Shown piece by piece: positions 1 through 64,000 of a stretch of 64,000 nt of DNA. The stretch comes from a virus. A program made the position numbers and the translations under genes. The notes below the pieces were generated by a model. The model was given only the letters and a program-made list of their open reading frames with translations. It had not been told where the DNA came from and ran no database searches. Numbering within the stretch: the first letter of the stretch is position 1; every line of letters starts with the position of its first letter. The stretch lies in the IMG/VR virus record IMGVR_UViG_3300042868_004707, positions 51,250-115,249 of that record. One strand, written 5' to 3'.

Positions 1-3000
1 AAATCAATAGGAGGTGCACTAAACATGTTAGGGTTACCTACATATGCTGCTTGTGGATTACTTGTATCAATAGTTAATAAGTTATTATACATTAATGATT
101 TGTTTTCAAACCTAGCAAGGATTGCTCTGTTTTGAATACCATCTAATGATATAAGATTTCCATAGTTTTGTGGAAAATCATAAAAAGAAAGAGCTCTGTA
201 TATTAACCAGTTATTCACTTTATTATCTGCATCTGTAAATTGCTTTTCAGAATAAATAGTTCTAAAAGGATAATACGTAGAACAGATTGCATTCCAATCA
301 ATAGGAAGATTCGTAAATGAATTTTCTTTATTTTGTTTTGAGAAAGTTACATTATAATAATATGTATTATCTTGCTCAATAGGAACAAATGATTGTTGCA
401 CCCATGCATCAGGAATACTTGTAGATACATGTGGCCAGAAATCACCTTCTCTATTATTGAATGCTTGTCTAAGATCTAAATTATAAGAACTCTCACAATA
501 GAAATTAGGAACACCATATGCAAACATATAAAAATATCCATCATAATAAGTTAACTCACTAGGTGAATTAATACTAGTGTATTGTGTTGTATCATTAGGA
601 CAATCAAAATTATGAGCTTTATATGAAATAAAGTTTACTAATTGTTGGTTTGCAGCTGTTGCATTACGTAATACACTTCTTGCAGAATGCCAGTATTTTG
701 GATATGCAATGTTTCCAATTGCATCATAAAACACATCTGAATCATCAGGAGCATTCACTCTATTTTGTAAAAAGAAAGGAAGTTTTGTTTTAAATGCAAA
801 TTTACCAATGAATGTATCTCCTCCAAATATAGTGGATTCTGTAGGAGTAAATTGTGAAAATATCACTTGAAACCCTGTATCCACTTTTTCATATGAATAT
901 ATTTGACCCCATTGTCCAGGAACAATATTTTTAATTGATCCATAATATGAAACAACATTAATATCTTGTTCTCTTTGTGGAGTGGCACAAGCATTAGTTC
1001 CTCCAATTGTAAATCTAGAATTATCTTCAATTAAAGAATTCCCTAAGTAAACTAATGAATCTGTTTTACTAGGAAAAGGAAGACTATCATCTGTTTTTAA
1101 ATAGACAGAAGTTTCTCTATTGTAATTATTAATATTATTATCATCACCAACGTTTTGTAATCCAGGAATTAAATATCTTTTTATATCAAGATTTCTTTGT
1201 TTGATTCCTAAATTATTGTATACAGGAGAATGATAACTGTAACTAGCTATAGAATTAAATGAGTATGCATAGTTTTTTCTAGTTATACCATTAATGTATA
1301 TTTCTAAATAAGCTTGATAAGCTGCAAACAATGCAACAATATCTCCTCCAGCAATGTTTGAAGAACTTTGTAATGCAACTTGTTGAGCTTCTTTACTTAA
1401 TAATCTATACTTAGCATTGTCTCTCACTTCAACAAAGTGAGCTCTACCACCACCATACATTACATTCTCAAGCTTTAGTACATCACCTAAGAAAGGTTGT
1501 CCAAAAGATGTTTCTGGAGAATTAAATATTTGTCTGTTTGTAAGAGATTCTGATAATGGAGCTAGAGGTTCTTCTTCTTTACAACCTGGATCTCTTACTT
1601 CAGAATCTTTTGAAAAGTTTTTTCTTTTTCCTCTACCTAATGTAGGAAAAGTTCCAACTCTTACATATATTTTAAGATTATGACCAGAACCTATCCAAGG
1701 ACTTTCTATAGGTCCTTCTACAGCATCATCAAAATATACAGTTATACCAGCTCTACCATTTTCAGCTCCAACAGTCCAAATATCATAATTTGCATATCTA
1801 GAATAAGCTACACATTTTTTATTATCTGGAACATATCCTGGAATTCCTGGTGTAATTTGATAAGAAGCATATCCATAAGCTACAGGACCAGAATTCCATC
1901 TTACTTGTTCCACTTTATTAAATACACCTTCTCCTAAGAATGTAGGTTTTATAATTGAACAAATTTTTAAAGGATTGTTTTCAAGATGAAGTTCATATAT
2001 TTTTCTTATTATTTCTTTGTTTGTATTACAATCAGTATATCTAACTGCTGTATATGGACCTAATTCATCTTCATTATTAAAACTACGAACAATGATATCA
2101 AAAGATTCACATGACTCAAAATATGCATTATTATTAGCATTTAAAAATGCATCTTCACTAAGATCATTATATGGATAGTTTGGATAGTAATATGTTTCTT
2201 CTTCTTTAACATAGCTTCCTACATTACGAAGAATACCTTTAGCAACAATAGATCTATTTGTACTTCTATCACCACGAACAATTTTATATCCTACAATATC
2301 ATCTTTCTCTTCATTTGTTAAATTAGACTCTCTGATTAATTGTATAACCTGTTCGTTGTTAATTTTTATACCAATAGGATAAATTGCACTAGATTGTTGC
2401 ATTTCCACTTGATATCTATCTGAAACAATTACAGGAACAGAAGATTCAAATGAAGGACTAATTAATATATCAGGAAACTTATGATGTCTAATTTGTTGAT
2501 TAGCTAAGTCTCCCCAAACTTCTACATTACAAGGATAAGTTTCTGTAGATTCCCAATAAGCAAATTGACCAAATTGATATGGTCCTTTATAACTAGGCTC
2601 ATCAGAGAATTGTGGAGATATTCCTATTACAGAAGCTGTATTATATATTTTCCAATAAGGAGCAGAAGTTCCTTCTCCTATAAAATCAGGATTGGTGTTT
2701 GGAACATCTGGTTGACTTACTATCTCATTGTTTGTTTGTTTTCTACCTGGAATATGAAAACCATCTGTTTGTTTTCCATTTCTTAATAAGAATACAATCT
2801 CAAGTGCATACACTTCATCACGCAAGTACCCACGTAAGTTTGTTGCATTCACTTCATCTGCATAACTTTCTGTAGAAGGTATTCTCCAACTTTCCCATTG
2901 AAGAGTTATTTGATTAGCTATTTTTTGATAATTCACTCTATCTATTGTAGATAGTTTATCCCAAACTAAAACATCTTGCACTGCAGTTAAATCTCCTGCT

Positions 3001-3962
3001 ACATCATAGTATGGAAACTTTTCAAATATATCATTTATAGAAAGTCTTATATCAGTTTTACTTTGTCCTGTATAAGTTATTTGTTGTGTAAAATTATCTA
3101 TGAAGTATGTTCCAACAAGTTCAACTGATGATATACCATTAATTGTTTTTATTACAGCTAAGTTATAATATTGATACTTTCCTGTTGTATCTAAATTAGT
3201 TATATCAATAACTATTGACTTTCCTACAGGATAGTTAAAATTTACTGTAGTGAAGTCTGGATCTGCAATAGGTGTAGGATTTGTTATAGAATAGAAAGAA
3301 GTGTATGGACTACCTTGTGCATCTGTATATTGTATACCAAATTGATAAGTACCTGCAATTAAATCTCCTCCTGAAATTACATCTATAATTTCTAATTGAG
3401 GAATATTAAAATTAGGTTGTATTTTTAATTTATTACAATCTAATTCATCTAATGTAAGTACACTACAAGAATTAGGAATAATCTCTGTTACATAAGGCAC
3501 ATTATCAATGTCCATATATCTTCTAGGATTAAATCCATCTGTCCAATAAATCTCTGTAGAGCAGTTTGTTATTCTATGAACAACTTTAGGTATAGGATGG
3601 TCAATGTTAAAGTTTAAACAATTAGCATTTACAATTGTTCTGTAAATACAATCATTATTAATCATCTGTCCTATTTCACTTTCTCCTGTAGAAGAGTTAG
3701 CTAAAAAGAAAATAAACTTGTTTCTTTCTTGTATAAAATGACTTCCAATTAAGGAATATCCGTTAGGGAAACTAATACATAATTCATTCCCTGGCTCATT
3801 CTGGTAGTTTACAGAATTAGCATCAAAGTTTTCAACAGCAGCATTCAATGCATATGTAAGTGTGCCTGGTTTAATCTGATTAACAGATTGATCCATGTTC
3901 AGTCCTACAGTGGCATTATTATACTCCTGCTTAATGTTTCCTTGTTGTTGTTCTTCAGCCAT
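1..3962 (-). CDS. Tail stabilisation/muzzle-type protein (P22 gp10-like), C-terminus outside window
   Basis: An uninterrupted leftward frame of more than 1,300 codons starts at 3962 and leaves the window at position 1. The N-terminus has the pattern GLNMDQSVNQI, then PGTLTYALNA and YQNEPGNELC, which resembles the gp10/gp12-type tail nozzle proteins that crAss-like genomes call tail stabilisation or muzzle protein. The rest is beta-rich with many Asn, Tyr and Ile residues and no visible enzyme motif. It follows the ring-protein genes by five bases, as expected for a tail nozzle gene. The role at the distal tail is inferred from family and context. Rightward open frames inside it are antisense shadows. 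Confidence 0.75.
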   Translation of the reverse strand, partial: MAEEQQQGNIKQEYNNATVGLNMDQSVNQIKPGTLTYALNAAVENFDANSVNYQNEPGNELCISFPNGYSLIGSHFIQERNKFIFFLANSSTGESEIGQMINNDCIYRTIVNANCLNFNIDHPIPKVVHRITNCSTEIYWTDGFNPRRYMDIDNVPYVTEIIPNSCSVLTLDELDCNKLKIQPNFNIPQLEIIDVISGGDLIAGTYQFGIQYTDAQGSPYTSFYSITNPTPIADPDFTTVNFNYPVGKSIVIDITNLDTTGKYQYYNLAVIKTINGISSVELVGTYFIDNFTQQITYTGQSKTDIRLSINDIFEKFPYYDVAGDLTAVQDVLVWDKLSTIDRVNYQKIANQITLQWESWRIPSTESYADEVNATNLRGYLRDEVYALEIVFLLRNGKQTDGFHIPGRKQTNNEIVSQPDVPNTNPDFIGEGTSAPYWKIYNTASVIGISPQFSDEPSYKGPYQFGQFAYWESTETYPCNVEVWGDLANQQIRHHKFPDILISPSFESSVPVIVSDRYQVEMQQSSAIYPIGIKINNEQVIQLIRESNLTNEEKDDIVGYKIVRGDRSTNRSIVAKGILRNVGSYVKEEETYYYPNYPYNDLSEDAFLNANNNAYFESCESFDIIVRSFNNEDELGPYTAVRYTDCNTNKEIIRKIYELHLENNPLKICSIIKPTFLGEGVFNKVEQVRWNSGPVAYGYASYQITPGIPGYVPDNKKCVAYSRYANYDIWTVGAENGRAGITVYFDDAVEGPIESPWIGSGHNLKIYVRVGTFPTLGRGKRKNFSKDSEVRDPGCKEEEPLAPLSESLTNRQIFNSPETSFGQPFLGDVLKLENVMYGGGRAHFVEVRDNAKYRLLSKEAQQVALQSSSNIAGGDIVALFAAYQAYLEIYINGITRKNYAYSFNSIASYSYHSPVYNNLGIKQRNLDIKRYLIPGLQNVGDDNNINNYNRETSVYLKTDDSLPFPSKTDSLVYLGNSLIEDNSRFTIGGTNACATPQREQDINVVSYYGSIKNIVPGQWGQIYSYEKVDTGFQVIFSQFTPTESTIFGGDTFIGKFAFKTKLPFFLQNRVNAPDDSDVFYDAIGNIAYPKYWHSARSVLRNATAANQQLVNFISYKAHNFDCPNDTTQYTSINSPSELTYYDGYFYMFAYGVPNFYCESSYNLDLRQAFNNREGDFWPHVSTSIPDAWVQQSFVPIEQDNTYYYNVTFSKQNKENSFTNLPIDWNAICSTYYPFRTIYSEKQFTDADNKVNNWLIYRALSFYDFPQNYGNLISLDGIQNRAILARFENKSLMYNNLLTIDTSNPQAAYVGNPNMFSAPPID

Positions 3963-3967
3963 TGTTA

Positions 3968-4942
3968 TTAATTGTTACGTCTTCTACCATATCTATTAGT
4001 ACGGTTAGGAAGCTCATACATATTAAATCTATTAAGATCGTTTTTAATTCTTCTTTGTTTCTCCCAAGGAGTTTGTTTCTTCATTTCAATCTCAGCCATG
4101 ATGTACGCTTCTTCATAAGCTTGTTTGTGATACATCATTTTTTGTTGCAACTGATTAAAAGTTTCATCATTAGTTTGATTCGTAAGAGTTTCAAACATTT
4201 TAAATTTAATGAATGCTTCTACATATTCTCTAATACGATAATTGTCTGGAATCATTTGATTACCTATTTCATCATATTCTGTAGCATAGAATAATAAATG
4301 TACAACACCATTTCTAAAATTAGTTACAAACTTATTATCTCTAATATCAAAACTATCGTAACTAGCAGCACCAGGAGTGAATTCATGAATAGGAGGAGCT
4401 TCAGCATAGAAGTCCCAATTGTTTGTATATTCCACTCCACAGTTTTGTTTTGCAGATATATTACCAGGTTTAAGTAAATACTGATGAGTAAATCCTCTAG
4501 CAACAGTGTTGTTTGTTTTGTATACAGCTTGTACTAATTCTGGCATACATGTACCATTACATGCAGGATCTTGACAACCTGGTCTATTACAAGGAGTTCC
4601 TCCAATAGTTAATGGAGCCACTTGAATAGTGGTTGCACTAGCAGCTTGTGAATAAAATGAATTAGCTGATTGATATGGATATCCAGAAACTTCTGTACAC
4701 ATCCAAGCTTCTCTTACAGCATAAAAGTTATCAGGAAGTCTAGCTTGAAAATCTTCTACAAACAAGATTTCTTCACTTATTACAAATGTAGTTCTTCCTA
4801 ACTTCTTTAGAGCTTTGTCTAAGTAAGTAGGAAATAAAAGATCATCTATTGCACCAGTATCGAAATAACTTTTAAGTTCTTCTTTAACAGTGGCATAAAC
4901 AGGTTCTGGTGATACGAAATTATATTTATAGTAGTATGACAT
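3968..4942 (-). CDS. Putative head-tail connector/tail tubular (ring) protein
   Basis: 324 aa. The N-terminal part (VKEELKSYFDTGAIDD, then YLDKALKKLG) looks like the helical start of gp4-type tail tubular or connector proteins. A central Cys-rich patch around residues 125-140 (CNRPGCQDPACNGTC) could bind metal. The C-terminal third is charged and helical, ending in an Arg/Asn-rich tail. It lies between the IHF-like gene and the tail nozzle gene. Ring-protein identity is inferred from context and overall look rather than a diagnostic motif; it could be another neck component. Confidence 0.5.
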   Translation of the reverse strand: MSYYYKYNFVSPEPVYATVKEELKSYFDTGAIDDLLFPTYLDKALKKLGRTTFVISEEILFVEDFQARLPDNFYAVREAWMCTEVSGYPYQSANSFYSQAASATTIQVAPLTIGGTPCNRPGCQDPACNGTCMPELVQAVYKTNNTVARGFTHQYLLKPGNISAKQNCGVEYTNNWDFYAEAPPIHEFTPGAASYDSFDIRDNKFVTNFRNGVVHLLFYATEYDEIGNQMIPDNYRIREYVEAFIKFKMFETLTNQTNDETFNQLQQKMMYHKQAYEEAYIMAEIEMKKQTPWEKQRRIKNDLNRFNMYELPNRTNRYGRRRNN

Positions 4943-4948
4943 AGTTTA

Positions 4949-5428
4949 TTATTTTTTCCATTCACGATAAATGTGTTGATACTTGTCGTTGGTTTTTAAG
5001 TAATGTGACAATAGTCTTGATGTAAGTCTAGAAGGTTTGAAATACCATAGATCAGAATGTTTAAATCGTGCTGTTGACTTAAACCACATCCAACCAAAGA
5101 AATATCCTTCTGTGTGATAATTGAAGTTGTATATAACCTTACCTTTCTCTTTAGTTTTTTGCCAGTCAATAGGTAAGTTTACAAACTCTTTACCATCTAT
5201 ATTATTTTTTAGTTTTCTTCTTTTCTTTTTATTGATTGAGAACTCTCCAAACCCATAAGGTAGTTTTGCTTTATCACCTGTTTCTAAAATGTATTCTTTA
5301 AATAACTCATTGAATGTATAGAGAATATTTCTCCACTCATCATATGTAAGTTTTATAGAAGGGTGTTTTTTGCAAAACTGATTATAGTTTTCTTTACTAG
5401 AGCTTCTCCAATCAATCTTCGTTCTCAT
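4949..5428 (-). CDS. IHF/HU-like DNA-binding protein
   Basis: 159 aa, strongly basic. Residues about 30-70 follow the HU/IHF plan: a helical stretch (YDEWRNILYTFNELFKEYI), a GDKAKLP turn, the GFGEFSI beta strand equivalent to the GFGxF motif of HU, then a KKKRRK patch. crAss-like genomes carry conserved IHF-like subunits in the virion gene block, which supports the call. The C-terminal half is rich in Trp, Tyr and Arg and has no recognised counterpart. Its start overlaps the stop of the upstream gene by one base, so the two are probably translationally coupled. It could organise packaged DNA or act in the particle. Confidence 0.6.
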   Translation of the reverse strand: MRTKIDWRSSSKENYNQFCKKHPSIKLTYDEWRNILYTFNELFKEYILETGDKAKLPYGFGEFSINKKKRRKLKNNIDGKEFVNLPIDWQKTKEKGKVIYNFNYHTEGYFFGWMWFKSTARFKHSDLWYFKPSRLTSRLLSHYLKTNDKYQHIYREWKK

Positions 5429-6156
5429 TAACTATTTGGTTTTGAGTTAGGTGCTTGTCCATCTATTCCTTCTGCACTCATGTCTGTTTTAAGATTGAAG
5501 TATGTAGATAAAAGTTTTTGAGATGTAAGTTCTAATGTTTGCTGTTCCAAGTATCCAGGAAGAGGAAACTCTTTATCTAATGGATTCTTACATATCTCAT
5601 CTAATGTATACTCTGGAGATCCACATCCACATTCTGGATACATGATTTCATTATTTACATCTTCTTCAAATAAAGCTACAAATCGAATTGATTTAAGTAA
5701 AGGATTGTTTACATATAGATATCCATTAGATATCCAGAAGTATTCTTCTTTCTTGATTATAGGAAGCTTTAATAGATTGATGTATCTGTTTACAGTGATC
5801 TCTTTTAATTTCTTTCCTGTACCACCCATAGCATTAATAGAATAAACTCCTTGTATTACATATTGGTAATTACCTTCTGATATACGTGGGAGTTTAAGTT
5901 TTGTTCTTGCAATAGTACATTCATCTACATAGTTACAACATTCAGAGATGGGTACTTCTATCATCTCTAAACATGGAATAGTAGTGAACAATGTGTCAGT
6001 TGCCCAAAGTTTTCTAAGATTGGTTTCTCTTTTAATAAGTAATAAAGCATTGTTTCTAATCTCAGAAGCAATTGCACGGTCAGTTATAAGAGAGTCAGTC
6101 GATAATATTTTATGAACTGAACGAACGTCACTAACAAGTTTTCTTAATGTTGCCAT
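5428..6156 (-). CDS. crAss-like neck/ring structural protein
   Basis: 242 aa. The N-terminal region (LSTDSLITDRAIASEIRNNAL, then IKRETNLRKLW and IPCLEMIEVPISECC) resembles a protein family found beside the tail genes of crAss-like phages. It contains paired cysteines (CCNYVDEC near residues 80-87, CGCG near 180) and a low-complexity Pro/Asn/Ser tail. The first 13 bases overlap the end of the Endo VII-like gene. A role in the head-to-tail ring stack is inferred from position. Confidence 0.5.
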   Translation of the reverse strand: MATLRKLVSDVRSVHKILSTDSLITDRAIASEIRNNALLLIKRETNLRKLWATDTLFTTIPCLEMIEVPISECCNYVDECTIARTKLKLPRISEGNYQYVIQGVYSINAMGGTGKKLKEITVNRYINLLKLPIIKKEEYFWISNGYLYVNNPLLKSIRFVALFEEDVNNEIMYPECGCGSPEYTLDEICKNPLDKEFPLPGYLEQQTLELTSQKLLSTYFNLKTDMSAEGIDGQAPNSKPNS

Positions 6157-6650
6157 TTTTCTAAATAAATTATTGCGTTATTTAATAATTTTTTATCATC
6201 TTTAAAGTTTCCAAGAGCTAAATTACAATTATGACATAATATTCCTCTTATTTTATTAGAAACATGACAATGGTCAATATATAAATCTCTTTTATATTTT
6301 ATAAAATGTTCTTTTCTTGATAAAGAACATATACTACATTTATTATCATCTCTTAATAATAAAGAATCAAATTCTTCTGGAGTTAATTTATATGGTCTTA
6401 ATCTACTTTTAGTTCTTCTTTCTGGATTATTTTTCCAATCTTCTTTAGATTTTACACTTAACTTTTCTTTATTTTTTACATAATGTTTTCTTGATAACTC
6501 TTTAGCTTTATCTTGATTGTTATCATAATACAACTTAGCTGTTTTAGAAGTGCATTGTTTACATATAGATTTTAAACCATCTCCATTATGAGAATTTTTA
6601 TAAAAATCATCAGTACTTTTATTTATTTTACATCGATTGCAAACTTTCAT
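6144..6650 (-). CDS. Endonuclease VII-like HNH homing endonuclease
   Basis: 168 aa from the Met at 6650 (MKVCNRCKINK). A longer frame reaches 6701 but would run into the upstream gene; the internal Met gives clean spacing after the stop at 6655. The N-terminal CNRCKINK and CKQCTSK pairs form a zinc knuckle. The C-terminal half has CSICSL, YIDHCHVSNKIRG and LCHNCNLALG, the Endonuclease VII/HNH motif with metal-binding Cys and His. The gene is AT-rich and wedged between two structural genes, overlapping the next by 13 bases, typical of a free-standing homing endonuclease. Activity has not been shown. Confidence 0.85.
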   Translation of the reverse strand: MKVCNRCKINKSTDDFYKNSHNGDGLKSICKQCTSKTAKLYYDNNQDKAKELSRKHYVKNKEKLSVKSKEDWKNNPERRTKSRLRPYKLTPEEFDSLLLRDDNKCSICSLSRKEHFIKYKRDLYIDHCHVSNKIRGILCHNCNLALGNFKDDKKLLNNAIIYLEKWQH

Positions 6651-6654
6651 AACT

Positions 6655-7869
6655 TTAAATTCTTTCTTCAAATTCGGCAACTTTACCTTTAATAGAATCA
6701 TACACTAAAACTAATGCACAACGGATACTGTGTACGAAATTATTATCTAAGTGCCATCTATCTGTTCCAGATAAGCTAGGCATTTGTTGTATTCTTACTC
6801 CCTTCACTTCTTTAGCCATATAGTGATGTTTATCACCTGTATGAACTTCTCTGTAAACAGCATCACCAAATTGATGACTATATTTAGAATGTGTTGCAAA
6901 TAATAATGGAAGATCTTCTATCTTACAATTACCATGATGCCATCCAATAAATGTATTTCCTAATGTGATTCCTTTTATAACAGAATGTTCTCTTATAAAC
7001 TCTACATCTAATTCATCTCTAAAGAACACATCTAATGCATGTGCTAGATAATAAGATTTAGTTCTATCATGGTTTCCTTGTACAAGAACAACAGTTACAT
7101 TGTTACAATGTTGTCTCAACATATTAATTGTATCTACAAGAATAGCAAAGCCTAATTCATACTCTTCTGCATAATCCATTATAGTGTCTTGTGGAGTACC
7201 GTTTGTAGTTTGGTGTTGATAATTATCAGTGTGAAAATAATCGTTGGATATAGGAAGAATGATATTGTTTACATTGTAATTACTAGTCACTTTCTCAATC
7301 AAAGACTGAGCCACACTAACATATCTTAAAACTCTTGTAGTTATGTCATTATCACCATCCACTGTTCTTTTAGCTAAATGATAATCAGATATAGAGATTT
7401 CTACATCTACAAAGTCTTTATCTACAAAACGATCTACTTTGGTGATTGATACATTATTTGGTTTGTAGTTTTCTAAAAATCTTGCAAAGTCTTCAGGAGA
7501 GTAATCTTTTGCTTCTTTTCTTTTTGAAAAGATTGAGGAAGTGAATTTACCATTAGGTAATAATTTAGACCAGTAGTTTGTTATAACATACTTATCTAAG
7601 TTTATCTTATGTAACTTAGCTAGTTCAATGTCATCTTTAGGTTCAAAGTCTGTAACTATTGTACTTTCTATTGTACCTTTTTCAACATTCACTTTGCGTT
7701 CTCCTGCAATAGTTTTTATTACATCTTCATTATCTTTTTCTCTAAGTTCTTTCATGAGCTCATTGACCTCAAATTCACTTATCCCTAGTTTCTCAGCATA
7801 GAACTTTTTACTTTTCTTCTGACTTAATAACTCTTCTAATCGGTTCAATAAACTTTGATTTTCAGACAT
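6655..7869 (-). CDS. Calcineurin-like metallophosphoesterase
   Basis: 404 aa. Residues 1-50 look like a helix-turn-helix (YAEKLGISEFEVNELMKEL). The phosphoesterase motifs follow in order: DYH near 162-164, SNDYFH near 208-213, QGNHDR at 264-269, GWHHGN near 318 and HTGDKHH near 345. These match the metal-binding D-x-H, GNHD and GH-x-H signatures of the calcineurin/Mre11 superfamily. A phosphodiesterase or nuclease role is expected, with the substrate unknown. It has its own promoter at 7899-7930 and sits just past a terminator, so it can be expressed apart from the fibre genes. Confidence 0.85.
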   Translation of the reverse strand: MSENQSLLNRLEELLSQKKSKKFYAEKLGISEFEVNELMKELREKDNEDVIKTIAGERKVNVEKGTIESTIVTDFEPKDDIELAKLHKINLDKYVITNYWSKLLPNGKFTSSIFSKRKEAKDYSPEDFARFLENYKPNNVSITKVDRFVDKDFVDVEISISDYHLAKRTVDGDNDITTRVLRYVSVAQSLIEKVTSNYNVNNIILPISNDYFHTDNYQHQTTNGTPQDTIMDYAEEYELGFAILVDTINMLRQHCNNVTVVLVQGNHDRTKSYYLAHALDVFFRDELDVEFIREHSVIKGITLGNTFIGWHHGNCKIEDLPLLFATHSKYSHQFGDAVYREVHTGDKHHYMAKEVKGVRIQQMPSLSGTDRWHLDNNFVHSIRCALVLVYDSIKGKVAEFEERI

Positions 7870-7898
7870 ATTTGCTCATGTTAGTTAAAAAAATATTG

Positions 7899-7930
7899 TA
7901 AAGATAATTAATAGTTTTTATATATTCCAA
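7899..7930 (-). promoter_or_regulatory. Bacteroidota-type promoter for the metallophosphoesterase gene
   Basis: Leftward reading gives TTG, 21 bases, then TATCTTTA, close to the TTG/TAnnTTTG consensus of Bacteroidota sigma-70 promoters. It lies 30 bases upstream of the start at 7869 and downstream of a terminator. Confidence 0.65.
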
Positions 7931-7978
7931 ATAATTTTAGTTAGAGACTTAATTCTTTATAATTAAAATAGTTAGAAA

Positions 7979-8040
7979 CAAAAACTCCCCAAGAAAAACC
8001 TTGAGGAGAAATCTTGTAAAACCAACAAAACAAGATTTTT
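7979..8040 (-). terminator. Rho-independent terminator after the fibre genes
   Basis: Leftward RNA has two hairpins in a row. The first pairs AAATCTTGT with ACAAGATTT. The second has a CTCCtCAAG / CTTGGGGAG stem followed by TTTTTG at 7979-7984. It lies directly after the stop of the 93-aa gene and should end leftward transcripts of the fibre block. Confidence 0.8.
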
Positions 8041-8044
8041 TATT

Positions 8045-8326
8045 TTAAATAGGTATAGTAGTAGTACTAGTTGTTGTAGGACTAACTGTTGTTGTAGTGG
8101 TAGTTGTAGATTCTAATAAAATATCTACATAGTTTGTGCACACCCCATTAGATTTAATTCTAACAGTAGTAGTATAATCAGGAACTAATGCAGAAGAATA
8201 TCCTGCAAGCAATGCTGATTTAGAAACTCCTGATTCAAAAGCTGACACATATCCATCTAGATTTGAATATAAATCAAATGGACCTGAATCACTTCCTGCG
8301 GTTGTTAATGTTATTAATATTGTCAT
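8045..8326 (-). CDS. Small virion-associated protein with poly-threonine C-terminus
   Basis: 93 aa. The N-terminal domain (MTILITLTTAGSDSGPFDLY, then AFESGVSKSALLAGY) is compact and beta-rich. The last 22 residues are almost all Thr in two runs split by VSP. It is the last gene before a strong terminator and belongs to a run of structural genes sharing poly-Thr segments. It is likely a minor fibre or decoration component; no enzyme motif is visible. Confidence 0.6.
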   Translation of the reverse strand: MTILITLTTAGSDSGPFDLYSNLDGYVSAFESGVSKSALLAGYSSALVPDYTTTVRIKSNGVCTNYVDILLESTTTTTTTVSPTTTSTTTIPI

Positions 8327-8345
8327 ATTATATTATTTTAAATTA

Positions 8346-9518
8346 TTAAATACAATAGCTTATTGGATATTCAATACGTCCATCTGTTCTAATTTCTACA
8401 TATCCTGAAGCATCTCCAAGTATTTGTATATGCCAAAATCTATTATTTCCATTAAAAGGACTAGAACCATCAGGATTTATGTACGCATATTTATTAAGAC
8501 CAACATTTTTGATATATAATGTGGTAGTTAATTCATAAGTACAAGTATCTGGTGAATTAGTTGCTTTACTTTCAGTAGATATTAACATAGGTGCAATACA
8601 ACATTCATTAAGTTTTATAGGATCTGGTAAAGGAGTAATCTCTGAATCTATTTCTATATATTGTGAAATATATGGATTAGTTCTACTTACACAAATAGTT
8701 TCAGTTCCAACTTTATTAAATGAGAATGTGTAATACTCATTAGAAAAACAAGCTTCATCTACATACACGTAAACTGTATTATTATCACTATCGTCTAATT
8801 GTTCTTGAGTTACAGTAACTTCATAAACATAACAATCGCAATATATAGTGGTTGTGGTGGTCGTAGTTGGTACTACAGTAGTGCTTGTAGTAGTTGTTGT
8901 GATACATTCTCCAATTACGTATATATCACCTTCTCCACATGAAAATGTAGGAGTTGGAGCTGTTGATAGTACACAAAATGTAGGAAGATCTCCTGTACCA
9001 ACCTCTGCTGTTTGAACATCTCCATAACAATCTGTATATTCAAATATTGCATATAGTTTTCCTGGACAGTTTATACTTACATTAACTTCATAATTTAAAC
9101 AAGATGACACAACAGTTGTTGTGGTTGTAGTTGTACTAGAAGAAGAAGAAGTAGTAGTGGTTGATGTTGAACTACTGCTACTAGTTGTAGTTGTAGTTAC
9201 AGGTAATGTAGTGGTGGTTGTAGTTGTTGGAGGTAATGTTGTTGTAGTTGTAGTAGTTGGACAACATACATTTAATTGACTATATATGTTAGTTATATCT
9301 TCTGTAATAACCATTACATCTTCTGTAAGATTTATCACATTTTCCGTAATAGAATCAACATCAGCTTTAACTTCACATATAACAGCATCAAATTTAGCAA
9401 GAATAGTATTTAATCCATCACACGTACTTACATCTGTACAAGGAAGTGGAGTGCTATCATATTTGACAGCACTCGTTCCTATTATACTTGTGTTATTTAT
9501 TTGAGAGCAATTAGCCAT
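8346..9518 (-). CDS. Head-fibre-like protein with mucin-like Thr/Ser linkers
   Basis: 390 aa. Residues 1-85 hold an anchor-like module (KYDSTPLPC, then LNTILAKFDAVIC) and a helical stretch of ITEDV/ITEDI repeats ending in CC. Residues about 88-145 are Thr and Ser runs broken by LPP, LPV and VV, resembling a mucin linker. Beta-rich domains with many Cys follow, with another Thr run near 225. The N-terminal module is shared with the next two genes upstream. The layout suggests a fibre with an anchor, coiled stalk, flexible linker and distal binding domains; receptor or glycan binding is inferred. Confidence 0.6.
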   Translation of the reverse strand: MANCSQINNTSIIGTSAVKYDSTPLPCTDVSTCDGLNTILAKFDAVICEVKADVDSITENVINLTEDVMVITEDITNIYSQLNVCCPTTTTTTTLPPTTTTTTTLPVTTTTTSSSSSTSTTTTSSSSSTTTTTTTVVSSCLNYEVNVSINCPGKLYAIFEYTDCYGDVQTAEVGTGDLPTFCVLSTAPTPTFSCGEGDIYVIGECITTTTTSTTVVPTTTTTTTIYCDCYVYEVTVTQEQLDDSDNNTVYVYVDEACFSNEYYTFSFNKVGTETICVSRTNPYISQYIEIDSEITPLPDPIKLNECCIAPMLISTESKATNSPDTCTYELTTTLYIKNVGLNKYAYINPDGSSPFNGNNRFWHIQILGDASGYVEIRTDGRIEYPISYCI

Positions 9519-9525
9519 TTTATTT

Positions 9526-9909
9526 TTAAATTAAAGTGGTAGTTGTAGTGGTTGTTGCAGAACAACATTCATCTAATCTATTGTATATATCAACTATATC
9601 ACCATTGATGTCAATCACTTGATTAGTGATGTTTGTAACTTGGTTAGTTAGATAATTTATCTGCGTTATCAAATTACAAATAATCTCATCTATCTTTTGT
9701 AACACTACATTAAGTGTATCACATGGTTCAGCCACTATACATGGTAATTCAGGACCATCATAGACAATAGTACTAGATATAGTTAAATGAGTGCTACATG
9801 GATTGTTGTTGTTACAACTACTATTGGTAATTGTAGAACTACACCCACAAGGACTATTTAAGACTACGTCTGTACAACAAGGATTGACTGGTAAAAAAGG
9901 ATATGCCAT
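9526..9909 (-). CDS. Short fibre protein: anchor module plus poly-threonine tail
   Basis: 127 aa. Its N-terminal module (VYDGPELPC, LNVVLQKIDEIIC) matches that of the 390-aa protein, followed by heptad-like repeats (YLTNQVTNITNQV), DECC and seven Thr at the C-terminus. It looks like a fibre stem with no distal domain. It could be a natural short form that co-assembles with the longer fibre or a remnant after loss of the distal part. The intact frame and tight spacing argue that it is expressed. Confidence 0.55.
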   Translation of the reverse strand: MAYPFLPVNPCCTDVVLNSPCGCSSTITNSSCNNNNPCSTHLTISSTIVYDGPELPCIVAEPCDTLNVVLQKIDEIICNLITQINYLTNQVTNITNQVIDINGDIVDIYNRLDECCSATTTTTTTLI

Positions 9910-9921
9910 TTTGATAAGTTG

Positions 9922-11061
9922 TTAAGGTATATAAATAATATAACGACAACCAATTGATGGTTGAATATTTGAGTGAGCTAAACCTCCACCAAATGGTGCA
10001 GCACTAGAACTTACACTTACAGTTACACCTGTTTCTTCATTAGATGTTTCATAAATTTGACCATTTCCTGTACCAGTTCCACTGATTATTGCACTAGAAG
10101 GAGTTGTTACAAAAGGAATAATATCATTTGTAGATCTTAAAGTATTTGTAGGATTAGTAGAATCATCAGAAAACTTATGTCTATGTCCATCATCTGTAAC
10201 TGTTACAGCATTTGTAATAGCATGTGTATGTGAAGGAATTTGATTATCGTTTAATACAATTTGATTTGCTCCTGTGACAGTTCCTATAGAATAATTAGGA
10301 TTACCTGCAATAGTAGGATCAACTGCTGCTGCCATTGTTCCTCCTAACATTGTACCATCTGTAACACCAACTAATGTTCTACCTCTTAAATCAGGAGTAC
10401 CATTATTACCATTACATAAATAAATATTAATCCAATCTCCTGTACCAGCTCCAGATCCATTAAAATATGTTATTGGACCATAATAAGGAACAGCAGCATA
10501 AGGAACCATTCTGTTTTTGATTAATGAACCTTCACCAGAACCATCTAGATAAGCTTGAATCAAAGCATCTAATTCATCTATTTGCACATATGTGTTAGGT
10601 AAGTTAAGTAGAAGTCCATTAAAATCTGTTTTTAATGTACACAATGTATTAATTGTAACTTGTAATATAGAATGTGTACCAGAAGATGATGTAACTCCTG
10701 CTAAACAATTTGTTGTGTAAGGAGCTTCTATAACATTAATAGCTTCATCTAATAAATCTAATTCTTCCTGTAATTTACATGTAGCTTTAATTAAAGCAAT
10801 AGAAAGATCTAATACATTAATGTCTCTACACGTTGGAAGATATTGTTTCACTACATCACAAATAATTGATGAGTTAATATCTAATATAATTCCTGTACCA
10901 TCTAATGTAGATGTAAGAAACGTAATTAATGCTTGTTCTACAAAAGATAGAGAATCACCAGTTTGAATTCCTAAGACAGGAACATCAATTCCTGTATATC
11001 TAACACATCTGTCAGAGACAATCTCTGTACATCCGTTATAACAATTTGAGCAATTGGACAT
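9922..11061 (-). CDS. Fibre protein with phage tail-collar domain
   Basis: 379 aa. The N-terminal half has an anchor-like segment (RYTGIDVPVLG, then FVEQALITFL) and helices. The C-terminal half is a collar domain of the short-fibre/microcystin-dependent type: GDWINIYLCNG, DLRGRTLVGVTDG, the QIPSHTHAI motif, DDGHRHKF, and a final HSNIQPSIGCRYIIYIP. HxH motifs in this fold bind metal in fibre trimers. It most likely forms a trimeric fibre on head or tail. Unlike its neighbours it has no poly-Thr run. Confidence 0.75.
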   Translation of the reverse strand: MSNCSNCYNGCTEIVSDRCVRYTGIDVPVLGIQTGDSLSFVEQALITFLTSTLDGTGIILDINSSIICDVVKQYLPTCRDINVLDLSIALIKATCKLQEELDLLDEAINVIEAPYTTNCLAGVTSSSGTHSILQVTINTLCTLKTDFNGLLLNLPNTYVQIDELDALIQAYLDGSGEGSLIKNRMVPYAAVPYYGPITYFNGSGAGTGDWINIYLCNGNNGTPDLRGRTLVGVTDGTMLGGTMAAAVDPTIAGNPNYSIGTVTGANQIVLNDNQIPSHTHAITNAVTVTDDGHRHKFSDDSTNPTNTLRSTNDIIPFVTTPSSAIISGTGTGNGQIYETSNEETGVTVSVSSSAAPFGGGLAHSNIQPSIGCRYIIYIP

Positions 11062-11081
11062 ATTATTTTATTTTAAAAAGT

Positions 11082-11444
11082 TTAAACTGTTGTTGTGGTG
11101 GTAGTAGTTGGATTTTGTACAATTGTAATATCACAAGGTTCTTCTAAACAACGTTCTGGTTCATTACATTTATTAACACATCCTGATGTAAGACGAATCA
11201 CTCTACTAGCAATCATTTGTACAGAGTAGGTATGTACATAATTAGGATTGTAATATTTGTACATAAGAATTCTTCTATATCCAATTAGTTGAAGTATGTC
11301 ATTAGAAGGCACAGATTTATTCAACATATATGAAATATTGTTGTATAAGTTGTTGCCAAGTTCTGCCAACTTGCAATCTATTTTCTTAATTAAAGAAGGA
11401 ATGTTTGCACATTCTGGACAATTAGTTAGTCTTGGTGATAACAT
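11082..11444 (-). CDS. Conserved structural-block protein with poly-threonine tail
   Basis: 120 aa. The body is helical with Cys pairs (CPECANI near residue 9; CVNKCNEPERCLEEPC near 93-108) and ends in seven Thr and a Val. It lies between the collar fibre gene and a Cys-rich mini-gene. The Cys spacing suggests disulfides or a metal site. The function is unrecognised; a small virion protein is likely from context. Confidence 0.5.
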   Translation of the reverse strand: MLSPRLTNCPECANIPSLIKKIDCKLAELGNNLYNNISYMLNKSVPSNDILQLIGYRRILMYKYYNPNYVHTYSVQMIASRVIRLTSGCVNKCNEPERCLEEPCDITIVQNPTTTTTTTV

Positions 11445-11455
11445 AATCAGGTTTT

Positions 11456-11551
11456 TTATTTTTCAACTTTAGATGCACATTGTCCACATAACCCATTGGT
11501 TAATTGACATCCACATCCCACTCTAGCTCCGCATGAAGTACATTGTGCCAT
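11456..11551 (-). CDS. 31-aa cysteine-rich mini-protein (zinc-knuckle-like)
   Basis: The frame starts at 11551, three bases before the 187-aa gene stop, and reads MAQCTSCGARVGCGC, then LCGQC and a basic tail. Six cysteines in 31 residues in CxxC pairs suggest a tiny zinc ribbon. It fills an otherwise empty gap in the structural operon and keeps the operon's tight spacing, which supports it being real. No function is known. Confidence 0.6.
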   Translation of the reverse strand: MAQCTSCGARVGCGCQLTNGLCGQCASKVEK

Positions 11552-11553
11552 AA

Positions 11554-12117
11554 TTAATAAAAGTTTATTAGGTAGTTGTTACCAGAACAACCACAGTTGG
11601 ATTTTAAAAAGTTGTTTAACATATTATCTGCTTGAGCATATAATGTGTTTGATTCATATTCTGCACAGTTATTAGCTGCTGAAATAGCTCCTTGAATAAA
11701 GAAGTTAATTGTATTTAATTGTACACTAGATTGTGTTTTAAGTGCTCTGTCACATTCCATCATATTTAATTGAAGAAATGCGTTATCAAACTTTTCTTGA
11801 AGTTTATCAACACGTAATATTGTCTTCTCTACATAATTTGCATATGCAGGAGCAACGGAATATTTAATTCTATATATTCCATCAGGAAGAGCTTGATTGC
11901 AACCAGGATCTGTTATTCCTAAATTAGATGATGTAAATACATTGATTTCATTAGGAACAAAAGGTAATATTTTGGTTCCAAATCCAGGAATGTCAATCTC
12001 AATAGATGGTGCAGAAACCACTGAAGGATTGGTAGGATATACAGAAGCATCTGCAACACCAAGTGTAAGTACACTATAAGTAGGAACTACTAATATATCT
12101 AATTGTAAGTTTGCCAT
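11554..12117 (-). CDS. Structural-block protein of unknown function
   Basis: 187 aa. The first about 85 residues are beta-rich (PSIEIDIPGFGTKILPF, then LPDGIYRIKYSV). The rest is helical with CNQA, MECDRAL and a CGCSGNN terminus. Its neighbours are the mini-protein and the large poly-Thr protein. A head or fibre accessory role is plausible; no diagnostic motif was recognised. Confidence 0.5.
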   Translation of the reverse strand: MANLQLDILVVPTYSVLTLGVADASVYPTNPSVVSAPSIEIDIPGFGTKILPFVPNEINVFTSSNLGITDPGCNQALPDGIYRIKYSVAPAYANYVEKTILRVDKLQEKFDNAFLQLNMMECDRALKTQSSVQLNTINFFIQGAISAANNCAEYESNTLYAQADNMLNNFLKSNCGCSGNNYLINFY

Positions 12118-12134
12118 GTTGTTTTTAAATAAAT

Positions 12135-12172
12135 ATGCCAGAGGATGTGAGTTATCCTCTATCCCCTGGCAT
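12135..12172 (-). terminator. Nested hairpin after the 396-aa structural gene
   Basis: Outer arms ATGCCAG/CTGGCAT enclose a second 7-bp stem AGAGGAT/ATCCTCT. In the leftward RNA it is followed by ATTTATTT rather than a clean U run, so it may be a weak terminator or an RNA-stabilising element. Confidence 0.55.
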
Positions 12173-12205
12173 AGGTTATTATTAATTTACTCTCTTCTTT
12201 TATTC

Positions 12206-13396
12206 TTAAGGAATAAGAGTAGAAGTAGTAGTTGTTGTAGATGCAGGAGCACTAGAAGTAGTTGTTGTAGTTGTGATACAAGCATTGTTATCAACAACAG
12301 CACCTAAAGCACCTTCTAAGATAGCTTGGAACTCATCTGTAAGATCATTACCACCTTGAGGTACAGCAAGAATCACTGTAGAATCTTCCATGATGTAATC
12401 ACCCCATTGGTACTCAGATCTGTTATACTCGTTAAATCTAATATAGAAAGTGTTATAAATAGCACCATCAGATACCCAAGACTCAAAGTTCTCGTTGTAA
12501 CCATTCATTCTATATAAATGTTTCAAGTAACCAGCTTGGTAACTGTAGAAGTTTTTCTCTAATTGAGCAATTTCTGCAGATGTACCAGTAGCATAAGAAG
12601 CACGTTGTCTAATAATAGGATCAGCAACTAAATTACAAGCATCTGCTACAATAAAGTCAGCAGTTGTAGCTGGACCAGAATAAACAAAAGTTCTAAAAGA
12701 CATTCTATCATATTCAAAAGGGAACGCTGCGATATCACAAGGTTGACCATATTTAGTTAATGGTTTTCCTGTAATACGTAATGTAGTTCCACCTATATTT
12801 TCAAATGTATAGAATGTAGAGAAAGAAATGTTATCAGGGTTGTTTCCTGGAGCTTTCAAGTTTAATTGATAGATCAAGTCATTGATGATAGTGTTAGCAC
12901 TTACATCATCACATGGATTGTCATCACAATTACAACATGGAGCCTGAACAGTTACTGAACGAGTAAAACCATTGAAATACAATGTATCAATATAAGAAGA
13001 GTGAGCACGTAAAGTTAACGTGATAACTTCTCCACATTGTACAGTGAAATTAGTTACATCAGTAATTTGGTTTGCCGCAGTTGGACATCCTGTTACTTTG
13101 TACCATTCTGTTACATTAGAATTTTTTGTTGAAATTGTTTGAGCATTACCTGTTAATGCAGTTGTTTGAACACCAATCTTATCAGATCTTTTAGATCCTT
13201 GTAAATAAGTGTTTGTTCTACCTTGTGCAATGTAAAAGTACGGAAAGTTTTTAATAGTCGTACCAGTTACAGTAGCATACAAATTGTTAAAGATTCCCAC
13301 AGTACCTGCAGTAAGGTCTTGTGTTGAGCCAGAGCTAGGGACAGCAGTTTGCCCTACTGGAACCACGAATAACGTGGTTAATGAAAAATCAGCCAT
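12206..13396 (-). CDS. Putative capsid auxiliary/decoration protein with poly-threonine tail
   Basis: 396 aa. The body is beta-rich with a Cys cluster at about 157-168 (CCNCDDNPCDD) and has no enzyme motif. The last 25 residues are two Thr runs split by SSAPAS. It lies two genes past the capsid protein gene and has its own 3' hairpin, fitting a well-expressed virion protein. Assignment as a head auxiliary or decoration protein is inferred. Confidence 0.5.
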   Translation of the reverse strand: MADFSLTTLFVVPVGQTAVPSSGSTQDLTAGTVGIFNNLYATVTGTTIKNFPYFYIAQGRTNTYLQGSKRSDKIGVQTTALTGNAQTISTKNSNVTEWYKVTGCPTAANQITDVTNFTVQCGEVITLTLRAHSSYIDTLYFNGFTRSVTVQAPCCNCDDNPCDDVSANTIINDLIYQLNLKAPGNNPDNISFSTFYTFENIGGTTLRITGKPLTKYGQPCDIAAFPFEYDRMSFRTFVYSGPATTADFIVADACNLVADPIIRQRASYATGTSAEIAQLEKNFYSYQAGYLKHLYRMNGYNENFESWVSDGAIYNTFYIRFNEYNRSEYQWGDYIMEDSTVILAVPQGGNDLTDEFQAILEGALGAVVDNNACITTTTTTSSAPASTTTTTSTLIP

Positions 13397-13424
13397 TTTT
13401 ATTTATTTTAAATGTTAATAAAGT

Positions 13425-14156
13425 TTATTCGTTTGTTTGTATTCTGAATTGAGCACTCTGAGCTGCAGAAGCATTTTCAGTATACATTGCTAGATTTTGT
13501 ACTGTAAGATCTAACAATTCATCTTCTAAATATAATTCAAGTTCACAATCTTGATCAAATGATGGTGTTCCATCTAACATTATATATCCTGTCTTATTTA
13601 TATATTGAGGATATCTCATGTACATTATGTAAACTTTTGTTGGTGTGAATGTACCATCTGTAAAATAACTTATCTCATCTGATGATAAAGAGTTGAATGT
13701 TTCTTGGTATTCAAAACTTGGTTTGTAATGATCATTATTCATAATGAACTGAAGATCACCATGTTTTGCAAGATCTCGATTAATCCAAATCTTTCTATTC
13801 TTACATCTTCCTTTGTCTGCTAAAACATATGAATCTATATAGAACATATATTGTGGCTCAAGATTATGTACATACGTACACCATTGATTTATTTCAGGAT
13901 TCTTTAATATAAGATCTAGAGGTTGGTGATTATAATTCATTATAAGACTTTGTAAGTCTTCATAACGTTTCTTAAACGAATCCATCCCTAATCCACTAGT
14001 AACACTAAGACCATCAACTTTTTGTTTTATCAACTTGATCTGAGCCTCATTCAAAGCTAAGATTTTGTCTTCTAATTGAATCTGTTGGTGCTCATTAGTT
14101 GATAGCTTATTTAGTTTCTGATCGATCTTATATAATAAACTATCTACTGGTATCAT
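13425..14156 (-). CDS. Structural protein, possible head-tail adaptor
   Basis: 243 aa. Residues 1-60 are a likely coiled coil (LYKIDQKLNKLS, QLEDKILALNEAQIKLIKQK). The middle is beta-rich with Trp and Tyr. The C-terminus (LELYLEDELLDLTVQNLAMYTENASAAQSAQFR) has the helical end common in connector-like proteins. The position close to the capsid gene fits a head-completion or adaptor role; this is inference. Confidence 0.45.
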   Translation of the reverse strand: MIPVDSLLYKIDQKLNKLSTNEHQQIQLEDKILALNEAQIKLIKQKVDGLSVTSGLGMDSFKKRYEDLQSLIMNYNHQPLDLILKNPEINQWCTYVHNLEPQYMFYIDSYVLADKGRCKNRKIWINRDLAKHGDLQFIMNNDHYKPSFEYQETFNSLSSDEISYFTDGTFTPTKVYIMYMRYPQYINKTGYIMLDGTPSFDQDCELELYLEDELLDLTVQNLAMYTENASAAQSAQFRIQTNE

Positions 14157-14173
14157 ATTCTTTTATATTTATA

Positions 14174-14202
14174 AAACTAGCCTCTTAAATAGAAGCTAGT
14201 TT
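14174..14202 (-). terminator. Hairpin overlapping the end of the 322-aa gene
   Basis: AAACTAGC pairs with GCTAGTTT around a 13-base loop, with T-rich sequence on both sides. It overlaps the stop codon of the upstream gene and could act in either direction. Confidence 0.5.
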
Positions 14203-15153
14203 TTTAGTTTTTAATTTGCCTTCTAATACTAATAACTCATCTTGGTTATCATCATCAGCAAGGAATTTAATTAAATCTTCTTCATCTTTAGCTATTTCAA
14301 ACTCTCCTTCATAAACCTTACCATTAGGTTTGATTCTGTAGATAGAATGTGCAACAGCTTGTTTTACTAAATCTTTAATATGGAGTAAACTCTCTTTCAT
14401 GTCAGCAAATCTATTGAACACTTCAACTGGATTTAATCCTGAATATTTACCATTCTTGAATTCAGTTTGTTTCAATACATTATCTACTAAGTTGTATACA
14501 ACCTCTTCTTTTGAATCTTCTGATACTGGAAGACCTAATAGTCTTGCAACTTTACGTTTCTTCTCAGGAGTCATAGAATCAAACTTAACAATTGCTTTGT
14601 TGATCAATTGTTTTTTCTTGAAGATCACTGCATTCTCAATCTCATCATCAACAACATAAAACTGTGTTTCTGCTGGATATTCTCCTCTTTCCCATGCTTG
14701 GTGAGAAGATGCAATAGTTGGATGTACTCTCAACCATGAAAAGGCTATTTCTTGGAAAGCATTTGATAAATCAAAATAGTTATCACCATCCATTAATTTA
14801 ACTGCTTGCACGTGAGTTTGATCATCTGGAGATAATGACAATCCATAGTTCCAAAATTTAGAACGTGGCCCTAAGTCAATATCACCTATTTCACTCTCAA
14901 GTTTTTTTCTAAGAGCAGTTACTCTTTCAACTTCAAGTTCTCTTTCAGTATCATCTTTGATACGTCTAATGTAAGCAGCATCTGGATCAAGTCCCGTTCT
15001 ATACTTACCATCTAATTCCTTATAAGGATATTTGAATACACCTGTACCAGGGATTCTTGTCATTCCTTTTTGTGCTAACCCACTATCCATTGTTTGTAAC
15101 TGAGAACTATTATATTCTCTCTTAATAGTAGAAATTTTGCCTGTTTTACCCAT
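14185..15153 (-). CDS. crAss-like structural protein, first gene after the capsid gene
   Basis: 322 aa, mostly helical and charged, with no enzyme motif. Notable segments are RIPGTGVFKYPYKELDGKYRTG near 33-54 and FDSMTPEKKRKVARLLGLPVS near 195, followed by an acidic stretch before the C-terminus. It follows the capsid gene after a structured gap with a tRNA. A head-assembly or virion cargo role is plausible but not shown. Confidence 0.45.
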   Translation of the reverse strand: MGKTGKISTIKREYNSSQLQTMDSGLAQKGMTRIPGTGVFKYPYKELDGKYRTGLDPDAAYIRRIKDDTERELEVERVTALRKKLESEIGDIDLGPRSKFWNYGLSLSPDDQTHVQAVKLMDGDNYFDLSNAFQEIAFSWLRVHPTIASSHQAWERGEYPAETQFYVVDDEIENAVIFKKKQLINKAIVKFDSMTPEKKRKVARLLGLPVSEDSKEEVVYNLVDNVLKQTEFKNGKYSGLNPVEVFNRFADMKESLLHIKDLVKQAVAHSIYRIKPNGKVYEGEFEIAKDEEDLIKFLADDDNQDELLVLEGKLKTKKLASI

Positions 15154-15188
15154 AATGTAGTTATTTAATAATATTTGGTTTATTTTAG

Positions 15189-15262
15189 TTGCGTGGGAAG
15201 GACTCGAACCTTCGACCTCTGGATTATGAGTCCAGCAAGCTAACCAACTGCTCTACCACACG
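15189..15262 (-). tRNA. tRNA with CAT anticodon, initiator-like
   Basis: Full cloverleaf on the minus strand: acceptor CGTGTGG/CCACGCA, D stem GAGC/GCTT, anticodon stem CTGGA/TCCAG with loop CTCATAA (CAT at 15226-15228), T stem GAAGG/CCTTC with loop TTCGAGT, discriminator A. The 3' CCA is not encoded. Position 1-72 is a C-A mismatch and 11-24 is A-U, both marks of bacterial initiator tRNA. Only two of the three G-C pairs usual in the initiator anticodon stem are present. It lies in the leftward capsid transcript. It could instead be an elongator Met or lysidine-modified Ile tRNA. Confidence 0.9.
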
Positions 15263-15477
15263 ATTTGTAGAGTGTTCCCATTGAAGGGAATGCGACCAGG
15301 GACACCCCAATCCATCACTCTTACTTAGTTACGTTGTTTACACAAGAGGCTTGACTAAGTCTGTTTACTCTTTTAAAGTGCAGGTGCTAAGGCAAATGCT
15401 TAGTTGGGCACTGTGTTGAGAATCATCCCCTCGTAGGAGGGAGAGGAGTTGAGGGGATTCTTCTCGGATTTTTATTA
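15263..15477 (-). ncRNA. Structured GC-rich region between the capsid gene and the tRNA
   Basis: There is no reading frame here, but several stems: an AATCCCCTC / GAGGGGATgATT hairpin just after the capsid stop; CTAAG/CTTAG with a 7-base loop; TTCCC/GGGAA; and a longer pairing of GTGTtCCC with GGGACAC. No U run follows the first stem in the leftward direction, so a simple terminator is not obvious. It may protect the capsid mRNA 3' end, guide tRNA processing or be an independent RNA. Confidence 0.4.
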
Positions 15478-17040
15478 TTAGAATTGTGGCATTTCCTCAA
15501 TCAACACAGTTCTAGATAAGTCTTCAATAAATACATCACATCTGTCTTTCATCCAGATTTCGTATCCTGGGAATTTATTAGCAGAACTCATACCTTGAGA
15601 TTTAGCAAAACCTAAGTGGTGACGAGTACCATCAATATAACCCCATGTCATAGAAGGAGCACCTTTCATTCTCACTTCTCTAATATTGTTTACCATTGAA
15701 CCATCAGACATTGGAGAAACATCAAACACCATAAATACTGGAGTAGATTTTTTGTTTTGTCCAAACTCTAAGTTAGTTTGAGGTAAATCTAATTCTTTTA
15801 AGTGGATCAATTCAACTCTACCAGTCTCACGAGTTACCATTGCATCAAATGCAAAGTTGTAAGTGATATGTTGTCCTTCACCTTGCATATATCTGTTTCC
15901 AGAATCTGCCATGAAAGTTAATCCAGAGTTTAATGCATCATTTTTCAAAGCTTGTTGGAACACGTCAAAACCAGCCTCGTTAGTGTACATTTTAACACTT
16001 CTATCTTTTACATCCACACGTCTGTAGAATAAATCTCCAAATACTGAACGGATTAAGTTAGCAGAGAACTCACCTCTGTTGTATTGTACTAAGTTACCAT
16101 TGTTTCTCATTCTGTGGTAAACACCAGCAGATGTACGTTTCAATTCTTGTTTAGAACCGTTAGTTTTAACTGTACCAGGCTTAGCCCAAATCATACGTTT
16201 AACTTTCAATTCTAACATTGATTTACGCATCCAGAATTCGATGAACGGTTCCCATTTAACATCATTACGAGTTAAAGGTAATTGGTTACGTCTTTGTGGA
16301 GCATATACTAAAATGTCTAATGGTTTACCAGAAGCATCTCTCATCATTTTGTCATCAGCCCACTCAGTGATTTTGTGCTCATATCCATATGCAGAACCTA
16401 AAGATTCGAACATAGTGATTTGCTCACCTAATCTTGGTAATCCTAATAAGTCTTGATCAAACTCACCAATAGCAGCGTCAACTAATTCTAGCTCAACACC
16501 ATATTGTAAAAAGATAGGATTTACATAATCAACAACTGGGTTGTCAGTTACTAATGTGAATGTGTATAAGTAACCCATGTTCCAAGGCACAGGATCTTTG
16601 ATTACGTAGAATCTAGGACCATATTGACGTGTACCTACAGAAACGATAGCATTTTTAGAGAATTCATTAGTATCTAATACTAAAGTGAATTCTTGACCAT
16701 CGATACCTGTTTTACCAGACGTAATTAAATCTTGTGTGGTAGAAGGAATGTCAATAATTTTTGGGAACTTGTAAGGAACAGCTACTTGCCATTTCCAAGC
16801 ATCACTATTATTATCAATGTAATAAGGTGTGCTTTTGTTGATCATGTCTAAGAAGTCATTACTGTACAACGAGCTCTGAGTATATAAAGAGATAATCTTT
16901 TTATCATAATCTGCAGGCTCAGTCGAGTGAAAACTCTCTAAGTGATTTGAGTCTGTAAGTTTCCCTACTGCACGTTTGTCCATAGACGCAACACGAGCAT
17001 AAGTAAAACCTGTTAACCCAGGGATAGTTTGAATTGCCAT
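15478..17040 (-). CDS. Major capsid protein, crAss-like
   Basis: 520 aa, the usual size for crAss-like capsid proteins (about 490-530). The start MAIQTIPGLTGFTYARVASM, the YLYTFTLVTDNP segment, GSAYGYEHKITEWADDKMMR and the ending ILVEEMPQF-like strand (VLIEEMPQF) fit the family as I know it. No protease motif is present. The gene is flanked by a scaffold-like gene upstream and structured RNA downstream. It builds the icosahedral shell. Confidence 0.85.
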   Translation of the reverse strand: MAIQTIPGLTGFTYARVASMDKRAVGKLTDSNHLESFHSTEPADYDKKIISLYTQSSLYSNDFLDMINKSTPYYIDNNSDAWKWQVAVPYKFPKIIDIPSTTQDLITSGKTGIDGQEFTLVLDTNEFSKNAIVSVGTRQYGPRFYVIKDPVPWNMGYLYTFTLVTDNPVVDYVNPIFLQYGVELELVDAAIGEFDQDLLGLPRLGEQITMFESLGSAYGYEHKITEWADDKMMRDASGKPLDILVYAPQRRNQLPLTRNDVKWEPFIEFWMRKSMLELKVKRMIWAKPGTVKTNGSKQELKRTSAGVYHRMRNNGNLVQYNRGEFSANLIRSVFGDLFYRRVDVKDRSVKMYTNEAGFDVFQQALKNDALNSGLTFMADSGNRYMQGEGQHITYNFAFDAMVTRETGRVELIHLKELDLPQTNLEFGQNKKSTPVFMVFDVSPMSDGSMVNNIREVRMKGAPSMTWGYIDGTRHHLGFAKSQGMSSANKFPGYEIWMKDRCDVFIEDLSRTVLIEEMPQF

Positions 17041-17078
17041 TGTTTATTCGTTTTTTTGTTAATTATTAATTTGTTTTG

Positions 17079-18341
17079 TTATAAGAACCATGAATTAGGA
17101 TTAGATTTTGAACCAGTAGCTCCAGTTGATTTAACTTTAGTTACTTGTCTTGCAACTTCTCCAAATAACTCGTTAGACTTTTTAGTCACACCTGTTTTTT
17201 GTATAGTTGATAATGTAGGATCTTTTTCTAACATCTTCATGATGAGCCCTAACTTAACTTTCATTGCATGATTCTCTGGTCTTTTCATATCCAGAATAGC
17301 ACGATCAAAGTCTGTAAGAGTTTCTCCTGAAGGAGTTTTCCACTTATCAACTAATAAGAAGTCTTGTAGTTCGCCTGCTAATTTTGGATTGATAGGAATA
17401 CCATCAAACTCTTTTGATTTTATTTTATCATTAAGAATGTCTTGAACGTTCTTAATATATTGATTTCTAATTTGTGCTTTTTGTTGTAATTCTTGTTCAG
17501 CCTTAACTTCCATTTGTTGCAACTTAACTGCTTCTTTTTTAACTAACACCTTGTGATGTTTAGTAGCTACGCTTTCAAGATCACCATAATTTTTAAATCT
17601 TTCAATCTCTGTATCAATATCTTCATTATCAAATCCTTGATCTAATAATGCTTGTCTCACTACTCTTGCTTGATTATCTTCATCACTAAGATCCATTTCA
17701 GCAAAACTAACTACTTGATTGTAAGTTCCAAAATACTCTTTAGGATTAACTCCTTTTACAAATATGGCTTCAAATGCTTGTTGATAATCTTCTCCAAATT
17801 GTCCTATGAAATTATTAACTGTTTCAATTGCACCTTTCTTCTTTTCTTCATTGAATCGTTCTAAGAACTCTTCTGCAGTGGAGATTGGTTCTTGATCTTC
17901 ATCTTCATCAGAAGTGAACACTCCTAATTTATAAAGATCGTTTGCAAGAGCAGTGAATTGTGTACCTTGTGGTTCATCCTCATCTCCATCAGCAGCAGCT
18001 TCTGTAGCTTTTGCAGGTTTTGCTGGAGCAGGTGTATCATCTTCATTATCATCTTCATTATCACTCAAGAAATCAGAAATCATTGATTGTCCTTCTTGTT
18101 TTTCTTCATCTGTTTTACCATCAACGCTTTTAGGAGGAACAATGTCCTTACCTTTTGGTACTGCTGGTGCATCTGGTGCAGCAGGAGCATCTGCGTTTTT
18201 AATAATAGGTTGAACATCATCTGGATTAGAAGATGCTGTCTCAGGTTCGAATAATCCTTGAAGCAATTCTTGGTTACCCATACCCATTTCCATAGTATCT
18301 TGAATACTAAAGTTACCCATAGTTTCTAAATTATCAGCCAT
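17079..18341 (-). CDS. Scaffold-like acidic protein
   Basis: 420 aa. The first about 150 residues are acidic low-complexity sequence rich in Asp, Glu, Pro and Ala (ISDFLSDNEDDNEDD; APAKPAKA; DGDEDEP). The middle is charged and helical (EAVKLQQMEVKAEQELQQKAQIRN), and the C-terminus is basic with Ser and Asn. This is the usual make-up of capsid scaffold proteins, and the place between portal and capsid genes fits. It has its own promoter at 18373-18402. No protease active site was seen. Confidence 0.6.
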   Translation of the reverse strand: MADNLETMGNFSIQDTMEMGMGNQELLQGLFEPETASSNPDDVQPIIKNADAPAAPDAPAVPKGKDIVPPKSVDGKTDEEKQEGQSMISDFLSDNEDDNEDDTPAPAKPAKATEAAADGDEDEPQGTQFTALANDLYKLGVFTSDEDEDQEPISTAEEFLERFNEEKKKGAIETVNNFIGQFGEDYQQAFEAIFVKGVNPKEYFGTYNQVVSFAEMDLSDEDNQARVVRQALLDQGFDNEDIDTEIERFKNYGDLESVATKHHKVLVKKEAVKLQQMEVKAEQELQQKAQIRNQYIKNVQDILNDKIKSKEFDGIPINPKLAGELQDFLLVDKWKTPSGETLTDFDRAILDMKRPENHAMKVKLGLIMKMLEKDPTLSTIQKTGVTKKSNELFGEVARQVTKVKSTGATGSKSNPNSWFL

Positions 18342-18372
18342 ATGTAGTTGTATTTATGTTTGGTTTATTATG

Positions 18373-18402
18373 TAAAAGTATAATAAGAGTTTTTAATATC
18401 AA
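18373..18402 (-). promoter_or_regulatory. Bacteroidota-type promoter for the scaffold/capsid genes
   Basis: Leftward reading gives TTG, 19 bases, TACTTTTA, about 30 bases before the scaffold-like start at 18341. It would allow the capsid genes to be transcribed above the level of portal and terminase. Confidence 0.6.
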
Positions 18403-18459
18403 AGGAATATGCATCAATGTGATCCAATTTTCCAGATAATATAGCATTAATATTATTTA

Positions 18460-18475
18460 CCCCTCCGAAGAGGGG
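18460..18475 (-). terminator. UUCG-loop hairpin after the portal gene
   Basis: CCCCTC/GAGGGG stem with TTCG loop in the leftward RNA, nine bases past the portal stop. No U run follows, so it may be a partial terminator or 3'-end stabiliser. Confidence 0.55.
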
Positions 18476-18483
18476 CAACTTTT

Positions 18484-21069
18484 TTAACCTTTTTTGTTAT
18501 TTCTACCCTTTGCATTCTCCTTAGCAACAGCAAGATCGTTTGCCATATTCTCTCTAGCTACAGCAATTTTCTCCATTTCTATTTGCTTCTTGTCGCTAGA
18601 TTCTTTTGATTTAACTTGTATCTCTTGCATTTTCAATTGATATGCTTGAGCAGCTTTAGATTGATCATTTGATAATTTACTAACTTCTAAAGCATCAGCC
18701 ACTCCTGAATTATCAACATCTGCTGCTGCATTTTCATTTCTACCTAATGCGTTAATGAGAGCAACTTCTTTCTTATTGATTCTATCAAGTTCGTTTTGGT
18801 AATCCTCATGAGCTTGATCAGCTTGTTTCATTTGAATAGCTTGTTGCATTTGAGCTTGTGCTTGTTGAGCTTGTTGTTCAACTTTTTGTTGTTCAAGTTG
18901 TTGAGCTTGTTGTTGTTGAGCAAGTTGTTGATCTCTAAGGTCTTTGAATGTTTTCTTCATTTCTCTCATAGACTTAGTGCTGTAAAGCTCAATAACATCG
19001 TATAATGAACCACCATTCTGCATCAAAGGTTGTGCCAATTGACGAAGCTCATTAAACATTTGTGTATCTTCAGGTCTATTAGTTAAGAACACTTTCAAGT
19101 CACGGAATTTAAGGTCTGACCCATTCACTTGTACAAAAGCAGCTTCTCCTTCATTTGTAATATATGAAAGTGTAGATTGTGGCTTAGATGATTCTACATA
19201 AAGAGCAGCATCTATAATAGCTTGGTACAATTGTCCCATTACATATTCATGTGCTACAAATAGAGGCTCTGTCTGAGAATAACTTTGTTGCATAGCAGTG
19301 TTAGTACCTGTAGCACTTTCTGATGCAGCTATTGATCCCATACGTTGTCTAGACATACCTACAAGTTCCCAACACTCAGCTTTAAGTTGTTGTGCTAATG
19401 TATATCTAGATTGTATCTCCTGCGTACGTGTAAGATCAAGAGCTGTAAACTGATTGAATGAACTAGGACTCTTCATGTTTTCTGGAGAGTCATCAATAAA
19501 TACCACTCCTCTGTTACGTGCTTCCATTTCCCATATGTCAAGAGCATCTTGTGCATCTCCATCTTTAGGAATAGGAATATGTCTTAATGACATAAGTTGA
19601 ACCTTACCCACTTCTTTCTCAAGAAGTTTGTACAATTGATTCATACATACGTTATATAGCACTTGGAAAGGTTTCATAAGATCAACTAAGCTTTTAGCTT
19701 CTGTGTTCTTCACTTCATATGTTGTTCCTATAATAGGACAATAGTTTAAAAGCTTGAATGGTTTAATGTGATAGATGTCTGGTCCAATCTTAGTTCCTTG
19801 ATACCATTCATTAATCCATCCCCATTCTAATGATTGTTGTGTAGGCATTGTGCCTGATTTATAAGTTTCATCAACAAGCATAGATTGTTCATTACCCATT
19901 TCATCTATATAGATAAGCTTACCTATCTTTCTTTTAGAAATCCAATAAGAACGCACAACAACATATTTATAACCAAATGAACTTACGTTATTAGTTAAAC
20001 CTAAGAAGTCTTTTAATCCATCATTGTTCTCTTTCATTTCTGATTCTATAATCATACGTGTCTGAAGAACAAGAGGGTCAAATGTATCATACATTACAGA
20101 ATCTTGTCCAGGAATAGCATCTGGGTTACCAAGGTTAGATTCTCTAACATTGATTAATCCATAGTCTTGTAACGATGAACGTAAGTGATCGATTTCCTCT
20201 TTTGTAAGATCTGGTATGCTTTCAATGATCTCTGAAAGCTCCATAACTTGTACTGTACCAGCAGCATAGGCTCCCTGAGCTCTACCTGTGGGATCAGATA
20301 TCCATTTTCTATCAGGAGTAGTAAGAAACCAGGTGTTCTTTGGGTTAGCCACTTCGATGTTGAAACCAAGTTTCGAGTTGTCTTCATATATGTGATAAAA
20401 TTGTCTAGCAGAAATAAGCATGTCTCTGAATGCATCTTCTGATTTTTCTTTTAAATTGAATTCAGCTTTTTGACAAGTAAGAATGTGGTTTGCCCATTTT
20501 TCAGCAACAGACGTGTAGCTATCTAACTGATCTTGAACTTGTTGCATTGTCATTTGTTCAAGTTCTTCTTCAGGAATTTCATTTCCTTCCATAGCAGCTT
20601 TTGCCATGATTTGTTGTCTAGCTTGACTCATTACATATTGTTGTAATGTATCTGTTTTAAACTGTAACTCTTCTGATTGACTATCATCATCAAAAGCTTT
20701 CACTCTAAATGTATCAGGTCTTTTACTGATTTCTCCTACTAATTCATTTACAGGAGTGGTGATAATAGAATACATCTTTACATAAGCAGGAAGTTCTAAA
20801 TCAGATGTTAACACATCTGTAAAGCTTCTCACCTCTGGTTCTTGATAGAAATCTTCCATACGAAGAATGCCTTTCATAAGATCGTAATTCTTAACAAATG
20901 TATCTCTATTCTTTACATATTCAGCATATGCTTTATTAGAGAAATAATCCATTGTGTTTTTGATCCAACTCTCGTCTTGCTTTTCTTTCTCTGTCTTAAA
21001 CTGATCAGGAAAGATGTTTAAGTATGCATACCTGATTGTTGCATCTTTTGTATATCTAATTATTGCCAT
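18484..21069 (-). CDS. Portal protein
   Basis: 861 aa. Large size, position between TerL and scaffold/capsid genes, and the helical layout fit the crAss-like portal. Visible features: an N-terminal MDYFSNKAYAEYVKNRDTF segment, a central region with WINEWYQGTKIGPDIYHIKPF, a helix-rich RMGSIAASESATGTNTA stretch near residue 580, and a C-terminal Gln-rich coiled coil (about 710-770) followed by charged helices. It forms the dodecameric DNA channel and TerL docking site. Start and stop lie one base from TerL, so expression is coupled. Confidence 0.85.
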   Translation of the reverse strand: MAIIRYTKDATIRYAYLNIFPDQFKTEKEKQDESWIKNTMDYFSNKAYAEYVKNRDTFVKNYDLMKGILRMEDFYQEPEVRSFTDVLTSDLELPAYVKMYSIITTPVNELVGEISKRPDTFRVKAFDDDSQSEELQFKTDTLQQYVMSQARQQIMAKAAMEGNEIPEEELEQMTMQQVQDQLDSYTSVAEKWANHILTCQKAEFNLKEKSEDAFRDMLISARQFYHIYEDNSKLGFNIEVANPKNTWFLTTPDRKWISDPTGRAQGAYAAGTVQVMELSEIIESIPDLTKEEIDHLRSSLQDYGLINVRESNLGNPDAIPGQDSVMYDTFDPLVLQTRMIIESEMKENNDGLKDFLGLTNNVSSFGYKYVVVRSYWISKRKIGKLIYIDEMGNEQSMLVDETYKSGTMPTQQSLEWGWINEWYQGTKIGPDIYHIKPFKLLNYCPIIGTTYEVKNTEAKSLVDLMKPFQVLYNVCMNQLYKLLEKEVGKVQLMSLRHIPIPKDGDAQDALDIWEMEARNRGVVFIDDSPENMKSPSSFNQFTALDLTRTQEIQSRYTLAQQLKAECWELVGMSRQRMGSIAASESATGTNTAMQQSYSQTEPLFVAHEYVMGQLYQAIIDAALYVESSKPQSTLSYITNEGEAAFVQVNGSDLKFRDLKVFLTNRPEDTQMFNELRQLAQPLMQNGGSLYDVIELYSTKSMREMKKTFKDLRDQQLAQQQQAQQLEQQKVEQQAQQAQAQMQQAIQMKQADQAHEDYQNELDRINKKEVALINALGRNENAAADVDNSGVADALEVSKLSNDQSKAAQAYQLKMQEIQVKSKESSDKKQIEMEKIAVARENMANDLAVAKENAKGRNNKKG

Positions 21070-21070
21070 G

Positions 21071-23095
21071 TTATCTAAACATTTTATTTTTTGGTGAGTT
21101 AAACATTGATCTGCTCTCTGTGAACAGCATATTCTTTTTGTTCTTAGTGAACATTGATTTTATTCTTACATCTTCCTCTCCACCTATTTTTCCCATAATT
21201 GGATCTAGTTTCATTGCTAAAGCTATTGCAAGCTCTGCAGCAATTATACGGTCAAAGTTACCTTGTTCATTATATTGGATCATCTCTTCTAATAAGACAG
21301 GATCAAATATCTTTGACATACCTTTTATCTCTGATATAATGTTTCCATCTTCATCTTTCTCTACATGGATAGCTTCTTCTGTATACTTCTTCAATGCTCC
21401 ATGTAAGAAGTCTCGTATTTTCTCAGAAGATCTATGTATTCCAAAATCTCTTCTTACAGTGGTGTTTGGAACTATTTCTTTTAACCAATCTGGTTGTCTT
21501 TCTAAATAATGTGAGTCTCCTTTAGCTATCATATAGTCTATGAAAGATATTTCATCATTCTCACATAAAGCTCTAGCATTGTAATACTTAATTAGATATC
21601 TAGCTTGTTCTTCCCATGTTTCTTTCTTGTCTGGTCTAGCACAATAGCTGGCCACAAACATATCTTGATACTTCTCTCCAGAAATAGCATGCATACGTTT
21701 GTATATATAGACAGATCCTAATGAACTTGAATATGCAGACTTACCTTGTCTATAAGGGTCAATTCCTGCTACATATAATCCATATGGAGGACTATCAACA
21801 GGAAACTCATATATCACTACAGGAGCATCTTTCATGTCACTATTCTTAAGAGGGAAATTTGATATAGGAAGTTTATCTGTAAACTCATGTTTTACTCCTT
21901 GACCATCATCATATAGAACAACAGGTGTTCCTGTTCTCTCTTGAGCTAACAGTCTGGATTTCTGACGTTTAGCTGCTTCAATATCAAATATGTTTGTATC
22001 CTCATTTAAGAATATATCATCCACTTCTTGTGGGTAGTACATCTTTTCTTTTAAATAAGCTAGTCTATCACCAGCTTTCTTTAATCTCTCAAGATTGTCG
22101 TTTGTAATTTTGTCTGCTGTTTCTTCATTAGAAACTAACATACTTACATTATGTAAATCTGAATTTGCTGGTTGTTCTAAAAAAGCACCTAAAGAAGAAG
22201 GCTCTTTAGCTTCCATTCTATATTTATGTGAAATAAATAGTCCATGGATTCTTTGTTCATCCTTAGCACTATTGTATTCTAAGAAGTTAAAATTGGCCAC
22301 ATCAAACATTAAGCTTTTTGCGTCCATGAAATTCTGCATATCTCCACCTGTACCTGTAAGAATAGGGCTACATCCCCAACCAAATGGTGTTGTAAAACCA
22401 GGAACAGCTGCTTGAAAACCTCTCAAGAAGTTACCTTTACCTATCTCATCAATAATAAGCCTTCTTGGCTTAGTACCTGCAATAGCCTCTTCATTGTTAC
22501 CACCATCTAAGTTACGAATAAGAATCTGAGAGAACGGTATTCTCTCTCCAGCTTTTGTCTTGATTCCTAATGTAACTTGGTTTTTCCAATTGTCTTCCAC
22601 TCTCTGCCATCTCCAGGCTTCTGGTAAGAAGTTAAGTCCTTTGTCAATCTTATCTGTGATAAGCTTTATATCGGGAGCATTCAATCCTGCAATAATGTTC
22701 TGGGAGTTTTCATCAAATGTAGCTCCAAGACCTATGTAAGAACTCTCAATTACTGACTTAGCTAAACGTCTGATTCCTAGAATTACTAGGCCTTTCTTTT
22801 CGTTATGTGCTCTATCTATTTCATTTGTTATAATCCACTCATTATCACGTAGATAAGGATTGGCATATTTTTGTGATATTCTACCACGATCATCTATAAC
22901 ATCCACCTCTGTATTCCAGAAGTTCAAATGCCAATATAAAAAAGGATTGATGTACACGCCTCCCATCATACAACCATCCATACATAATTGTTTATGGAAA
23001 GCATAAAATGCTTTATATTCATCTGAGTCTTTTTGTGGAACTCTTTTCTGATTTATAAACCAGTCTTTGTAATCAATACTTTGTAATCCATTCAT
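21071..23095 (-). CDS. terL: Terminase large subunit
   Basis: 674 aa. The ATPase part has a Walker A-like GIRRLAKS at about 107-114, in which Ala replaces the usual Gly before Lys-Ser, and Walker B RRLIIDEIGKG at 211-221. The nuclease part starts with YVAGIDPYRQG near residue 440, has CENDEISFIDYM near 520, and a late AAELAIALAMK helix. It cuts the concatemer and pumps DNA into the head through the portal. Start and stop overlap neighbours by about one base. Confidence 0.92.
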   Translation of the reverse strand: MNGLQSIDYKDWFINQKRVPQKDSDEYKAFYAFHKQLCMDGCMMGGVYINPFLYWHLNFWNTEVDVIDDRGRISQKYANPYLRDNEWIITNEIDRAHNEKKGLVILGIRRLAKSVIESSYIGLGATFDENSQNIIAGLNAPDIKLITDKIDKGLNFLPEAWRWQRVEDNWKNQVTLGIKTKAGERIPFSQILIRNLDGGNNEEAIAGTKPRRLIIDEIGKGNFLRGFQAAVPGFTTPFGWGCSPILTGTGGDMQNFMDAKSLMFDVANFNFLEYNSAKDEQRIHGLFISHKYRMEAKEPSSLGAFLEQPANSDLHNVSMLVSNEETADKITNDNLERLKKAGDRLAYLKEKMYYPQEVDDIFLNEDTNIFDIEAAKRQKSRLLAQERTGTPVVLYDDGQGVKHEFTDKLPISNFPLKNSDMKDAPVVIYEFPVDSPPYGLYVAGIDPYRQGKSAYSSSLGSVYIYKRMHAISGEKYQDMFVASYCARPDKKETWEEQARYLIKYYNARALCENDEISFIDYMIAKGDSHYLERQPDWLKEIVPNTTVRRDFGIHRSSEKIRDFLHGALKKYTEEAIHVEKDEDGNIISEIKGMSKIFDPVLLEEMIQYNEQGNFDRIIAAELAIALAMKLDPIMGKIGGEEDVRIKSMFTKNKKNMLFTESRSMFNSPKNKMFR

Positions 23096-23427
23096 TATTT
23101 TCTACCTTTTAAGAAATCCTCTGCCATACTTCCTAGTTCAACACCACCTCTTACAGGCACCACCTTTGCTTCTTCTTTCTCACGTAGTTTCTCAACTTGC
23201 TCAAGAAGAGCTAAATAGTTCTTCATTGTCTCTTGTACAAACTTACCCTGTGCTTCAATAGATGCAATCACCATAGGCATTGCTCCACCAGCTTTGGTTT
23301 CTTTCCATTTGATTCTATCCTCTAATGTATGTAAAGGATTTGCATCAACGTATTGTTTCCAGCTTGATAACTGTTCCTCAGCCCAATCAAGTTCTGTATT
23401 TATGTATGTAGTTTTTTTTATTGCCAT
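23095..23427 (-). CDS. Small helical protein, terminase small subunit candidate
   Basis: 110 aa from the Met at 23427 (MAIKKTTYINTELDW); a Met at 23460 is also in frame but overlaps the neighbouring gene. It is helical with a coiled-coil stretch (NYLALLEQVEKLREKEEAK). The place directly upstream of TerL, size and helical content suit a small terminase, but no DNA-binding motif was recognised. Confidence 0.4.
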   Translation of the reverse strand: MAIKKTTYINTELDWAEEQLSSWKQYVDANPLHTLEDRIKWKETKAGGAMPMVIASIEAQGKFVQETMKNYLALLEQVEKLREKEEAKVVPVRGGVELGSMAEDFLKGRK

Positions 23428-23440
23428 TATGTAGTTTTTA

Positions 23441-23716
23441 TTAGTCCTCGTCTTCCTCAAGAAACATTTTTTCTAAATTCATGCCACCTTTTATTATCTT
23501 CTTTAAATCATCTTCATCTTCATGTGGATAATCTATGTTAAGCTCTATTTCATATTTCTCTAAAGCAAGAAGAAGCTCTTCATCACTTACACCCCAAAGG
23601 TCATTATATTCATATAATGCTGTTGAGAGATGTCTTCCCATATTGTATGTTGGATAGGCCTTTTGTAAACGATTGAGCGTTTTTGTAATTTGGCTATAGT
23701 AGTTTGGTTTTGCCAT
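23441..23716 (-). CDS. Small acidic protein of unknown function
   Basis: 91 aa. The N-terminus is basic (YYSQITKTLNRLQKAYPTYNMGRHL) and the C-terminus acidic, ending EEDED. It has one-base overlap with the upstream gene. Its conserved place ahead of terminase suggests a packaging or assembly helper, without direct evidence. Confidence 0.45.
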   Translation of the reverse strand: MAKPNYYSQITKTLNRLQKAYPTYNMGRHLSTALYEYNDLWGVSDEELLLALEKYEIELNIDYPHEDEDDLKKIIKGGMNLEKMFLEEDED

Positions 23717-23991
23717 TATATTAAATCATTTATATCCTCGTCAGAAAGACCTGATGGTTGGTCATCATCATCATCTTCTTCTGTCCACTCCATAGTTAGT
23801 TCTTGTTCTAAAGTTAGACCATCATCTATATCAGATATGTATTCAGGCTTCACTGTAATCTTAATTGTATCTCTTGGAACACCATCAACATCTGTGTCTC
23901 CTGATATATCAACATAATCAGCTCCACCATCGTAGAGCTCTTGAAGAATTTGAATAAGCATTTCCAAAGGAATTTTACGTAGTGGATCCAT
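23716..23991 (-). CDS. Small acidic protein of unknown function
   Basis: 91 aa, very acidic with a run of five Asp near residue 75. LRKIPLEMLIQILQELYDGGADYVDI forms a helix followed by strands. It overlaps the zinc-ribbon gene by 17 bases. Function unknown. Confidence 0.45.
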   Translation of the reverse strand: MDPLRKIPLEMLIQILQELYDGGADYVDISGDTDVDGVPRDTIKITVKPEYISDIDDGLTLEQELTMEWTEEDDDDDQPSGLSDEDINDLI

Positions 23992-24256
23992 TGTCTTCTG
24001 GCATTGGTTGTGGAAGCCATTTCTTTAATGGACATTCACAAGTTAAACATTTAGTCTTTGCAGCTAACGTACATCCACAATTTGTGCAATGTGCATCTAG
24101 CCTTAAACTCTTATACTCTTTCTTATTAGAAGAATGTTCTTCACATTCGTTACATGTAGCTAATCTTGTAGAACTAACGTGTTCTATGAAAGCTTTTTTT
24201 CTTTCTTCAGGAAGAAGATGATTCTTCCATCCCTCGATCATTTGATTCAGACTCAT
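23975..24256 (-). CDS. Zinc-ribbon protein
   Basis: 93 aa with three Cys pairs, CNEC near 35, CTNCGC near 57 and CLTCEC near 69, spaced as in a zinc ribbon. It overlaps the neighbouring genes on both sides. It could bind nucleic acid or act as an adaptor in the late operon; no partner can be named. Confidence 0.55.
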   Translation of the reverse strand: MSLNQMIEGWKNHLLPEERKKAFIEHVSSTRLATCNECEEHSSNKKEYKSLRLDAHCTNCGCTLAAKTKCLTCECPLKKWLPQPMPEDNGSTT

Positions 24257-24596
24257 TGATTTTTGGTTTTAGTGTCTTTATACTAGATTCTAATATTTGT
24301 AATTTAAATTCTACAGCATTCTTTTTTGTAGCTGTAATGTTCTCATCTGAAAGCATTCTTTCATATGCCTTCTTGATAGCTAATAACTTATTATATTGTG
24401 CAAGAGCTTTCTTATCATTGAAATAGAATTTTCCAAATCCAGAAATCTCTACACTCTTATGTATATTCAAAGCATCATTAGCTGAATCAAATTGATGTAC
24501 AACAATAGCGTCAATCACCTTCTCTGATATCACCATATTAATGGACATCTTCTTGATGATCCACTCCTTCATTGACATTGATTGTGGTTTCTCCAT
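24207..24596 (-). CDS. IHF/HU-like protein, second copy
   Basis: 129 aa. MSMKEWIIKKMSINMVIS starts a helical N-terminal half. AIVVHQFDSANDALNIHKSVEISGFGKFYF follows the HU/IHF plan with the GFGKF strand near residues 53-57. A helical, Lys-rich tail and a Glu/Ser-rich end follow. Met at residues 7 or 9 are alternative starts that would reduce the 59-base overlap with the upstream gene. It pairs with the other IHF-like gene at 4949-5428; a heterodimer is possible. Confidence 0.6.
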   Translation of the reverse strand: MEKPQSMSMKEWIIKKMSINMVISEKVIDAIVVHQFDSANDALNIHKSVEISGFGKFYFNDKKALAQYNKLLAIKKAYERMLSDENITATKKNAVEFKLQILESSIKTLKPKINESESNDRGMEESSSS

Positions 24597-24942
24597 GTAC
24601 TAGTTTTATATCTAACATTAAATCTTTCTTAAAATCAATAACAATGACAGGATTCACCTTCACCTTTCCATTCTCCTTCACAAATATACCTATCTTCTTC
24701 AACTTAGAAATAATGTTATTAATTGTAGGAGATGTTGTATTGTATGTCTTACAGAATTCTTCTCTTACATTAGCATATGTAATGTTACCTTTTATAGCTG
24801 TAAAAGATATGAGTTGTATTTCTCTTTCTGTTAGATTGAGAGAATTTATAACAGATAGAATAGAATAATACTTCATGGCTAATTCCATGTCTGTATTAAC
24901 ATCTTTCTTCAATCTTTGTACTACAATTTTAGCTGTATTCAT
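24538..24942 (-). CDS. Winged-helix-like regulator heading the leftward operon
   Basis: 134 aa. LTEREIQLISF, ITYANVREEFCKTYNTTSPTINNIISKLKKIG and IFVKENGKVKVNPVIVID form a helix-turn-helix with a following wing-like hairpin. It is the first gene after the promoter at 24967-24996 and overlaps the next gene, so it may regulate the late operon, possibly itself. A replication-initiator-type fold is an alternative reading. Confidence 0.55.
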   Translation of the reverse strand: MNTAKIVVQRLKKDVNTDMELAMKYYSILSVINSLNLTEREIQLISFTAIKGNITYANVREEFCKTYNTTSPTINNIISKLKKIGIFVKENGKVKVNPVIVIDFKKDLMLDIKLVHGETTINVNEGVDHQEDVH

Positions 24943-24966
24943 AATTTAGTTTTGTCATTCTATGGA

Positions 24967-24996
24967 CAAAGATAGAAAATAAAAACTTACATTCAA
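24967..24996 (-). promoter_or_regulatory. Main leftward promoter of the virion operon
   Basis: TTG, 19 bases, TATCTTTG: an exact match to TTG/TAnnTTTG, 25 bases before the first gene of the leftward block. No other strong site lies between here and TerL. Confidence 0.75.
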
Positions 24997-25085
24997 CATA
25001 TACAGAAGAAATATTTATTCTCCTATGCTATATTATGGAAGAAACATGCTATATAGACATACCCACCCACCCAGCCAAAATTAAT

Positions 25086-25697
25086 TTATATTTCAAACAT
25101 ATGCAAGTATTTTTCTTTAATATATTTCATAGAATTTATAACATATTCATTATCAGAAGGTTTGTCGTAATATAAATTATTCTTTTTAACATTCAATGAA
25201 TGTTCCAGTAACTGAAGATTGCTTAATGAACAACTAATTGATATAGGCGTATCTTCTTTAAACCATGATAATGGTATACAATGGTCTATATCATATCCTG
25301 TAGGAATGATCGGAAACTTATTTTTAAACTCTTCTTTATTATATCCTAGCATAATATACACACTAGATACTTTTGATTGATTCAATCTTTTTAAACAGTC
25401 TTTAAAAAACATTCTAGATCTTCTAGTAACAGTCATTTTTCTTGGTCTGTTCTTTTTAACTGCCTGAGAACATTTCTTACATCTACTAGATAAACCACTT
25501 TTTCTGGATTTATTTTTTTCAAAATCGTCATAGTGCTTAACTGTATTACATTTACAACATTTATATAATTTTGACTCTTCACAAGTTTTACATTTTTGTT
25601 GATATAAGTTAAATTCTGATTTAGATTTAACCACATTACACACTACACACGGTCTTTGTATAGAATATTCTTTTTTTCTTTCTTTTGATATATACAT
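25086..25697 (-). CDS. HNH homing endonuclease with zinc fingers
   Basis: 203 aa. Three Cys pairs in the first 85 residues (CVVCNVV, CKTC, CCKCNTVKHYDDF, CKKC) resemble zinc-finger DNA-binding modules of phage HNH enzymes. The HNH core is GYDIDHCIPLSWF near 140-152 and SNLQLLEHSLNVKKNN near 167-182. It sits alone between the virion operon promoter and the switch region with its own promoter. It is AT-rich; a free-standing homing endonuclease is the best reading. Confidence 0.85.
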   Translation of the reverse strand: MYISKERKKEYSIQRPCVVCNVVKSKSEFNLYQQKCKTCEESKLYKCCKCNTVKHYDDFEKNKSRKSGLSSRCKKCSQAVKKNRPRKMTVTRRSRMFFKDCLKRLNQSKVSSVYIMLGYNKEEFKNKFPIIPTGYDIDHCIPLSWFKEDTPISISCSLSNLQLLEHSLNVKKNNLYYDKPSDNEYVINSMKYIKEKYLHMFEI

Positions 25698-25720
25698 GAT
25701 TTTAAGTTTTGTGTACCCGC

Positions 25721-25752
25721 CAAAGGTAGAACATAATTCTTATACTCTCCAA
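25721..25752 (-). promoter_or_regulatory. Promoter of the HNH gene
   Basis: Leftward TTG, 21 bases, TACCTTTG, 24 bases before the start at 25697. The TTG element falls in one arm of the inverted repeat at 25749-25784. Confidence 0.7.
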
Positions 25753-25784
25753 ATTTTTTTTCAAAAATTTTTTTCAAAATTTGG
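25749..25784. repeat. AT-rich inverted repeat in the switch region
   Basis: CCAAATTTT and AAAATTTGG face each other around runs of T and A. It overlaps the upstream promoter element of the HNH gene, so it could be an operator; its extreme AT content would also suit DNA unwinding. Confidence 0.5.
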
Positions 25785-26007
25785 AAACCTATTGTGTATG
25801 TGGCTGTGGAGACCATTCCAAACTAAAACCCCCCATACAATTTGAGAGGTTGGGGTATTCCCCCACTAACAAAAGCCTCTCTTATGTTTTAACCTAATGG
25901 TTGTGTCTTAATGCTTTGACACGTAATACCACAACAGCCTTAGCAGGCACAACACCTGAACAAGTGATTAAACTGTTCTATTTTATTAATCTTTAAATCT
26001 TAATCTT
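25785..26007. other. Noncoding switch region between leftward and rightward blocks
   Basis: No reading frame was found. A nested hairpin is visible: GAGAGG at 25844-25849 pairs with CCTCTC at 25876-25881 and encloses TGGGG/CCCCA. No clear Bacteroidota promoter was found before the rightward gene at 26008. Confidence 0.5.
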
Positions 26008-26238
26008 ATGAAGATAGTTGAGATTGTTAGTCGTGACCCAAATCACGCAAACAGATTGTTTGATATTAATGGTGTTGAGTATTCACACCCATTAGGATTA
26101 GAAATCTTTGAGTTACCATTCAAAGGTGTTGTTAACACCAAAAGAAATATGGTAACAGGAATAGTATTGTTCAATGGTTTAGTCGTTGCACAAATGATTA
26201 ACAATACTATCAACTTTGAGGAATTGGTAATGCTGTAA
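26008..26238 (+). CDS. Hypothetical small protein, first rightward gene
   Basis: 76 aa, compact and beta-rich (IVEIVSRDPNHANRLFDINGVEY; TGIVLFNGLVVAQMINN). Codon choice includes CGT and ACC more often than in neighbouring genes, so it may come from another source. No family recognised. Confidence 0.5.
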   Translation: MKIVEIVSRDPNHANRLFDINGVEYSHPLGLEIFELPFKGVVNTKRNMVTGIVLFNGLVVAQMINNTINFEELVML

Positions 26239-26330
26239 CGTGTTACCAATTCCATCAAAACCTTTTTTATATTCCAACTCAAAACCCTTTATACAAATTA
26301 ACAATTATTAACAATTAAATTCAAAACAAA

Positions 26331-26816
26331 ATGGAAACATTAGTATTAAACAAAGCCTCTGAAAAACCCGTAAGAGGCTCATTACAATCATTTGGTAAAA
26401 TTGCTCAAATCTTTGGCGAAAATGCTGAACTTGAACCAATCAATTCGAGAAAAGCATTGGAAGAACAAGCTTGTGCTTTACAATTAATGATTACAGCAGA
26501 GAATGGAGATTGGTTGAAAGCAACTTGTTCATCAAACGTAATGAAAGACCTTTGGTCACAAAAATTAGCTTACACTGATTTAATAACGCTTGATTTGCTT
26601 GAAACGTTTGGCGATAAAACTGTTCTTAATCCTGAAACCAATCTTTACGAGAAAGTAATGGACGATAATGGAGAACCTGTTAAAGAGAAAATCTTTACAA
26701 TAGGTTATGGCGGAACAGACATTTCAGCATTGAAAATCAAAATTACAGCCGAAGACCTTGCTAAAGCAGAATCAGCAAAACGTTCTGTTGATTGGAGTAG
26801 CTTGATTGCATTGTAA
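26331..26816 (+). CDS. Hypothetical protein
   Basis: 161 aa. Soluble, mixed helix and strand, no motif recognised (FGKIAQIFGENAELEPINSRKALEEQ; then a C-terminal KITAEDLAKAES helix). It follows a leader ACAATTATTAACAATTAAATTC and is closed by a terminator. Its richer GC and use of CGT, GGC and AAC differ from the small genes downstream. Confidence 0.5.
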   Translation: METLVLNKASEKPVRGSLQSFGKIAQIFGENAELEPINSRKALEEQACALQLMITAENGDWLKATCSSNVMKDLWSQKLAYTDLITLDLLETFGDKTVLNPETNLYEKVMDDNGEPVKEKIFTIGYGGTDISALKIKITAEDLAKAESAKRSVDWSSLIAL

Positions 26817-26823
26817 TAAACTT

Positions 26824-26852
26824 TGGGTCTCTTAATTGAGGCCCATTGTTAT
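26824..26852 (+). terminator. Terminator after the 161-aa gene
   Basis: TGGGTCTC pairs with GAGGCCCA (one G-U) around a 6-base loop, followed by TTGTTATT. Confidence 0.7.
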
Positions 26853-27183
26853 TATCAAACACAACACATATATATAAGGGTGGGAAGAACTCGTTCAGGT
26901 GTGGGTTAATAAAAAGAATGTATACTAAATTAACACATATATATACATAATGTGTAAAAACAAAACTTTCTACGAGGGAGAAAAAAACTTTTTATGCTGT
27001 TTTCATATGTTATTGTAAGTGTATTCTTATAATAATGTATGAAATAGTGTAAAATGAATATACATGTAGAATATTTTGTAGTGTTTATAGGTGTTAATGT
27101 GTTGACGCGGAGACATAAACACATAAACAAAGCACAATCATCAATGACCAAAATCAATCAACTAACGAAATATATATAGCATT
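26853..27183. other. Gene-free AT-rich gap with a direct repeat
   Basis: No convincing gene was seen in 331 bases. ACACATATATATA occurs twice, at 26864-26876 and 26933-26945. No TAnnTTTG box was found, although a promoter for the next genes must lie here or further left. Confidence 0.5.
26864..26945. repeat. 13-bp direct repeat ACACATATATATA, two copies
   Basis: Copies start 69 bases apart in the gap before 27184. They could be protein-binding sites or chance in AT-rich DNA. Confidence 0.4.
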
Positions 27184-27603
27184 ATGAAACAATTAAGTAT
27201 AAAACACATAGCTCCTTATCTACCTTATTCATTAAATGGTATAGCAGAGGGTAAAGATTCTCCTGATACACTATTAGGTATATATGGTAGTGATGGACAT
27301 ACATTGATTCTTTGTCATAGAGTTAATGATCACAACACTGTTGATTATAATTGTTGGCTTGACGAGTTTAAGCCTATTCTTAGACCATTAAAAGAAATAC
27401 AAGACATTCCTGAGATACAAGAAGAGTTTTCTGAATATCATTGGGAATCATTTGTTAATAGCTTTTTCTTATTAGGTAGATCATTGAATTGCTTTGATCA
27501 TGTTAGTTACACTATTGTAGAACTATGTTTCAAATATCATTTAGATATATTTGGACTAATTGATAAAGGATTAGCTATTGATGCAAATACTATACAGCAA
27601 TAA
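27184..27603 (+). CDS. Hypothetical protein
   Basis: 139 aa, starting MKQLSIKHIAPYLPYSLNGI. Soluble, rich in Leu, His and Tyr, no motif recognised. It begins a run of small rightward accessory genes. Confidence 0.6.
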   Translation: MKQLSIKHIAPYLPYSLNGIAEGKDSPDTLLGIYGSDGHTLILCHRVNDHNTVDYNCWLDEFKPILRPLKEIQDIPEIQEEFSEYHWESFVNSFFLLGRSLNCFDHVSYTIVELCFKYHLDIFGLIDKGLAIDANTIQQ

Positions 27604-27605
27604 CA

Positions 27606-27737
27606 ATGAAAGAATACATAGAATCAAAGCTCATTGCCATAGAACAACAAATAGTATTAGAGAGATGTTATAACAAACTTCAGTCTCTTATTGAAGATAG
27701 ATCTGTTATTGTTTATCTCTTATCTTTTTATATATAG
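27606..27737 (+). CDS. 43-aa mini-protein, paralogue A
   Basis: MKEYIESKLIAIEQQ starts a helical protein ending SVIVYLLSFYI. It closely parallels the 43-aa protein at 28026-28157 in length, start and end, which supports both as real. The hydrophobic last 10 residues may touch a membrane. Confidence 0.55.
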   Translation: MKEYIESKLIAIEQQIVLERCYNKLQSLIEDRSVIVYLLSFYI

Positions 27738-27775
27738 AATATTAATTGGCTCTTCAACCGCAAATCCTTAATAAC

Positions 27776-27991
27776 ATGAAAATATACACAGCACATTGGA
27801 AGCATTATACAGATGATTATTATGCTCCATATAATAGAAAAATGTTCACAACACGAGAATTAGCTAATACATTTTTAGATGATATTATCAACTACGATGG
27901 TATAGAGAGATATTATATTCTTGAAGAAACTGTTCTTGAAGAATATTCTCCTATAGAATATGAATTAGAATGTCTTAGTGATATATTATAA
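27776..27991 (+). CDS. Hypothetical protein of 71 aa
   Basis: Start chosen at 27776 (MKIYTAHWKHYTDDYYAPYN) because it follows the recurring leader CCTTAATAACATG; an upstream in-frame ATG at 27746 lies before that leader. Rich in Tyr and Glu, probably soluble. Function unknown. Confidence 0.55.
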   Translation: MKIYTAHWKHYTDDYYAPYNRKMFTTRELANTFLDDIINYDGIERYYILEETVLEEYSPIEYELECLSDIL

Positions 27992-28025
27992 TGAGCTCTT
28001 TCACAGCTAATTTCAAATACACACA

Positions 28026-28157
28026 ATGAAAGAACATATAGAACAACAACTAAAGAACGTAGAAGAACAAATAATCAAAGAATCTTCTTATAATAGAATA
28101 CAATGTCTATTAGATGATAGGAATGTTATTCTCTATCTCTTATCTTTCTTTATATAA
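28026..28157 (+). CDS. 43-aa mini-protein, paralogue B
   Basis: MKEHIEQQLKNVEEQ start and NVILYLLSFFI end mirror paralogue A. The intervening 71-aa gene suggests a two-gene unit that was duplicated and then lost one member. Confidence 0.55.
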   Translation: MKEHIEQQLKNVEEQIIKESSYNRIQCLLDDRNVILYLLSFFI

Positions 28158-28217
28158 CAAATATTAAATCACTTGCTTGAAGATAAACAATGATATATTC
28201 CCAGAAACAGGATGTAG

Positions 28218-28410
28218 ATGAAACCAGCATCATATATTATAAACTGTACTAGCAGTTGTGTTTATTGTAGAGATGTTTATATCCCAATGGCACATAGTGT
28301 ATTGATGCGATGAGTTAGCTTACTTATTAGCAGATAGTATAAATATTCCACTAGAATTTGGACAAGTGATTTTTTTTATATTAACAGGCTCTTCAGCCAC
28401 AATTCCTTAA
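28218..28410 (+). pseudogene. Frameshifted small gene with radical-SAM-like Cys motif
   Basis: The first frame (28218-28313) reads MKPASYIINCTSSCVYC and stops after 31 codons. The next frame from 28309 continues with DELAYLLADSINIPLEFGQV to a stop at 28410. Together they look like one small protein broken by a one-base shift. The CxxxCxxC spacing is that of radical-SAM proteins, but the rest is too short to confirm it. Confidence 0.3.
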
Positions 28411-28415
28411 TAACA

Positions 28416-28781
28416 ATGAAACAAGAACATCCAATATTTAAAGCTATTGTAATGGTTGAAGATCAATCAGATTGTGATAGAGCTAGAGAAATATGTGAGA
28501 AATATGAACTTCCTGTGTGGAAAGATGTATCTCTTGCATTTGATTATGTAGATTATGAAGATGATCCAACATATTTACAATATCAATCAAAAGAAGATGC
28601 TACTGATGAAGATCACATTGGTTTCTTTGTAGATAATTTTAATGGGAAAGATATTGATGATTATAACATTGTCACAATGGAAGAGTTTGAAGCATTGTGT
28701 GATGATTACAATCCACAATACAAGAATATGGAAGACATACTGTCTAAAATGAAAGAATTAAATAATCTCCTTAATAGTTAA
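28416..28781 (+). CDS. Hypothetical acidic protein
   Basis: 121 aa with strong Asp/Glu bias (YVDYEDDPTYLQYQSKEDATDED). It follows the recurring leader ATTCCTTAATAACAATG. The mixed alpha/beta start (FKAIVMVEDQSDCDRAREICEKY) resembles small regulatory folds, but no family is recognised. Confidence 0.55.
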   Translation: MKQEHPIFKAIVMVEDQSDCDRAREICEKYELPVWKDVSLAFDYVDYEDDPTYLQYQSKEDATDEDHIGFFVDNFNGKDIDDYNIVTMEEFEALCDDYNPQYKNMEDILSKMKELNNLLNS

Positions 28782-28880
28782 ACAACATAGAATACACATA
28801 CAATGTTCTTTTCATTGTCTATTAAACAACAACACAACAATGTTTTTGTATGTGTATTTCTATTAAAACAATCAAACATT

Positions 28881-29087
28881 ATGAAAAAAATTGTATTTGT
28901 ACTACTAATATCAATAATATGTTATGGTATTGGATTTTATGCAGGAATATCTTTTCCTTTACAAGATGAAGAGTATCAATTTGTAGTGACAGATGATTCT
29001 GTATCAGTGACAGATTATGATAGACATGTAGGAACCATCAAACTTGATGGTGAGTTAGAAAAACTAATCAATAACGATAATAAATAA
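28881..29087 (+). CDS. Small membrane-anchored protein
   Basis: 68 aa from the Met at 28881 (MKKIVFVLLISIICYGIGFYAG), preferred over an upstream in-frame Met because it gives a clean N-terminal hydrophobic segment with Lys-Lys start. The rest is acidic and soluble, so it is likely anchored in the inner membrane or exported. Confidence 0.55.
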   Translation: MKKIVFVLLISIICYGIGFYAGISFPLQDEEYQFVVTDDSVSVTDYDRHVGTIKLDGELEKLINNDNK

Positions 29088-29091
29088 AATT

Positions 29092-29280
29092 ATGAAAAAT
29101 TTGAAATTCTATTTCTCTATTATGTTTATATTAATAGCAATGGTTTGTTCCATTAGCCTTAATATGACATATATGGAGGAACCAGCGCAAAACATGTATA
29201 AATTCATTCTTGCTGTTTCTACATTGTTGTCTACAATATTATGGATCAATTATATGATAGAAAAACATGAGCAAGTATAG
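29092..29280 (+). CDS. Small membrane protein with two predicted helices
   Basis: 62 aa. Hydrophobic stretches at about 5-22 and 36-53, with a charged C-terminus. It overlaps the next gene by 14 bases. Function unknown. Confidence 0.55.
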   Translation: MKNLKFYFSIMFILIAMVCSISLNMTYMEEPAQNMYKFILAVSTLLSTILWINYMIEKHEQV

Positions 29281-31420
29281 ATTTAAAACTGAAGAAGAGT
29301 TTAAGAGAGATGGTCTTTGGAATAAAAACAGTCCTAAGAAATGGGTGTCAGTAATGAATAAATATCTTGGACAAGATATTCCTGATAGTCTTAATAAATA
29401 TTGTGATAGACAGGAAAAATTTAGATATGACAAACGGCACATTGAACCTCATGATTATGTCTTAAAAGAAATCCAATCTGAATACACTGTAGGTAAGTGG
29501 TATGGTTGTAAAAACTGGAATTCTCCAGTTGATTTTATTAAATTAGAAAGTGTTTATGATAGCCAGGCTTATTTTACAGAATGTCTTAATTCTGGAAACT
29601 ACAAAAAAGAAGGAAAAAATTGGTGGTCATTTACAACAGCTGATCCATTATTTGAAGCTGACATGTCTATTGTTAGTCATCTTCTTCCTGATGGACATCC
29701 TGATAAAATAGTTGCTGAAGAATCTTCTTTTGTTCTTCCTTCTAAATGGTGTATTAAACTTACTGAAGAAAATGTTGTAACATTAGGTAATTGGAGAAGT
29801 TCGGGACCTTTAAAATATAAACGCTATGTAGAAGAAGGTTGGTATTTACACACACCTAAACATGGTGCTAAAGGTTATAATGAATACATGAGAGACCCAG
29901 ATTATACAGAAATTACTTTTGAACAATTCAAACAACATGTATTAAAAGAATCTCCTGTTGTAGAAACAATTGTAGAAACTCTTAATCAAGAAGAAGATTA
30001 TACAGGTAGAACTATTAAAGCTTTAGTTAAAAATCCTCAAAATACTGGTGTACAATTAGGAGAAGAAATTAAAATTCTAATTAAAGAAAATAAAGATACT
30101 TATATATTAGATATAACTGCTAGAGGTGCAAGTAATATGCGTATTAATAGACCATTAGATCTTTCTGATTGGGAATTACTTCCTGAATCTTCTAAAGAAA
30201 TAGACATGAAAGACATTCAAGAAGAAGTTAAAAAAAGATTTCCTATTGGTTGTAAGTTTATTCCTGTATATGGTGATAACACTTACACATTAATAGAAGA
30301 TGATTGCACTTATAAAATTCATGGTGAATATATTTGGGCACATGATAGTCATGGACATCTTTATGGAGATGGTAAATGGGCAACATTAGTTTCTCTTCCT
30401 GAATCTAAAGAAGAATCTATTCCAGAATATGTAGAATGTATTAAATCTACTACAAACTGTTTTACTGTTGGTAAGATTTATAATTGGCCTTATCCTATAA
30501 ATGATCAAGGAGATAGAAGAGCTATTCCTATTCAAGGAACACTTTTTAGTTTCAAACCTTCTACAAAAGAAGCTTATGATGCTCAAAAAACATCTAAGCA
30601 ATTAGCAAAGAAAGACCTTGTTAAAGGAGAGATTTATATCTATGATGGTACACAAATTTCTACTTATCCAGAAGGTCCTAGCATTAGTATTAATGAACAG
30701 CATTACATCCCTAATCCAAAATGGATGTGGTCTTTATCTATTACACATGCAACAGAAGAGCAAAAAGCTTTGTTAAGACGTGAAATAGAAAGAAATAGTA
30801 AACCTGATGTAATGTGGTCTTCTGATCCTATTGTAGAACAAAGAATAAGCACTCTTAATATGAAAAAACAAAAATTTAAAATAGGAGATAAAGTTAAAAT
30901 TATCCAAAGAAAAACTAGTAATCGTACAGGAAATTGTCCAGGTTGGGACATAGCTAATGGTAATGTTGGTGAAATTGGTGTGATAACTTATTATTCAGAA
31001 CCAGTAAGACCTTATTATGTAAGCCAAATTGGTTCAGATGGATATATAGGTTCATTTGATGAAGAGGATTTAGAACTATATCAAAAAGAAGAAACCACTT
31101 TTTATTCTAATACTGAACTTGATTTTGGAAGATTAGATCTAGAAGATTGGTTAAGAGAAACTAAAAAATTAAATCTTTCTTTAAAAAAGCTAACTTTGCA
31201 TATTGAATGTGGCAATACTTGTAATTATTCAAAAGTTTATAATAAACTTGAATGTGAAGAAGATAGTCCACATAGTAGAGCCAAGTATTTGTATGAATTA
31301 TGGAATTCAAAACTTAAAAAAGACTTTATTGAAAAAGAAGTTATAAAAGAAACATTTATAGATAATGTGCAGTCTGTAGATGTAATATTACGCACAAAAA
31401 GAAAATCAATTAAATTTTAA
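29267..31420 (+). CDS. Large multidomain protein with SH3-like segments, unknown function
   Basis: 717 aa. The first about 70 residues (KYRFKTEEEF, MNKYLGQDIPD) form a module also found at the start of the AAA+ protein at 36156. Later parts look like repeated small beta domains: YTGRTIKALVKNPQNTGVQLG near 250, CTYKIHGEYIWAHDSHGH near 350, FKIGDKVKIIQRKT near 550, the last one resembling KOW/SH3-like folds. No catalytic motif was seen. It may be a scaffold that binds proteins or nucleic acid. Confidence 0.6.
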   Translation: MSKYRFKTEEEFKRDGLWNKNSPKKWVSVMNKYLGQDIPDSLNKYCDRQEKFRYDKRHIEPHDYVLKEIQSEYTVGKWYGCKNWNSPVDFIKLESVYDSQAYFTECLNSGNYKKEGKNWWSFTTADPLFEADMSIVSHLLPDGHPDKIVAEESSFVLPSKWCIKLTEENVVTLGNWRSSGPLKYKRYVEEGWYLHTPKHGAKGYNEYMRDPDYTEITFEQFKQHVLKESPVVETIVETLNQEEDYTGRTIKALVKNPQNTGVQLGEEIKILIKENKDTYILDITARGASNMRINRPLDLSDWELLPESSKEIDMKDIQEEVKKRFPIGCKFIPVYGDNTYTLIEDDCTYKIHGEYIWAHDSHGHLYGDGKWATLVSLPESKEESIPEYVECIKSTTNCFTVGKIYNWPYPINDQGDRRAIPIQGTLFSFKPSTKEAYDAQKTSKQLAKKDLVKGEIYIYDGTQISTYPEGPSISINEQHYIPNPKWMWSLSITHATEEQKALLRREIERNSKPDVMWSSDPIVEQRISTLNMKKQKFKIGDKVKIIQRKTSNRTGNCPGWDIANGNVGEIGVITYYSEPVRPYYVSQIGSDGYIGSFDEEDLELYQKEETTFYSNTELDFGRLDLEDWLRETKKLNLSLKKLTLHIECGNTCNYSKVYNKLECEEDSPHSRAKYLYELWNSKLKKDFIEKEVIKETFIDNVQSVDVILRTKRKSIKF

Positions 31421-31431
31421 TCCTTAAAAAC

Positions 31432-31776
31432 ATGAACAAAATGAAAAGTTTCGTAAAAGAAGTAGTAGCAATCCTTTCAGGAGATGGAGCTGAAGCAACA
31501 GGTCAAAAAATCTTAAGACAAGCAGACAGTGCTTTAAAAACACAAATTGCTTCATTAAACGGAGATACAATCTCTTTAGAAGACAGAGTTGAAGATGCAC
31601 AAGAAGCATTAAGACTTGCAAGAGTGAACAATGGTAAGTTAATCACTGATAGAAATCAGTATGTTAGAAACTTACTTGATGCTAAAAATGCATTAGTTGA
31701 TGCTCAAGATGCTCTTGAAGTACATTTAGAGAAGATTGCTTTCTTACAAGAACAATATGATTCTTTAGATAAATAA
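31432..31776 (+). CDS. Coiled-coil protein
   Basis: 114 aa, almost wholly helical (SLEDRVEDAQEALRLARVNNG; LLDAKNALVDAQDALEVHLEK). It follows the leader TCCTTAAAAACATG and is closed by a strong terminator, so it is probably well expressed. Function unknown. Confidence 0.6.
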   Translation: MNKMKSFVKEVVAILSGDGAEATGQKILRQADSALKTQIASLNGDTISLEDRVEDAQEALRLARVNNGKLITDRNQYVRNLLDAKNALVDAQDALEVHLEKIAFLQEQYDSLDK

Positions 31777-31787
31777 TCAAACAAATT

Positions 31788-31863
31788 AAAAGCATGTGAT
31801 AAGAATAGATTAATATAACTAGGTTAATTAACTTATTTGGGGAAAGCGTCACATGCTTTTTTT
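31788..31863 (+). terminator. Rho-independent terminator with long loop
   Basis: AAAGCATGTGA pairs with TCACATGCTTT, 11 bp, across a loop of about 50 bases, followed by a T run. The tRNA-like element starts three bases later, so an independent promoter or processing is needed for it. Confidence 0.75.
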
Positions 31864-31865
31864 AT

Positions 31866-31968
31866 TCCAGAGTGGCGAAATTGGTAGACGCAAGAAGTAA
31901 GCAATAAATGGGTTAGTTATACCTGCGAAGCTTCAATAACTGTACAGGTTCAAGTCCTGTCTTTGGAA
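31866..31968 (+). tRNA. tRNA-Leu-like element with abnormal anticodon/variable region
   Basis: Acceptor TCCAGAG/CTTTGGA, a Leu-type D arm (GGCGAAATTGGTAGACGC) and T arm ACAGG TTCAAGT CCTGT are all present, with discriminator A. The segment between, 31891-31945, cannot be folded into a normal 5-bp, 7-base anticodon arm; it contains AGTTAT/ATAACT arms around GAAGCTTC. At 103 nt it is about 17 nt longer than usual. It may be a decayed tRNA, one with an insertion, or a tRNA-like RNA with another role. Confidence 0.55.
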
Positions 31969-31994
31969 CTAATCCTTAATAAACATTAAATAAC

Positions 31995-32384
31995 ATGAAA
32001 GAAACATTTATTAGTACAATGAAGTATGAAGATGATTTTAAAACATCTTGTAAAACTGGTTGGGGATGTGGATATGTTCACATTCCAAAAGATCATCCAA
32101 TATTGGTTGAGCTTGAAGAAGGTTGGGGAAACTATTTACAACCTAAAGATTGTCCTGAAGAGATAACATACACTCGATGGGACAAAGAGAAAGAATATCT
32201 TGTAATAGGCTTTGATACAGCTCATATTTATAACAATGATTCACATGATGAAGCATATGTTACAGAACAAGCAAATGCAATTAAAGCATTAGTTGATGCA
32301 TACACAGATGAAGATGCAGATGCTTATGCTAGAGAACAAGTACGATTAATAACAGAGAAATATTCTAAATACATATTATTTTGA
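31995..32384 (+). CDS. Hypothetical protein
   Basis: 129 aa. FKTSCKTGWGCGYVHIPKDHP and VIGFDTAHIYNNDSHDEAYV are distinctive; the second half is helical and acidic. It follows a CCTTAATAA leader. The family looks like a common phage hypothetical but no function can be given. Confidence 0.6.
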   Translation: MKETFISTMKYEDDFKTSCKTGWGCGYVHIPKDHPILVELEEGWGNYLQPKDCPEEITYTRWDKEKEYLVIGFDTAHIYNNDSHDEAYVTEQANAIKALVDAYTDEDADAYAREQVRLITEKYSKYILF

Positions 32385-32572
32385 GAACAGAAGAAATCCA
32401 ACAGAGATTACAAGATGTCAACATGGAGATACATTCATTAGACAGTCTTAAAGATGCACACGATGATGTGAACATACATATCATTGAGAAGAGAATAGAA
32501 GAGTTACAAGAAGAGAAGTTTAACCTACAACAATTATTAGATAATTGTTTTGATGAAATGATAGGATTATGA
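32381..32572 (+). CDS. Small helical protein, TTG or internal ATG start
   Basis: 63 aa if the TTG at 32381, which overlaps the previous stop, is used; 49 aa from the ATG at 32423. Coiled-coil sequence (IHIIEKRIEELQEEKFNLQQLL). The TTG overlap would give coupled translation. Function unknown. Confidence 0.5.
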   Translation: MRTEEIQQRLQDVNMEIHSLDSLKDAHDDVNIHIIEKRIEELQEEKFNLQQLLDNCFDEMIGL

Positions 32573-32892
32573 CAGCAGTAGAATTTTTAGAAGAACAAAT
32601 AGAAAAATTTCATAATTGGAAATTAAATCAAGTATTTGATGAAAATTGTTTTGATGAAATAGAATTAAATAAAGCTATTCAACAAGCCAAAGAAATGGAA
32701 AAGGAACAAAAAGGTTATAGTGAGGAAGAAGTTGAAAAACTAATTAGAATAACTTACCAAGAAACGATGAAAGCGATGGTTGATTGGTTTAAAAACAATA
32801 AAGACAAAACACCACAAGATGCTGAATCAGCAATAATTAATTATGTTTATCCAAGATTATCAAAAAAAGGTATTAAATTTAAAAACAAATAA
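32569..32892 (+). CDS. Hypothetical helical protein with recurring YSEEEV motif
   Basis: 107 aa. The segment GYSEEEVEKLIRITYQETMKAMVDWF recurs in part at the C-terminus of the endonuclease fusion at 41244. The last residues (KGIKFKNK) are basic. It overlaps the previous stop by four bases. Function unknown. Confidence 0.55.
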   Translation: MTAVEFLEEQIEKFHNWKLNQVFDENCFDEIELNKAIQQAKEMEKEQKGYSEEEVEKLIRITYQETMKAMVDWFKNNKDKTPQDAESAIINYVYPRLSKKGIKFKNK

Positions 32893-32895
32893 GTT

Positions 32896-33066
32896 ATGAA
32901 AAATTTTATGTATTTGTTAATAACATTAATATTAACAGGGTTCGGTATAGGAGTTGCCTATTTACAAGTAAATTATGGAGAAGCTTGGTTTTTAGCTTTT
33001 ATTCCTTTAATGATTATGTATTTTGCTTGGGGAATTGTAATAGCAGATGAATATTCTTCTAAATAA
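32896..33066 (+). CDS. Small membrane protein, two helices
   Basis: 56 aa. Hydrophobic stretches at about 3-22 (FMYLLITLILTGFGIGVAY) and 31-50 (AFIPLMIMYFAWGIVIA). Tight spacing to the previous stop supports it. Function unknown. Confidence 0.5.
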   Translation: MKNFMYLLITLILTGFGIGVAYLQVNYGEAWFLAFIPLMIMYFAWGIVIADEYSSK

Positions 33067-33085
33067 CAATATTTAAAAATAAGAT

Positions 33086-33424
33086 ATGAAACAAACAGCA
33101 GAAGAAACTAAACAAAAGGCAAGAGATTATGGCAATAGTTTAATCAAACAAGATAGAACTTGCACTCATAATTGTTCCGCTGTATGCGGAGAATGTCAAA
33201 TATTAGAACCTAAACCATTGCTATCAGTAGATTGGTTATTGAGGTACATTGAGGGTTTAGCTAAGAAAGGTTATAATTTTATGCCAAGTTCTAATAAGGA
33301 AATAGTTGAACATGTTAAACAAATGGAAAAAGACAATATGATTAATTTTCTAAAATCAGTTTTTCAACAAGATGGTTTTGATTATGAAAAAGCTTATAAT
33401 AATTTTTTAAAACAACAAATCTAA
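33086..33424 (+). CDS. Hypothetical protein with Cys-rich segment
   Basis: 112 aa. CTHNCSAVCGEC near 27-38 could bind metal. The C-terminus FDYEKAYNNFLKQQI resembles a fragment left after the next gene at 33757. Function unknown. Confidence 0.55.
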   Translation: MKQTAEETKQKARDYGNSLIKQDRTCTHNCSAVCGECQILEPKPLLSVDWLLRYIEGLAKKGYNFMPSSNKEIVEHVKQMEKDNMINFLKSVFQQDGFDYEKAYNNFLKQQI

Positions 33425-33428
33425 AAAA

Positions 33429-33755
33429 ATGAAAGTATTAACAGCACAATTAGTAGCATCGAATAAAAGAGAAAGAATCTCTGGTGGTGTTTACGTTGAA
33501 TTTGAAACAACTGAAAATGTGAAAAAAGATGACTACTTTAAAGTAAAAGTAGAAGGCTTTAGTTATGATTTTAAAGCAAATGGAGTAAAAGTAGAAGGGG
33601 ATAAATTGAAAGTAACAGCAAGAGAAGTTGGATATTGGGTACAAAAACTTGACAGAAAGGGCGTTGATTTGAGATTGGTTATCGGAAGCGATGTAATTAC
33701 TGTTACTGATGAATTAGAAAAGGCTAAAATATACGAAAGGTCTTGCTGGTGTTAA
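33429..33755 (+). CDS. Hypothetical beta-rich protein
   Basis: 108 aa, mostly strands (YVEFETTENVKKDDYFKVKVEG; DVITVTDELEKAK) with a CWC end. It seems to have been inserted upstream of a leftover C-terminal fragment. Function unknown. Confidence 0.5.
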   Translation: MKVLTAQLVASNKRERISGGVYVEFETTENVKKDDYFKVKVEGFSYDFKANGVKVEGDKLKVTAREVGYWVQKLDRKGVDLRLVIGSDVITVTDELEKAKIYERSCWC

Positions 33756-33756
33756 C

Positions 33757-33804
33757 AAATGTATTTATTATGAAAAAGCTTTTGAACAATTTAAAAACAA
33801 ATAA
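33757..33804 (+). pseudogene. C-terminal remnant of a small phage gene
   Basis: The frame reads IYYEKAFEQFKNK and stops. It has no start and resembles the C-termini of the proteins at 33086 (YEKAYNNFLKQQ) and 41244 (WFEKFKKK). It is probably a scar of recombination among small genes. Confidence 0.35.
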
Positions 33805-33809
33805 ATATT

Positions 33810-34025
33810 ATGAAAACAGGAAAACTAATTGACCACCTTAGTCAAGATGAAAAAGATTGGTTACAATCAAGAATTGATAACCCAGACGTTTATACAATGC
33901 CTACAATGGATGAAGTAATTAATTATTTATCAAATACAGAAGATGATGAACCATCAGAAGAAGTAATGTATGATCTTATTATCCAGTATTTAGAAGATGA
34001 AGGTTTAATGTTTGATTTTTGTTAA
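33810..34025 (+). CDS. Small acidic protein
   Basis: 71 aa, MKTGKLIDHLSQDEKDWLQS start, acidic middle (YLSNTEDDEPSEEVMYDLI). Soluble, unknown function. Confidence 0.5.
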   Translation: MKTGKLIDHLSQDEKDWLQSRIDNPDVYTMPTMDEVINYLSNTEDDEPSEEVMYDLIIQYLEDEGLMFDFC

Positions 34026-34050
34026 ACTTTAAAAAAAAAAATAAGATATA

Positions 34051-34224
34051 ATGATATTATATGTAATGATAACATACCTAGTTATGCTAGGTATGTTAAT
34101 TGAGTCTTTTAGAAAGACTCATAATGTACCAACAGAAGCTTGGATTATATGGGCATTAAGTCCAATATCATTTCCAGTGATAATTGGAATGGAAATAGCA
34201 GATAAACAACAAAAACCTAATTAA
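34051..34224 (+). CDS. Small membrane protein, two helices
   Basis: 57 aa. Hydrophobic stretches at about 2-18 and 29-47 with a basic tail (DKQQKPN). One base separates its stop from the next start. Similar layout to the protein at 32896. Confidence 0.5.
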   Translation: MILYVMITYLVMLGMLIESFRKTHNVPTEAWIIWALSPISFPVIIGMEIADKQQKPN

Positions 34225-34225
34225 C

Positions 34226-34465
34226 ATGACAGACAAAGCATTATTGGAAAAACTTGAAATGCTAGAAGAATTAGCAATCAACCAAGACAAAGCGTTAAAA
34301 ACAGCAGATCAACTTCTTAATTTGAAAACAAAATTAGTTGAGCTATGTGAAGAAGAAGTGGAAATCTACAAGAAGGAAAACAAAAGATTAAGTAGAATAT
34401 TGTTTATTTGTGGTGTTGTATTGTTTATTAATGCTGTATTTGCTTTAATACGTTTACTTTCTTAA
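34226..34465 (+). CDS. Coiled-coil protein with C-terminal membrane anchor
   Basis: 79 aa. Residues 1-55 are helical and charged (LLEKLEMLEELAINQDKALK), and the end is a hydrophobic helix (ILFICGVVLFINAVFALIRLL). This is a tail-anchored layout placing the coil in the cytoplasm. Unknown function. Confidence 0.55.
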   Translation: MTDKALLEKLEMLEELAINQDKALKTADQLLNLKTKLVELCEEEVEIYKKENKRLSRILFICGVVLFINAVFALIRLLS

Positions 34466-34469
34466 CACA

Positions 34470-34625
34470 ATGAGGCCTAGAGTGAATAAAGGTACATTAG
34501 TGTGTTCAACTAATCCTTTTAGACATATTAAATCCAGACGATTAATCGTAGAAGTCTTATACAATTTCAGAAAAGGAATTGTAAAAGAGCGTATAATAGA
34601 TGTTCGAGAAAGACTTGAACAATAA
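34470..34625 (+). CDS. Small basic protein
   Basis: 51 aa, Arg/Lys-rich (MRPRVNKGTLVC; HIKSRRLIVEVLYNFRKGIV). Possibly nucleic-acid binding by charge. Five bases after the previous stop. Confidence 0.45.
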   Translation: MRPRVNKGTLVCSTNPFRHIKSRRLIVEVLYNFRKGIVKERIIDVRERLEQ

Positions 34626-34650
34626 TTTTAATTCCTTAATAACAAACAAA

Positions 34651-35142
34651 ATGAGTGAAACAACAACAAGTATTTTTAGTTTTGACCATGGTCAAAAGAA
34701 ACTTCACAAAGCAATCGGTGTAGAAGATTCTTATTTAGATGATTTACAAGAACAAATTGGTGATGTGTTAAAAGATTATCTATTTGATGAAGATAGAAAC
34801 ATCAAAGATGATTTGTCACCAAGTGGACTAGTAGAAAAATGTCTTCATGAATTTAGTTATAACCAATTGGTTATAATGGCATCATTCTTCTTACAGAACA
34901 AGTTAGATGATTTTGCACAAAAGATGCATCAAAAACTTGAAGGAGCAGTTAAAAAGATTGCATTAGATGCAGATGATGTTCCTGAACATATTAGAGAGTT
35001 TCTTATGAATCTTGCTAAAGATGGACAAGGAGACAAAAAAGCAACTGCTGTTAGAGGTGAAGATCTTCCACAGGAGATTAAAGATTTTCTTGATGATCTT
35101 GCTCGTAAATCAGAAGATGCAGAAGATGATGATGAAGACTAA
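34651..35142 (+). CDS. Hypothetical acidic protein
   Basis: 163 aa from the Met at 34651 (MSETTTSIFSFDHGQKKLHK), chosen because the leader ATTCCTTAATAACAAACAAAATG sits right before it. It is helical, with two similar segments (DVPEHIREFLMNLAKDG and DLPQEIKDFLDDLARKS) and a C-terminus of Glu and Asp. Function unknown. Confidence 0.6.
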   Translation: MSETTTSIFSFDHGQKKLHKAIGVEDSYLDDLQEQIGDVLKDYLFDEDRNIKDDLSPSGLVEKCLHEFSYNQLVIMASFFLQNKLDDFAQKMHQKLEGAVKKIALDADDVPEHIREFLMNLAKDGQGDKKATAVRGEDLPQEIKDFLDDLARKSEDAEDDDED

Positions 35143-35188
35143 TCCAACACGTAGAAATCTATCTGGTATATACATATTTGATGAATAA
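35132..35188 (+). pseudogene. Truncated 5' copy of the gene at 35877
   Basis: Eighteen codons, MKTNPTRRNLSGIYIFDE then stop. RRNLSGIyIFD matches RRNLSGIFIFD at the start of the intact gene after the GIY-YIG endonuclease. It is the leftover front of a gene broken at the endonuclease insertion point. Confidence 0.7.
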
Positions 35189-35203
35189 TTTTTACTATCT
35201 TTA
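35178..35203 (+). promoter_or_regulatory. Possible promoter of the GIY-YIG gene
   Basis: TATCTTTA lies 18 bases before the start; a TTG is 15 bases upstream, shorter than the 19-21 seen at other sites, so this one is weaker. Confidence 0.4.
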
Positions 35204-35221
35204 CACCTAAAAGTAAAAGAT

Positions 35222-35872
35222 ATGAAAAGTGGTGTATATGTTATTAGAAACTCATTCAATAGTAAGATTTATGTTGGAAGTTCTGTTTATATTAGAAATA
35301 GATGGTCTTCACATAAAGGAGAATTGATTAAGAAAACTCATCATAATACTCATCTACAAAGATTTGTAAATAAAAATGGTTTTGAATGTTTGATATTCGA
35401 AGTGTTGGAGTTTTGTCCTATAGAAGATTTGTTAATAAGAGAACAATTTTATATGGATAAACTAAATCCTTCTTTTAATTTAAGAAAAGTTGCAGAATCT
35501 AATTATGGATTAAAAAAATCAGAAGATTGTAAAAGAAAAATTGGTTTAGCTCATAAAGGAAGAAAGCAAACAGAAGAACATAGAAGAAAAGGAAGTATTT
35601 CTAAAACAGGAATAAAACAATCAAAAGAAACTATTGAGAAGAGAGTTAGTAAATTACGTAACATACCTAGAACACAAGAAGTAAAAGATAAAATTTCTTT
35701 AAGTAAATTTAAATCAGTATGTCAATATACTCTAGAAGGAGATTTAATAGAATGTTTTGATTCAATTCAACATGCTAGAGAAAAATATCCTATAGGAGGA
35801 ATGCACATTACTTCTTGTTGCTCAGGTAAAAGAAAATCTGCATGTGGATTCACATGGAAATATAATATATGA
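35222..35872 (+). CDS. GIY-YIG homing endonuclease (SegD/I-TevI type)
   Basis: 216 aa. The catalytic domain starts SGVYVIRNSFNSKIYVGSS, the GIY...YVG motif, with RNRWSSH and a later EQFYMDKLNPSFN. Residues about 95-160 hold NUMOD3-type repeats (SEDCKRKIGLAHKGRKQTEEHRR), and the C-terminus a NUMOD1-like helix-turn-helix (IQHAREKYPIGGMHITSCC). It splits a small gene whose front is duplicated on both sides. Confidence 0.92.
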   Translation: MKSGVYVIRNSFNSKIYVGSSVYIRNRWSSHKGELIKKTHHNTHLQRFVNKNGFECLIFEVLEFCPIEDLLIREQFYMDKLNPSFNLRKVAESNYGLKKSEDCKRKIGLAHKGRKQTEEHRRKGSISKTGIKQSKETIEKRVSKLRNIPRTQEVKDKISLSKFKSVCQYTLEGDLIECFDSIQHAREKYPIGGMHITSCCSGKRKSACGFTWKYNI

Positions 35873-35876
35873 AATA

Positions 35877-36113
35877 ATGAGTAAAGAAATCAAAAGAAGG
35901 AATTTGTCAGGTATTTTTATTTTTGACATTTTACCAGGCGATGAGAAAAGACAACCTACATGTTTTGAAGATTGTACAGAAGAAAAACAAGATGAATGGT
36001 TAGAAAGTTTATCTCCTGAAGCAGTTAAGAGTCTTTCTAAGCAATTAGCAAAGACATTAAGAACTATTGGTGATCAGTTTGACATCATTGCAGGATATGA
36101 AGAAGAAGAATAG
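35877..36113 (+). CDS. Hypothetical small protein, intact copy beside the GIY-YIG insertion
   Basis: 78 aa from the ATG at 35877 (MSKEIKRRNLSGIFIFD). An upstream in-frame ATG lies inside the endonuclease gene and is not chosen. Acidic helical C-terminus. Its N-terminus is duplicated at 35132. Function unknown. Confidence 0.6.
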   Translation: MSKEIKRRNLSGIFIFDILPGDEKRQPTCFEDCTEEKQDEWLESLSPEAVKSLSKQLAKTLRTIGDQFDIIAGYEEEE

Positions 36114-36118
36114 TTAAT

Positions 36119-36144
36119 AAGAGAGCTGTAATGGCTCTCTTTTT
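36119..36144 (+). terminator. Terminator before the AAA+ gene
   Basis: AGAGAGC pairs with GCTCTCT around TGTAATG, followed by TTTTTAT. Confidence 0.75.
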
Positions 36145-36155
36145 ATATCAAATTT

Positions 36156-37481
36156 ATGAAGAAATATAGATTTAAAACAAAAGAAGAGTTTCAAGATGAA
36201 GATCGTTGGCAATCTGATTCATGGGCAGGTCCACTTCGTGGTTATCCAAGTGGTTGGGCTGATAGTGGTGAAATGAATAAATATCTAGGTCAAGAAGTTC
36301 CAGATCAATATCATAAATATATTGAACAACAAGTAAGTTTCAGAATGGACAGTTTGCATTTTGAACCAGATGATGCTATAGAAGAACCAGAAGTAAACAT
36401 CGAAGAAACATTAGAACAAGTAAAACAATTAAACTCCTTAACAACAAAGAAAACAATGACAAAAACAGCAAAAACAACAGCAAAAAAGAATCCAGTAGCA
36501 GAGAAATTCGTATTCATGGACAAAACAGTTAATATTCTGAACGTAGGGTTTCAAACTCGTAAGAATGTTATTTTATATGGAGCTGGGGGCCACGGAAAAT
36601 CAGAGATAACTCTTGACTTCTTAAAAGCAAAAGGTATTGAGCCTTTCATCCAAACTATGGGTACAGGTATGACTACAGACAGATTGTTTGGTGGTCTTGA
36701 CATTCCTACATTCGAAACAACAGGTAAGATTGAATATCTTGTACACAATTCATTCATGAACCATGAATATGTTATCTTCGAAGAGTTGTTTGATGCTCCT
36801 GATTTCATCTTAGAGCAATTAAAAGACATTCTATCTAGTGGTGTATTCAGAAATGGTACACAGATATTTCCTATTAACACTAAATTCATCATCTGTTGTA
36901 CTAACAGAACTCGTGATGAATTCTCTAAGAACATGTCATTAAAAGCATTGATGGAGCGTTTTCCTCTTGAGCTTAATGTTATATGGGACAACTACACAGA
37001 AATCAGCTACAACAAGTTGCTTGAAAGTAAGTTTGGTGAAGGAGAAGTGGATCCAGTGATTCCTTATTTATTACAAGAGTATGCTAAGAATGGTATTACT
37101 ATTAGTCCTCGTGTTGCTGTAACAGCTTATCAAGTGTATGATGAATGTGGACCAGATTCTTTATCATTCATTGCAGAGTTTGCTAAAAAGCCTTCTTTAA
37201 TTGCTGAAGCAATCAAGAAGTTTGAATCAACAATCAAGTTTAGAGACTTGTCTGCAGCTATTACATATAGCATCGAAACTCTAACTAGCCTACCATTGGT
37301 AAGTAGAGATGATGAAAAAATGCATAAAGATGCTATTGGTTCACTTAAGAAACAATTAGCTGATATCAAAGGCCTAACTGTAGGTGATGATGTTGCACAC
37401 GTACATGCACAGCTTGTTAAAGCAGCTACATCTGCTGTTGAGAAATTTGAGAAAAACTTAACTATTGCTTCATTTGTATAA
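36156..37481 (+). CDS. MoxR-type AAA+ ATPase with grafted N-terminal module
   Basis: 441 aa. Residues 1-70 (KYRFKTKEEF, MNKYLGQEVPD) match the N-terminus of the 717-aa protein at 29267. The ATPase follows: Walker A GAGGHGKSE at 142-150, Walker B YVIFEELFD near 205-213, sensor-like FIICCTNRT near 247, arginine-finger region MERFPLE. At 36456 (residue 101) an in-frame ATG is preceded by the recurring CTCCTTAACAAC leader, so a shorter form may also be made. It lies two bases before a VWA gene, a pairing typical of MoxR-VWA chaperone systems. Confidence 0.85.
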   Translation: MKKYRFKTKEEFQDEDRWQSDSWAGPLRGYPSGWADSGEMNKYLGQEVPDQYHKYIEQQVSFRMDSLHFEPDDAIEEPEVNIEETLEQVKQLNSLTTKKTMTKTAKTTAKKNPVAEKFVFMDKTVNILNVGFQTRKNVILYGAGGHGKSEITLDFLKAKGIEPFIQTMGTGMTTDRLFGGLDIPTFETTGKIEYLVHNSFMNHEYVIFEELFDAPDFILEQLKDILSSGVFRNGTQIFPINTKFIICCTNRTRDEFSKNMSLKALMERFPLELNVIWDNYTEISYNKLLESKFGEGEVDPVIPYLLQEYAKNGITISPRVAVTAYQVYDECGPDSLSFIAEFAKKPSLIAEAIKKFESTIKFRDLSAAITYSIETLTSLPLVSRDDEKMHKDAIGSLKKQLADIKGLTVGDDVAHVHAQLVKAATSAVEKFEKNLTIASFV

Positions 37482-37483
37482 TT

Positions 37484-38884
37484 ATGGCAAAAAAATTATG
37501 GGATGATGATGACGACTATTATGGTAGTTATTATGCTCCAACTTACACTCCTAAAAAGAGTAAAGGTGGTTGGAAGAGTAAGTATGGAGGTGGTGGTTGG
37601 TCTAAATCAGGCTGGTCATCATTCTCGTATACATGGGACTATGGTGGTGATAACAACGATGATCTATTTGTTAAAGATCCAATCAACTATCTAACACCAA
37701 CAGCTGCAGAGATCAGAAAGAAAGTGCATGCACCAAAGCAAACATCTATTGATACAATCAAAGAACTAGCACGTATATGCTATTTCAAGATGATTGATGA
37801 TAGAGAATACATTGCTGAGAAGTATGCTGACTATGATTCTTTATCTGAATCTGAACAAGGTGAATACCAACAGAAGAAAGCTTTGTACGATAGTATATTT
37901 GAGCAATTCATTCCTGGATTCTCACCATTAGAACAAGCTATATCTATTTATTTGAAACTGAAAGGTCAATCAACTAGAGAAGAAAGAGATGAAGATGATC
38001 AGGAAGACAAAGAGATAGACATGACCAAAAGACTTGACTTTGATAGAGAATTGTATTTTGATCCAACAATCAATGAACAGCTAGAACTAAATGAGCTTAG
38101 TAAAGAGAGAAAGATGGAGATTATGAATCACCTATCTCTTGTAGGTCAGTTTGGTAGTGAGTTCAAGGTTGAGAAAGAAATATCTGAGAAGATTGTAGCC
38201 AATTCTGATCAGTATTCTACTATGATTATGAGAGACTACTCTCAGATTCATATGATGAACCTAATGCAGAAGGTGTATCCAAACTTTAGAAGTAAGTTCT
38301 TAACTAAAGACTTAACTGTTAGTGTGCCTGTAGATAGAAAAGAGCAGATTCAGAAGATCATTATTCTTCTAGATTACTCAGGAAGTATGCATGAAGATGA
38401 GAAACAGATATGGGTAAATGCTATATTAATCGACAGATTCAGATATGTAATGAAAGGAGAAGCAGAAGTGTTCTTCAGTTATTTTGTTGATGATTGTGAT
38501 GATCTTCAGTTCCAACATATCAAGGATAGAGATGATGTTATACGCTTTTGGCAAACATTCTCTAATCATCCTAATGGTGGTGGTACAGATATTGGTGGCA
38601 TAGTAGAATATGTTGCTGATCAAGTGATGAACAAACATAAGTTACATAACTTACATGTAGATCTATCAGAAGAGAAACCAGAAATCTTAATCATCAATGA
38701 TGGTCAAGACTCTGTTGGTTCAGATGCATTTCCATACAAAGTGAATGCTGTATCATTAATGGAATTTAGTGAAGAGCTAAAAGACTTGTGTCTTGCTACA
38801 GAAGGTAAACAGATTCAGGTTACGTATGATCTTGAAACATTTGCTTATTCTAAAGAAGGAGGAAAGCAACAGTTAAGAGAATAA
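37484..38884 (+). CDS. VWA-domain protein, partner of the AAA+ ATPase
   Basis: 466 aa. A Gly/Tyr/Lys-rich N-terminus (KSKYGGGGWSKSGW) leads into a helical middle. The VWA domain starts near residue 290 with the MIDAS motif LLDYSGSMHED (D297, S299, S301) and GGGTDIGGIVEY supplies the later metal-site Thr and Asp. The preceding AAA+ gene is the expected partner: together they would remodel a protein complex using ATP. The target is unknown. Confidence 0.85.
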   Translation: MAKKLWDDDDDYYGSYYAPTYTPKKSKGGWKSKYGGGGWSKSGWSSFSYTWDYGGDNNDDLFVKDPINYLTPTAAEIRKKVHAPKQTSIDTIKELARICYFKMIDDREYIAEKYADYDSLSESEQGEYQQKKALYDSIFEQFIPGFSPLEQAISIYLKLKGQSTREERDEDDQEDKEIDMTKRLDFDRELYFDPTINEQLELNELSKERKMEIMNHLSLVGQFGSEFKVEKEISEKIVANSDQYSTMIMRDYSQIHMMNLMQKVYPNFRSKFLTKDLTVSVPVDRKEQIQKIIILLDYSGSMHEDEKQIWVNAILIDRFRYVMKGEAEVFFSYFVDDCDDLQFQHIKDRDDVIRFWQTFSNHPNGGGTDIGGIVEYVADQVMNKHKLHNLHVDLSEEKPEILIINDGQDSVGSDAFPYKVNAVSLMEFSEELKDLCLATEGKQIQVTYDLETFAYSKEGGKQQLRE

Positions 38885-38885
38885 T

Positions 38886-38916
38886 TTGTTTTATTAATCC
38901 CTGTGATGTATATTTG
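38886..38916 (+). promoter_or_regulatory. Promoter of the tRNA-like/tmRNA cluster within an inverted repeat
   Basis: TTG, 20 bases, TATATTTG: exact fit to the consensus. The TATATTTG box lies inside the arms ATCCCTG/CAGGGAT, which could be an operator or a weak terminator of the VWA transcript. Confidence 0.7.
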
Positions 38917-38973
38917 CAGGGATAAATAGCTAAGCTGTGTAAAGCGTCAGAACTGATAATCTGTTAGAAGCTA

Positions 38974-39080
38974 AGTCAGGTGGCGGAATTGGTATCGCAC
39001 TCCACTTAACTGGAAAGTATTGTTTCGACACAATTAATCAGGTGAAAGGCACCATACAGGTTCAAATCCTGTCCTGACTA
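38974..39080 (+). tRNA. Second tRNA-Leu-like element with an extra hairpin
   Basis: Acceptor AGTCAGG/CCTGACT pairs fully. The D arm GGCGGAATTGGTATCGC is Leu-type, the variable arm GGTGAAAGGCACC is normal for class II tRNA, and the T arm ACAGG TTCAAAT CCTGT is perfect. The anticodon arm CTCCA CTTAAC TGGAA has a six-base loop holding TAA, one base short. An extra hairpin ATTGT/ACAAT (about 20 nt) sits between it and the variable arm, giving 107 nt. It may be a nonfunctional, inserted or specialised Leu(UAA)-like tRNA. Confidence 0.55.
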
Positions 39081-39084
39081 CGAG

Positions 39085-39214
39085 AGTTAGACATGATTCT
39101 TTGGTAGTTCTTAGATAATGTACTATACGTGAGGTGGTTTTGTAACTTTCCACCAGTCCTGTCCAAAAATAAAAGTGCTGCAGGTTTAATAAAGGAGTGA
39201 AGGAAAGTCTAACT
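39085..39214 (+). ncRNA. Structured RNA segment between tRNA-like element and tmRNA
   Basis: AGTTAGAC and GTCTAACT, 8 bp, close a domain of 130 nt with an internal GGTGG/CCACC hairpin and no reading frame. It is co-oriented with the tmRNA and downstream of the same promoter. It matches no RNA family I recognise. Confidence 0.4.
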
Positions 39215-39814
39215 AACGAGTACTTCACAACCTACTGTAAAAATAATGGGGCTAACAGGTTTTGACAGGTTACCAGTAATTAATACAATCAGCCAGAGAG
39301 ATAACTGTAAACTAAGATGAATATAATTAAATGGCAAAAACACAAACAGTGTAGTATCTCAAGGAGACAACGCACAAATCGTAGCTAACATGACTGTAGT
39401 ACATAACATCTTAAATGGTGGTATTAAAGTTAAATCAAATGACATTATTGAATTTGAATTAGCAGCCTAAATTAAAGATTTCTCTGTTAGATTAAACAGA
39501 GTGGTGGTTTCTCGATTGTTTATCAGTCGATCCTAGTTGTATGATACTCCAACTTTAAAACCGTATCAAAAAAGCTGTATAAATTGTATTTTTGAAAATA
39601 ATTTTGGACGAGGGTTTGGAAATTGGACCCATTACATAGGAATATGTAATTAAAAATTGCTTGAATTGCTGGAACGCTAAGTTACACCTGCGAGGGTAAT
39701 ATGCCAATCAGCAGCCAAGCTCACTGGAAGAAGTGAGAAGGTTCAGAGACTAGGGACACTACGGTGAGCCCACAGTAAGCAACATCTAGAACAGATGATG
39801 ATATAGTCCGATCC

Positions 39815-40234
39815 CTACAGAAATGTAGGAAGAAAGAATAGTCTCTCGTAGGCTAACTTTCTTGTAACTTGTTTGTCTGTGTATTTACCATTACGAATGG
39901 TAACTGCATCATGGTATTTTAAGACTGTATTTATACGATGTAACTTTTTAGGATGATGAGAATCCAGAAGTCTACAAAGTTTCAAACATTCTTGATTACT
40001 ATTACAAGATAAAGAATAACCAATATTATGGTTTTTTTTTCTAGAAGGTTTTTTTGACATATAAGTTTTAATACTATGTTCATCTAACAAATATTTTTGA
40101 ATCTCTTCAAGAATTGTTATATAACAGTTAGTAAAATCTATTTTGATGCATTTATAAGTATCATTTTTAGAACTTTTACTCATAGTAATTGAACCATCAG
40201 CATCAAAAAAGCCTGAAATGTATTGTAGTGTCAT
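39815..40234 (-). CDS. LAGLIDADG homing endonuclease, antisense inside the tmRNA intron
   Basis: 139 aa. One LAGLIDADG motif, ISGFFDADGSI at residues 6-16, so it should act as a homodimer. GYSLSCNSNQECLKLCRLL follows as the usual second half of the fold. It is read against the intron and tmRNA, and its stop lies within the intron's P9 hairpin. It would cut intron-less ssrA T-loop alleles to spread the intron. Its own promoter is at 40259-40289. Confidence 0.9.
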   Translation of the reverse strand: MTLQYISGFFDADGSITMSKSSKNDTYKCIKIDFTNCYITILEEIQKYLLDEHSIKTYMSKKPSRKKNHNIGYSLSCNSNQECLKLCRLLDSHHPKKLHRINTVLKYHDAVTIRNGKYTDKQVTRKLAYERLFFLPTFL

Positions 40235-40258
40235 AGTGATTATGTTTTAGATATGGTG

Positions 40259-40289
40259 TAAATCTACAACATGTCCTAGACATATGCAA
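40259..40289 (-). promoter_or_regulatory. Antisense promoter of the intron endonuclease
   Basis: Leftward TTG, 20 bases, TAGATTTA, 25 bases before the start at 40234 and inside the intron. Transcription from it would oppose tmRNA transcription. Confidence 0.6.
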
Positions 40290-40370
40290 GTAAAGTGACA
40301 ACAAGTTATTAACAAAATGCAACTCCCTCTAGCTCCACTAGTCTCGCATTGTAAGACTATTTACCATTTT

Positions 40371-40404
40371 CCCTACACATGTCTCAAGTGTGTAGGGATT
40401 TTTT
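40371..40404 (+). terminator. Terminator of the tmRNA transcript
   Basis: CCCTACACA pairs with TGTGTAGGG, followed by ATTTTTT; 33 bases past the tmRNA 3' end. Confidence 0.85.
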
Positions 40405-40434
40405 AATTTGTATTAATCCTTAATAATAAATAAA

Positions 40435-40584
40435 ATGAACAAAACGATCGAACTACAACCAGTGGATTTTTACCACTTTAGACAATTAGCATTTGCAGTT
40501 AAACTTGCATTTGTATGTACAATAGCACAAGGTGTGTATATTGTAGAGGCCAGTATAGACCAACTTGAACAGTTGGGTTATTAA
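40435..40584 (+). CDS. Small conserved-looking phage protein
   Basis: 49 aa, MNKTIELQPVDFYHFRQLAF, then a moderately hydrophobic AVKLAFVCTIAQGVYIVEA. It follows the leader AATCCTTAATAATAAATAAAATG and is closed by a terminator at 40599. Function unknown. Confidence 0.6.
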   Translation: MNKTIELQPVDFYHFRQLAFAVKLAFVCTIAQGVYIVEASIDQLEQLGY

Positions 40585-40598
40585 GGAGGGGAATAATT

Positions 40599-40624
40599 GG
40601 GCTCTGTAGTGGAGCCCTTATTCT
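40599..40624 (+). terminator. Terminator
   Basis: GGGCTC pairs with GAGCCC around TGTAGTG, followed by TTATTCTT. Confidence 0.7.
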
Positions 40625-40647
40625 TTAAATCAATAAAATTAGAAATT

Positions 40648-40893
40648 ATGAGAGAAATATTTTTAACAGCAATGTGCATACTCTTTCTAGTGTGTTATTT
40701 TAAAGTGGGAATTGAAGTAGGTAAAATTAAACCTCTATACATACTATATGTAGCAGCAATGGTTTTTATGTTTGGTGTATTAGTGGTTACTAACTTGACA
40801 TTAATAGACCAAAATAATGCTCTTGAAAAAAGAGCTAAAGGTAAGTGTCCTGAGTATGAGCAAATCAATAACGTTTATATAATAAAGAAATAA
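40648..40893 (+). CDS. Small membrane protein, two helices
   Basis: 81 aa from the Met at 40648 (MREIFLTAMCILFLVCYF); an earlier in-frame ATG overlaps the terminator. Second hydrophobic stretch YILYVAAMVFMFGVLVVTNL near 32-51, then a charged tail. Function unknown. Confidence 0.55.
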   Translation: MREIFLTAMCILFLVCYFKVGIEVGKIKPLYILYVAAMVFMFGVLVVTNLTLIDQNNALEKRAKGKCPEYEQINNVYIIKK

Positions 40894-41018
40894 TGAATAA
40901 ATTTGAATGTAGTGAGTGTGGTACAAAATACAGCTCACCAGAAACAACACCACCTCCAGGAATCAAATGGAGTGATGGTCATGTATGTACACCTAAACCT
41001 GTAAACAATGGAAAATAA
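40893..41018 (+). CDS. 41-aa zinc-finger-like mini-protein
   Basis: MNKFECSECGTKYSS and GHVC give C-x2-C...H-x-C, a possible zinc site. Its start overlaps the previous stop and its end overlaps the next start, so the three genes are coupled. Confidence 0.5.
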   Translation: MNKFECSECGTKYSSPETTPPPGIKWSDGHVCTPKPVNNGK

Positions 41019-41241
41019 TATACCAACAGCAAGACAATTTTATGATAATCATATTTCAGATGATTGTGTAGTTATGATGATTGAATTTGCAAAAATGCAT
41101 GTACAAGAAGCTTTAAAAGAAGCAAGTGAAAAAGCTAAAATTAAATATGAATACTCTGGTAATACAGGTTCTGAATATTGTGACGAATATGTTGACCACA
41201 ATTCAATCTTAAATGCTTATCCATTAACTAATATAAAGTAA
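41008..41241 (+). CDS. Hypothetical protein
   Basis: 77 aa: IPTARQFYDNHISDD, a helical FAKMHVQEALKEASEKAK and the end ILNAYPLTNIK. This looks like a common small phage family. Two bases separate it from the next gene. Confidence 0.55.
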   Translation: MENNIPTARQFYDNHISDDCVVMMIEFAKMHVQEALKEASEKAKIKYEYSGNTGSEYCDEYVDHNSILNAYPLTNIK

Positions 41242-41243
41242 TT

Positions 41244-41939
41244 ATGAAAAACATACACATATTACCAACACCAAAAGATTTTGAAGTTTGGAAAGATATT
41301 ATTGGATATGAAGGATTATATCAAGTAAATGAGTATGGCAATGTAAAAAGCCTGTCAAGAACAATTACAAAAGGTAATATTACTTATGTAACTAAAGATA
41401 GGATTTTGAAGCAATCTGTAGATTCTGTAGGTTATCCTTATGTAAATTTATCAGACTATAAAAAACAAAAGACATTTAGAGTACATCAATTAGTTGCTGT
41501 AGCTTTTCTAAATCATACTCCTGATAAACATAAGGGATTAGTTATAGACCACATTGATGGGAATAAACTAAACAATATGACTACTAATCTTCAGTTGATT
41601 ACTAACAAGAAAAACACAAGTAAAGATAGAAAAAACAAAACTTCTAAATACACAGGTGTATCTTTGCATAAACAAAGTAATAAATGGTTAGCTCAATTTA
41701 AAGAGAATGGTAGAGTTAAATACTTAGGTATTTTTAAAACTGAAGAAGAAGCAAGAGATGCTTATAATACTTCACAAGAACAAGACAAGAATAAGTATAG
41801 TGAGGAAGAAGTTTATGATATTGTACAAAAAGCAATAGAAGAAAATAGCAGTAAACAACTTCACTTCTTTGATGGAGGATATTCGAATCCTGTTTATAGT
41901 AATTTAAAAATATGGTTTGAAAAATTTAAAAAGAAATAA
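41244..41939 (+). CDS. NUMOD4-HNH-AP2 homing endonuclease fused to a resident protein tail
   Basis: 231 aa. NUMOD4 at about 14-40 (EVWKDIIGYEGLYQVNEYGNVKSLSR), HNH core VIDHIDGNKLNNMTTNLQLI near 95-114, AP2-like YTGVSLHKQSNKWLAQFKENGRVKYLG near 133-159. From about residue 178, YSEEEVYDIVQKAIEENS and the end IWFEKFKKK match a small-protein module of this phage (compare 32569), not an endonuclease. The start MKNIHILPT also looks like a resident gene start. It appears to be an endonuclease inserted in frame. Confidence 0.82.
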   Translation: MKNIHILPTPKDFEVWKDIIGYEGLYQVNEYGNVKSLSRTITKGNITYVTKDRILKQSVDSVGYPYVNLSDYKKQKTFRVHQLVAVAFLNHTPDKHKGLVIDHIDGNKLNNMTTNLQLITNKKNTSKDRKNKTSKYTGVSLHKQSNKWLAQFKENGRVKYLGIFKTEEEARDAYNTSQEQDKNKYSEEEVYDIVQKAIEENSSKQLHFFDGGYSNPVYSNLKIWFEKFKKK

Positions 41940-41942
41940 AAC

Positions 41943-42320
41943 ATGAAAAAATTATTATTATTAGCAATGTTGTTGTTTGGAACAATGACATTTGCACAAG
42001 AGACATTTGTTAGAAAATATACATCTATGATGGTTACAAGAAATGATGTAGAAGAAGCAGTGAAAGCTGCTGATTTAACTGTTGTGTTCAATCCCAATGG
42101 AAATAGAGGTATTAAATTATACTATGGATCAGGAGAAACTTCTGAATACTTACAAGTGTCTGATTTAACTGAAGGAACCACAACAGGTGGATATAAATAT
42201 CAGTTAATTGAACTTCTTGATAAAAAAGATGGATATGAAATTTCATTACAGCTTTTTGATGATGATGGTGTATTAAGACTATTATTCTCTAAAGGAAACA
42301 CAATTGAATTTTATCAGTAA
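41943..42320 (+). CDS. Secreted/periplasmic protein of unknown function
   Basis: 125 aa. Classical signal peptide MKKLLLLAMLLFGTMTFAQE with probable cleavage after TFA. The mature part is beta-rich (VRKYTSMMVTRNDVEEAVKAAD; YEISLQLFDDDGVLRLLF). Export of a phage protein suggests action in the host envelope, perhaps exclusion or lysis control. No family recognised. Confidence 0.6.
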   Translation: MKKLLLLAMLLFGTMTFAQETFVRKYTSMMVTRNDVEEAVKAADLTVVFNPNGNRGIKLYYGSGETSEYLQVSDLTEGTTTGGYKYQLIELLDKKDGYEISLQLFDDDGVLRLLFSKGNTIEFYQ

Positions 42321-42328
42321 TAACACAC

Positions 42329-42493
42329 ATGAAAAGATATTTAATATACTACTGGACAGAAAGAAACGATGAATCAACAGATCTTGAAATCATTGTGAAA
42401 GCTAACAACATGGAAGAAGCAATTAAAGAGTTCAAAAAAGAAGTGAGAGTTTATAAATCAATAACCACCATAACAGAACTTTGTTATGCGTGA
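42329..42493 (+). CDS. Small protein
   Basis: 54 aa, MKRYLIYYWTERNDES start, alpha/beta layout with NNMEEAIKEFKKE. Nine bases after the previous stop. Function unknown. Confidence 0.5.
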   Translation: MKRYLIYYWTERNDESTDLEIIVKANNMEEAIKEFKKEVRVYKSITTITELCYA

Positions 42494-42514
42494 TGTTACT
42501 AAAATCATAAAACA

Positions 42515-42748
42515 ATGAAAATAATTAACGGTAAATGGGTTGATGAAGATAATGGCCCTATAAACAATTTTAATGTCTCAAAGCTTGTAGAAATAGGTGA
42601 GAAAGTGAAAGCAGTGTATGGAGAAGCTATCACTTATGACAGAATCAATCTTATTTCTTCTTTAAACAATCTTACATGTAAAGAAGAAAATGGTCTTGCT
42701 AACATTTTAGAACAAACTGGTACACTATCTAAACTTGCAGGTTATTAA
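42515..42748 (+). CDS. Hypothetical protein
   Basis: 77 aa, MKIINGKWVDEDNGPINNF start, soluble. Function unknown. Confidence 0.5.
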   Translation: MKIINGKWVDEDNGPINNFNVSKLVEIGEKVKAVYGEAITYDRINLISSLNNLTCKEENGLANILEQTGTLSKLAGY

Positions 42749-42750
42749 CT

Positions 42751-43050
42751 ATGAAAGATGAAGAACTAATAGATAAAGAATTTGAATTCTTTAAATATGA
42801 AACTGTCAAGCATCTTACTTGGGAAGATAGTTTTGAAAAGTATATAGGAATTAGATGTAAAGTATTAATTGTAAATCCTTCATTTAAACATCTTGTTAGA
42901 TGTCAAGTTTATCCATGGATAGGTAAAATGTTTATAAAACACTTTCCAAAAGAATTAGTTATAGAGCAAATTGAGAAAAAAGAAAGAGAGAATATGTCTA
43001 TTGATGATATTCTCTCTGAAATGAAACAATTAACATCAAGAATAATATGA
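42751..43050 (+). CDS. Hypothetical protein
   Basis: 99 aa: DEELIDKEFEFFKYETVKHLTWEDS, then YIGIRCKVLIVNP, and a helical end. Its stop overlaps the start of the truncated gene at 43047. Function unknown. Confidence 0.5.
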   Translation: MKDEELIDKEFEFFKYETVKHLTWEDSFEKYIGIRCKVLIVNPSFKHLVRCQVYPWIGKMFIKHFPKELVIEQIEKKERENMSIDDILSEMKQLTSRII

Positions 43051-43112
43051 GTATAGAAAAAGAATTTATACCTTACGAACAAGCGTTAGCTTTAAAAGAA
43101 TTAGATAAATAA
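43047..43112 (+). pseudogene. Truncated 5' copy of the gene at 43718
   Basis: 21 codons, MSIEKEFIPYEQALALKEL then DK stop. FIPYEQALALKEL corresponds to FVPYQIALDMKSI at the start of the intact gene after the HNH insertion. The endonuclease promoter begins two bases later. Confidence 0.7.
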
Positions 43113-43113
43113 T

Positions 43114-43144
43114 TTGTAAAACTTTTAAAAATTACTTATCTTTA
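43114..43144 (+). promoter_or_regulatory. Promoter of the HNH gene
   Basis: TTG, 20 bases, TATCTTTA, 20 bases before the start at 43165. Confidence 0.7.
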
Positions 43145-43164
43145 CAGAAATAAAAACATTTATT

Positions 43165-43716
43165 ATGGAAAATTGGAAAGAAATTAAAGGTTATGAAGGA
43201 AGATATGAAGTTTCTAACAAAGGAAAAATAAGAAGTTTAAATTACAGAAACCAAAAGGGTCTTATTAAAGAAATGACACCTTCTTTATCTAATGTAGGGT
43301 ATTTGATGTTTCCCTTACCTTTTAATAAAAAACAGAAATCTGTATGTGTACACAGAATTGTTGCAGAAACTTTTTTAGAGTTGCCTATTGATTTTGATGT
43401 TGTTAGATATACTGTAAATCATATTGATGGAGATAAGTTAAACAATAATGTTTGTAACTTAGAATGGATGACTTATTCTGAAAATAACAAACACTCTTAT
43501 CAAACTCTTGGAAAAACAAGTGGAATGAAAGGAAACAAATTTGAAAAATCAAAATTATCTAAAAAAGTTACAGCGTATAGTGATGATATGTCTTTTGTTA
43601 AAACCTATAATTCTACAACAGAAGCGTTTTCAAAAGATGGATATACTTCTTCAGGAATATCTCAAGCAGTAAAAAATAAAAATAAATATAAAAAACTAAA
43701 TTGGAAATATGAATAG
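43165..43716 (+). CDS. NUMOD4-HNH homing endonuclease
   Basis: 183 aa. NUMOD4 ENWKEIKGYEGRYEVSNKGKIRSL at the start, HNH core VNHIDGDKLNNNVCNLEWM near 88-106, then a NUMOD1-like C-terminus (AYSDDMSFVKTYNSTTEAF). It has its own promoter and splits a small gene whose front is duplicated on both sides. Confidence 0.9.
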   Translation: MENWKEIKGYEGRYEVSNKGKIRSLNYRNQKGLIKEMTPSLSNVGYLMFPLPFNKKQKSVCVHRIVAETFLELPIDFDVVRYTVNHIDGDKLNNNVCNLEWMTYSENNKHSYQTLGKTSGMKGNKFEKSKLSKKVTAYSDDMSFVKTYNSTTEAFSKDGYTSSGISQAVKNKNKYKKLNWKYE

Positions 43717-43717
43717 T

Positions 43718-44047
43718 ATGAAAAGTAATTTTGTACCATATCAAATAGCTCTTGATATGAAGTCGATTGAATTTGATGAACCTTGTTTTGGTTATTATAC
43801 TGGAGATAAAATGCATTTAGTAATTAGACCTGCAATGAGCAGAACAAATATTCCTGATAGTTATGTAGTTACTGCACCACTTTACCAACAAGCATTTAGA
43901 TGGTTTAGAGAGAAGCATAAATCAAAATTTATATTATCTGAAGACTATTATTGGATAATAGGAATTGGTCAAATAAAAGTAAATTCTTACGAAGAAGCAG
44001 AACTTGAATGTTTGAAAAAACTAATAGAAATAGTAAAAGAGAAATAA
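43718..44047 (+). CDS. Hypothetical protein, intact copy beside the HNH insertion
   Basis: 109 aa from the ATG at 43718 (MKSNFVPYQIALDMK); an ATG three codons earlier lies inside the endonuclease end. FDEPCFGYYTGDKMHLV and the YYWIIGIGQIKVNSYEEAELECLKKL end suggest a common phage hypothetical. Its N-terminus is duplicated at 43047. Confidence 0.6.
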   Translation: MKSNFVPYQIALDMKSIEFDEPCFGYYTGDKMHLVIRPAMSRTNIPDSYVVTAPLYQQAFRWFREKHKSKFILSEDYYWIIGIGQIKVNSYEEAELECLKKLIEIVKEK

Positions 44048-44466
44048 TGTGGTATCCAGCTGAAATATCATTATCAAGCTACCTACCTCCTGAATTGGAG
44101 ATAGGTATGCTTTTTATCAACAGAATATCTGTTGGTGTTATAGAGCCTTATATTGAGTTATTTGAGCTAGAAGAACTGCCAGAAGATGCTGATGCATTTA
44201 TGGCCAAACATGGTGCTCCTGTAGAAATAGCAATCATTGATGAAGATGATGACATACTTGCTTCACATGATGAAATAGGTTGGTGGGATGATGGAGATGA
44301 TGTAGATGAATACAGAGAAATTACGTTAGATGATATCAATTATATATTAAGAGAACTTGATGGGTATGTTGATATAGAATATGATGAAGTAGAAGATGAT
44401 TTTGTAGTAATTGATGACAAAGTGGTATTATCAATTGTACCAGAAGAAGAATTTGAAGAAGAATAA
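44047..44466 (+). CDS. Hypothetical acidic protein
   Basis: 139 aa from the ATG at 44047, overlapping the previous stop by one base. Extremely acidic (IDEDDDILASHDEIGWWDDGDD). Such charge could mimic DNA, but no known inhibitor family was recognised. Confidence 0.55.
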   Translation: MWYPAEISLSSYLPPELEIGMLFINRISVGVIEPYIELFELEELPEDADAFMAKHGAPVEIAIIDEDDDILASHDEIGWWDDGDDVDEYREITLDDINYILRELDGYVDIEYDEVEDDFVVIDDKVVLSIVPEEEFEEE

Positions 44467-44489
44467 ATAAATAACTAAATTTTAAAATT

Positions 44490-44984
44490 ATGAAACATTA
44501 CACACCCAAAGAAGTTAATCGAATTAAACAAGAGATTAGAACAGGTAAACCGTTACCTATTATTGCTGATGAATTATCAGAGGAGTTTGACAGACCACTA
44601 TCTGGTATGTACACTAAGATAATCTTACTTGCTAAACAAACAAGAAAGATTAATAACACATGGACAGGTACTAATAACAAAAAAAGAGGTAGAAAACCTA
44701 AAGCTGTTCAAACTGTTAATCAAGAAATAATTGAATTTGAACCATTACCAGGTTCTTTGATGGATAACTTCGATAAAAGAGTTATAGAAATAATTGAAGA
44801 CATTGAAGCAACTGAAGCAGCACAAGCTGTAAGAGAGATCTGTGAAGAGATTGTTGAAAAACCAATTGAAAGACAACCTGCAGAAATAGGTATTGAAGTG
44901 CCTGTTGGTGTAATGTCATTCACTGGTGTACCAAATAGAATAGTGGTGTATGCAGATCACGTTAGATATTACTTTGATAACTAA
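44490..44984 (+). CDS. Putative DNA-binding protein with AT-hook
   Basis: 164 aa. The first 50 residues look like a helix-turn-helix (YTPKEVNRIKQEIRTGKPLPIIADELSEEF is one continuous region). KKRGRKPK near 63-70 is an AT-hook. The second half is acidic and helical. A regulator is plausible; it stands ahead of the replication block. Confidence 0.5.
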   Translation: MKHYTPKEVNRIKQEIRTGKPLPIIADELSEEFDRPLSGMYTKIILLAKQTRKINNTWTGTNNKKRGRKPKAVQTVNQEIIEFEPLPGSLMDNFDKRVIEIIEDIEATEAAQAVREICEEIVEKPIERQPAEIGIEVPVGVMSFTGVPNRIVVYADHVRYYFDN

Positions 44985-45013
44985 AATTATTATTTCTATA
45001 TAATATTTTTAAT

Positions 45014-45021
45014 TATCTTTG
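45014..45021 (+). promoter_or_regulatory. Possible promoter box ahead of the polymerase genes
   Basis: TATCTTTG matches TAnnTTTG seven bases before the start at 45028, but no TTG lies 19-21 bases upstream. Confidence 0.4.
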
Positions 45022-45027
45022 TAAGCT

Positions 45028-45234
45028 ATGAAGTTTATAAATTACTTAGTTAGGTGGATATCAAATAATCTTGCCATTCCTTTTTGGATGGTAGGACATG
45101 TCCATCTCACTACTAATATCTACAAAGACATATATGAAATAATAGCTTCATTTGGAATGAACATTATTGTAGCAATAGGCTTTTGGCTAGATTGGAAAGA
45201 CCATAAAAAACAACAAGACAATGAAAGAAAATAA
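45028..45234 (+). CDS. Small membrane-associated protein
   Basis: 68 aa with hydrophobic segments at about 12-25 and 38-55 (IIASFGMNIIVAIGFWL) and a charged tail (DHKKQQDNERK). It overlaps the DNA polymerase start by 14 bases. Confidence 0.5.
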   Translation: MKFINYLVRWISNNLAIPFWMVGHVHLTTNIYKDIYEIIASFGMNIIVAIGFWLDWKDHKKQQDNERK

Positions 45235-47188
45235 TATAATAGTGTACGATATTGAGACCATGCAAGAACTATTCTTAATAGTTTGTATGATTCCTGGTAA
45301 AGTGGGTAAAAGCTTTCAAGTATCTAAATGGAAAAACGAATTAGATAAGTTTGTTAGATATACAGAAGCACACCCTGATGCTTATTGGGTTGGTTATAAT
45401 AATTTACGCTTTGACAGTCAAGTTGTTGAATGGATCTTAAGAAACTATGACAATTGGCATGAGCTAAGCAATTTAGAAATCACTGCACGCATAGCACAAA
45501 AAGCTGCTGATGTTATTCATGATGCTAACTATGATGTGTTTCCTGAATATAGAGAGCACGAACTATCCCTTAAGCAAATAGACTTATTCAAAATTTCACA
45601 TTTCGATAATAAAAATCGGTTGGTTTCATTGAAGAGACTAGAGTTTGAGATGGATCTTGAGAACATTGAAGAAATGCCTATTCATCATACTAAAACAAAT
45701 ATGACTAAGGAAGAGATAGAACTCACCATAGACTATTGTTTTAATGATGTTGATGCAACTTATGAATTCTATAAAGTGACAACTGGTGATACTGAACACC
45801 CACTTTACAAAGGAAACAATCAAATAGAACTTCGAAGAGATATTGAAACTGAGTTTGGTATTCCATGTCTTAACTATTCAGATAGTAAGATAGGTGATGA
45901 AATAATCAAGAAGTACTATTGTCAAGAGAAAGGTATTGACTATAGAGAACTTCCTAGAAAAGGATATTTCAGAAAGAACATAGATCTTAAGAAGTGCATT
46001 GCTAAATATGTTGTCTTTGAGACACCAGAACTTAGTGATTTCTTAAAAAGAATAAAGAAGACCCAGTTAGGTCTTCAAGATGATTTCAAAGAAGAACTGC
46101 ATTTCTATGGAAATGTGTATTCTTTTATGAAAGGAGGTCTTCATACAGAGAACAAACCTAAAATGTTTGAGGCTGATGAAGAGTGTGAGATAATCGATTG
46201 GGATGTTAGTTCCTACTATCCAGCCATCATCATCAATAATGGGCAATTTCCTGCTCATTTAGGAAAAGAATTCCTTAGGGGATACAAACAGATGTTTGAT
46301 AAAAGATTGGAGCTTAAACCACTTGCAAAGAAAGACAAAAAGATTAAAGGAATCGTAGGAGCCCTTAAACTTGCAGTTAACTCTGTATATGGTAAATCAT
46401 CTGATATGCAATCATGGATTTACGATAGGCAACTCACTATGTTCACCACAATAACTGGTGAGCTTAGTTTGATGATGCTTATTGAACAATATGAATTGAA
46501 TGGCATACAGGTGATCTCTGCAAATACAGATGGTGTAACTATCAAGATTAAGAAAGAACTGATTCCATTAATGCATAAGCTTAATGAATGGTGGTGTAAT
46601 CTAACTCAATATGAGTTAGAACGAACTGACTATTCCAAGATTATCTTTAGTACGGTGAATGATTACTTAGCAATTATGACTAATGGAGAAATTAAAAAGA
46701 AAGGTGATTTCCTTACTGACTTTGAGTTACATAAGAACAAATCAGCCAGAGTGGTTCCTATTGCTCTTGAGCAGTGGTTTGTACATAACATTCCTGTTGA
46801 GCATACGATACGCAATCATAAAAATCTTTATGATTTTTGTATAAGACAGAAAGCAACTAGAAGTTTCCATTATGAAGGAACTAATAGATCTACAGGAGAA
46901 GTTACAATGTACAATAAGTTAATCAGATATTATGTGTCTAACACTGGTGAGAAGATATTTAAGGTGAAAAATCCTGAATGTCAAACTAGAGCTGCTGCTA
47001 TTAGTCAAGTGGAAGCTGGTGAATGGGTGTGTGAAGTGCGTAACTTCTTACCAAAGAATTCACCTATTGACAATGTTAATTATGATTATTATATTGAAAA
47101 AGCTAATAGGATGGTGAACAAGATTGCCACTGAAGGTAAAAGAATAAAAACAGTGTATATTCCTAATCAATTAAATCTATTTGAATGA
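45221..47188 (+). CDS. DNA polymerase family B with proofreading domain
   Basis: 655 aa. Exonuclease motifs: YDIETM (D10, E12), GYNNLRFDSQ near 60, YCFNDVDATYEFY near 170. Polymerase motif A WDVSSYYPAI near 326, motif B KLAVNSVYGK near 383, motif C SANTDGV near 432, where NTDG replaces the common DTD. Length is short for family B but typical of phage versions. crAss-like phages use either PolA or PolB; this one has PolB. It copies the phage genome. Confidence 0.92.
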   Translation: MKENNIIVYDIETMQELFLIVCMIPGKVGKSFQVSKWKNELDKFVRYTEAHPDAYWVGYNNLRFDSQVVEWILRNYDNWHELSNLEITARIAQKAADVIHDANYDVFPEYREHELSLKQIDLFKISHFDNKNRLVSLKRLEFEMDLENIEEMPIHHTKTNMTKEEIELTIDYCFNDVDATYEFYKVTTGDTEHPLYKGNNQIELRRDIETEFGIPCLNYSDSKIGDEIIKKYYCQEKGIDYRELPRKGYFRKNIDLKKCIAKYVVFETPELSDFLKRIKKTQLGLQDDFKEELHFYGNVYSFMKGGLHTENKPKMFEADEECEIIDWDVSSYYPAIIINNGQFPAHLGKEFLRGYKQMFDKRLELKPLAKKDKKIKGIVGALKLAVNSVYGKSSDMQSWIYDRQLTMFTTITGELSLMMLIEQYELNGIQVISANTDGVTIKIKKELIPLMHKLNEWWCNLTQYELERTDYSKIIFSTVNDYLAIMTNGEIKKKGDFLTDFELHKNKSARVVPIALEQWFVHNIPVEHTIRNHKNLYDFCIRQKATRSFHYEGTNRSTGEVTMYNKLIRYYVSNTGEKIFKVKNPECQTRAAAISQVEAGEWVCEVRNFLPKNSPIDNVNYDYYIEKANRMVNKIATEGKRIKTVYIPNQLNLFE

Positions 47189-47442
47189 AAGCAAAAGTGA
47201 ATCGAACAAACATTTCTGAACATTTAGTTGAATATCAACTAAAAATAGTAGGAAAGACACTCCTAGATATAGAGAGTGATGAAGATTGGTATTATAATAA
47301 TACTATGACAGAAGAACAACATGAGGAATTCAAGCGTTATGCTATTCCTCTACTAAAGAAGATTTTTAAATTTAACAAAGGAAAAGCTGAACAAACATTT
47401 CAATGGTTTGATTTGCAGTTCGGGTTGAGAATCAAAAATTAA
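47185..47442 (+). CDS. Hypothetical protein coupled to the polymerase
   Basis: 85 aa, overlapping the polymerase stop by four bases. TNISEHLVEYQLKIVGKTLLD start and EEQHEEFKRYAIPLLKKIF suggest a small helical protein. It could aid replication by association only. Confidence 0.5.
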   Translation: MKAKVNRTNISEHLVEYQLKIVGKTLLDIESDEDWYYNNTMTEEQHEEFKRYAIPLLKKIFKFNKGKAEQTFQWFDLQFGLRIKN

Positions 47443-47446
47443 AATT

Positions 47447-47707
47447 ATGACAACATCTAACATTATTGTAGTAGGATTTATATTGGCATTATTGTCAATA
47501 CTAAGTTTTATGTTACTAAAAAATTCCAGTAAGGAATATCCTGAAGAAGAACGAGGTCCTAAATTTGAACCCAGAAAGATTACTTTTCTACATTGTACAG
47601 ACGCTGATCTAATTGAAAAGCCTAAAAGAAAGTACAAGAAGAAAAGAAAGAAACCTGTTACACAAGTTGAGAAAAAACCTGTTGGAAGACCTAAAAAATC
47701 TGAATAA
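47447..47707 (+). CDS. Membrane-anchored protein with basic AT-hook-like tail
   Basis: 86 aa. Residues 3-24 are a membrane helix (SNIIVVGFILALLSILSFML). The C-terminus is very basic (RKYKKKRKKP; VGRPKKSE). It could tether DNA to the membrane. The stop overlaps the next start by one base. Confidence 0.5.
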   Translation: MTTSNIIVVGFILALLSILSFMLLKNSSKEYPEEERGPKFEPRKITFLHCTDADLIEKPKRKYKKKRKKPVTQVEKKPVGRPKKSE

Positions 47708-47922
47708 TGGATTGGATATTGGAAGATTGGGAATATCCTAACGACCATATCTACGCTATGGAAAGAGAACATGATGTTCAAGTGGCATGGCAACAATGGG
47801 AAGAGGAAGAGGAACGTAAGAAACGTTTACCTGCATTAATTAAAATTGTAACACCAATATTAACAGATGAAACTGAACGTAACAGCAGAACAATTCGAGG
47901 AGCTCATCAAAAAAGGTTATAA
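47707..47922 (+). CDS. Small Trp/Glu-rich protein
   Basis: 71 aa, MDWILEDWEYPNDHIYAMER. It overlaps the next gene by 56 bases. Function unknown. Confidence 0.4.
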   Translation: MDWILEDWEYPNDHIYAMEREHDVQVAWQQWEEEEERKKRLPALIKIVTPILTDETERNSRTIRGAHQKRL

Positions 47923-48496
47923 TTTAGATGTAATATTCTTATTGAAGTTGATAGATGAACAATATGATGTTTCTTCACTATGTGAGGGAAGTATGAAGAT
48001 TGCTTCTATCTATCAGTCTTTGATAAGAAAAGCATTGATAACCAAAGATGATGAAAAGCTTACATTAGTAGGTAAAGATCTTTTAGAATTCATGGATGTA
48101 AAAAGCACTGGGAAGATAATAAAGAGAAAACCTCCAACAACAGATTTTGAAGAGTGGTGGAAAACTTATCCAGGAACTGATTCATTTGAATACAAAGGAA
48201 AGAAATTCACAGGCACCAGATCTGTTAGAAAAGGTAAAGATGAATGTAGACTAAAGTTTGATAAAATTCTATTGGAAGGAGAATATACAGCTGCACAGCT
48301 TATAGATGCTTTAAACTATGAATTGCTACAAAAGAAAGAAACTTCTATAGCTACCAATAGCAATAGAATGACATTCATGCAAAACAGTGTAACTTATTTG
48401 AACCAGAGAGCTTTTGAGGCTTATATTGAATTAATCAACGATGGAGCTAATGTTGATGTAGCACCACAAAAACCAACAGGAGGTACTGATATCTAA
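47867..48496 (+). CDS. Phage_O-like replication/helicase-loading protein
   Basis: 209 aa. The first 75 residues are a winged-helix-like unit (SLCEGSMKIASIYQSLIRKALITKDDEKLTLVG). DFEEWWKTYPGTDSF near 95 and RKGKDECRLKFDKILLEGEYTAAQLIDALNYE follow the pattern of phage replisome organisers that load helicase. Position upstream of the DnaB-like gene supports this. Confidence 0.6.
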   Translation: MKLNVTAEQFEELIKKGYNLDVIFLLKLIDEQYDVSSLCEGSMKIASIYQSLIRKALITKDDEKLTLVGKDLLEFMDVKSTGKIIKRKPPTTDFEEWWKTYPGTDSFEYKGKKFTGTRSVRKGKDECRLKFDKILLEGEYTAAQLIDALNYELLQKKETSIATNSNRMTFMQNSVTYLNQRAFEAYIELINDGANVDVAPQKPTGGTDI

Positions 48497-48750
48497 TGAC
48501 ACTAAAAGAAAAGTTTAAACAATGGTTAGATACTGAGCCAAGACTTCAAATAAGAGAAGTGCAACTTGAAGTTATTGCTGATGAATATGCTTTAAGTTTT
48601 ATTGATTGGTATAACACTTCTGGAACTTGCGATATGTATTTAAGAAGACACTATCCAAAAAATATAACTATGGATGGTTCTCACTATAAAAAAGTTTTAG
48701 AGGTTAATAAAGAACTATTAGAAATCTTTAAAAAAGAAAAAGGATTATGA
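48496..48750 (+). CDS. Hypothetical protein
   Basis: 84 aa, basic, TLKEKFKQWLDTEPRLQ start. Its stop and next start overlap (ATGA). Function unknown. Confidence 0.5.
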   Translation: MTLKEKFKQWLDTEPRLQIREVQLEVIADEYALSFIDWYNTSGTCDMYLRRHYPKNITMDGSHYKKVLEVNKELLEIFKKEKGL

Positions 48751-49004
48751 CACCAAAAGAAAAAGCAAAAGAGTTAGTAGATAAATTTAGACCACATTCA
48801 CATTTTTGGGTTCACGATTTGGGTAGACAAAAAGATTATGATATTGAACAACTTGAAAATGCCAAACAATGTGCATTAATAGCAGTTGATGAAATATTAA
48901 AAAGCAAAAAACAAAATATTATTCATTTCTATCGTTGTGGTGATGAATTTTGTGAATGTGGTGGGTATTGGCAAGAAGTTAAACAAGAAATTTTAAACCT
49001 ATGA
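48747..49004 (+). CDS. Hypothetical protein with Cys pair
   Basis: 85 aa, MTPKEKAKELVDKFRPHSHF start, helical CALIAVDEILKS, then CGDEFCECGGYW near 66-77, a possible metal site. It overlaps the helicase start by four bases. Function unknown. Confidence 0.5.
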   Translation: MTPKEKAKELVDKFRPHSHFWVHDLGRQKDYDIEQLENAKQCALIAVDEILKSKKQNIIHFYRCGDEFCECGGYWQEVKQEILNL

Positions 49005-50065
49005 GTTTTGAACTATTAAATGCAGAAGTTGACAAAGGTCTTAATAGTCTAAATAGAGGAATTCCTATGGGATTTGATCGACTAACTAAATATGTAGGTA
49101 TTCGTAAAGGACTCTATTATCTTATAGGTGGTAACACTGGTTCAGGTAAGACATCTTTTATTGATGATGCATTTGTTCTTAATCCTGTTGATTGGGCTCT
49201 TTCCAAAGAAGGACAGGCTTCAGGTATTAAGGTGAAGGTTTGGTATAGATCTATGGAAAGAAGTAGAACATACAAGATGGCCAAGTGGGTATCTCGTAAG
49301 ATATTTCTAGACCAAGGAATAATTATTCCTGTAGGTAAGTTATTAGGTTGGACTGATAAGCTAACTAAAGACGAACATGATCTTTTTCTTTATTATAAAG
49401 ACTACATAGATCAGCTTAGTGAGATTGTAACTATTATTGATGGACCAGAAAATCCTGTAGGTATAGCAAAAGAATTAAAAACTTATGCTTTACAAAATGG
49501 TAAGATTGAACAATTAGATGAATGGAACAAAATATATGTTCCAGATGATCCAAGTCAAATAACTATGGTTGTTATAGACCACATTGGTCTTCTTAAAACA
49601 ACAAAAGATCAACCAACTAAAAAAGATGCTATTGATAAGATGTCTGATGAACTTAGGTTTGCTAGAGATTTTTATGGATATAGTCCTGTAGTGGTCTCTC
49701 AATTTAACAGATCTATTTCTAATCCAATGAGGATTAAGAATGGAGATGTTGAACCTCAACTAGAAGATTTTAGCGACAGTTCATCAACACAAAATGATGC
49801 TGATGTTGTTATGGCATTATTTGACCCTATGAGGTATAAAGTGGCTGATCCAAGTGGTTATGACCTAGATAAATTGAAAGATGGATATGGAGCTAAATAC
49901 TTCAGAAGTTTGAGACTAATCAAAAATAGCTATGGTGCGGACGACGTGAGAATAGGTATGGCCTTTTTAGGAGAAATAGGAATGTTTCGTGAAATGCCTC
50001 GTAAAAAAGATATTACAGAATCAGACTATACAAATATTACAAATAAAAGTTTCTTTTTGCAATAA
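49001..50065 (+). CDS. DnaB-like replicative helicase
   Basis: 354 aa. Single RecA-like domain: Walker A GGNTGSGKTS near 42-51, an Arg-rich WYRSMERSRTYK stretch, Walker B MVVIDHIGLL near 188-197, motif VVSQFNRS near 228 and a C-terminal DVRIGMAFLGEIGMF strand pair. The N-terminal DnaB collar domain is missing. It unwinds DNA at the fork with the primase and Phage_O-like protein. Confidence 0.85.
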   Translation: MSFELLNAEVDKGLNSLNRGIPMGFDRLTKYVGIRKGLYYLIGGNTGSGKTSFIDDAFVLNPVDWALSKEGQASGIKVKVWYRSMERSRTYKMAKWVSRKIFLDQGIIIPVGKLLGWTDKLTKDEHDLFLYYKDYIDQLSEIVTIIDGPENPVGIAKELKTYALQNGKIEQLDEWNKIYVPDDPSQITMVVIDHIGLLKTTKDQPTKKDAIDKMSDELRFARDFYGYSPVVVSQFNRSISNPMRIKNGDVEPQLEDFSDSSSTQNDADVVMALFDPMRYKVADPSGYDLDKLKDGYGAKYFRSLRLIKNSYGADDVRIGMAFLGEIGMFREMPRKKDITESDYTNITNKSFFLQ

Positions 50066-50081
50066 ATAATAACAATAATAT

Positions 50082-50112
50082 TTGGTAGTATCAAATCTTT
50101 CTTTTATATTTA
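50082..50112 (+). promoter_or_regulatory. Promoter of the mobile gene at 50126
   Basis: TTG, 20 bases, TATATTTA, 13 bases before the start. Confidence 0.7.
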
Positions 50113-50125
50113 CAAAAAATTTATT

Positions 50126-50803
50126 ATGAAAAAGATTGATATTACCGATTTTATTGGTACGAAACACAATAGACTTACAATACTAAAAGAAGTAGAACCT
50201 ATTTTATATAAAAAAGGAGCAGCTAGAAGAGTATTATGTAAGTGTGATTGTGGTAAAGAGAAAGTTATAGATTTCAACTCTATAAGAACAAGTAAAAGTA
50301 AGTCTTGTGGATGCTTAAGTAAAGAAATATCTACTAAACTACATACTAAACATGGTCTAGCAATGTTATCTACAGGAATAAGACATCCTGACTATTGTAT
50401 TTGGATGAAAATGAAATCAAGATGTTTAAATCCTAATGATAAATCTTACAAAAACTATGGTGGTAGAGGTATTAAAGTTTGTGAATCTTGGCAAAAATCT
50501 TTTACATCATTTATAGATGATATGGGATGGAGACCAAATAACAAATATTCAATAGAACGAATAGACTATAACGAAGACTATTGTCCTGATAACTGTAAAT
50601 GGATTCTTAAATCAGAACAAACTAAAAACTGTAGAAGAGTAAAACTTATTGCTTATAATGGTAAAGAACATTGTCTAACTGATTTATGTAAACTGTTAAA
50701 TTTACCTTATTCTACAATGAGACATAGAGTTTATGATCTTGGTATTCCATTTGAAGAGGCTGCAAAATATCCTCAACATTATAAATTTAAAAAATATGAG
50801 TAA
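50126..50803 (+). CDS. HNH-like/AP2-associated mobile endonuclease
   Basis: 225 aa. An N-terminal zinc knuckle (CKCDCGKEK, CGCL) is followed by NYGGRGIKVCESW and YSIERIDYNEDYCPDNCKWI, the pattern of phage HNH-type proteins often listed with AP2 domains. The end (LCKLLNLPYSTMRHRVYDLG) is a helix-turn-helix. It has its own promoter and overlaps the helicase start by eight bases. A homing endonuclease is likely; the catalytic residues are less certain than in the other HNH proteins. Confidence 0.7.
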   Translation: MKKIDITDFIGTKHNRLTILKEVEPILYKKGAARRVLCKCDCGKEKVIDFNSIRTSKSKSCGCLSKEISTKLHTKHGLAMLSTGIRHPDYCIWMKMKSRCLNPNDKSYKNYGGRGIKVCESWQKSFTSFIDDMGWRPNNKYSIERIDYNEDYCPDNCKWILKSEQTKNCRRVKLIAYNGKEHCLTDLCKLLNLPYSTMRHRVYDLGIPFEEAAKYPQHYKFKKYE

Positions 50804-51875
50804 AAGTATTAGAGACCTCAGACAGGAGGAATTTGCAAAAGTTTGGCTTAAAAGTAAGCATGGGATACTCTTGCTCGCTCCTAGGTTCGGGAAATGTAGA
50901 ACTAGCATACATGCTTTAGCTAAGCTTAAACCTGAGAGCATATTAATTGCCTATCCAGATAACAAGATTAAAGAATCTTGGCAAGCTGATTTTGAGGAGC
51001 TAGGTTTTGATGACAGCATTGTCACATATACAACCCATCTATCTCTAAAGAAGTATGCTGATCAGAGCTTTGATGTTGTTATTATTGATGAGATACATCT
51101 ATTGAGCGATGCTCAAATAGAAGTGTGTAAGGACCTGTTCGATGTAAATGGACAGATTCTTGGTCTAACTGGTACATTATCCAGTTGGACAGAACGAACC
51201 CTTGAAGAAGAATTAGATCTTCATGTAATAGCTACCTATCCAATTGAAAAAGCAATTGAGGAAGGAGTTATTGTAGATTATGAAATCCATGTTATCAGAG
51301 TGCCATTAGATAATGTTACAATGCAAGATTACAAAGGAAAGCAAAAGACTGAAAAGAAACAGTTTGATGCTCTAACTTGGGTGATTAATAAACTGCAGAA
51401 TAGCGGATCTGATACAATGTTTATGCGTCTTGCTAGAATGAGACTAATACAATCATCATTGGCTAAAGTGAAAGCAACCAAAGCATTACTTGCCAAACAT
51501 GCTGATGAGAGAGTGTTAGTGTTCTGTGGTGTTACCAAGATAGCTGACAACTTAGGAATTCCTTCCTATCATAGCAAATCAACTGAGAAACAACTCTTTG
51601 AGGATTTTGCTGAAGGTAAAGGTAATCACCTGGCTGTTGTGAAGATTGGTAATACAGGTGTTACGTTTTCAAAGTTAAATAGAGTTATAATAAATTCTTT
51701 TGATTCAAATCCTGAAAATCTTACACAAAGAATATTTAGATGTATGGCAATGGATTATGATAATTTAGAAAAAAAAGCGTATATTTGCATTGTTAGTACA
51801 ACAGAACCTATTGAGTTAAAATGGTTATCTAACGCATTAAGTGCATTTGATTCATCAAAAATAAAATATGTATAA
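50796..51875 (+). CDS. SF2/SNF2-like helicase
   Basis: 359 aa from the ATG at 50796 (MSKSIRDLRQEEFAKVWL). Motif I APRFGKCRTS near 27-36, motif II IIDEIHLL near 94-101, motif III LGLTGTLSSW near 127-136, and late motif NLTQRIFRC near 325. The lower GC of the last 70 codons compared with the front may reflect gene conversion around the next endonuclease. It may work in replication or repair. Confidence 0.8.
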   Translation: MSKSIRDLRQEEFAKVWLKSKHGILLLAPRFGKCRTSIHALAKLKPESILIAYPDNKIKESWQADFEELGFDDSIVTYTTHLSLKKYADQSFDVVIIDEIHLLSDAQIEVCKDLFDVNGQILGLTGTLSSWTERTLEEELDLHVIATYPIEKAIEEGVIVDYEIHVIRVPLDNVTMQDYKGKQKTEKKQFDALTWVINKLQNSGSDTMFMRLARMRLIQSSLAKVKATKALLAKHADERVLVFCGVTKIADNLGIPSYHSKSTEKQLFEDFAEGKGNHLAVVKIGNTGVTFSKLNRVIINSFDSNPENLTQRIFRCMAMDYDNLEKKAYICIVSTTEPIELKWLSNALSAFDSSKIKYV

Positions 51876-52641
51876 AATTTATTATTTAACGTCAGAAGAA
51901 GATTTTAATGTACCAATGTATGTTGGAATGACTAAACTTGACCTAAATAAAAGATTAAAACAACATTTAGTAAAAAGAAATAATCGTAATAAAAATAATA
52001 TATGGAAAAATAAAAGAGACAACAAAATTACAATACATCTGATTGAAGATAATATTTCAGATTTTAAAACTTGTGTAAGATCAGAATTATTCTGGATAAA
52101 CTTTTGGAAAAACATTAATCATGATTTAAACAACTCTGTAACATACATGTTAGCAGAACATCCTTATAAAAATTCTATTGAAAATATAAAAAGAAATATA
52201 TCAGAAGGGGTAATTGCTAAAAGATGTAAAAATATAGTAGCATTAGATAAAAATCAAAAATTTTTAAAAGTTTACAGAACTATTAAATCTGCAAGTCTAG
52301 ATTTAAAAATAAAAGAAGAATATATAATTAAAAACTTAAAAAATATAAGTAAGTGTAAAAAGTATGTATTTGTTTATGAAGAAGAGTTTGACAAAACAAA
52401 AGACTATTCATATAAATCATATGTTGCAAAAAATAGAAAGTCACCTATTAAAAAAGCAGAGATAAGTAAAAATTGTAGAAATGCTGTTAAAAAAGAAACC
52501 AAAATAAAAAATATTTTAACAAATGACATTTTAACATTTGATACAAAACAAAAAGCGTCTTCTTTCTTAGGTTTTAGTTCTTCATATTATGATAGACTTA
52601 GGTTAAAAAACAAACCATACAATAATTATATATTATTATAA
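51868..52641 (+). CDS. GIY-YIG-like homing endonuclease
   Basis: 257 aa, very Lys/Asn-rich. The start KIYYLTSEEDFNVPMYVGMTK is a divergent GIY...YVG with KRLKQHL after it, and RSELFWINFWKN the later catalytic-domain helix. The C-terminal half has NUMOD1-like repeats (KVYRTIKSASLDLKI, FDTKQKASSFLG). It overlaps the helicase stop by eight bases. Confidence 0.8.
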   Translation: MYKIYYLTSEEDFNVPMYVGMTKLDLNKRLKQHLVKRNNRNKNNIWKNKRDNKITIHLIEDNISDFKTCVRSELFWINFWKNINHDLNNSVTYMLAEHPYKNSIENIKRNISEGVIAKRCKNIVALDKNQKFLKVYRTIKSASLDLKIKEEYIIKNLKNISKCKKYVFVYEEEFDKTKDYSYKSYVAKNRKSPIKKAEISKNCRNAVKKETKIKNILTNDILTFDTKQKASSFLGFSSSYYDRLRLKNKPYNNYILL

Positions 52642-52679
52642 ATGTTACAAAATAAAATTAACTATAAAATAACAAATAC

Positions 52680-53351
52680 ATGAGTTCGAAATTAGTTGGC
52701 ATAGTAGGTGCTACGGGAACTGGTAAGTCTACCGCTATCAAGCACTTAAATCCAGAAGAGACGTACATTATCAATGTTGCAAAGAAAGAGCTTCCTTTCA
52801 AAGGATCTGAAAAACTTTACAACACAGAAAACAAAAATTACAAAGAAATAGATGATGCTAATGAGATTTCTCGTTTGTTAAAAACTATCTCTGAAAAAGC
52901 TCCTCACATTAAACAAGTGATTCTTGAGGATAGTAATTATGTAATGGGCTTCACAATGCTTGATAAAGCAACTGAAAAAGGTTATGAAAAATTCAGTTTG
53001 ATGGCAAAAGACACTGTTACAATGATTAAAACTGCTAGACAGTTAAGAGATGATTTGACTGTTTTCTATTTTTCTCATCCTGATACTATTGAAGATAGTG
53101 GAGAGATTATTGGATACAAAATGAAAACATCAGGAAAACTTATAGATTCTCAAATAAATCTTGAAGGACTATTTACAGTGGTGTTATACACTAATGTAGA
53201 AGAGAACAAAGATGGAACTGTGAATTATGAATTTGTAACAAATCGTTACAAAAAGATTCCAGCAAAAAGTCCAGATGGAATGTTTGCAGAAACAAAAATA
53301 CCTAACAACTTACAGTTGGTAGTTGAAACATTAAATGAATATTATAACTAA
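52680..53351 (+). CDS. RecA-like ATPase, Sak4/AAA_24 type
   Basis: 223 aa. Walker A GATGTGKST near 10-18, Walker B-like QVILEDSNYV near 78-87, VFYFSHPDT sensor near 138. Phage Sak4-type proteins of this plan anneal single strands and recombine DNA with SSB. The SSB gene lies one gene away. crAss-like genomes have a conserved ATPase in this place. Confidence 0.75.
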   Translation: MSSKLVGIVGATGTGKSTAIKHLNPEETYIINVAKKELPFKGSEKLYNTENKNYKEIDDANEISRLLKTISEKAPHIKQVILEDSNYVMGFTMLDKATEKGYEKFSLMAKDTVTMIKTARQLRDDLTVFYFSHPDTIEDSGEIIGYKMKTSGKLIDSQINLEGLFTVVLYTNVEENKDGTVNYEFVTNRYKKIPAKSPDGMFAETKIPNNLQLVVETLNEYYN

Positions 53352-53363
53352 AAACCAAAAATC

Positions 53364-53633
53364 ATGAATGAAGTTGCACAAGCAAGGCCAGTAGAATTAA
53401 ATGAATGCGTAAAACAACCAATAGATTATAGACCATCTAGAAATGAATGTCTTAGAGATTATTCAATTAATATTGAATTTTTATCAGTAGGATGTGTAAT
53501 TAGAGTGGGATGTAAATCAGTTCCTTTCTCAACAGTGAAAGAAGGAATGAAAGCATTGAACGATTATGTAGCTAATCCATATGAAACTAGAAAGATCTGG
53601 GAAGAAAGATTTAACAAAGAAGAAGAATTATAA
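53364..53633 (+). CDS. Hypothetical protein between ATPase and SSB
   Basis: 89 aa, NEVAQARPVELNECVKQP start, with CVIRVGCKSVPFSTVKEGMKAL. Conserved-looking but unassigned. Confidence 0.5.
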   Translation: MNEVAQARPVELNECVKQPIDYRPSRNECLRDYSINIEFLSVGCVIRVGCKSVPFSTVKEGMKALNDYVANPYETRKIWEERFNKEEEL

Positions 53634-53654
53634 ACTAAATTAAATTAAATTACA

Positions 53655-54527
53655 ATGAGTAGTATCGGAGGAAAAAAGAGAGAAAACACAGGTGGTGGAG
53701 ATTTCGGAAAAAAAGTGGGATTATTTGAGTGCAACGTAATTGCAATTAATCCAACATTAGAAGAGTTTAAAGATGTTCTTGGTATGGATCTTAAAGAAGA
53801 CAGCAAAGCTGCTGAGTATTTAGGTGATACTAAAGATGGAAATAGCTATCTTCGTATTGATGTTTGGTTACAGAAGGTTAATTCTGATGACAAGTTTAAA
53901 ACATCATTCTTCTTAGAAGATAAAGAAAGAGAAAACAAAGATGGTACTAAGAAACAATATATCAATTCTATTGGTATGTGTTCTTGGGCTGCAGATGAAA
54001 ATGATCTTGCTGAATGGTTTACAAAAGGAAGAGATTATCGTGTAGCATATACAGGTGAAGAAGATTTCTACAATTTCATGCGTACATGGTTGAGTGAATT
54101 AGATTATCGTGATGCAGACACTGTTCTACAATTAGAATGGAAGAAGTTGATGAGAGGTAATGTAAAAGATCTTAGAGACCAAGTTGGTGGAGAATGGGCT
54201 AAATCTATTGTTGCTTTAGCTACAGTTATTGTTAAAGAGAGAGATGGAGAGTCTAAAGAATACCAAGGAATCTACAATAAAGCATTCATTGGTGGATATA
54301 CATTAAAACAATTCAGACTTGTTGATTATTCAAGTAAAAAAGTACAAGAAGGTCTTAAGAACAAAAAACCTAAAGATTTAAAAGCTCACGAGAAGTTTGT
54401 TGTAAATGTTACAGGTGAATATGGTTGTAAAGATCACTACATATTAAAAGATCTTCAAGATTACAATCCTGATGATAACTTAGTTGCCTCTGATGCATAT
54501 ATTTCTGAAGATGGTGATGATTATTAA
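53655..54527 (+). CDS. Single-stranded DNA-binding protein, crAss type
   Basis: 290 aa. A Gly-rich basic start (SSIGGKKRENTGGGDFGKK) leads to an OB-like beta body (YLRIDVWLQKVNSDDKFKTSFF). The C-terminus is an acidic tail ending SEDGDDY, the usual SSB partner-binding tip. Large size matches the SSB of crAss-like phages. It has its own downstream terminator. It covers single strands for polymerase, primase and the Sak4-like ATPase. Confidence 0.75.
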   Translation: MSSIGGKKRENTGGGDFGKKVGLFECNVIAINPTLEEFKDVLGMDLKEDSKAAEYLGDTKDGNSYLRIDVWLQKVNSDDKFKTSFFLEDKERENKDGTKKQYINSIGMCSWAADENDLAEWFTKGRDYRVAYTGEEDFYNFMRTWLSELDYRDADTVLQLEWKKLMRGNVKDLRDQVGGEWAKSIVALATVIVKERDGESKEYQGIYNKAFIGGYTLKQFRLVDYSSKKVQEGLKNKKPKDLKAHEKFVVNVTGEYGCKDHYILKDLQDYNPDDNLVASDAYISEDGDDY

Positions 54528-54549
54528 TTAAATTAATTGTTAATAAATA

Positions 54550-54578
54550 GCCTCATCAGAAATGGTGAGGCTTTTTTA
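54550..54578 (+). terminator. Terminator after the SSB gene
   Basis: GCCTCA pairs with TGAGGC across a 10-base loop, followed by TTTTTTA. Confidence 0.85.
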
Positions 54579-54588
54579 TTTTAAAATT

Positions 54589-55590
54589 ATGATAACAGGA
54601 AGAAAGAAAGTAAAATTAACACCTGATAGTATACTAGAAAAGATATCTGATTATGATATTTACAAGATGTATATGCCACATCAGAATTGGAAAATTAATG
54701 TAGTTACTTATTCTCCTTTTAGAAATGAAAAGAATCCATCATTCATTATAGGATATAGAGGAGGAGCATTAAACTTTATAGATTTTGGAGATTCCAGCAA
54801 GAAAGGTGGATGTTTCAATTTTGTAATGATGTTGTTTAATGTAGGTCTCAATGATGCCTTGTTAATGATTGATAGAGATTTTGACCTAGGGATTATCAGT
54901 GGATCCTCTACAAGAAATTACGAGAGGATTGTTTCTGATTATGCACAACCAACAGCTACATCTAAACGTGAGTATTTCATTCAAGTGAAGACAAGAAAGT
55001 TCACACACGAAGAACTAGCTTATTGGAATGGGTATTATCAAGACATAGATGATCTTAGAGCTAACAATGTGTATTCAATAGACGCAGTGTACCTCAACAA
55101 ACAAAAGTTTCCTATAAAGGATACAGAGTTGAGATTTGGTTATCTATATGAAGGACATTGGAAAATCTACAGACCATTTGCTGACAAGAAGAATAAGTGG
55201 ATGCCTAATAATGTGCCTATTACTATGATGGATGGATTAGATGATATTACAGATTGTGATGTTGCATTCATCAATAAGAGTAAGAAGGATTACATGGTGA
55301 TGAAAAAAGTATTTCCTTGTTGCTGTGCTGTTCAAAATGAAGGAATGGGATGTTTCTCTGAAGAGAACGTAGAATATCTAAAAGAGAACTCAGACAGACA
55401 GATTCTTTCTTTTGACGCAGATGAGGTAGGTGTGAAGAATTCTCAATTGATAACTAAAAAGTTTGATTTTGAGTATTGTAATGTACCAAAGCTCTATTTA
55501 GGAGAAGGCATCAAGGACTGGAGTGACCTTGCTAAGGCACATGGATTAAAAGTTATAGAACAATATTTAACACAAAAAGAACTAATGTGA
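54589..55590 (+). CDS. DnaG-type primase with TOPRIM domain
   Basis: 333 aa from the ATG at 54589 (MITGRKKVKLTPDSI); an earlier in-frame ATG overlaps the terminator. SPFRNEKNPSFIIGY near 43-57 and GDSSKKGGCFNFVM match the N-terminal zinc-type primase region, though Cys ligands are mostly absent. TOPRIM: NKSKKDYMVMK near 225 and LSFDADEVG near 271. It makes primers for PolB. Confidence 0.85.
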   Translation: MITGRKKVKLTPDSILEKISDYDIYKMYMPHQNWKINVVTYSPFRNEKNPSFIIGYRGGALNFIDFGDSSKKGGCFNFVMMLFNVGLNDALLMIDRDFDLGIISGSSTRNYERIVSDYAQPTATSKREYFIQVKTRKFTHEELAYWNGYYQDIDDLRANNVYSIDAVYLNKQKFPIKDTELRFGYLYEGHWKIYRPFADKKNKWMPNNVPITMMDGLDDITDCDVAFINKSKKDYMVMKKVFPCCCAVQNEGMGCFSEENVEYLKENSDRQILSFDADEVGVKNSQLITKKFDFEYCNVPKLYLGEGIKDWSDLAKAHGLKVIEQYLTQKELM

Positions 55591-55730
55591 GAGCAACAGA
55601 TGACGAGTTAGAAATACTCGAAGAGAATATATTAGAAATGTCTAACGAAGATACAACTCTTCCTAATATATGTTTAGAAGATTTAGAAGTAATATTAACC
55701 AAATTCTTTGGAAGAAAAATAACATTATGA
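55587..55730 (+). CDS. 47-aa acidic protein with GTG start
   Basis: The frame starts at GTG 55587, overlapping the primase stop, and ends over the start of the uracil-DNA glycosylase gene. Reads RATDDELEILEENILEM, then LEDLEVILTKFFGRKI. The double overlap suggests coupled translation. Function unknown. Confidence 0.5.
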   Translation: MRATDDELEILEENILEMSNEDTTLPNICLEDLEVILTKFFGRKITL

Positions 55731-56446
55731 AATGGGAAGCGTTCAAAGACAAGTTTCACCCTAGTTGGCATGCAAAGATGCGTCCATTCATAGAGAGTGA
55801 AGAATGTGATAAGATTTATGCATTTCTGAAAGCAGAAGCAAAGAGAGGAAAAAAGATTGCTCCTATATCTATGCATGTATGGAGATGCTTTAAAGAAACA
55901 TCATTAGATGATCTCAAAGTGGTCTTGGTAGGTATGTGTCCATATCACACATTTAAGAATGATGCTCCTGTAGCTGATGGATTACTGATGGGTTGTTCTG
56001 TAACAGAACAGGTACAACCATCATTAGATCAATTCTATAGAGCTATGGAGAAAGAGTTCTACGATGGGTTAAACTTGAATATTATAGAGAATCCAGATGT
56101 GAGCTTTTTAGCTCATCAGGGAGTCTTAATGTTCAATGCGGCATTAACAACAGAGATGAACAAAGCAGGTAGTCATATGGAAATATGGGAACCTCTTGTA
56201 AAATATCTGTTTGAGGAAATTATAAACCACTTAGGTGTACCAATTGTCTTTCTTGGTAAGGACGCAGCTAGATACAAAAAATACACAGGTATATTTACAC
56301 ATGTGTTTGAGGTGTCTCATCCAGCTAGTGCTTCTTATAAAGGAATAGAATGGGACACAGAAGGTGTGTTTGTCAAAGTGAATAAATTATTAGAAGAAAA
56401 CAATGGGTTTAGTGTCATGTGGGTAGATATTGACGCACCCTTTTAA
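55727..56446 (+). CDS. ung: Uracil-DNA glycosylase family 1, atypical active site
   Basis: 239 aa from the ATG at 55727 (MKWEAFKDKFHPSWHAK). Family order is clear: VLVGMCPYHT near 67-76 in place of GQDPYH, GVLMFNAALT near 132-141 in place of GVLLLNTVLT, VSHPASAS near 195-202 in place of HPSP. The catalytic Asp of GQDPYH is Cys here. It may be a weak enzyme, a binding protein or act on other bases. crAss-like genomes often carry this gene in the replication block. Confidence 0.8.
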   Translation: MKWEAFKDKFHPSWHAKMRPFIESEECDKIYAFLKAEAKRGKKIAPISMHVWRCFKETSLDDLKVVLVGMCPYHTFKNDAPVADGLLMGCSVTEQVQPSLDQFYRAMEKEFYDGLNLNIIENPDVSFLAHQGVLMFNAALTTEMNKAGSHMEIWEPLVKYLFEEIINHLGVPIVFLGKDAARYKKYTGIFTHVFEVSHPASASYKGIEWDTEGVFVKVNKLLEENNGFSVMWVDIDAPF

Positions 56447-56456
56447 AATTAGAGAA

Positions 56457-56789
56457 ATGGAAAATAAATTAATTGAATTAGAAGATTTACAAGTAGGTGA
56501 TGAGATAATGATATCTTGTCAGTCATACTTCAAATATTTAAAAGTGCTAACACCACCAACATTAAGTAAAACTAAGACACATTGGAAATCAAAAAAACCA
56601 ATGCATGCAAACTTCAGATGCACTACAAGACGAGATGAAGTGATAACATATTCATACACTGATAGTTCAGGGAATGTTCATAATAGAATCAAGAAAAAAT
56701 GGATACCTACAGCTGAAGATCACAACGTAAGAGTGTCACAAGATCTTAATGGAAGACAAATTTGGTTAGTTAAAAGAGAAACAATTTAA
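56457..56789 (+). CDS. Hypothetical basic protein
   Basis: 110 aa from the Met at 56457 (MENKLIELEDLQVGDEIMI). Beta-rich and basic (HWKSKKPMHANFRCTTRRDEV). Ten bases before rIIA. Possibly nucleic-acid binding; not recognised. Confidence 0.5.
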   Translation: MENKLIELEDLQVGDEIMISCQSYFKYLKVLTPPTLSKTKTHWKSKKPMHANFRCTTRRDEVITYSYTDSSGNVHNRIKKKWIPTAEDHNVRVSQDLNGRQIWLVKRETI

Positions 56790-56799
56790 AACTAGAAAG

Positions 56800-57162
56800 A
56801 TGATTTTAGAAAAACAGAAAGAAGCAAATGTCCTAATTGATGGACAATCACAAGAATCAATTGGAATGTCACTAGACTTAGATAGTGCACAGATTCTTAT
56901 GCAAATGTTAAGTAAGAACTTATATTCAGATGATATAGGTTCTGCTATTAGAGAATGTGCATCTAATGCATTAGACAGTCATAGAAGAGCTGGTGTTGAT
57001 GAACCAATTGTGGTGTCATTCAAGCCATCATCAGCTAACAACTATGAATTCTGTGTAGAGGATTTTGGTATTGGTTTAGATGCTGATGATGTAAAGAATA
57101 TCATCAGTAAGTATGGTAAGTCTACCAAACGTGATTCTGCTACAGAATTAGGTATGATGGGT
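56800..57162 (+). CDS. rIIA: rIIA-like protein, exon 1 (GHKL ATPase N-terminus)
   Basis: 121 codons before the intron. N-box IRECASNALDSHRRAG near 49-64 and G1 box VEDFGIGLD near 86-94 of the GHKL ATP-binding fold are present. The exon ends on a complete Gly codon, GGT, at 57162. Read on into the intron, the frame stops within four codons. T4 rIIA is a membrane-associated factor that affects exclusion and lysis; a similar role here is by family analogy. Confidence 0.85.
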
Positions 57163-57219
57163 CAACAAAACTAGGCCCAGCGTAAAAGTAATTTTACGTT
57201 AAAAATATTGGATGAATTT

Positions 57220-57249
57220 TTGGAAATCTAAATTAAATTATTAACTTTG
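57220..57249 (+). promoter_or_regulatory. Promoter of the intron endonuclease
   Basis: TTG, 19 bases, TAACTTTG: exact fit, 20 bases before the start at 57270 and inside the intron. Confidence 0.7.
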
Positions 57250-57269
57250 TAACCTAAACATAACACACC

Positions 57270-58031
57270 ATGGGATACAAGTACAAAGTTAATCACAATT
57301 ATTTCAATATAATTGACACAGAATACAAAGCTTATATTTTAGGTTTTATATATGCTGACGGTTGCATATCACAACCTTCAGGTAATAGAAAACTTAATCT
57401 CAGAATAGGAGTTCAAGAAGAGGATGGTTATATTCTTGATGAATTATCTAGAGAAGCTGCAGGAGGACAAAAAAATATTGTTAATACTCCTTCAAGTATT
57501 AAAAAAGGTTATAAACCTCAACATTGTGTCAATATAGTATCAAATCTAATAGGTAACAACCTAATTGATTTAGGATGCAACATCAATAAAAGTAAATTAG
57601 GAATGACTTTTCCTAAACTAGAAAAACATTTAATACCTCATTTCATTAGAGGATTTTTGGATGGTGATGGAAGTGTAATATTGAAAAAATTACAATATAA
57701 GTATATTAGAAAAACTAATCATAGTATTTTTAAACCACATAAACAACAGTATAAACTTAAATTAGCTTTTTGCTCAACCGATAAAGAATTTCTATTAGAA
57801 ATAGCAAAATGTTTAAATATAAGTAAACCTTACATAACTGAAAAAGTTAGAAAACAGGTTAATTATATATTGTGGATAGAAAATAAACAAGAAGTTTTAG
57901 ATAGTATAGATTATTTGTATAGTGATGCTACTTATTTTCTTAAAAGAAAATATGACAAAGTAGTAGAATTTAACATGACAATCAAAAGCGAAGCTGAAGA
58001 TACATCTTCAGAACGTTTAGAGACTACCTGA
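57270..58031 (+). CDS. LAGLIDADG homing endonuclease of the rIIA intron
   Basis: 253 aa with two motifs, YILGFIYADGCIS near 23-35 and FIRGFLDGDGSV near 125-136, so it can act as a monomer. It is in the sense direction and its last codons overlap the intron core (strand of P7). It would cut intron-less rIIA alleles. Confidence 0.9.
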   Translation: MGYKYKVNHNYFNIIDTEYKAYILGFIYADGCISQPSGNRKLNLRIGVQEEDGYILDELSREAAGGQKNIVNTPSSIKKGYKPQHCVNIVSNLIGNNLIDLGCNINKSKLGMTFPKLEKHLIPHFIRGFLDGDGSVILKKLQYKYIRKTNHSIFKPHKQQYKLKLAFCSTDKEFLLEIAKCLNISKPYITEKVRKQVNYILWIENKQEVLDSIDYLYSDATYFLKRKYDKVVEFNMTIKSEAEDTSSERLETT

Positions 58032-58157
58032 GCAGTAAAGTCTGCTTAATAACAGGAAGTAGTATGGGTTAGTAACCATATGAAAAAGCGTCCAACCCCT
58101 ATTTATAGGGTGATGATATAGTCCGACACTCTGGGAAACCAGAGATTAACAGAACCG

Positions 58158-60128
58158 CTAGGTTTTAAAGCACCTCTTGCATACTCTAGTAGTTTCTACT
58201 TTGTATGTAGAAAGAATGGTATGGAACGTAAGTACATGATGTATGAAGGAGAAGATGCTAACACCATCGATCTTTTACACGAAGCACCTACAACAGAGAG
58301 AAATGGTGTAAAAATTATAATTCCTGTTAAGTACAGTGACAAATGGCAATTCCACAATAAGATAAAGGAACAACTTTGTTATTTCGAGAGTGTGTATTTT
58401 GATGTACCAGAAGATCCATCTGTCAATAATGAATTCATTATTACAAGACATGAGCACTTTCAATTTTCTGAAATGTCTACAGATAACAATTTACACATAT
58501 GTTTAGACAATGTGTATTATCCATTAGACTTTGAAAAATTAGGTATGGATAGAATTCAATTTCCTATTGCTCTTAGGTTCTCTTTGAGTGATGGAATCTA
58601 TCCCACGCCTAACAGAGAATCATTACGCTACACCCAAGAGGCAAAACAAATCATTATGCAGAAGTTTATGGATGTGGCAAACTATTTTGTTGCTAAGTAT
58701 AATGAAACTGTTGAAGAGGGTACTGATATCAAGTCTGTCATAAACTATCTTGAGAAGAATGGATATTATTTAACTATGGAGAATGAAGCTAAATATAGAA
58801 TCGATCCATTTGTACCATTCTCTACAATTAAACCAGCTATTCCTCAATTAGATGGAGTTAAACTTTTGGATTTTCCAAGTCTTTACAAAAGAACAAAGCA
58901 ATATTTATTGGCTAATGATTTTAAATGTAAATACTCTTTGAGATATAAGAGAATGCATGATATGGAAAAACATTATGTCTATGGATTTAACATTGAAAAT
59001 GTTTGTAATGGTATCGCTAATGTGTATATTTACGAAGATAGAATTGCTGGTATCAAAAAAGATTATCTAAGAGCTACATGTAAAGAAAGTGATTACAATT
59101 TCTTTGTTAAACCAGCTAAACCTATGACACTTGGACATACTTCTAAATATGACATACGTACATATTATCATATGTTAGAACTTAAGAACTATCCAAAAGA
59201 ACAATGGAGAGATGTTATTAAAGAATATCAACACGTTATGTCTTTGATTAGTGCAAACTTCATAGATTTAGATGCATTTGAGGTGCCACAATGGTTTATC
59301 GATAGCAAGAAAAAGATTAAACCTACAGTTGTTGGAACTGGTGGTGCTCCTGGTGTAAGAAAAGTTAAACTTAAAGGAGAAATTGTTGGTAAAGAAGCTG
59401 ATGATCTTCAGAAATGGAGCTATGGTAGATGTTGTAAATTTGTTCCTATAACATATAAGTTAGAGAAATTAGAATCTGATAAGAATCTGAAAGTGTATGC
59501 ACATCATGATGAATATATGAAGCTTGATGCTTTATTTGGTTGCATACAAAAACAAAAGATGAAAGTGGTTACATTCTCTCAAAGAGAATTAGCTATTGTA
59601 AAAAATTCTGAAATACACAACTTAATATCATTAGAACAATTTATGGAAGGAAAAAACAAACCATTCAAACGTATGGCTACAGCTTATCTAATCAAAAAGA
59701 TGATGGAGAAATACAGATCTACGTTTGACAGATCACTTCAAGTGGGATTCACGTCTTCGCCTTTAAAAGATAGACTACATGTATTATCTAAGTATGCATC
59801 TGACAACTATTATCTACCTGGTTATTCAGGAGGAAGTGCTGGAGCTAGAGAATTCTTAGAATCTATGTTAGCAGTGGCTGAAGAACACAAGTTGTTTGAT
59901 ATGACAATCTATCCTGAAGTGATGGAAATGCAAGAGATATTTGATAAGCTTCCTTTCTTGAATCCTTTTATGACAGGAGTAGGATATTATGATGACAAAA
60001 ATCCTCTTGTAAATGTACTATCTGATCTATTCAAATATTACAGATATAGAGTGGATCTTAAACACTACAACATTAAACTTAATGATGAAGTGTTAACTGA
60101 AGAAACAATAGAAGAATTAGTAGATTAA
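58158..60128 (+). CDS. rIIA: rIIA-like protein, exon 2
   Basis: 656 codons from CTA at 58158, in frame with exon 1 after intron removal, giving a 777-aa protein. It opens LGFKAPLAYSSSFYFV, the continuation of the GHKL lid where T4 rIIA-like proteins read GSKSPFAY. FPIALRFSLSDGIYPTPNRESLRY near the exon's residue 150 supplies the transducer-like region. The first in-frame ATG is 21 codons in, so without splicing only a headless protein would be made. It stands before rIIB. Confidence 0.85.
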   Translation, partial: LGFKAPLAYSSSFYFVCRKNGMERKYMMYEGEDANTIDLLHEAPTTERNGVKIIIPVKYSDKWQFHNKIKEQLCYFESVYFDVPEDPSVNNEFIITRHEHFQFSEMSTDNNLHICLDNVYYPLDFEKLGMDRIQFPIALRFSLSDGIYPTPNRESLRYTQEAKQIIMQKFMDVANYFVAKYNETVEEGTDIKSVINYLEKNGYYLTMENEAKYRIDPFVPFSTIKPAIPQLDGVKLLDFPSLYKRTKQYLLANDFKCKYSLRYKRMHDMEKHYVYGFNIENVCNGIANVYIYEDRIAGIKKDYLRATCKESDYNFFVKPAKPMTLGHTSKYDIRTYYHMLELKNYPKEQWRDVIKEYQHVMSLISANFIDLDAFEVPQWFIDSKKKIKPTVVGTGGAPGVRKVKLKGEIVGKEADDLQKWSYGRCCKFVPITYKLEKLESDKNLKVYAHHDEYMKLDALFGCIQKQKMKVVTFSQRELAIVKNSEIHNLISLEQFMEGKNKPFKRMATAYLIKKMMEKYRSTFDRSLQVGFTSSPLKDRLHVLSKYASDNYYLPGYSGGSAGAREFLESMLAVAEEHKLFDMTIYPEVMEMQEIFDKLPFLNPFMTGVGYYDDKNPLVNVLSDLFKYYRYRVDLKHYNIKLNDEVLTEETIEELVD

Positions 60129-60131
60129 ATA

Positions 60132-60153
60132 AAGAGGAGAGAAATCTCCTCTT
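60132..60153 (+). terminator. Hairpin between rIIA and rIIB
   Basis: AAGAGGAG pairs with CTCCTCTT around AGAAAT, with ATTAAC after it. Lacking a U run, it may only lower rIIB transcription or protect the mRNA end. Confidence 0.5.
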
Positions 60154-60189
60154 ATTAACAAGTAACAATTAATTAAATAAATAAAAATC

Positions 60190-61710
60190 ATGAGCAACAA
60201 ATTTTTAAGCCTTGAATGGTTCAAGAGCAAAGTGGAAATGTCAATTGACAGAGTTATTGAAAGTAAGATAGAAAGTCTTATTCAAGAAGAGAATAAATCA
60301 GAATCTCAACAAAAGTATGTAAAACCATATTTCTCAATGAAGATGGTTAATAATGTTCTTACAGTGGTGTTGAATGATGGTGCTATTATTAGTAAACCTA
60401 ATTCATCTGAAGAAGATTTCCATGCTGTAGCAAATGCTAGAAGTATAGAAGAAATCTTAGCAATCACATCTTCTTCAGAAGTGATAGCTGATGTAGAACA
60501 AGCAAAAGCAGAAGCTGCTAGAATTAGAGCTTTTCAACAAGGAATACAAGCACTTGCTGACCTACCTGATTTCACTGTAGAAGGAAATACAGTTTATTTA
60601 GCTGGTACATCAAGAAGTCTTCCTCAATTACTTGTAGAGAAATTTATTGAAGTGGTTGATAGAGTGTATAATGAAGGAACATCTAAATACATTCATGAAA
60701 AATTACAAAGAGACGATGAGTATGTAGCATTAAAAAACTTCTTCATGTGGTGTTGTTTAAACCCAAGAGCTGAAGTGGCACATGAGTTATACAGATTCTT
60801 AACAGAGAATTCATTCAGAATCACTAGACAAGGATTTGTTGTAGCTCTTAGAAATGTTGTAACATTACACGGAAGTCCAGAGCTTGTACATTTTGTAAGT
60901 AATACATACAACAAGGTTAAAGCTGTATGGAAGAAGAATCCAAATGAGTACACAGTGTTCTTAGAGAATGGTGAATACAAACTTGTGCATGATGACAAGT
61001 TGACAGAAACTAAAACATATACATCTACAGAATGTCAACAATGTGATGGAGAAGGTTATAATGATTGGAACGATGATGATGAATGGGAAGATTGTGATTC
61101 ATGCGATGGATCAGGAGAAACGGAAGAATATGAATATACAATAGAAGTTCCTGTAGACCATGGTCAAAAGATTGGTGGGTTAACTGAGTTATATCTAGAT
61201 CTTCCTAATAGAGAAGAGAATAGATTTACAGATGACTGGACTAAAACATTTGACATTCGTGTAGGTCAAGTTACCAGTATGCCTATGGAAGAATGTAACT
61301 GGAGCACACAAGATTGTGCTGCTGCAGGATTACATTTCACAGCTGATCAGATTCACTATGTAGGATGTGGTGACCAATCTGTTCTTGTTCTTATCAACCC
61401 TATGAAAGTGGTTGGTATTGGTACACACAAGGGTAGATGTTATGAATATCTTCCAATTATGACTGTACCAAGAGAAGAAGCTACAAAGATTTTACATGAT
61501 GGACAGTTTGATACATTACAATTAGATGAGCAGTATGCTATCCGTGAATTAGAATCTCTTACAGAGAAAGTTAAAGAAGGATTTGCTACTGAAGCTAAGA
61601 AGTATGAATTCAACATGCCACATATTTCTGCATCAGAAATTAACACTATTGTTTCTAATCTTGGTGAGATGAAAGCCATGATTAAAAATCGTGTTAATAC
61701 AATTAAGTAA
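60190..61710 (+). CDS. rIIB: rIIB-like protein with zinc-finger insertion
   Basis: 506 aa. The C-terminal third (AAGLHFTADQIHYVGCG; VLVLINPMKVVGIGTHKGRC) follows T4 rIIB. LNPRAEVAHELYRFLTENSFRIT near 195-217 matches its middle. A DnaJ-like double zinc motif CQQCDGEG and CDSCDGSG near 280-305 is inserted between them. It is expected to act with rIIA. Confidence 0.82.
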   Translation: MSNKFLSLEWFKSKVEMSIDRVIESKIESLIQEENKSESQQKYVKPYFSMKMVNNVLTVVLNDGAIISKPNSSEEDFHAVANARSIEEILAITSSSEVIADVEQAKAEAARIRAFQQGIQALADLPDFTVEGNTVYLAGTSRSLPQLLVEKFIEVVDRVYNEGTSKYIHEKLQRDDEYVALKNFFMWCCLNPRAEVAHELYRFLTENSFRITRQGFVVALRNVVTLHGSPELVHFVSNTYNKVKAVWKKNPNEYTVFLENGEYKLVHDDKLTETKTYTSTECQQCDGEGYNDWNDDDEWEDCDSCDGSGETEEYEYTIEVPVDHGQKIGGLTELYLDLPNREENRFTDDWTKTFDIRVGQVTSMPMEECNWSTQDCAAAGLHFTADQIHYVGCGDQSVLVLINPMKVVGIGTHKGRCYEYLPIMTVPREEATKILHDGQFDTLQLDEQYAIRELESLTEKVKEGFATEAKKYEFNMPHISASEINTIVSNLGEMKAMIKNRVNTIK

Positions 61711-61726
61711 TAATTAATATGGTTTT

Positions 61727-61753
61727 GTCCCAGATTTTCACTAAATTTGGGAC
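61727..61753 (+). promoter_or_regulatory. Inverted repeat operator overlapping a promoter box
   Basis: GTCCCAgATTT and AAATtTGGGAC face each other around TTCAC. The right arm contains TAAATTTG (61742-61749), a TAnnTTTG match. It lies 20 bases before the HNH gene at 61773. A bound dimer could block the promoter. Confidence 0.5.
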
Positions 61754-61772
61754 GAAACTTAATTATAATTAC

Positions 61773-62162
61773 ATGGCAAAGAGAGTGTTAGTCCCAAAGA
61801 CAAGATGTGATGGTACAATGAGTGAAGCAGCCTTTTGGAGTTTCATAAGAAGTGCTTTGAGACAAAAGAGTAGATGGTGGAAGCCCATATCAATATGTAA
61901 ATTAAATGCACGAAGAGATTATACTGGACCTGGTAAACGTCAAAAGTATGAATATCAATGTAAGAAGTGTAAGAAGTGGCATCCAGAGAAACAAATCAAC
62001 GTGGACCACATTATTCCTGCAGGGAGTTTAAACTGTGCACAAGACTTACCTTTATTTGTAGAACGTTTATTCTGTGAACAAGATAATTTACAAGTGCTTT
62101 GTGTAACGTGTCATGATAAGAAGACATTGAAAGAGAAACAATCTAAAAAGAAGACATTATGA
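61773..62162 (+). CDS. HNH endonuclease
   Basis: 129 aa from the Met at 61773 (MAKRVLVPKTRCDG). CKKCKKWHPEKQINVDHIIPAGS near 69-91 and CVTCHDKKT near 113-121 form the HNH with zinc ligands. It lacks DNA-recognition repeats and is set in the operon with tight coupling downstream. It may be a resident phage HNH nuclease rather than a homing enzyme. Confidence 0.8.
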   Translation: MAKRVLVPKTRCDGTMSEAAFWSFIRSALRQKSRWWKPISICKLNARRDYTGPGKRQKYEYQCKKCKKWHPEKQINVDHIIPAGSLNCAQDLPLFVERLFCEQDNLQVLCVTCHDKKTLKEKQSKKKTL

Positions 62163-62317
62163 TAAAAAATCTTATAAGTAGATGGACTATGGTTAAAATT
62201 ACAAAAAAACCATTATATGATCGATTAGAAAATAAAGTGATATACTATTGGCAAGATTGCTATTTTGAAACCTATATGGCTGCATCAAGATGGAGTTATA
62301 GAATTAAATTAAACTAA
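62159..62317 (+). CDS. Small basic protein
   Basis: 52 aa, MIKNLISRWTMVKITKKPLY, with WQDCYFETYMAASRW. Its start overlaps the HNH stop by four bases. Function unknown. Confidence 0.45.
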   Translation: MIKNLISRWTMVKITKKPLYDRLENKVIYYWQDCYFETYMAASRWSYRIKLN

Positions 62318-62319
62318 TT

Positions 62320-62553
62320 ATGAAGAACGCAATAACAATAAACAAAACTCCCTCATTCAATGAGGTGTGGCATGAAGGCCACATAGAACATGAAGGTAAA
62401 TATCACTATTTCTGGTTAATACATCCACAAGGATTAGATGACAAAGGTGAAGCATATTCTTGCGAGGTACGCTGGTTTTTTCAAAAAGTTCCTAAACAAG
62501 TTAGAGATCTATATCCAATAATAATAGAAAGTTTTATGCAAACTTTACGATAA
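62320..62553 (+). CDS. Hypothetical protein, duplicated in part after the GIY-YIG gene
   Basis: 77 aa: FNEVWHEGHIEHEGKYHYFW, then VRWFFQKVPKQVRDLYPIIIE. The last 28 residues recur after the endonuclease at 63325. Function unknown. Confidence 0.55.
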   Translation: MKNAITINKTPSFNEVWHEGHIEHEGKYHYFWLIHPQGLDDKGEAYSCEVRWFFQKVPKQVRDLYPIIIESFMQTLR

Positions 62554-62558
62554 AAAAT

Positions 62559-62589
62559 TTGGTAGATTAAAATACTTGTATTACATTTG
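62559..62589 (+). promoter_or_regulatory. Promoter of the RHH/GIY-YIG pair
   Basis: TTG, 20 bases, TACATTTG: exact fit, 20 bases before the start at 62610. Confidence 0.75.
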
Positions 62590-62609
62590 TATAACAAAAA
62601 CATATACAA

Positions 62610-62741
62610 ATGAAAAATGAAGAAACTATCTTACTTCGTATAAATGGAGAAGTAAAAGAAAAATTAGTTAGAAAAGCTGAATCGCTAGGACTTAGTCTAT
62701 CAGCATATATTAGATTGATTATTATTCAAGACTTAATGTAA
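62610..62741 (+). CDS. Ribbon-helix-helix-like mini-regulator
   Basis: 43 aa: ETILLRINGEVKEKLVRKAESL, then GLSLSAYIRLII. One short strand plus two helices is the RHH/CopG plan. Its stop overlaps the GIY-YIG start, so it may repress the shared promoter and limit the endonuclease. Confidence 0.6.
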   Translation: MKNEETILLRINGEVKEKLVRKAESLGLSLSAYIRLIIIQDLM

Positions 62742-63328
62742 TGATAGGAATTTATAAAATAACAAGTCCTACTGGTAGAGTTTATATTGGACAAAGTTGG
62801 AACATCGAAAGAAGATTTAAACAATATAAGAAATCTTTAGGTGCTAAACAAATAAAACTATTTAACTCTATTAGTAAACATGGTATTGAATCTCATGTAT
62901 TTGAAATTATACATGAGTTTTTAGAACAAATTGATCAAAAGACTTTAGATGATCATGAAATTTTATATTGGAATCAATATAAAAATTTAGGAATTGATGT
63001 TTTAAATACTAGAGAACCAGGAAAAGGAGGAAAACATTCTGATGAAACTAAAAAGTTGATGTCTGAATGGCAGATTGGAAAAGTTTTATCTTCTGAAACA
63101 AAAGATAAAATTTCAAAAGCTCATATAGGAAGAATTGCTTGGAACAAAGGATTAAAACATTCTCAAGAAACTAAAGATAAAATATCTCTAGCAAATAAAG
63201 GTAAAAAGCATTCACAAGAAGAAATTGATAAAATGTCAAAAGCTTTAAAAGGAAGAGTTTTTTCTGAAGAAACTAGAAGAAAAATATCTGAAGCTAAAAA
63301 AGGAACAAAATATAAAACAAAATTATGA
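62741..63328 (+). CDS. GIY-YIG homing endonuclease
   Basis: 195 aa. IGIYKITSPTGRVYIGQSWN at the start (GIY and YIG), RRFKQYK, then EILYWNQYKNLGIDVLNTREPG as the catalytic Glu region. Residues about 100-190 are NUMOD3 repeats (DETKKLMSEWQIGKVLS; SQEEIDKMSKALKGRVFS). It is coupled to the RHH gene and flanked by copies of one phage gene segment. Confidence 0.92.
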   Translation: MIGIYKITSPTGRVYIGQSWNIERRFKQYKKSLGAKQIKLFNSISKHGIESHVFEIIHEFLEQIDQKTLDDHEILYWNQYKNLGIDVLNTREPGKGGKHSDETKKLMSEWQIGKVLSSETKDKISKAHIGRIAWNKGLKHSQETKDKISLANKGKKHSQEEIDKMSKALKGRVFSEETRRKISEAKKGTKYKTKL

Positions 63329-63426
63329 AAGAACAATTAGAAGTGAGATGGTTTTTCTCAAGAGTACCAAGAGAGGTGAGAGCATTATATCCACAAATTA
63401 TAGAAGCATTTAAACAAACATTATGA
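63325..63426 (+). pseudogene. 3' fragment copy of the gene at 62320
   Basis: 33 codons: MKEQLEVRWFFSRVPREV, then ALYPQIIEAFKQTL. It parallels the end of the 77-aa protein (VRWFFQKVPKQVRDLYPIII). It keeps an ATG overlapping the endonuclease stop, so it may still be translated. Confidence 0.65.
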
Positions 63427-63590
63427 AAACACACATATGGGAAGATACAAGACTCTTTAATATAAACAAAGAGTTACAACAATTGATTGATGACAAAACA
63501 GTAAAAACAGTTGTATCAATGTCTTTAGTAGCTGTTGAAAGTCCAACAAGCTCAATATCATTATATAGTGCAATATTAATATATAAGTAG
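63423..63590 (+). CDS. Small protein
   Basis: 55 aa, MKTHIWEDTRLFNINKELQQ. Its start overlaps the previous stop. Function unknown. Confidence 0.45.
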   Translation: MKTHIWEDTRLFNINKELQQLIDDKTVKTVVSMSLVAVESPTSSISLYSAILIYK

Positions 63591-63591
63591 T

Positions 63592-64000
63592 ATGATAAAA
63601 GGAACAGTAAAAACAGAAGCTCAATATAGAGCAGTGGTTATGGATTCATCCAGTAGCCTAAAAGATTTCTCTACAGATAGAAAGAAGTATTACAAAAAAT
63701 ATTTCCTTGGAGAGAAGGTAGAAGACAAAGATAGCTCAGCAGCTAATATGGGTAGAATAGTTGAAACCCTACTTATGGAACCTCATTTATTTGATGATAA
63801 GTTCTATATGTCATCTTGTGCTTCTACACCTACAGGACTTATGTTAGATTTTGTAGAAGCATTGTATAGACATACAAGAGATGCTACAGATGAATTTGGT
63901 GTAATTACTAGAGTGTTTACAGATATATTACAAGATGCATACAAAGATTCAGGATTTAAAATTAAATATGAAGCTGTAGTAACTAAGTTTATAGGAAGTG
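63592..64000 (+). CDS. PD-(D/E)XK nuclease, C-terminus outside window
   Basis: 136 codons visible. SSLKDFSTDRKKYYKKYFLGEKV near 20-42 and AANMGRIVETLLMEPHLFDD near 50-69 match the opening of phage RecB/Cas4-like exonucleases; the active-site Asp and Glu-x-Lys would be further right. crAss-like phages carry a conserved nuclease of this type. Confidence 0.65.
   Translation, partial: MIKGTVKTEAQYRAVVMDSSSSLKDFSTDRKKYYKKYFLGEKVEDKDSSAANMGRIVETLLMEPHLFDDKFYMSSCASTPTGLMLDFVEALYRHTRDATDEFGVITRVFTDILQDAYKDSGFKIKYEAVVTKFIGS

Follow-up and report, generated by a model that had tools for sequence, protein, structure and literature searches.

The window analysed here, a stretch of 64 kb, is the last part of a virus record of 115 kb. 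Its PHROG family matches include large terminase, portal and capsid genes, its DNA polymerase matches a phage DNA polymerase family and, judged by gene content, we take it for a putative crAss-like phage of Bacteroidota. Endonuclease-like genes are spread across it (n=11, several of them labelled by reading the sequence only). One of these genes, at the locus that we call site 2, lies between an upstream neighbour of 99 amino acids, u99 (42751..43050), a native flank 92% and 91% identical to its counterparts in L092 and L094, and a downstream neighbour, d152 (44047..44466), whose start is nearly identical to that in L126. Between both neighbours, and like them on the + strand, are an orphan native 5' fragment of a gene, which reads MSIEKEFIPYEQALALKELDK and a stop (43047..43112), the endonuclease gene (43165..43716) and an intact gene starting at 43718. 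The fragment is a 21-codon ORF with its own stop and overlaps the stop codon of u99. In the intact gene, which we call the target gene, a replacement 5' end, MKSNFVPYQIALDMKSI (43718..43768), is followed by a junction codon (43769..43771) and by the gene body (43772..44047), which overlaps d152 through the sequence TAATG.

According to its Pfam and PHROG matches, the site 2 endonuclease, of 183 amino acids, is a NUMOD4-HNH_3 homing endonuclease, both domains scoring above their curated cut-offs (NUMOD4, PF07463, 8.8e-12, 45.5 bits against 23.4; HNH_3, PF13392, 2e-7, 30.9 bits against 24.8). Ahead of the gene, at 43113..43144 on the + strand, stands the putative promoter TTTG-N20-TATCTTTA, which we take to be of the Bacteroidota promoter type. 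The window has 18 copies of this pattern (6.4 expected), a number that 0 of 100 shuffles reached, and several of the copies stand in front of endonuclease genes. The first-pass annotation had placed the stop of the fragment two bases before this promoter; the promoter-like stretch is there, but the spacing is not, as it starts directly after the stop.

That annotation had also described the HNH gene as lying between a gene start that ends in a stop and an intact gene, and we found the same. Scored against a 20-residue profile of the family N-terminus, the fragment reached 30.7 bits, and comparison of one flank of the endonuclease with the other at the protein level gave a score of 49, where 100 shuffles reached 33 at most. 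On its two sides the endonuclease has two versions of one and the same gene end, as have the mORFs discussed below. Among the family loci compared, no start other than the fragment lacks a body. The fragment shares a ATGAGTATAGAAA start and 88% DNA identity with the intact gene in L131, the 19-mer AATAATATGAGTATAGAAA was confined, among the loci compared, to the window and the corresponding locus of L131, and a scan of IMG/VR for fragment-type starts returned the contig of L131 alone. Since the intact gene of L131, at the corresponding locus, is the only other holder of this start, the comparison shows the fragment to be the start native to the locus. An unrelated, independent upstream gene is excluded by the profile score together with the L131 start.

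Fragment and intact gene might also be read as the exons, or the remnants, of a degenerate or cryptic intron, and a group I intron does match elsewhere in the window (39606-39830). However, splicing would be superfluous, since the fragment closes with a stop and the gene behind the endonuclease is complete and has a start codon, and a gathering scan of 43047-44047 gave no Rfam match to a group I or group II intron. We regard this explanation as highly improbable. An intein was rejected as well: the fragment ends in a stop, the ORFs are separate and the Pfam matches include no splicing domain.

The intact gene belongs to the same unnamed family as the fragment, for which 430 candidate stretches were confirmed in IMG/VR. 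Family members vary strongly in the middle, between DNA blocks conserved at either end, and their start blocks are exchanged at one codon. They are found on hundreds of phage contigs, often in tandem; members were examined near 5001 in L003, L010, L004 and L007 and near 2270 in L009. The core start block of the window's intact gene, FVPYQIALDMKSI, has 61% DNA identity to the native fragment, while the first 17 codons of the gene match the beginning of an intact gene in L007 at 94%. Past the switch codon its best DNA match, over 43771-43918, is L002 (85%), which has an ALALKEL-type start. We place the left boundary of the insertion at 43104..43105, after the TTAG of the conserved Leu-Gly codons, where the DNA matches of the fragment to intact family members end (at base 43104 in 25 of the 25 best matches listed). 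The junction codon on the other side is GAA (Glu), where the other distinct family starts (91 of 91) all have Gly, and this unique Glu falls at the very codon where fragment homology ends. Elsewhere in the family, L007 and L009 are 45% identical up to the Gly codon and 99% identical over the 80 bases that begin with it, and the start block is strongly different in five of ten family pairs with near-identical bodies. We read the switch codon as a probable recurrent break point.

The main rival explanation at site 2 is a truncated tandem paralogue. The ancestor would have held two complete copies; copy 1 would have been cut by the insertion or by a later deletion and copy 2 left untouched. The target family does often form tandem arrays, of two to five copies (L007, L015, L025, L051, L070), L007 has both start types in neighbouring tandem copies and L116 has two copies at the locus. 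Under this explanation, however, it would be a coincidence that the fragment ends at the codon of the unique residue, and the syntenic loci L003, L010, L052 and L131 are single-copy here. We consider it rather unlikely, also in view of the two further sites described below.

Ordinary mosaicism has to be weighed too. The endonuclease and the complete downstream gene would then have arrived as one block with a chance breakpoint, the endonuclease having no causal part. The interval from u99 to d152 differs among relatives and family members freely exchange segments, as this explanation would have it, but the boundary coincides with the codon at which start types are switched elsewhere in the family. 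L092 and L094, whose polymerases (98% and 95%) make them the nearest relatives to have this region, carry no gene of the target family between the same neighbours. It is therefore by analogy with the other sites, together with the boundary, that we take the body of the site 2 gene to be probably native. More distant relatives with the same gene order (L003, L010, L123 and L131) carry a gene of the target family.

No second copy of the site 2 HNH element was found, its nearest relatives being 38% identical, and the left-junction pattern had no match in a scan of IMG/VR. Among named phages there was no near relative of the target gene, the endonuclease or the polymerase. Several candidates for a donor form were rejected. 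L058 has a GIY-YIG gene directly before an intact family gene, without a fragment, and L059 and L060, which show upstream similarity to an endonuclease tail, have a short ORF in which no endonuclease domain was seen. The extended DNA similarity of L022 into the endonuclease tail proved to be AT-rich non-coding background. A 118-aa gene absent from the window had been suspected of removal by the element; L126, with the same downstream gene start, is also without it, and its loss is probably not due to the element.

Site 1 (35132-36113) had been reported to repeat the arrangement with an endonuclease of an unrelated family, and it does. There, on the + strand, an orphan native 5' fragment, MKTNPTRRNLSGIYIFDE and a stop (35132..35188), is followed by a GIY-YIG endonuclease gene (35222..35872; Pfam GIY-YIG, 3.5e-12) and by an intact gene (35877..36113). 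Empty loci are present as L173 and L181, on the contigs of L092 and L094, so that empty and filled loci could be compared. At the DNA level the fragment matches the native start of L173 at 98%. In its start the intact gene is 62-65% identical to L173/L181 (62% to L173), and its nucleotides 91-190 are 98-100% identical. Compared with the empty L173 gene, the two flanks of the element joined together are 94% identical and the unaltered intact gene 84%. The comparison shows a short foreign end, the first ~51 nt, in place of the cut-off one on a native gene body. To the right of the junction, ~35 bases are identical to those of a third phage, L172, as a short conversion tract would be expected to give. 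The same filled locus is present in a second contig, L171.

Site 3 is the mirror image of sites 1 and 2: here the 3' end is replaced, on a body consistent with a native one. Its intact gene (62320..62553, + strand) has had its last ~28 codons, from 62464, replaced by a sequence 65% identical to the native 3' end of the orthologue. Downstream, on the same strand, are a GIY-YIG endonuclease gene (62741..63328; PHROG homing endonuclease, 1e-34) and an orphan native 3' fragment (63340..63426), whose DNA is 94% identical to that of the native 3' end at G001:830-1057. Those orthologues that were readable end like the orphan, unlike the intact gene of the window. A small ORF (62610..62741, + strand), labelled CopG-like by reading the sequence only, is possibly part of the element. 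The ends of the L092 contig (L245 and L246) carry one empty and one filled site 3; either a second copy or a population of mixed alleles might account for this.

These sites bear on both rivals of site 2. The same arrangement occurs at sites 1 and 3 in genes that are single-copy in relatives, which argues against a truncated tandem copy. Moreover, unrelated endonucleases stand at other genes in the same design and with native bodies, which argues against a chance mosaic block; we think that mosaicism is improbable. They also modify the earlier proposal that conversion swaps in the gene copy of the donor so that the target is not lost. The target gene is kept whole, as the sequences support, and replacement does take place. 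It does not involve a whole copy where an empty locus allows the comparison: at site 1 only a short diverged end is foreign on a native body, and at site 3 the replacement concerns the 3' end, on a body consistent with a native one.

To see how often the arrangement recurs, the flanks of 95 distinct endonuclease genes were compared over all loci, with one shuffle per gene as the null (maximum 40). Flank duplication was well above this maximum at sites 1-3 or their copies, in L100, L125, L105 and L114, and at a small gene in L010. L206 and L108 scored just above it, probably by chance. The 3' end of a DnaB-like helicase carries the arrangement in L100 (4917-5930) and L125 (5962-7162) and, on inspection, also in L105; the 5' end of a second helicase carries it in L105 and L114 (12208-13337). 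The two helicase-site elements of L105 (11363-12580 and 13297-14426) lie within ~3 kb of each other. At the second helicase, L105 and L114 are 99.8% identical in the endonuclease and 100% in the replacement start, with an identical leader, versus 87% in the native fragments, 86% in the upstream flank and 91% in the body. Here the replacement end travels with the endonuclease and the fragment belongs to the recipient. The sister sites together show new ends that appear to travel with their endonucleases while the gene bodies stay native. Gene-end replacement affects three of the eleven endonuclease-like genes of the window and several more in relatives, which supports the earlier suggestion of a mechanism common to unrelated endonuclease families.

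Two further helicase loci deserve mention. In L127 (12277-13290) a native helicase start fragment and a replaced start enclose ordinary small genes, without an endonuclease, and the site has perhaps lost it. In the window, an endonuclease-like gene (50126-50803) precedes a helicase gene (50796-51875) without a leftover fragment, and the helicase has a replaced-type start, MSKSIRDLRQEEFAKVWLKSKHGILLLAPR, common to L092 and L131.

We think it likely that a mobile element, built around a homing endonuclease and replacing the end of the gene it invades, occupies site 2. In this element, a stop codon and a leader resembling a promoter would precede the HNH endonuclease gene, and a diverged version of the target's first 17 codons would follow it. 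The predicted cut target is most likely the stretch of conserved KELGFDEP codons of the family. Repair of the break from an element-bearing genome would copy the element into it, leaving the native start stranded as an orphan fragment and fusing the element-borne start in frame to the native body. On the side without homology, the ends may first have been joined by, for example, end-joining at the cut. The target protein would thus be kept, and the different DNA spelling at the cut site should block re-cutting. The proposed cleavage position, resistance, homing and native body at site 2 come from sequence comparison; for cutting, resistance and transfer we also draw on knowledge of the enzyme family. 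Two further observations count against this reading: the replacement start type is present in intact genes without an adjacent endonuclease (L007, L022, L027), and the fragment in L127 is followed by other genes and not by an endonuclease.

With somewhat less confidence, we also favour the existence of a class of phage homing elements in which endonucleases of unrelated families carry diverged replacement 5' or 3' ends for the conserved genes that they cut, helicase genes included, and could thereby persist in important genes without intron or intein. If this is true, gene ends would be replaced continually by homing, and alleles would diversify at the cut sites as a result. Since empty and filled loci exist in public contigs, the cut site, the resistance and the conversion are directly testable.

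Selfish endonuclease genes are thought to need an intron or intein, an intergenic gap, or a gene whose splitting is tolerated. In synthetic cleave-and-rescue and homing-rescue drives, a nuclease that destroys a sequence is coupled to a recoded version of it that resists cutting. Such drives are engineered, whereas the recoded piece in these phages appears to be a natural divergent allele and its resistance is putative. The phage HNH endonuclease that splits a nucleotide reductase gene, presumably Aeh1 MobE, resembles the site 2 element in being inserted in a phage gene without an intron. There the halves work as separate peptides, whereas the target gene here is restored to one piece. The sections searched of a study on phage nuclease genes at recombination boundaries, which also notes that reductase-splitting endonuclease (PMC10448857), do not describe gene-end replacement.

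The free-standing endonucleases of T4 offer a parallel in their way of spreading. According to the sections available of PMC2988022, these enzymes (SegA/uvsX, SegE/uvsW, SegF/gene 56, SegG/gene 32) practise intronless homing, adjoin the gene they cut and spread by break repair with flanking conversion. The same sections have them between complete genes, with neither an orphan gene end nor a chimeric target described, and call seven free-standing T4 enzymes promoter-less, whereas the elements here carry a promoter-like leader. The same design is held by the mobile ORFs (mORFs) with a foreign gene end of fungal mitochondria, known from Glomus atp6, atp9, cox2 and nad3 and from Allomyces macrogynus atp6 (PMC3630166). 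In both systems an endonuclease gene comes with a diverged target end, fused in fungi and at site 1 to the native body, and the orphan native end lies beyond the element. Compared with the gene of a relative, the native ends in fungi are 91-98% identical and the inserted ends 64-81% (PMC3630166). However, fungal mORFs replace the C-terminal ends of mitochondrial genes and encode LAGLIDADG or GIY-YIG enzymes; the phage elements have HNH or GIY-YIG enzymes and often replace 5' ends, for which a new start codon is also needed.

In the literature searched, which left most subscription papers outside, we found no description of gene-end replacement in phages. Here it is seen repeatedly within one phage group, at 5' as well as 3' ends and with enzymes of more than one family. 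These phages appear to hold a further solution, in which the endonuclease brings the replacement end with it, as a natural counterpart of cleave-and-rescue drives. Replacement ends would also explain the foreign look of some phage genes at their start or end.

Two other regions of the window stand out. A tRNA match of unusual length (38974-39080) is followed by the group I intron match mentioned above, beside which a LAGLIDADG-like ORF (39815-40234) lies on the opposite strand. A LAGLIDADG gene (57270-58031) apparently splits an ATPase-like gene, whose N-terminal part is at 56800-57174 and whose remainder starts at 58221; no Rfam intron match was obtained in this region (56800-60128). Promoter-like sequence is present in front of this LAGLIDADG gene as well.
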